This document shows positions 1 to 24,789 of a stretch of DNA of 24,789 bases, piece by piece (positions within the stretch are counted from its first letter, which is position 1; each line of letters starts with the position of its first letter). Where the stretch lies: the NCBI RefSeq assembly GCF_000003605.2, contig NW_003155740.1, positions 43,596-68,384 on the forward strand, given 5' to 3'. Under the pieces are notes generated by a model. It made no database searches. It saw only the letters and a list, made by a program, of their open reading frames with translations, and was not told the DNA's origin. Both the position numbers and the translations under genes were made by a program. Origin of the DNA: Saccoglossus kowalevskii. Lineage: Eukaryota; Hemichordata; Enteropneusta; Harrimaniidae.

Positions 1-35
1 ACAACCGCTCAGAAAAATATGTTGCTAATATTTAA

Positions 36-130
36 GTGCGGTGCCTTGAAATCGCCTGCCCGACGTCCAAATTTCAAAAGGATGTTCGATTTGCAATGAC
101 GACCGTTCATATGTACTAGGCGACGTTACT
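36..130 (+). pseudogene. diverged partial copy of the zinc-finger ORF 3' part
   Basis: Bases 42-63 are identical to 657-678 (22 bases), and similarity continues with indels through GATTTGCAATGACGACCG... to about 130, matching 725-770. The copy is in the same orientation, about 615 bases upstream, and has lost about 15 bases and its reading frame. It suggests a tandem or repeated family extending left of the window. Confidence 0.75.
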
Positions 131-288
131 AATTACTACTAGGGTCGGTGTTTGCATTAAGAATTATAGAACAAAAGATCAGCAAAGCGGTGCTTTTGTC
201 GGCGATTTTGTCAAAGGGAATATTGATAAAATGTTGCAAAACAGAATCGCGAGTTGGGTGAAAAATTGCGCCGGCGGCATTCTCAGCG

Positions 289-861
289 ATGGCGACACCC
301 GAGAAACACCGTGTCACGGTGCATTCGTGCATCAGTACACCGAAGAAATACATACATATTGTTGCGGACGACTATTGTAGACTGTGTTCGTGTAGTCTTC
401 GAGTTTGTGGACAGTTAAAGTCGTGTGTGAATTTATTCAAGCCAGGAAAAGCAGGAGGGATAACTTATGGAAATCGTCTTTCCAATTTGATCCAGTGCGA
501 CGTTGTGAAAGGAGCGACTCTGTCGTCTCATCCATGTCTAGTTTGTAAGAGAAAGATTGATAGCGCAGAAAAATCCGCCAATAATGTAAAACAGTGGCGT
601 GAAATTGTCAGTCATTCTAATATCTCCCAACCTGTGAACGAAAGGGTTAAGCGTGCTGCCTTGAAATCGCCTGCCCGACCACGTTCAAGTTCAAAACGAC
701 GTTCCATAACTTTCTCACATTCAATTTGCAATGATGACCGCAGTTCAAATGTACTTAGCGACAATTTCCTTAGAAATCATTTTGATTTGATTTATGGATG
801 GCGAGCACCGACACTCCGATCCGATGAACTAATCAAAACTAAAATGGCGCGTGTCACGTGA
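289..861 (+). CDS. Cys-rich zinc-finger-like protein (190 aa ORF)
   Basis: The intact frame starts at ATG 289 in a good context (AGCGATGG) and ends at TGA 859-861. Near residues 30-85 it has CRLC, then NLFKP, a LSNLI helix-like stretch, and HPCLVCKRKI: two C-x2-C pairs about 60 residues apart, as in ZAD-like treble-clef zinc modules. I associate the CRLC...NLFKP...C-x2-C-x-RKI pattern with a lineage-expanded invertebrate family of unknown role, but cannot name it. The C-terminal half is basic and Ser/Arg-rich (KSPARPRSSSKRRS), possibly nuclear. It could be the first exon of a longer gene or part of a transposon-borne ORF. Confidence 0.55.
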   Translation: MATPEKHRVTVHSCISTPKKYIHIVADDYCRLCSCSLRVCGQLKSCVNLFKPGKAGGITYGNRLSNLIQCDVVKGATLSSHPCLVCKRKIDSAEKSANNVKQWREIVSHSNISQPVNERVKRAALKSPARPRSSSKRRSITFSHSICNDDRSSNVLSDNFLRNHFDLIYGWRAPTLRSDELIKTKMARVT

Positions 862-925
862 CTTTGTTTACTAAAGATAGCGTGGGCGTTTGATTGACAC
901 TCAACTCATTAGTATTCCACCAATC
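841..925 (+). promoter_or_regulatory. candidate CpG-rich promoter motifs
   Basis: AAAATGGCGC (841-850, YY1-like) is followed by the perfect palindrome GTCACGTGAC (853-862, an E-box of the USF/TFE type) and a CCAAT box (921-925). The palindrome overlaps the stop codon of the zinc-finger ORF. A TATA-like TATAAAC occurs at 1272-1278. Together they look like an animal promoter pointing into 900-1760, but no coding gene is evident there. Confidence 0.35.
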
Positions 926-2360
926 ACAGCTACATCTACTTTCTGGATGTGCGCAGTCAAATTGTATAGGAGACAAGCTGGAGTCTCGTGTGGCGATAGC
1001 GATAACACCGGGAGAATGGTCTGGGGTACACGCCTTGTGAATTTTTCTAATTTTTTCCCCGTACGCTGCCTGGGCCGTTTTGACCGCCGCTTGTGGTTAT
1101 TATCTCAGGGAATTTTCCACTGCATGCGCATTTCGTGTTAGGCTTTTGAACTGTGTTGTTTCGGCTGTTTTTTTTGGCGAGATTCGTTTAGGTCGCTCTT
1201 TTGAGAAATCACGACGAGTTTCCTTTTTTGGCGGCGTATTTGGGGCAGCGACGCACTCTCTTGGTAGATTGTATAAACTGCTTAGTTAGTCGCATTTTTG
1301 TGATTAGCACTGTGAGGTGATTTTACCGATTTTATTGTGATATTGTGCACTTTAATCATTGTATTTACCCCGCCTGCTTGTGTGCGTGTTTGGGTACATG
1401 CATGTGTGAGTATACTGAGTTGGCGAGTTAGTGTTTACTGTGTGGACGTTGTTAACTTTTTTATTCACACGCCCTGCTTTTTGTATAGCGTGGGGCTGGT
1501 GTGGGCAGCATTTACTGCTTTGTTCAGGCATTTTATTCGGCGCAGGTATTCGGCGTGATTGTTAGGCACTGCCAGGTTAATTTAGTTAATTTAGTTATTT
1601 ACAGGCAAGTTCCTGGTGGGTTAATTTTATGTGATGTTATTTTTCCAGTGACAAGGCGCTACTGGGTTAATTCGGCCAGATCCTGGTGGATTAATATTGT
1701 ATACCATTTTATAGTAGGTTTTACTTTATTCTGTTATGTGGTGAAGTAAATATTGACACTATAGTATTAAATCAGCGGTATGTCTCTGTTTATAATTGAA
1801 ATATATGTGTTAGCTGAGTTTCTGGGTTGACTGACTCATTCCCTGACTGTATCTGCATACCAACTTCTCTACTCCAGACCCTCAAGTCTGTCCTTGGTAC
1901 GCGAGAGAGCCCCTGTGATTGTGAGGAGGAAGACGATTATCGGTATCCTGCGGAGATTATTTAGATTGGTGAAAGGAAGTTTCATCATCTGCCTCGCCCC
2001 GTCGGAGTCCCATGAACGCCGGAGGGCGGGGTTGGCATAGTGATCAAATAAATTTGATTGGTTCATGCTTTGAGATCAGCTAGGTATCAATGTTAGAAAG
2101 ATGAAAATATTATATATTTGTTGAAAATATTACTTACTTCAGCCATGTACCCCGATGTTGTGCAAGTTTTTTCCTCTCCTGGAAATACAGCAATTTTTTG
2201 TAGCAATAAACTTTCCCACTCGAGCATTCGTTTTGAGCTCTATGTTGTATGCTGCCATAACACAAAGTTCAGTTAACTGATAATTAAAGTTTGAGTTACT
2301 AAATTTGAACGTTGAAGAAAAAAAAGTAACTTGCAATTTAACATGGATTTAAAATTTACT
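866..2360. other. non-coding, partly GT-rich stretch
   Basis: I see no convincing gene. On the plus strand, 1320-1760 is rich in T and G with imperfect repeats of CTGGTGGGTTAATT-like units near 1575, 1613, 1665 and 1682. A CpG-containing block at 1870-2040 is open in a frame on both strands without a recognisable product. It may be leader or LTR sequence of the retroelement that follows; I could not find a matching second LTR. Confidence 0.5.
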
Positions 2361-2370
2361 CAGCGCCTTT

Positions 2371-2640
2371 TGAGTTCCACACCGATGCCAGTTTGTTAGG
2401 GCTTGGAGCTGCACTTTACTAGGGTGAGGGTGACAATCAACGAGTCATTGCATATGCCAGTCGAGGGTTGTCCAGAAGCGAACTCAACTATCCGGCACAT
2501 AAGTTGTTCCTGGTGCTAAAAATAGCTTTGTGATGGCATGTATGGCTGGCTGCGCTCTCAACTTATCAATTCAAGTTAGAGTATCATCCTGGCAAACATA
2601 ATGGGGATGCTGATGTCATCTCTAGACAGCCTAGACCTGA
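2371..2640 (+). pseudogene. RNase H fragment and pol tether
   Basis: FHTDASLLGLGAAL (an RNase H first-strand motif with its Asp) is followed by YASRGLSRSELNY, and about 2575-2630 by a YHPGKHNGDADVISRQ segment, the usual end of gypsy RNase H. An in-frame TAG is at 2420-2422 and a TGA at 2531-2533, and the frame shifts after the latter. Confidence 0.9.
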
Positions 2641-2684
2641 TTGGTCTGTGAGTGAAGGGACTGGACAACTGAGAAAAAAAGAGG

Positions 2685-2999
2685 ATGCAACCAGAAACCA
2701 GAGGATGTGAAACTACGTCTGCATCTACAGTTGAGGCCATCTGTAGCAATAGCCAACAGATTTTTAACATCCCAGCTATAGAGGTGGTGGGGACTAGTGG
2801 TACAGCAGTACCATTAGATGATAGGTCTATACTGCTGCCAGATAAATCTGCTTTGCCGTCTGTAATCATGGATGAATGGAAGATTCTACAGCATGAGGAT
2901 TCTGACATTAAGCAGCGTGTTGGTATGTTGAGAAAGGATGTCGTCCTAACACTGGAACGAAGTAGAGAACCACCCATGGCACAGTTAATCCTCAGATAG
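2685..2999 (+). pseudogene. pol linker between RNase H and integrase
   Basis: Open for 104 codons in one frame, including a DEWKILQHEDSDIKQ stretch. Segments like this lie between RNase H and the integrase N-terminal domain in gypsy polyproteins. No catalytic motif is seen. The frame ends at a TAG just after 2996. Confidence 0.6.
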
Positions 3000-3060
3000 T
3001 AGAATCTCCTGTGTGTGCGAGCCGGAGTAAAACTGAGAGACTGGTGGGGGAACATTCTAA

Positions 3061-3760
3061 CAGCTTCTTCTACCAGCTTACTATAAAGGTACAGCACTTG
3101 AAGCTATGTACGATGATATTGGATATCCCGATCAAGAAAGAAATTTAGACCTACTCAGATCCCGTTTCTACTCACCGAAAATGAGTAATGACATGGAAAG
3201 CAAAGTTCGAAACTGCTACAGGTGCACACAGACGAAGATACACAGCGAAAAGATCACTGCCATTGGTAACCATTACCTCCGCTTATCCAATGGAGTTAAT
3301 GTGCATGGATTTTTTGACCCTGGAGCCAGCTAAAGGAGGCTGTAAAGATATCTTAGTGATAACAACCACTGCACCAGATATGCAGTACCTATGACAAAAA
3401 CAAAGTGCAAAGACGACAGCTGATGCAGCATTTTCTGAACCACTATGGGTTTTCTGTTCACCTTCGCTCTGACCAAGGCAGGAATTTTGAGGCAAAAGTA
3501 ATTCAGGAATTATGAGAGATGCTTGGAGTGGTTAAACCACATACTACCCCGTATCATCCCCAGGGAAATGGCCAGTGCAAGCGTTTTAACAAGACACTGA
3601 TTTACATGCTTGGTACCTTCAGTGATGAACAGAGAGAAGAGTGGAAGAAGTATGTAGATCCCATGGTTCATGCTTATAATTGCACTCGTAGTGATAGCAC
3701 TGTTTTCCTCATATTTCTTAATGTATGGTAGATATCCAAGGCTCCAGTCGATATATACCT
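3061..3760 (+). pseudogene. broken retroelement integrase
   Basis: Zinc-binding region: DDIGYPDQER, then RSRFYSPKMSND and NCYRC. Where the family has two zinc-binding His, this copy has Tyr; the two Cys remain. Core: the first Asp is at 3308-3310 in a second frame, the second Asp (SDQG) at 3471-3473 in a third frame. A TGA at 3513-3515 interrupts, and the position of the catalytic Glu is Lys (3579-3581). It is inactive on several counts. Confidence 0.9.
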
Positions 3761-3769
3761 AAGGCTGCA

Positions 3770-4590
3770 ACCAGCAGAGAATGACCAATAAACACACAAT
3801 ACAATGAGTATGTAGCTGCTTTACGCAAACGTGGCTTATGAACTGGAAACTAAGGAGGCTAGGAAGATTGCTGCTGCTAACAAAGGCCGTTATGATTTAA
3901 GGGCACAATAGGCCACTCTAGAAGCTGGAGATCAGGTGTTCTCGAAACGCAAACCTACGTGGGAAGCACAAGCCTACCAACAGATAGGAGAAGAGAGTCT
4001 ACAGTCTATGAACTGAAGCCAGAAGGAACAGGCAAATCTTGAATCTTTCACCAAAATCTGTTGCTGCTAAGTAATGTCCTGCCTATGCCATACGCTGAGA
4101 GACCTGTGCATGAATCCGGGCAAAAGTTTGTTAGGTGACCTCACATCAGAACTAGACAACAGCCTATTAGTAATACAGAGTCTGATAAGATGACTGACTC
4201 AGTGTCTTCTGGTAGTGATAGTGAGTGGGAAAATGGAATTTGATCCAGAATGACAGGTTGTCAGGAATTACACTTAGAACAGCCACTAACGATGATGTAG
4301 GTAGCTATGATGTCTTTGAGCTTGACACACCTCAACCAGTAGTCGTCAGTAAGTCTCGTAGCAAAGTCACTATGACAATAGATATGAATATCCAGTGTAT
4401 CCCAGCAGAAATTGAGTCTGTTGTTGATACCAGAAGTTCATCAGCAGGTCCAGAAGAAACTGTTTCAATTGGTTCAGAAGCCACGATCGAATTTAGTGTA
4501 CCACGGAGTTCTACCAGAATGAGCCAACCTCAACCTCTGGGTTTGACCAGGCTCAGAGTGTATCGTGCACTACGAAATCAAAGATCCTAA
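3770..4590 (+). pseudogene. retroelement pol C-terminal region
   Basis: 3830-4020 retains scattered segments of the integrase C-terminal (chromodomain-adjacent) part in changing frames, such as AANKGRYD. 4225-4590 is open for 121 codons and rich in Ser, Thr and acidic residues, ending RVYRALRNQRS. It fits the variable tail of such polyproteins, but nothing specific is recognised. Confidence 0.55.
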
Positions 4591-4599
4591 AACCATGTA

Positions 4600-7500
4600 A
4601 ATATTGTTGAAATATATTACTGCTGTGAGGCATCTCAAGGAAATGTGTTAAGCAGACAGGTGAGGTCTTGCAATCAGAACAACAGGATCGTAGTCCTGAT
4701 GTGGATTTGATCAATTCATGATTACTGTTGAGCCAAAATCTATTTCAAAAACTGGTGTGCAGGCACCTGTTTTTCATCCTGGGGTGCAAGGCATGCGAGC
4801 ATGAAGTTTTGGTGGAATGGAGTGACAGTCTGGTATGTAGATGTTTAAATGCTGTTTTTCAGTGAATTTGATCAGTTGTTGTAGTGTTATGATTGGATGT
4901 CTTCGGGTGAAATGTTCAGATTTATGAATTAAACCTATTTTGCCTTTGTTGGTAGTGCCAGATAAAGCATGGCTATTTCACAGAACCTCTTTTGTTCAGG
5001 TTGCATTGAATATCATTGTGTTGAATGTCATTGCAAGGACGACTATAAGACCTTTTATATGAGTTAGGTCATCTATTGATCAATCTAATGTCATGTTGAT
5101 CTACCTTCCCCTTGTAGTTGTGACATTTGTTTTTCTGAAGAAGGTAAATTCGAATTTAATGCCTGAAACTTTCTTTGAGTTAGATTGCGCTTTTTGAATT
5201 TAGGAATCAAAAGCATCGTATTCTTTTTCAGCTCATAAGAAGTTAGGCTGGATGAAGAACATGGTAATGGTGATTGGTTTTATCTTGAAGGACGTGATTG
5301 GAAATGGTTTGATTATGGTTGGGGTAATGGATTGAAGTGACACGGTCCTACAGGGAATGGTATAGCTGGGGATGGGATATTATGTGTGGTAGAGGGCGAC
5401 ACAGATTTTGGCAGGGAGGATGTAACCCTGGGTTTTTATCATTTCTAAAATAGTGTTGTTGCATTTACTCAGGTTGTAGTTCATATCTTTCCCCGCATTT
5501 ACGCAATATGCGATCTTGGGATAAAACACGAAAGAACTGTTGATTTTGAACATTAGCATATCATTGCATGCGGTGTTAAAACTGTCGCGCACGAGGAGAA
5601 GACCTAGCTTGTCACAGTCATAAAATCTACATAGTTACGATACAACTCCGGTGTTTGCCGATAACCTACAAAGTAAGGACCTGATTTTAATCAACTATTA
5701 AACTATCCAGTGAGGGTTTCGCCGATCGCTGATTGCGTAAGATGTGTCATTCCCCGTGTAATTGTTACCATCACCACTGTTCATAGACAAGCGGGTAAGA
5801 TTGTGAATTGTGTTCGGTTATTATCAATCATGATTGGAATTCTTCGATCTATGACTTTTCGTTTCTCGTTTTCGTTATAACTTTTGTGTGACAATTTAGT
5901 GTACCGGTATCTACGTGTTTTGCAATTGTTTTTGCACTCATAAAGGTAACAAATTTAATGTGTGGGTTGGTAGTATTTTTTTGTTTTGTATTTTGGGTAA
6001 TTTTCATTGATTCCATGTGAACTTGTGAACTGATGTTATCCATTTAATAATTTGAGAGGTCAGTGTGTTTAATAAACCCGACATAATCAATTCACCTTAA
6101 TATATGGTATTGAAATTGAACCTCATGCATTGGAATGTGTCTGCGCTTTTTAAAAAAATATACATTTGATCACGAGTTATTCACGTTCGCCTATCGAAAA
6201 TGCGTGTTTAAAAAAAATATAAGAATACAGTCAGCTGTTCATGCAGCGTCAAACACATTCAAACGCACAAAGTAAACATCAATTGTTTAAACCATTCAGT
6301 ACGTAAATCAGAGATTTCATTTCCAAGTTGCAAGGCTTAGAGTGTCAAAATTAACAAATGCGTCTTTTTGGGAAAACGGTTCAATCGTTCAAAATCTAAA
6401 TACAAACTGTCCGCAAGGAATGTTATTGCTAGCCAGAAAAGAAATGAGTTAAAATGGGAGGAAACGAACGTGAGTCACTACCTTAAATTTAATTACAAAA
6501 CAACTATACAATATCAATATATATAATAACACATTGAACATGGTATGGATGTAAACATATAGAAGAAAAGTGGGTAATAATATATTACCAATCTATTACC
6601 AGCCAATTGTACTTGCATTCCCAACAATACTTAGTAAAGTATATTCTAGCATAACAAATTCACAATCCAAATCGTCGCAAAAGATAATACTATATGGTGA
6701 AACAAATTTTGAACATTTGTTCAAAAAATCTTTGTACACAACCTAACACAACAGAACTTGTGTTCTTCTCCCTCGCGTCTAATCATGGTAGTTCCACTTT
6801 TATAAAGCATCTTTGTGCATATAAAAATGATACCATGTTATATTTGTTAGTTAAGGTCTGACCCTGTTTGAGTAGAACAGTAAACGTGTTTTACTCAACG
6901 CCCGTGATTCTGCATCATCGTATGTATGGCACATTGCCAATCAGACTTGGATCTCATCGCCATTTTGAGTTCTGAAGATGAAAAGAAGGATGAGCTCGCT
7001 ACGTTAGTCCCAGAGACCCCAATGCATTAATAATGTATTGATTGATACACCATAGGCTACAGGTATAATATGTACACACATGTATCAAAATGTATAGTGC
7101 AGAGGAAAATAACAAACTAAAATTAATAAAGTAGTTAAATGTTCAGCTTCAAATTCAGGGGTAGAGAGTCAAGAAAATTCATCACTATTCACTAGGGCTA
7201 GTGAAGCTGAAAAAATACAAATTAATTTGTATATGGTAAATTTATTACAAAAAATTCAGTGAAGATATTATAAAATAAAATAAATTAAATAGAAACATTA
7301 TGTGTATTTTTGTATATGGGAACTTGGCTGGCCCACTCAAAAATATAAAGATGTGAGGTCTGCAGTTCTTTTTTGAATGTTTTTATTTGTGAAAAAAACT
7401 GGTATTTTAAAGACTGCAAACAATCAGTTCTTTTTATTTAGATAATGGCAATTTGTTGGTCTGAGCGCCCTCTAGTATTTGTGGGGAATCATGTTTATTT

Positions 7501-8390
7501 GGAATGCTGATTGGATGGAAGTTCGAGCCTAGTAAGGTGTGATAGAATTGGCCTGTTATGTTCAGATTCAAATAAGTATGAACCACTAATTTGACAGGGA
7601 AGTGATACTTATAATGCAGCAAGCTGTTTTAATTGCTGTTGTGGTCGAGTTTTTATATTTTCCTGTCAAATGCATTTATTGGTCCACTGAAAAATCAAAA
7701 TTTTCCCTGTAACTTAGACTCTTGTTGATCAAGGCACTATGTAGCTGGTGTGGTATATTTATCACAGACAGTAGGGCATTTGTCACATTTAGTGCTCCAA
7801 AAAAATATTCCCTGTCTATGTGTATTTATATAAATAGATGCAGTTTCTTTGGCTTGAATAACATTCACTGGCTTCGTACATACAGGTATACTGGTTTACC
7901 TGTTTCTAGTTTAAATTTAGACAATCTTATTACCCAAGACAGTTGGACATTTGCCACATGTACTAACACTCGTTTCCAAGTGCCACAGCTTGAAACAAGT
8001 AGTCAAATCTGATATTGGCTGGAGCTTTTGTTTATATAGAAATGGACACGGTGAACGGCAAACTAGATGGTCAGAAAGTAATAAAAATAATCACAGGTTT
8101 ACTCCACCCAACCCACTATGAAGTGAAAGGCTGTTTATAAGGCCATTTATGATGGTTTCATGTTTATTATGGAAAATAATTTTAATTATAAACTGCTATG
8201 CTCCTGCACCCAATCGTGGGGATCAATCATATTAAACAACAGGTGTCACTAAGGTGTTTCTAAATAAACTGCAGTACATATGTAATAATACTACTTTATT
8301 GTATTCAGAAGTTGTTAAAGAAGTGTTTAAATTGTCTTTCGTAAATATATGTAAACTTTACAGCGTGATAATTATTAGTTTTAGATGACC
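4600..8390. other. intergenic AT-rich stretch, no clear gene
   Basis: No exon chain is seen on either strand. Small items: a short purine/G-rich block at 5230-5340 open in two frames; a 34-codon ORF at 6926-7030; perfect short palindromes at 6707-6726 and 7188-7205; inverted 9-mers at 7142-7150 and 7203-7211; and a 23-base direct repeat with mismatches near 7766 and 7936. Confidence 0.5.
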
Positions 8391-8392
8391 AG

Positions 8393-8616
8393 AAAAAGAA
8401 ATTGTTATAGAATTATACTTGCTTTTACTATCAGCATTTTGTGAAATTGGAGTTGACGTCAAATACATTGAGGACCTATACATTCTACTGATGGAGGATA
8501 TAAATGTAACAACATTTAAGGATATACTGCTGGGACAATACATGCTAAAACTGCTGATGTTTAAATATGTAAATCAGGCCATTAGTTTGCATGATGTTGA
8601 TCACAAAGGATTGTGA
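8393..8616 (+). CDS. possible terminal exon, unknown product
   Basis: After an acceptor-like GATGACCAG (8384-8392) the frame is open for 74 codons to TGA 8614-8616, with AATAAA about ten bases later (GTAAATAAAATC). The peptide is Leu/Ile-rich and acidic (IELYLLLLSAFCEIG, YIEDLYILLMEDI, HDVDHKGL) and looks alpha-helical. Codon use looks more protein-like than the flanks. I do not recognise it and see no upstream exons, so chance remains possible. Confidence 0.25.
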
Positions 8617-9460
8617 CTAGTAAATAAAATCAATCCAGTAACGTCACTAATCATGAATCGATATGCGAATTAGTAAATATAATTATATAGTTATAATTCT
8701 GACGTCAAATTGATAAATCAAATAATTACGACTCTGTGGACACTCACTTTTTACTGAATCATCAATTATTCAAAAGATCTGAACAGAATGTTGTTTTCGT
8801 TTGTTTTCTTTTATCTTACCTTTTTTCAAGAAACAGTGGTGTCTTTTTTTATTTGTTAATAGTATTTGAATCGTCAAAATAGTTGGTTTAAATTTGACTT
8901 CCTGAAAATCTATTCTACCCCTCTTATTACACTGAATAAATCAGCAAAAACGAATACGATTATGTTGCAAATTAGTTTATTTGATACCTTGAACCCCTTT
9001 TAACTTTTAACTAATAGGTACTTAACTGAAAGACAGCATTAAATCCAAAATGCGCAAATATGGTTGACTGATATAGCCATGATGTTTAACAGTATGCACA
9101 TAATCTGTGTACACATAGTGATATGTGGTATGATGTGGTGATGTGTGAAATTATACCCTGTAACGGAACTGTCACGTTAAGAACAACCGTGCTAGTCTAT
9201 TTCCGAAGGTACTTATATTGACATCTCTGTAAACTGGCACGCTTTATTAGTTTTTTCGTTTGATCATAATTTACCTCAACCTTTCACATGCACCTGCATT
9301 TTAGTAGCCTGAATACGTCGCTCTGATTGACCGAGAGTGTAATTTATTCATGCAACCCGTGGTTAAATAGAAGATATATCGCATGTTTTGTATCTTTAGA
9401 AGTAGGCTTCAACGGACATGGCGCAAAATGAAAAAGATGTGACCCTCATGTATTTTTGAT

Positions 9461-9670
9461 TCAGGGGAGAGTAGCATGGAACAGAATTTGTGTCCATATT
9501 ACACAAACGATGCCGAAATATGGTTGGTGTCTACAGTGGCTCGTGAACCCGAAAGTTGATTTCACCCTTGAGTAACAATCGGGCATAAGCGTTAGTATAT
9601 TTTTGAAATTATGCCAATTGTCACAGTGTAAGTAAGGCCTGCTCATTGATATTGAGAGAGACATCAACAT
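9461..9670 (-). CDS. small ORF (69 aa) downstream of the TATA box
   Basis: ATG at 9670-9668 is about 165 bases after the TATA box; the stop is near 9461, and AATAAA lies at 9348-9343. The Cys-, His- and Ser-containing peptide is not recognised. The promoter-ORF-poly(A) layout is the only reason to list it; the whole could equally be a solo LTR. Confidence 0.2.
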   Translation of the reverse strand: MLMSLSISMSRPYLHCDNWHNFKNILTLMPDCYSRVKSTFGFTSHCRHQPYFGIVCVIWTQILFHATLP

Positions 9671-9836
9671 ATCTCACACTGGACAGGTTTTTTTTCACTG
9701 ATAGAATGGGGTAGACAATACATATATTTCTCACAGAATGAGGATTGAAGCCTGTATCACTTGTCTCACAATATCACAGCAGTAACACACAGAGTACTCA
9801 GTTGAAATGGTGGTCCACAACTGTCCCAATCTAGCC

Positions 9837-9898
9837 TATTTATAGGGCACAAATGGCAAAGATTCAGGTACACCACCTGGGTTCCCACAGAAGCCAAT
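9837..9898 (-). promoter_or_regulatory. CCAAT and TATA boxes, minus-strand promoter or LTR U3
   Basis: On the minus strand CCCTATAAATAGGC gives a strong TATA box (9844-9837), with an inverted CCAAT box (9898-9894) about 50 bases upstream. This geometry is typical of RNA polymerase II core promoters and of LTR U3 regions. Transcription would run toward lower coordinates. Confidence 0.45.
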
Positions 9899-11767
9899 CA
9901 TAATGAGGCCTTGCTAGCAACTCACGATGTCACCAGGTCATCAGTAGATCGTAAACATCCTTTTTTATGTAAATCACAAGCATACCTGGTAGATTTCAAT
10001 TGTCCTTGCAATGCAATTGCAATGCACACTATTATTTCCCATGATTCCATGACACTTCTATTTGTAAAGTGCTGACACCGATTGAGACAATATACCAACG
10101 TTCATGCTAACATGATATTTCAAGAATAAACCCCGCAACGCCGAAATGCGGGTGCAAAACTGCGCCTCCGCTCAATGCATCCATAATCGATGTATGCCAC
10201 TTCCAGACCAAATTTCATTTACAGCAATTATCAAAAGACAAATTGCAAACTGAGTCGGTTTTGAATAAACAGTTTGCTTACGAATTTAGCTGGAATTGTG
10301 GCCACGCTCATTCTGGGAGAATCCATATTACAGTAGGGGACATACATTGACTTTATGTAGTGGAATATGAATTAACGATTTTGTAAAACTTTGTTCAAAT
10401 TATTTGAATATCCAAAGATGAATGCATCGTTGTCCTCCACCACAGGCCGTAAAAGGTCAAGCCTATAACAAATGGACTCGTCCTGTACAAGTGTACTGCA
10501 ATACATTAGATGATTTCAATCGTAATGTACCAAATCCAGATTCCATACAGAGGTCGGCAGTTCGACAGGGTTACATCGAAGAATAAATAAATTAAAACCT
10601 CTTACTGAAATTGTTATGATCAAAAGGAACCGGCTGTTTTCTGTGAAGGGACGGTCGTCACTCTTTCAGGAGCAAATCGGCGAGTGCCATACAGTTACAG
10701 ACATGTGACAGCCTACATAAAAGCATTTATTACCATACTGCAATATACCAGTCTAGAGTGGACGCTACCACAAGTTGGTGCCAGCGAGATTCGTTTTAGA
10801 AGCTTAACACATTTGTAAATGAAATAAATTGTAAATGAAATAGCAAGTGTTGCAACACGCGATAGCTAAGATATGAACATGCCACAAAACTTATTGTCAT
10901 CGTTCATTTGCGCAAGGTTTCAAATCAAATTTGTTTATTTTGTTACGTAACGTGGCAAATGGAAGGTTATAACTCTACGGCCAGCGTTAAAAAAAAAATT
11001 GTATATTTGGTTGAAAACAATATCCCCGTTTCTGTTACAGCGTCATTGATCTAAGTACCGTAAGTCAGAATACATTAAGAATAAGGGAAATAATAACTAA
11101 TCATGTAATAATAAGACACAATTGTATCAATCGTTGAGTAAATTCTAGTCAACGTTTATTGTTTGTTCAGTTAAATTCAAAGAAAGCTAACATATTAGTA
11201 CAGAAACAACCTTAGAATACCATTTTATGGTATCGTGTGCCCTTATGCAAAGTCCCGTTGAATTCATAATGTGATAATGTATATAATATATATTACAAAT
11301 ATTGAATACAAACATTCTCAGTATAACAAAATGCATGTGCACAAGTTGTATAATCATCGCAGATTATGACAAGAAAAACAAATATTTTTCCTCCAACAAA
11401 TAATATTTTTAATATGTTCGAGGTTTGAGTACAGTAAATCTGAACCATACTAATTATATATTGTATGATATAATATTCTGACTAAACATAATATAACATT
11501 GAAACAATGTTATTTTTGAGTAACACATGAACATAATATTGTGTCTTTTTGATTATATTCTAATAATGATATCACTTGTTCAATATTTATCTTTTCTTCA
11601 ATTTCAATGCAGCTTGCATAAACATTATGTCAACCTGTTCTGTGAGAAATAAATTCACATTGTAATATTTATGCTGTGACAAATATATATCCATGATGTT
11701 AGTAGTACATAGGTCAAGAGTTCTATGGTAAATTTCGTCTTGCTCAATCCTCACAAATATATTTGAT

Positions 11768-11773
11768 TTTATT
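11768..11773 (-). terminator. possible poly(A) signal of the receptor gene
   Basis: AATAAA on the minus strand, about 270 bases after the stop codon, followed by TTTGTGAGG-type U/G-rich sequence. Another AATAAA at 12048-12043 overlaps the stop codon and would give a very short 3' UTR. Which is used cannot be told from sequence. Confidence 0.45.
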
Positions 11774-12043
11774 AGATACAAGATTACCAGCAACACTTAA
11801 CACACTTGTTAGCACAAAAGCTAACAATGCTACAATTCATTTAGTTATTTTCTCACACAAAAAATGACAGTAGGAGAAAAATATTAGGACAACAAAGGGA
11901 ATCGAAGCCCATATAGAAGTAGAAACTACCTAATAAGTATTGTTTGCATGTATTTTTTGTTTCTTTATATATCTATGCATATGCATGAATGCACACTTCT
12001 TGGTTCTTGGCTGAGTTCATATTTACCTCAAGATTCCTTCACT

Positions 12044-12086
12044 TTATTGATGTTTATTTTCTGGTAATTCATATTCAGACTCATGT
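12044..12086 (-). CDS. last exon: C-terminal YELP motif and stop
   Basis: Acceptor TTTGTTTCCCCAG is strong; phase 2 in matches the preceding exon. It reads HESEYELPENKHQ and then TAA at 12046-12044. The Tyr sits in an acidic YELP context, a second YxxP. An AATAAA overlaps the stop codon. Confidence 0.75.
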
Positions 12087-15000
12087 CTGGGGAAACAAAT
12101 TTGAATAACGTTTACTTATGATATAGTACTTAATAAACCCCGAGTTTTAAAAGCGATATAGTCTCTATAGCATTGATCTAAACGACAATGTAAACTATAA
12201 TAATAATAATTATGGTATTAAGAACTATAATTATAGTAAATACTCACTCTGAATACTGTCTACAGTTGTCTGGTAGTAGCTGTCTTCGAGTTTTTCCCAA
12301 TGTTTGATAACGATCGTCTTTCTGAGCTGGAATCTCTTCATAAACTACAAATTTGTCCAGACCATAATATTATGGTATTGAAATTAATAAATTATGATAT
12401 AGCAACCAATGTCATACTAATTTGGCATTTCGAATTATTGCATTATATGCGACGTTGGTTCAAACTGAGTTTACATGTTTCCAGATGTATGAGATTTGTG
12501 TATCTCATTTGTCACCTACTCTAGTTGTGCATTTTATGTAAGATAGTTTTTCTAATTTTACAATGCAAACATATGTCATACAAACATATGTCTCGTACTA
12601 TTTGAGATTGCTTCGCTATAAGAACTACGAGAAAACTATTTCGTCGCATTATATCACCAAAAACATGCCAAATTCAAGAGGCACAGTATTGTGTTGAGAA
12701 TATTACTAGAACAAAAGTCATATTCTTTCGGTTCAATGCATGAATTAAATAATACTGAACACACAGCAATACAAACTGCGATAGTCGCAGTCTATTAAAA
12801 TAGACATATCAATTGTCTTTTATTTACATTACTGCTGAATACAGATAATTGATACCTTTCATTTCTTCTGAGTCACTCGGTTTGTCGGGAATTTCATAGC
12901 TACACACAACTCTAGTAGAACAATTGTTGAAATAAAACAGTGATAATGAATTCCATGTTTACACTTACACAAAATATATGTTATATTTTTTGGGTGAAGA
13001 TATGTTATAAAATTAAATATGTGTGTACATTATAATTAAATATGTGTACATTAGTGTAAATAAATTATATTGTTCATAATTTAAAATCAAATTTATACTA
13101 ATATCTGTGTTATGCAATGTATACATCGCGTATAATAATATATTTTTCACATTACAAAATCAGGTCAAGCACAGTAACATTATATACTTGCCGTTGTTGA
13201 TGATTATTTCTATTGTGAAATCTCCTACGACGTACAATTATTATTGACAAAACAATGAACGTTACAATTATAACAGTAACCACTCCGATTAATATTGGGA
13301 CAATATTGGTTTTGTCATCATCACCGCCAACTAGGATAAATATGTGACACAGTAGATACTATATTAGTATTAGTATTTACTTCAATACTTTCTGATTGAC
13401 CTGACTCGATTGAACGTTTGCCAACTGTGGAATTTTAGCCTACTACCAGCCATACTGTGTGTATATATAGTTGTAGCATTGTATATATTCACATTGATTT
13501 TGTTGCTATATATTCTAGTACATGTGTAATCAGCAATATTGTTTTTTTACAAACATCACAAGTATTAATAAGTTTATCAAGACAAAAAACGTCTCAAGAG
13601 AATAGTAATGTACACTATATGTCATGTACCTGTGAAAAATGCTAACCGCTCTTCTCGTAACACAATACGCTGTTCCTGAAATCAGACAAAACAAATTTGA
13701 AAAATGGAAATAACATACCCAACTGTCGATCCTTTAACAAAAGTCATATAGAGCAAGCACTTTACAAAACGATTCAAAAGAACAAAGCAAAAAAATCACC
13801 AAGTCCATTACATTTTGTAGTCAAATCAAGAGTAACGCATATGGACTGTATGGTAAACATGATAAAACTTGTTATTTTAATCTATTGCGTGACATCTATT
13901 TGCATATTTGCTTATTTTTCTTTATAGACAAGTATGTTTGAAAGTAAATATAAATACTTCGGGTAGCTCAAGTACAGTTTAGTCTTAAAAGCGCATTACT
14001 TANNNNNNNNNNNNNNNNNNNNNNNNNNNNNNNNNNNNNNNNNNNNNNNNNNNNNNNNNNNNNNNNNNNNNNNNNNNNNNNNNNNNNNNNNNNNNNNNNN
14101 NNNNNNNNNNNNNNNNNNNNNNNNNNNNNNNNNNNNNNNNNNNNNNNNNNNNNNNNNNNNNNNNNNNNNNNNNNNNNNNNNNNNNNNNNNNNNNNNNNNN
14201 NNNNNNNNNNNNNNNNNNNNNNNNNNNNNNNNNNNNNNNNNNNNNNNNNNNNNNNNNNNNNNNNNNNNNNNNNNNNNNNNNNNNNNNNNNNNNNNNNNNN
14301 NNNNNNNNNNNNNNNNNNNNNNNNNNNNNNNNNNNNNNNNNNNNNNNNNNNNNNNNNNNNNNNNNNNNNNNNNNNNNNNNNNNNNNNNNNNNNNNNNNNN
14401 NNNNNNNNNNNNNNNNNNNNNNNNNNNNNNNNNNNNNNNNNNNNNNNNNNNNNNNNNNNNNNNNNNNNNNNNNNNNNNNNNNNNNNNNNNNNNNNNNNNN
14501 NNNNNNNNNNNNNNNNNNNNNNNNNNNNNNNNNNNNNNNNNNNNNNNNNNNNNNNNNNNNNNNNNNNNNNNNNNNNNNNNNNNNNNNNNNNNTTTTCATT
14601 TCGTATTATCCAACCATAAAATTTGTTAATATTTTTTCAATTGATGATTTCTTACAGAAGTCATAAAGCAGATTTCATCAAACATTCGTGAACTGGTTTC
14701 TATAAATGCATAAATATATTGTTGATTGTTGATACAGATAAAGCAAAGCAGATGCTCTGCTAATTACGCAACCTGTTTCACACGTAAGTCTTCTGCACGA
14801 TGTTAGTTTGGACGTTCTTGTGACAAGATAAACAAGAAACATTCGTGACCATGCAACATTAGATTTTTTGAAGTCAGCGAGCAATATTTATATCTGGTGA
14901 GGAAGAGCAACTGAGTCGAATGGATAAAGTAAAATATTACCAGCCATTTAACATAAAGAAGATGTGATAAATTCGCTCACCCCTGTGGTATACACTGTTA

Positions 15001-15624
15001 AACCATCATGTATGACATATTGTTGTCCAGCTATTAATGGTTTATTATTATAACCATTATATTCCATACCATCACCCACCATAAGTTGATCAGGGATTGC
15101 ATTTAATGGAAATGATGCTGTGATGTACTGATTATCTAGTATGTCACGTCTTCTTTTAGGTATGTCTTCTTCTACTACTATGATATAGTTTCTATGTCAA
15201 ACAAAGTTTCAATTAGTGAGCATTATTGCCAGATGGCCTGATAATATTCAAGAGTTCACCATTATAAGTTTTCCTGAATAACGCATTTGCTTTGATATAC
15301 CTATACAATCGAGTGATGTACAATCATTCAAATCCCGACTCAGTATTGCATTTTAGTTCTGTTGTCTTGCCTGTAAAAAACTGTTCTATAATATCCAGTA
15401 TAGCCACATAATATCATACTTACAGTAGATTTGTATCACTCTTTATATCACTATTTTCTGCAATCGTTGCTAAATCAATTGTGGCAGTATTGTCAGTTAG
15501 GATTAGATTGCTTCTATCTCCAAGAAATGATAGAATTCCAACGAGTTTGTCTTCTATAGAAACAATTGAATGACCATTCAAACTGAAGTAACATGCAATA
15601 TAATTTGATAATACATAGCAATGC

Positions 15625-15655
<31 letters not shown>

Positions 15656-18600
15656 TAGTTATAATAATAATAATAATGTGTCAAGACGAGCGAAGCTAAA
15701 CTCAAGATGAAGATGTATCAGTAATAAGATCAGTAATGTAAGCAAAGACAAGGTTGATATTGGCCTCAAATGTTAGTTACATATATTATGGATTGACAAC
15801 AAACGAAGTTAATTTAGCATACTCAATGGTTTAAGTGTGATATAAAGTTGAGTAACATATGTACTGATTAATAATGAGAACTGTCAGTAAATCATACAAT
15901 TATATTCTACAGTATATATGAGGATTCCAACATCCATGCAAGAGCAAGTTGGTCAGTCACATATTGCATTGTTAGACTGCAAAGATTACCTTTCAATTCA
16001 GTTCCACTTATTATGTTTGACGGTTTACCAAATCCAATGGTTGTACTAGCTGTGATTGATATGTCAACCTGTGACCCTGATGGTAATGCTAGTGTATGGG
16101 AGTGTATGTAACCATTCAATGTAATATCCTTGGTCTCTGGTGTTACGGACAAGTACACTGATTCAATGACTTTGTATGTCAACTGTAAAAAAATAATATT
16201 AGTTAACCAGATAAATATAGATCATAAACAACACTCACAATTATATTATTCGTTGACATCACTTAAGTCATGATATATATTGTATTGCTTACAAATGTCA
16301 AATAAAATGACATACCCTATATTGTGTTATATTTCCTTTGTAGATGACAGGTTCAGTCCAAGACAATGTTATTGTATTAGCTGTCACTGTCAGTATTTCA
16401 ATACTTGCAGGTGGATCGGGAACTGTCAAAAAAGGGTAACGTTCCTTGTAAACTTTGTATTTCATTTGAGACACAGCAATATACTAAATATTATACTTTC
16501 AGCTTGCACATTGTGCTGAATAATTACACACATGATACGGGTAATATTGATATTGATGTCAATATCATCCACACAAAAGAAGCAAACACAACTCTGGTTT
16601 AGTAACTAAACAGAATTATCAGTGACACAAGTGAACTTCCGGCTGGTGTATATATGAATAAGACATACCTGTCTCCTGTGTGTGAACGCTCATCTCAGAA
16701 CTTGGGATGCCATACCCCACACTTGTGGAAGCAGTTATCTAGTAGTGAAACAATTTAAAATTTCTCTCATTGAAAATTAGCCAACATAAATTAAAAGCAA
16801 CCTCACCAGTCAGTCACAAAATAATAATAGTTGTACATATCGAGAGAATAGAACTAACATATATGTATACAATGTGTCTAATCGAATGTCATTTTCTTTG
16901 TAAAATAAAATTTTATTATGTGTGAGTGAATTCGGAATATATGTACAATTAACACAATCCGTACTTGTATAGAGTATACAACATCATATTCCAAGTCTGT
17001 GATCTGGTACGTCATGACATCTTTTAGATCATTCGTAATTTCCAGTGTATCAATTCTATTCTGATCATCAGTAACCCAGTACACTATCTTGTAGCTCGTT
17101 ATTCTACCATTTGTAGGTTCAGGTATCAACCATTGTGCAGTGATTGAGAACACAGCTGGAGCTAAAGTGACATTCCTTGGTTGAGATGGAACTGAAACAA
17201 ATAACGTAACAGCTACAATGAAAAACAAATACAGTTGTAAAATGAATTTTAGTTTATGCAACATGCATGTGCAAGCAGTAATTTCTGTTAGTTTTATTGA
17301 TACAAGAAAAAATCTCACCACTCTCGGCCATTCTTACAATTGCTATGCCACTAGGATCACTCTCTTCATCGCGGTTCGAAAGTAAAACTATGATGTCATA
17401 TTCTGTATAAGGTAGCAAAGTGTTATCAACAATTTCAAAATCACGAATTCCAATTGATTGACCCGTAATATAAATGATTTTGGTTTGGTAGTCATCCTCA
17501 CTGCTTGTCTTCCTAAATTTCACTTTTATTAATTCAATATATCCATTCGTACCATCGTAATTGCATTTAATATCTCTGATTGCAGGAAACTGTGGATTAG
17601 AAATATATAATAATTGAAAAGATGACTTTTTTTAGAATAAATAGAAAATACATAAATAGGAGAACATTTCATTTTGTATTGTATATTTAACTTATTGTAT
17701 ATTAAATTATTTCATATCATAATTAACATACCTGTATTTCAATAGTTATAATTGTCAATACAGTTGATGCAATATTGTTTATGGTTGGATGTTTCGGTTC
17801 TGTGAAAAAATTAAGTGTACGATGAATAATTTACTTATTATTGTTCATTTTTGCGTTTAACACAAAACAAAAAAACAATAGATATGCAACTTCAATGGTA
17901 TTTTCACACTATAAAAGATATTGAATTATATTTTATTTAGTGGTAGGTTTTTTCGATTTTGCTTGTTTCATGTTGCTAGTAGTATTGTTACAAAGAAAAC
18001 GACAATTATTACTACTTGAAACATTAATTTACAATAGACAATTTCTTTGTACAATCAAAATAATTACTAACTTGCACACATCGTAGTTGTCGTAATAGCT
18101 GTGTTTTTACTTCCTTCACCCAGTGGACCAGGTCTTTTAACTGTCACTGTAATTTCATATTCAGTAGACCACTGTAAGCCTGTGATGGTTGAACTATAAC
18201 TCATATGACTTGTATTGGTGACTGATATAACTTGTCGTGATGTCCAGACACTCTCGCCACTCTCTCTGTAATATACATGATACGATTCTATTGGTCCATC
18301 TCCAATATCTTCTTCATTGTTCCATGCTTTCCATGCGACTGTAAACTGGTCAGAATGAATAGTGTCCTCGGAAACACTTGGTTTGTTACTTTCGGAAAAT
18401 CGTGGAAGATCTAATGAGAATAGAATGGTACAGATGAATTACACAAATAAAATGTTGCGCCAATAATGCGATTCGTGATCGTTCATGTGTTCCTTGAGAA
18501 ATAATTTCATCTATTCAAGTGGAACAGTATGTATTGGTGATAGAAACAAGCCTAGGAAGACATCGCATATACACATCATGAAATTATCCGTAGAGTTTGG

Positions 18601-21600
18601 AAAATAGAATGCCATCAAGTCTAGAAGCCGAGGTTTGACTGGCTATTAGGTTTAATATCAACAGTAAATATAGAGTTGAGTAATGTTGCTTTTATAACGC
18701 GGGTCTCAAATGATTGACTGAAAGCAATGAAACTGAGTAAGTGAAAGTTGAAACAAAGCAGCGTACAGTTATCAAGTGTACGAATGGAATAAATGCATGA
18801 CCGCCTGAATGAATTCACGGAATAACAAAATGTGTCAAAAAAAGTGCGCACATGCAATACTTCTATCTAGAAACGTATAATGTGTACCAGATAAACGGCA
18901 TTGGGATTAATGGGAATGTATACCTTTTTAGAAGCAAATTATCGTTTTTGTAAACTAACCTTGTGTTATCAAACCACGAAGGACTTTTCATAGTGAAGTA
19001 GTTTTCTAAAATATTAAAAACGACTTGTTATATGAAATGTTTACCCACTCGTTAATTATTTTTAATCTAATAATTAACAAACATGCTTTATTTTATAGTA
19101 TTACAGTATTGGAATATTTTAAGGTTAATATTTCAAATTTGCATTTCACGAGCCATTTATATGTTTTAGTTCATAGCCGTTTTGTAGATTACATTTTTGA
19201 TGACATTTTTCAAATAGTTTTAAATTCGTTTGCGCACTATAGTACAATTGTGTTCTGATAGTATTTTTTGTTTAATACAAATTAGAACTTACCATATAAG
19301 TCAACCGTTATTGATGATAAAAGTCCAGTGTTTGGATAACCCACAGTAAAATGTATTCATTTTATGGATAACGATACCACTGAAATTTCCAATTGCAATG
19401 TATTTGTTTTCTGCTATATAATTGGTAGGAGAAAGATAATTGGTTGTTTCGGATTTCCATAACATCATGTCATCCGATGCTACTACTGGATTTCCACTGA
19501 ATTCACAGATAAAATAAGTATCCTCGCCAGGATTCACTTTATAGTTATAGAAGTTTCTTATATGTGGACTACCGTCTACAAAGGGAACAATTACATTTTT
19601 AAAAGGGTGATTATTTAACATGCATAAAATAAATTTAAGTTGTTGTGACTTGTTGTATGTTGTGTATGTGAAAGTAAGTAATGAATCTTATGGGATGAAT
19701 AATATTATAATGGCAATATGTGCAATATGGGCACAATAACGTAAACAATGAATGTAATATACATTATTTACACGGAATTCTATCTCGTACGGAAACATTA
19801 TATGCAATAGTTGGTTTGGTGCTTCGTCATGCATTTTCTTTCATATGAAAATATAAAAAAATCTTTCCGACACATCCAGATCCAACATACATGTGGATGC
19901 AATCCAGGCGTTCAATTAATCTCTTTAAAGTTTCTAATCCGGTGCTAAGCCCCAAATTTGTGTTTATTTGCACTACCCTGCCAGAAAATGTGTAGTCAGG
20001 TGTGATATTTGCCATTCCAAAATTGAGTGCGTTTGATGATTTTAATGTCAAACAAACTATGTGATTCACATAAAACTAATCTACCAATTCAAACTATTTA
20101 TATTGGCGACATCTGCAAAGGCGATAATCGGGCCTCCGCCACATTATTATAAACAATAATTTGACCAGGAACATATTGTTATTAGCAGACTAGGATATTA
20201 AGCATAATTTTATTTCTTTGATAGACAAGCATTACCTATACTAGTATAATATGACATAGAATTCATAATCGAGAGTACTAATATTTCGAATCATGATTCA
20301 AATTTGTAAATATCAGATTTGAATATGTGTAATATTTTGTTATAAAAGCATGCATACTGAAAGACTTTAGGTTATGCAAGTGAAAGTCGCACTTAATATG
20401 CAAAATTCAACAAGATCCACGAATAAAATTCCCATGACAATGATTATGTTTTCGTTTTCTCGTTAAGTGTTTTATAAACACGATGAATTGAGATACAACC
20501 CTTGTTGACACTCATAATCTGTAGTTTCTAGATTTATTCATCCTGGTGCACAATCTCCATTTGGACAAACACCAGTGTTCTTATCACATGCTGCATTGTT
20601 TTCACAATGACAATTATACTTACATAATTCACCATAGATACCAGTGATTTGAAATACAAACCTTGTTGACAATCAGAATCTATAGTATCTAGATTTATCC
20701 ATCCTGGTGCACAATCTCCATTTGGACAAACACCAGTGTTCTTATCACATGCTGCATTGTTTTTACAATGACAATTATAGTTACACAATTCACCATAGAA
20801 ACCAGAAATACAAGATGATGGAACTGGAATAGAAAATACAATTCTTCGACACGGGTCGGTAATTCTAATATTATCTGGACGGTTTATATATTCTTTAGTT
20901 AGTGGACGCGAATTTATATCAGAGTACATTTGGAACTATACAGAATACTTGGCTTACTCAAGTCTATATAAGTGTGCATAAATTACATGATATTTGAATT
21001 GGTGTATTTTGTGGCGGTTAATTTGGCTGGTAGTGCGCCCCTGCTTACATTTACATGGCACTTTACTGTGTTCGTGTGTTCGTAAATGTGTCGTTTCTGT
21101 GTTATTGTTGCTGTCATTTATATTGACATTCACACAGATATGTCAATAATCAAAGTAGTAAAGTAAGGCCTAGCAGCAGCACAATATGCAATATTGTGTC
21201 TAAACTTTATTGCAATTAATATATGTGCATGTATGACCTGAAACACACTAGGTTTTTATATAGAGTCATTAAACAATTGTTAGGCATAAATGTGGTACTA
21301 TACCCTTGCACTTATTACCACTCCATCCAGTGTCACAATCACCGGCACTGCTAGTACAATCCCCTTTTCTATTACATCCATTAGTACAATGACATGTCTG
21401 TGTACATCCAGCTCCATATTTTCCTAGATGGACAATCTTGTCAAAGATAAATTAAAAGAGTTTCAACATCTTCTATACTTTCTATCATGTATATGATGTA
21501 ACGTAAACATCCACATAGATGAAAAACACACAACATTCATATAGATCGGAAACACTTATCATTACATTTTGACAACAATCAGTAACACTAGATGATTTTA

Positions 21601-24600
21601 TTTAAATCCTGGATAAGATACAATGCATATGGATCGGAAACATTTAGCATAACACTGTGACAATCACCAGTACTTCTACAAGACTTTATATTCAACTTAC
21701 CTTTATTACAAATCATATAATGCAAAGCATGAACATCCATATGGATCAGAAACACACATCATAAAACTATGACAACCATCAGTACTGCTTGGTGTATTTA
21801 TTCAACTTACCTGTATTGCAATCTAATCCTGTATATGATGCAAGACATGAACATCCATATGGATCAGAAACACACATCATTTTTCCACGACAAGAATCAG
21901 TGCTACTGAGTGAACAAACTCTACCACAATCTTTTCCCCATTGCCCCCTCGAATCACAACCTGCAATGCATAGTAGTGAAACATGCACTTTATTATTATT
22001 AAAATAATATTGTTGATCTGTGATTGTAGCTGCATTGCCTAAGGATCATAATTGTGTGTGATAATTTCTCTCCGTTGCAACCAATTTGATTATTAAATTT
22101 TAGTTGTAACATTAAGTAGCAAGAAAATACAGTGCATTAAAAATGTAACTGTGACCTCGACATTCTCTGACTAAGCAAGATACTATAACAGCCTGTACAT
22201 CACCAGAAAGCTTAAATATAGCCACACAGATAATTGTTCATAGGAGTACCTGACAGCCAGTATCGATGTAAATCTTTTATACAATTTCCGACTATTGAAA
22301 ACTCATTTTTTGATTATTTAATGTTAATTTTAATATTAGCAATATGGGTAAAATTCAGAATGTTGTCAAAAGTTAAACTAGCTACTATAGCAACTTATAT
22401 ATCATCTGAAAGCTTAGACACAGTTGAATACGTTATTGCGTGGGCCTAGATCTATTTGTACTATTATTACTATTTAACATTTTTCTTCACTAGATATTGG
22501 TACCGTAAAAAGCTGGACGACTGCGTCTCGGTTTTCTTTTATTTGCTTTAGTTTCCTAGCTGCGATAAAATAATGACTGACATGTTTTCGAAAATAGGTC
22601 TGTGACTATTTTGACGTAGCTAAAAAAAAGTTGATAAAAAATTATCCTATTATCATATTACTAATTCAAGCAACAAGTAATTCGTTCGACTTATATCTTT
22701 GCCTAACTCAAGAAATGGATAACACTGCTGTTTAACAAATCAATTATGTTAAATTCACCTGCGAATTCCGGGCATTTCATATCGCACGAGAACATATATT
22801 TTTACTTAGCTGACATTGCACTGCCCTAATTTTATCTTAATAAAAATGAAATATTTACTAAAGCAATCCTAACCAATTTGCTAAAAGTTATGTAGGGGTA
22901 AAAACACTAGAAATTGACAGGTTATTGTTAAAGCGCGGTGGTCGTCGCGCAGCGCGTGTTCGAATTTCATGTAAATAAACAACGTATTATACACGCGTTG
23001 TATACGTCGCTATGAGTCCCATATCAAACAGGACGCGGCACGACGACTGTCACCCTTTAAGTGTGTGTAATCGAAATGAACAGTGTGAAATGTGAGCTAA
23101 CCATAAAAACTATTTACACGCTTTTTTACCTGTATTACATTGACTTCCTGTAAATCCTGGTGGACATATACATTTTCCAGTGTCTGAATTACATATACCT
23201 CCATTATAACATTTAGGACAGTTAAGTAAACATGTATCACCGTATTTACCATTAGGACAACCTGTAATAATCAATTAAAAACAAATACAATAAGTAACAT
23301 AGTGGTGTTTCTTGCACATATCACTCGAAGTCATATCATTAACACAACATGTCATTGATTACTTACGTCTAACAATAAGTCTCATGAAACTATTTTTTCC
23401 ATCTTGTCGTTGTTGTTGTGTAGTATAACATTCATAAATTCCAGCATCTGATGGTTTAGCTGATGTAATAGTAATACTACTGTGTCCATCCCATAATACT
23501 CTATCATCACCATTATGTTTCCATTTCAATTGTGATTCTGATATTGCCGTTGACTGTATGGTCATGGTCAGTGTTAAATCATCGCCCCAACTTACTGTCT
23601 TGGTTTGACTCTCTGGGTATATTTTCAGCTGCAATAAAACACAAGTTGTAGGATCTAGTTAGTTCAAAAATTGTTGTATGTGTGGCAATGCATGTACAAT
23701 GCTCCTTAGTTTTTAAAAGTACTATCTATAGAATATGGCATAAAAGTGTGGCGTTTGGGAAATCAATTGCTGTGGCGGTTTACTAATCTGTATATGGTAC
23801 GAATAAATGGAAACATCGGGGTTCTATGAACATAATTATATATATATATAACATCCTTTTTCAAAAATATTCATTTTCATAACTGTGTTATGTAGTAATG
23901 CAGGTCAACCCAATGTTCTTTGCTTTGAATATTGCAAAAACACAAATTGCAGCTAATATTGGCACACAAGCTTGGTAACTGATATTAAACAAACTCAAAA
24001 ATCACTAAAAAATAAAAACAATTAAACATTTAGAACACAAATCCGTCTAATAATGATGAGAAGAATAGACACATTTAGAGAAAATGTCTCTATAATAATC
24101 ATATAAGCAATATTATGATAAATGAACTAAACTATAAATACAGAAACAAAACATAGATAAAGAAAACTATTTTGAAATAATTTGAAATCTCAAGTACCAA
24201 ATTAAGAGTGAGTGCATATATTGTGTTTACTTCAATAGTTTACCATCAGACACATTATATCTGAATATTTTATTTTGAATCTATATTAATGATTTTCAAA
24301 TTCGTCATATTATTTAGATTTGCTGATGATTGCAAACAACAAAAACAGTGTTAATCTAGATGAAGCCTCCCTTCATTTAAAGAGGATTCTTTGAGTGCTA
24401 CTGACATGTTTCTTTCAATGTTATTTTCTAATGTATATTATTTAATTTTCTTATACCTCTTCAAACGGAGTAAAGAACAAATTACATCTTCTTTAGTGGT
24501 AAACAGAAAAAAACTCAATGTGATGGGTTCTATAACCATCCAAGAAGATGAAGTGAATGCAGGTCATTTTTTCTGTAGTCATTCTTGACAATCATCTTGG

Positions 24601-24788
24601 CTAGAGGAGTCGCATTGTAAAAAAAAATAAACCAGATAACACTCAAAGGAGTTGCCACACACACACACATCTGTTTCTGCTGTGCTGGTTTGATCTACTC
24701 TCCTAGTGATGGTATTTCTAAAATTTGTATTGATAAATCTGATTATTTCAGTATATACACCTGGTCTACTTGCACCTGTAGTTAACTG
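12044..24788 (-). CDS. TIE-like single-pass receptor without kinase, with ITAM-like tail (multi-exon, 5' end outside window)
   Basis: Predicted cell-surface receptor, read through 20 exons: 24788-24669, 23628-23367, 23261-23130, 21960-21811, 21423-21304, 20823-20662, 19575-19293, 18410-18072, 17799-17732, 17589-17319, 17191-16965, 16738-16669, 16422-16316, 16182-15990, 15553-15424, 15191-14981, (one presumably in the gap), 13330-13192, 12911-12856, 12344-12248, 12086-12044. Phases agree at every junction, apart from one extra base in the 19293-19575 exon and the gap. About 1,060 residues are visible. Domain order is Ig (end), Ig, EGF x4, Ig, FN3 x5, TM, tail. Seen: RLIVRRC, CICPPGF, DPYGCSC and GDGPI, which match TIE/TEK ectodomains as I know them. 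Known: TIE receptors bind angiopoietins and carry a tyrosine kinase. Inferred: this one signals through tail tyrosines instead, because the frame stops about 80 codons after the TM helix. Alternative: kinase exons used by an unseen splice form; I found none by eye down to 4.6 kb. The start codon and signal peptide lie outside the window. Confidence 0.85.
12248..12344 (-). CDS. exon: cytoplasmic ITAM-like motif
   Basis: Acceptor CAAATTTGTAG, 97 bases, phase 1 in, phase 2 out (GA|GTGAGT, a strong donor). It encodes YEEI, seven residues (PAQKDDR), YQTL, then a basic KTRRQLL and a further Tyr. YxxI/L-x(6-8)-YxxI/L is the ITAM consensus. In immune receptors the doubly phosphorylated motif recruits tandem-SH2 kinases of the Syk/ZAP-70 type. 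pYEEI is also the classic preferred ligand of Src-family SH2 domains. Function here is inferred from the motif only. Confidence 0.8.
12856..12911 (-). CDS. exon: juxtamembrane tail with a YEIP motif
   Basis: Acceptor GTTCTACTAG, 56 bases, phase 2 in, phase 1 out (G|GTATCA). It encodes VVCSYEIPDKPSDSEEMK, acidic and Ser-rich with one YxxP motif. It is open only in the phase given by the GC donor of the TM exon. It is short, so confidence rests on the phase match on both sides. Confidence 0.7.
13192..13330 (-). CDS. exon: transmembrane helix and stop-transfer
   Basis: Acceptor TTTATCCTAG, phase 1. After GGDDDKTN comes a strongly hydrophobic helix of about 23 residues (IVPILIGVVTVIIV and onwards to IIIV), then RRRRFHNRNN, the typical positive stop-transfer placing the C terminus in the cytosol. 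Two donors are possible. GC at 13191-13190 (context G|GCAAGT) leaves phase 2 and fits the next exon. GT at 13187-13186 leaves phase 0 and does not. Confidence 0.9.
13331..14980 (-). other. intronic region around the gap
   Basis: Sequence at 13331-14002 and 14593-14980 shows no exon that satisfies the needed phase (0 in, 1 out). A plus-strand ORF at 13697-13927 ends in a hydrophobic stretch but lacks gene context. Confidence 0.55.
14003..14592. other. assembly gap (590 N)
   Basis: The gap lies in the intron region between FN3 domain 5 (out in phase 0) and the TM exon (in at phase 1). At least one exon with phase 0 in and phase 1 out is therefore unseen. The bases next to its left edge read TAAGTAATG on the minus strand, which would complete a strong donor if the first N is a G. 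Confidence 0.95.
14981..15553 (-). CDS. exons: FN3 domain 5, membrane-proximal, phosphatase-receptor type (15553-15424 and 15191-14981)
   Basis: First exon: acceptor TGTTTCTATAG, 130 bases, phase 1 in, phase 2 out (CT|GTAAGT). Second exon: acceptor TTGACATAG, 211 bases, phase 2 in, phase 0 out (GGG|GTGAGC). The join gives NYIIVVEED followed by a basic KRRR, then FPLNAIPD, MVGDG and NNKPLIAGQQYVI. The IVVEE strand, the basic cluster and the later GDG...Y...PL...Y order are what I know from the juxtamembrane FN3 of receptor tyrosine phosphatases, where that site may be cleaved by furin-like proteases. The last strands are missing and probably lie in the gap. Confidence 0.8.
15625..15677. repeat. 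(AAT)n microsatellite
   Basis: Two nearly uninterrupted AAT runs (15625-15654 and 15660-15676), separated by a TATAGTT interruption, lie in the intron between FN3 domains 4 and 5. Confidence 0.95.
15990..16422 (-). CDS. exons: FN3 domain 4 (16422-16316 and 16182-15990)
   Basis: The first exon (107 bases, phase 1 in, phase 0 out) reads PDPPASIEIL, ITLSWTEP, NITQYR. The second (193 bases, phase 0 in, phase 1 out) begins LTYKVIES and ends DISITASTTIGFGKPSN. These are standard FN3 landmarks: strand-B Trp, strand-C Tyr and the ITAST-x-GFG turn. Donor of the second exon is G|GTAATC. Confidence 0.9.
16669..17191 (-). CDS. exons: FN3 domain 3 (17191-16965 and 16738-16669)
   Basis: The first exon (227 bases, phase 1 in, phase 0 out) has PSQPRNVTL, ITAQWLIPEP, ITSYKIVYW and the strand-F YDVVYSIQ. 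The second (70 bases, phase 0 in, phase 1 out) closes the domain with ITASTSVGYGIPSSEM. Acceptors are TTATTTGTTTCAG and TTTCACTACTAG; donors CAA|GTACGG and G|GTATGT. This is a canonical FN3. Confidence 0.9.
17319..17799 (-). CDS. exons: FN3 domain 2 (17799-17732 and 17589-17319)
   Basis: Two exons make one FN3 domain. The first (68 bases, phase 1 in, phase 0 out) ends at CAG|GTATGT. The second (271 bases, phase 0 in, phase 1 out) starts after CTAATCCACAG and ends G|GTGAGA. It carries KVKFRKTSSEDD (strand C and loop) and LLPYTEYDIIV (strand F Tyr motif). The intron splits the domain in phase 0, as it does for FN3 domains 3 and 4. Confidence 0.85.
18072..18410 (-). CDS. exon: FN3 domain 1 (TIE-like)
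   Basis: A single exon encodes the whole domain, phase 1 to phase 1, 113 codons; acceptor TTCTCATTAG, donor A|GTTAGT. FN3 landmarks are FTVAWKAW (strand B Trp), YHVYYRE (strand C) and LQWSTEYEITV (strand F Tyr). GDGPIES and VTN, then TEYE and GEGS, fall in the same order as in the first FN3 of TIE2 (GDGPI, VTN, TEYE, GEG). Confidence 0.9.
18411..20494 (-). other. introns flanking the third Ig exon
   Basis: 19576-20494 (after the EGF4 duplicate) and 18411-19292 hold no further exon: the neighbouring exons already join in matching phase 1. An 80-codon minus-strand ORF at 19827-20069 has no domain pattern and is not annotated as coding. Confidence 0.6.
19293..19575 (-). CDS. exon: Ig-like domain between EGF and FN3 modules (one-base frameshift)
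   Basis: Acceptor CCCTTTGTAG, donor G|GTAAGT, both in phase 1. The frame opens with an Ig-like pattern: FICEFSGNP, MLWKSE, and NTFYC as strand F. After that Cys the incoming frame hits a TGA, while the frame offset by one continues to GLLSSITVDLYG and exits in phase 1. The exon is 283 bases (3n+1), although its bounding phases require 3n. One surplus base near the GGG at about 19340 explains this. It may be a sequencing or assembly error, a polymorphism or a true lesion. TIE2 also has an Ig domain between EGF and FN3. Confidence 0.8.
20495..20650 (-). pseudogene. broken recent duplicate of the EGF4 exon
   Basis: This stretch repeats the 20662-20815 exon almost base for base from the CHC motif to CAACAAG. 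The conserved Trp codon of CAPGW is TGA here, the donor region is altered by an extra G, and no good acceptor separates it from the functional copy. Reading through from EGF4 would be out of frame. It appears to be a recent tandem duplicate that has already lost coding capacity, left in the EGF4-Ig intron. Confidence 0.85.
20662..20823 (-). CDS. exon: EGF-like module 4
   Basis: Phase 1 to phase 1, 54 codons. The acceptor GTATTTTCTATTCCAG has a good pyrimidine tract; the donor is CAAG|GTTTGT. Peptide landmarks are SGFYGELC, NYNCHC, NNAACDKNTG and CAPGW. The open frame continues upstream of the acceptor to 20929, but that part is read as intron because the phase-1 acceptor fits the preceding exon exactly. 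TIE2 has three such modules before its next Ig; this gene has four. Confidence 0.85.
21304..21423 (-). CDS. exon: EGF-like module 3
   Basis: Phase 1 to phase 1, 40 codons. Acceptor TCCATCTAG, donor G|GTATAG. Cysteine spacing fits an EGF-like module (CTQTCHC, then a Cys-rich stretch, then GWSGNKC). It lies downstream of the degenerate EGF2 copies in transcription direction. Confidence 0.85.
21480..21795 (-). repeat. degenerate tandem copies of the EGF2 exon 3' half
   Basis: The block around CATCCATATGGATCAGAAAC (plus strand) in the functional exon at 21852 recurs at 21734 and, more diverged, near 21626, 21538 and 21512. Spacings are about 118, 112, 88 and 26 bases. The copy at about 21694-21795 keeps the splice donor context (GTAAGTTGAA on the minus strand) but has lost the 5' half and has two stop codons just before that donor. 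The older copies have lost the coding pattern. I read them as decayed exon duplicates inside the EGF2-EGF3 intron. Confidence 0.85.
21811..21960 (-). CDS. exon: EGF-like module 2 (TIE-type, DPYGCSC)
   Basis: Phase 1 to phase 1, 50 codons, donor G|GTAAGTTG. It holds the motif SDPYGCSC with flanking MMC and GLDC. The second EGF-like module of TIE2 has the same DPYGCSC core, and I regard this as the most specific sign of TIE kinship in the window. The 3' half of this exon is repeated several times in the following intron (see the degenerate copies at 21480-21795). Confidence 0.9.
21961..23129 (-). other. intron between EGF1 and EGF2, with a CpG-rich islet
   Basis: Mostly AT-rich. Bases 22930-23050 stand out by many CpG dinucleotides (GCGCGG, CGTCGCGCAGCGCG, ACACGCGTTG, GACGCGGCACGACGAC). 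No exon is recognised inside. Confidence 0.65.
23130..23261 (-). CDS. exon: EGF-like module 1
   Basis: Phase 1 to phase 1, 44 codons, acceptor TTATTACAG, donor G|GTAAAA. Eight cysteines are spaced as in laminin/TIE-type EGF modules, with GGIC, CICPPGF and TGSQC as landmarks. CICPPGF followed by Gly and Cys is nearly the same as in the first EGF of TIE2. The first residue is split with the Ig exon and reads Arg, giving the RRC joint. Confidence 0.9.
23367..23628 (-). CDS. exon: Ig-like domain before the EGF modules
   Basis: Acceptor TTTTATTGCAG, donor C|GTAAGT; phase 0 in, phase 1 out; about 87 codons. The fold is read from a strand-C Trp (LKWKHNG) and the strand-F motif DAGIYEC. It ends in RLIVRR, whose following Cys comes from the next exon; the same RLIVRRC joint links Ig and EGF1 in vertebrate TIE2. 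The usual strand-B Cys is not seen (the TLTMTI segment occupies that place), so the canonical disulfide may be absent. Confidence 0.85.
23629..24668 (-). other. intron between the first two visible exons
   Basis: About 1 kb of AT-rich sequence. A 65-codon plus-strand ORF at 24391-24588 has no recognisable features. The intron ends in TTTTATTGCAG. Confidence 0.7.
24656..24669. repeat. (CA)7 microsatellite at a splice donor
   Basis: Seven CA units on the plus strand. On the minus strand the GT run starts at the exon end (GAT|GTGTGT...), so the repeat supplies the 5' splice site of the first visible exon. Confidence 0.9.
24669..24788 (-). CDS. exon: end of the first Ig-like domain (partial at window edge)
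   Basis: Forty open codons run from the window edge to a donor after GAT at 24669, in phase 0, which fits the next exon. A CAG at 24788-24786 could be the acceptor, so the exon may begin at 24785. The peptide includes GVYTEIIRF and ends TSTAETD. In TIE2 an N-terminal Ig-like domain precedes the Ig that joins the EGF modules, and this segment sits in the equivalent place. There are no cysteines, so the Ig assignment rests mainly on position. The donor is the first GT of a microsatellite. Confidence 0.6.
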
Positions 24789-24789
24789 G

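Follow-up and report, generated by a model that had tools for sequence, protein, structure and literature searches.

A predicted Saccoglossus kowalevskii receptor gene with a TIE-type head, a receptor phosphatase-type stalk and a short ITAM-containing tail

RESULTS

A 20-exon gene on the minus strand

The window, by which we mean the whole stretch of 24,789 nucleotides (nt) of Saccoglossus kowalevskii DNA analyzed here, carries a chain of 20 exons on its minus strand, running from 23628 to 12044 and closed by a stop codon. The chain had been proposed in a reading made from the sequence only, and our analysis finds it to be real. Its exons and associated features are as follows, with phases given as in-out.

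23367..23628, minus: Ig1 exon, phases 0-1; Pfam Ig_3 (E 1.2e-7); partial alignment to the TIE2 Ig preceding the EGFs
23130..23261, minus: EGF1 exon, phases 1-1; Pfam EGF_2 just over the cut-off
21811..21960, minus: EGF2 exon, phases 1-1; DPYGCSC stretch common to TIE2
21304..21436, minus: EGF3 exon, phase 1 in; frame slip near the start, or inner acceptor catctag used
20662..20823, minus: EGF4 exon, phases 1-1; degenerate second copy at about 20530-20640
19293..19575, minus: Ig2 exon, phase 1 in; frame slip directly after FYC
18072..18410, minus: FN1 exon, phases 1-1; DSCAM FN3-like, below the Pfam cut-off
17732..17799, minus: FN2a exon, phases 1-0
17319..17589, minus: FN2b exon, phases 0-1
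16965..17191, minus: FN3a exon, phases 1-0; best Pfam fn3 stretch
16669..16738, minus: FN3b exon, phases 0-1
16316..16422, minus: FN4a exon, phases 1-0
15990..16182, minus: FN4b exon, phases 0-1
15424..15553, minus: JM1 exon, phases 1-2; first part of a membrane-proximal domain of receptor tyrosine phosphatase (RPTP) type
14981..15191, minus: JM2 exon, phases 2-0; second part of that domain
15146..15157, minus: KRRR basic stretch inside JM2
14003..14592, no strand: gap of 590 N; donor-like taagta at its minus-strand edge
13630..13675, minus: 46-nt exon, EQRIVLREERLAFFT, phases 0-1
13192..13330, minus: transmembrane (TM) exon, phases 1-2; GC donor
12856..12911, minus: tail exon t1, 56 nt, phases 2-1
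12248..12344, minus: tail exon t2, 97 nt, phases 1-2; holds the ITAM
12298..12342, minus: ITAM YEEIPAQKDDRYQTL, YxxI x7 YxxL
12044..12086, minus: tail exon t3, YELP and the stop codon
12043..12048, minus: AATAAA overlapping the stop

The encoded order is one Ig domain, four EGF domains, a second Ig domain, about four FN3 domains, the membrane-proximal domain, the TM helix and a tail of 78 residues. The sequence-only reading had given this as Ig-EGF-Ig-FN3-TM, with the frame ending about 80 codons past the helix. The length of the tail stands and so do the domains named, but the series was incomplete with respect to the four EGF exons, the spread of the FN3 domains over seven exons and the two-exon membrane-proximal domain.

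Judged by exon length, phase is preserved across 17 of the 19 junctions, including that from JM2 to the 46-nt exon, which spans the gap; one exon is probably hidden there. The EGF3-EGF4 and Ig2-FN1 junctions are off phase because of the frame slips inside EGF3 and Ig2, and they fit once these are allowed for. What had been described as intactness in almost all exons comes to 18 of 20 open in their own frame, with splice sites in place. Weaker alternative splice sites, read by eye and then compared, could restore the frame in EGF3 and Ig2. The EGF3 homologue on C2565 is in frame. Degenerate exon copies lie beside both EGF2 and EGF4. The GC donor of the TM exon (CG|GCAAGT) sets the exon end at 13192, as in the earlier reading, and the TM exons of two paralogues, on C4521 and C2565, likewise end in phase 2; a GT donor (end 13188) would enter t1 in the wrong phase, whereas the GC donor fits. 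No first exon(s) or signal peptide were found upstream of 23628 within the window.

A TIE-like head on a receptor phosphatase-type stalk

In a protein search of the ectodomain (phmmer), the three best PDB matches of the head were TIE2 chains (2gy5, 9lv4 and 4k0v; E 6.5e-37 to 2.1e-34), and the next match reached only E 2.2e-6. Judged by sequence similarity, the head is of the TIE type, as had been proposed, with Pfam scoring only Ig1 and EGF1 and with Ig2 and EGF2-4 assigned by alignment to TIE2. The gene shares with TIE1 and TIE2 (TEK) an Ig-EGF-EGF-EGF-Ig head alignable to TIE2, including the DPYGCSC stretch. Its first FN3s show weak similarity to FN3 chains of TIE2 (5mya, E 1.1e-6), and FN3 matches alone are unspecific, since titin, Dscam, neogenin and contactins score too; Pfam scores three stretches as fn3. 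The window gene departs from TIE1 and TIE2 in its four EGF exons, in having about four FN3 domains and in an ITAM tail that stops after 78 residues, with no tyrosine kinase found. Moreover, TIE receptors have three FN3 domains directly before the membrane, whereas here the RPTP-type domain lies between the FN3s and the TM helix.

The assignment of that domain comes from a profile of four JM2 copies, which matched PTPRM (E 9.8e-9 and 4.9e-8) and PTPRD (E 3.5e-5); the sole further match up to E 0.1 was at chance level (0.058). Pfam Fn3_PTPRU scored 22.8 bits on JM2, under its cut-off of 24.7. On this profile similarity, JM1 and JM2 together form a domain of the RPTP type. The KRRR stretch sits at what we take to be the position where furin-type proteases cut RPTPs; its counterpart is KRKR in the C4521 copy and is absent in both C2565 copies. 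FN3 repeats and a membrane-proximal domain, here with a basic stretch, are thus common to the window gene and to type IIA/IIB RPTPs (LAR, PTPRD, PTPRM and PTPRU), from which it differs in its TIE-like head and in that no PTP domain was found.

Catalytic domains in the window and elsewhere in the genome

The sequence-only reading had taken the missing part to be the TIE kinase. Because the membrane-proximal domain is of the RPTP type, however, the missing enzyme is not necessarily a kinase, and a relative on C772 lies upstream of a PTP. Searches with tblastn found neither a tyrosine kinase nor a PTP domain in the window, including its 12 kb downstream of the tail, and likewise neither of them in the 15.7 kb covered beyond the tail of C4521; the same queries in the same runs did find other kinase or PTP genes in this genome. 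The kinase-less character first suggested for the gene is therefore upheld within the window, and on the absence of a tyrosine kinase there we reject a TIE kinase spliced in nearby.

Across the genome, a human TIE2 kinase query gave at least 35 kinase matches with E of 1e-8 or better in an exon-wise search, with 131 of 208 candidates scored. Among the matches listed, none was on the contigs listed with candidate relatives of the window gene. C3461 is not supported as a TIE-type kinase sibling: two FN3a-like pieces (53 and 50%) lie 26 kb upstream of its tyrosine kinase exons, but the best PDB matches of these exons are EGFR, RET and FGFR1. On C455, kinase exons and a single weak match to EGF lie on opposite strands. 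Five ORFs of L025, other than its PTP ones, match L033 (C3279) at 45-74% and represent a tandem repeat, not PTP.

On C772, TIE-like head exons lie upstream of a receptor PTP, the two being candidates for a single gene (FN2b is at 119.9 kb, and 103.3-105 kb is N), and the cytoplasmic exon phases (2-1, then 1) resemble those of the window gene. This arrangement would be expected if the window tail belonged to just one isoform among several, with its ectodomain joined in others to kinase or phosphatase exons beyond the window. We regard this as very improbable given the empty stretches after the window and C4521 tails and the AATAAA at the stop.

A short tail with an ITAM kept in one paralogue

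The 78 residues between helix and stop contain one canonical ITAM, YEEIPAQKDDRYQTL. ITAMs are docking motifs by which immune receptors call in other enzymes, and signaling through them is most familiar from the immune receptors of vertebrates. In a test set after the motif had been seen, shuffling this tail 20,000 times produced an ITAM in 0.3% of cases. The pattern YxxI/L-x6-8-YxxI/L occurs in two of the three readable tails of the family.

The C4521 paralogue has 46-, 56- and 97-nt exons identical in length and phase to the window's 46-nt exon, t1 and t2, and its tail holds three ITAM spacings, two of which use one common YQDL. In an ungapped comparison of the two homologous tails, 12 of 51 positions are identical, and both tyrosines and both +3 I/L residues are kept; were the 12 identities to fall at random, this register would have a chance of 0.002, in a test again set after the motif was seen. 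The third paralogue, C2565, whose tail exons were placed by eye, has only a noncanonical near-ITAM, YEDLRDTDVNIYDIA. Evolution of the tail is rapid, with a pN/pS of 0.63 for t1 and t2 combined.

A short, fast-evolving tail with a degenerate motif in C2565 is also what one might see in a decoy or co-receptor with a non-signaling tail, its tyrosines being incidental or serving trafficking only, as AP2 also recognizes YxxI/L for sorting. This seems quite unlikely to us: the window copy has two YxxI/L motifs with seven residues between them, three pairs with the same spacing occur in C4521, and the pair has been kept though most of the tail has not. The sequence-only reading had left a decoy, a co-receptor and a receptor using borrowed kinases side by side; of the three, the tail points to borrowed kinases, because it holds an ITAM kept in a paralogue.

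The gene might alternatively be dying, an ITAM or RPTP-type copy that has recently begun to decay while its paralogues are the working ones. The slips in EGF3 and Ig2, the degenerate exon copies and the 590-base gap fit such decay. On the other hand, FN4b of C4521 has a slip of the same kind, and such slips are equally compatible with assembly indels. The open exons, the splice sites and the intact tail also argue against it, as does the pooled dN/dS of the coding exons against three contigs (0.34, 0.27 and 0.21), which indicates constraint and takes in C4521 rows EGF1, EGF3 and FN3a that pair non-homologous copies. We therefore consider decay unlikely, and, in line with the earlier reading, the gene is probably not a plain truncated pseudogene.

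DISCUSSION

We think it reasonably probable that the window gene encodes a TIE-headed ITAM receptor that has an RPTP-type stalk but no enzyme of its own and borrows Src/Syk-type kinases. As a type I membrane receptor, it would use the TIE-like head as its ligand-binding or adhesive part. The stalk would perhaps be clipped at KRRR with the halves staying together, as in RPTPs. Clustering of the head by a ligand or a neighboring cell would be the trigger, upon which a Src-family kinase could phosphorylate the tyrosine of each YxxI/L motif and a Syk/Shark-like kinase with tandem SH2 domains could dock on the ITAM and signal. Further docks for SH2 domains might be provided by YEIP and YELP.

The two frame slips and the gap in this copy, the fast tail, the noncanonical motif of the third paralogue and the missing KRRR in the C2565 copies count against the proposal, and so does the small yield of the SYK search given below.

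More tentatively, and with real doubt, we suggest that, within a family of RPTPs bearing TIE-like heads, some members lost the phosphatase and their cytoplasmic exons turned into ITAM exons, so that one kind of ectodomain either removes phosphate (C772 type) or recruits kinases (window type). If true, a single ectodomain would underlie a recognition family of paired members with opposing effects, one that has undergone expansion in this animal, and the kinase-versus-phosphatase balance of such receptors would become testable within one animal. ITAMs on a TIE head and RPTP stalk would also open a new entry into the interconversion of enzyme-bearing and ITAM receptors.

The engulfment receptors Draper, MEGF10 and CED-1 contain EGF repeats, and their ectodomain consists of an EMI domain and EGFs only. 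In contrast, the window gene encodes Ig domains, FN3 domains and a stalk of the RPTP type, and Pfam found no EMI domain in its readable part (first exon[s] not included). These receptors are likewise enzyme-less with an ITAM, and the Drosophila pathway from Src42A through the Draper ITAM to Shark (PMC4503800) provides a precedent. Among invertebrates, tails with an ITAM, hemITAM or ITIM also occur in membrane receptors such as the Botryllus fester co-receptors and the Hydractinia ITAM/ITIM allorecognition candidates (PMC12065747). The fester co-receptor ectodomain consists of V-Ig, sushi and two C2-Ig, unlike that of the window gene, in the readable part of which Pfam found no sushi domain.

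A human SYK tandem SH2 query gave only three SH2-like matches among 10 candidates, at 36-38% identity, which makes them no more than candidates for a Syk orthologue; one of them, on C1469, is followed on its own strand by kinase exons.

Exon chain and ectodomain of the receptor gene

The genome assembly searched comprises 572 Mb in 4830 contigs, and the window is C4507:43596-68384. Exons were defined by reading the minus strand and cutting at splice sites. This reading yields a gene of 20 exons on the minus strand, from 23628 to 12044, and the gene structure is of the animal type. Eighteen of the 20 exons are open in the assigned frame, with one frame slip each in EGF3 and Ig2, and exon lengths agree in phase at 17/19 junctions; EGF3-EGF4 and Ig2-FN1 match only with the slips allowed for or, for EGF3, alternatively with an inner acceptor. 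The exon encoding the membrane helix (TM) ends at a GC donor (CG/GCAAGT), an unusual type; support comes from two paralogues in which the TM exon likewise ends in phase 2, there at a GT donor. Between JM2, the second exon of the membrane-proximal domain, and the 46-nt exon preceding TM lie 590 N (14003-14592), with a donor-like sequence beginning at their edge. An AATAAA overlaps the stop codon.

A Pfam search of the ectodomain scored Ig1, EGF1, and three fn3 stretches; Ig2 and EGF2-4 were named from alignment to the TIE2 ectodomain. In a PDB search with the Ig-EGF-Ig part, the TIE2 ectodomain scored E values of 6.5e-37 to 2.1e-34 and the next protein 2.2e-6, bearing out the TIE-type head proposed in the sequence-only reading. 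The best PDB matches of the fibronectin type (FN3) part after TIE2 are LAR (3.4e-24) and PTPRM (1.2e-22), both as whole chains; it also matches titin, Dscam, neogenin, and contactins and, weakly, TIE2's own FN3 chains (5mya, 1.1e-6; 5utk, 1.3e-6). Given this spread across RPTPs, TIE2, and other proteins, the FN3s alone cannot separate the TIE from the RPTP family.

Judged by its sequence matches, the domain before the membrane, unlike the FN3s, does tell the two families apart. A query from FN4 to JM2 places two titin chains first, owing to summed weak FN3 matches, and then PTPRM (4.9e-11). A profile built only from four JM2 copies matches PTPRM (9.8e-9 and 4.9e-8) and PTPRD (3.5e-5), and its sole other match is one chance-level chain (0.058). 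Together with the TIE2 match, these results indicate an ectodomain whose head is of TIE type and whose membrane-proximal end is of RPTP type: the membrane-proximal domain resembles that of PTPRM and PTPRD, but the head is alignable to TIE2 instead. Loss of the kinase from a TIE receptor is therefore only one possible history. The earlier description of a TIE-type ectodomain on a kinase-less receptor holds for the 20-exon chain, the head, and the lack of a detected enzyme, but needed correction for the stalk end and the slips.

An ITAM in the cytoplasmic tail

The tail extends 78 residues beyond the helix and has five tyrosines and a canonical ITAM, YEEIPAQKDDRYQTL; 0.3% of 20,000 shuffles of this tail contained an ITAM. 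Behind the same stalk, the paralogue on C4521 has the 46-nt exon, TM, and tail exons t1 (56 nt) and t2 (97 nt) in phases identical to those of the window gene, followed by two more exons. Its tail holds three ITAM spacings, YGEIQKKENDHYQDL, YQDLGDVQENNYEEL, and YQDLQSVQESQYQSL (shuffles, 0.6%), the first two sharing one YQDL. In an ungapped 51-residue alignment of t1 and t2, 12 residues are identical between the two copies, including both tyrosines and both +3 residues (chance 0.002, computed after the alignment was seen). Since all ITAM tests were run after the motif had been seen, they are descriptive. On C2565, where TM, t1, and t2 were placed by eye and phase, the second half of the motif YEDLRDTDVNIYDIA has Ala where I/L is expected; the C3279 copy is cut by the contig end before TM. 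A canonical ITAM is thus present in two of three readable tails, and all three reach a stop without an enzyme.

Searches for enzyme exons and a Syk gene

Using this genome's kinases and PTPs as tblastn queries, we found no kinase or PTP exons in the window, including the 12 kb after the tail, as the no-kinase proposal had anticipated, nor in the 15.7 kb that follow the C4521 tail or in some 4.6 kb behind that of C2565. On C4507 outside the window, 1-43595 consists of N, and so does the greater part of 68385-106000. In those runs the queries did recover kinase and PTP loci at other places in the genome. A PF00102 search of the genome gave 47 matches (61/61 candidates scored), none on C4507, C4521, C3279, or C2565. 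PF07714 gave at least 158 matches (142/521 candidates scored); among the matches listed, those on C4507 lie only at 402, 422, and 464 kb. A SYK tandem-SH2 query returned 3 matches from 10 candidates, at 36-38% identity and with no clear Syk; one, on C1469, has kinase exons downstream of it, in the same orientation.

On C1372, C2390, C665, C1501, C4445, and other contigs there are short kinase exons that are 65-72% identical to the activation segment of TIE2. They apparently represent an expanded family of receptor kinases, and their contigs carry no TIE-like heads.

Related copies and a possible phosphatase relative

An Ig1-EGF head query gave 47 genomic matches to E 0.1 (64/64 candidates scored), the weaker ones being ordinary EGFs. 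Ig1 exons outside the window are on C1567, C772, C4269, and C2565 (68-84% identity), and more head or FN exons on C1385, C3108, C4194, and C4521. Contig C772 also carries PTP exons.

Exons read on C772
137.7 to 119.9 kb, minus strand: head and FN exons (EGF2 at 137.7 kb, EGF4, Ig2, FN1 at 128.5 kb, FN2b at 119.9 kb)
102.6 kb, minus strand: cytoplasmic exon, phase 2 in and 1 out, as in t1
After the 102.6-kb exon, minus strand: phase-1 exon with an RPTP juxtamembrane wedge-like stretch, by eye
98.9 to 91.7 kb, minus strand: PTP exons

Joined, the PTP pieces score as Y_phosphatase (1.2e-46), with RPTP alpha, sigma, and LAR as best matches. Plausibly, these and the TIE-like head exons would form one gene, with exons read on either side of 103.3-119.9 kb. 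With matches taken up to E 10, nothing resembling JM2 turned up on C772; its stretch from 103.3 to 105 kb consists of N.

Reverse-transcriptase-like ORFs (LINE type, by eye) lie at C772:94-97 kb, where they separate the first PTP exon from the later ones. At C3279:101913-102522, several partial copies of the JM2 exon, in tandem and overlapping, follow that exon up to the end of the contig. C2565:127-138 kb holds a second FN3a-FN4-JM2 set after the first JM2, with no TM seen between by eye, which suggests either that the stalk was duplicated inside a single gene or that a neighboring gene lacks the head.

Selection and state of the copy

When the exons of ectodomain and TM are pooled, dN/dS comes to 0.34 against C4521 (611 codons), 0.27 against C3279 (453 codons), and 0.21 against C2565 (776 codons), at dS of 1.0 to 1.8 and with a few mispaired rows in the pools. 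For the t1 and t2 tail, pN/pS against C4521 is 0.63. At both slips a paralogue stays in frame, and C4521 has its own slip, in FN4b; the slips in the window copy may reflect either assembly error or early decay.

The EGF4 exon (20662-20823) encodes protein 96% identical to that of C2565:142000-142158, at dS 0.23 vs a pooled 1.8 for the pair, a pattern suggestive of gene conversion or of a recent copying of the exon. EGF4 copies also stand in tandem on C772 and C4194. Degenerate copies of the EGF2 and EGF4 exon ends were seen by eye at 21480-21780 and 20530-20640, the latter containing a stop.

Working model and precedents

The best reading of the gene is as a member of a family of ITAM receptors that lack an enzyme of their own and bear a TIE head on an RPTP-type stalk. 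The parts are known ones, put together in a new way. By analogy with Draper, a Src-family kinase would phosphorylate the ITAM, and a Syk-type kinase would then dock on it. In the fly, a Src-family kinase phosphorylates the Draper ITAM and the Syk-type kinase Shark docks (PMC4503800). Among invertebrates, Botryllus has receptor families whose tails carry ITIM and hemITAM motifs and whose ectodomains differ from the one here, and Hydractinia has ITAM/ITIM candidates (PMC12065747). Searches of the open PMC literature turned up no paper on a TIE-headed or RPTP-stalked ITAM receptor.

Other features of the window

Broken LTR-retroelement pieces occupy 3061-3731 on the plus strand, with an integrase zinc-binding domain (Integrase_H2C2, E 1.4e-9) and a weak match to the integrase core that stays under the cut-off. 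At 24579-24788 on the minus strand, RPGVYTEIIRFINTNF has no Pfam match and resembles a trypsin-like protease C terminus by eye; on that strand it would lie ahead of the receptor.
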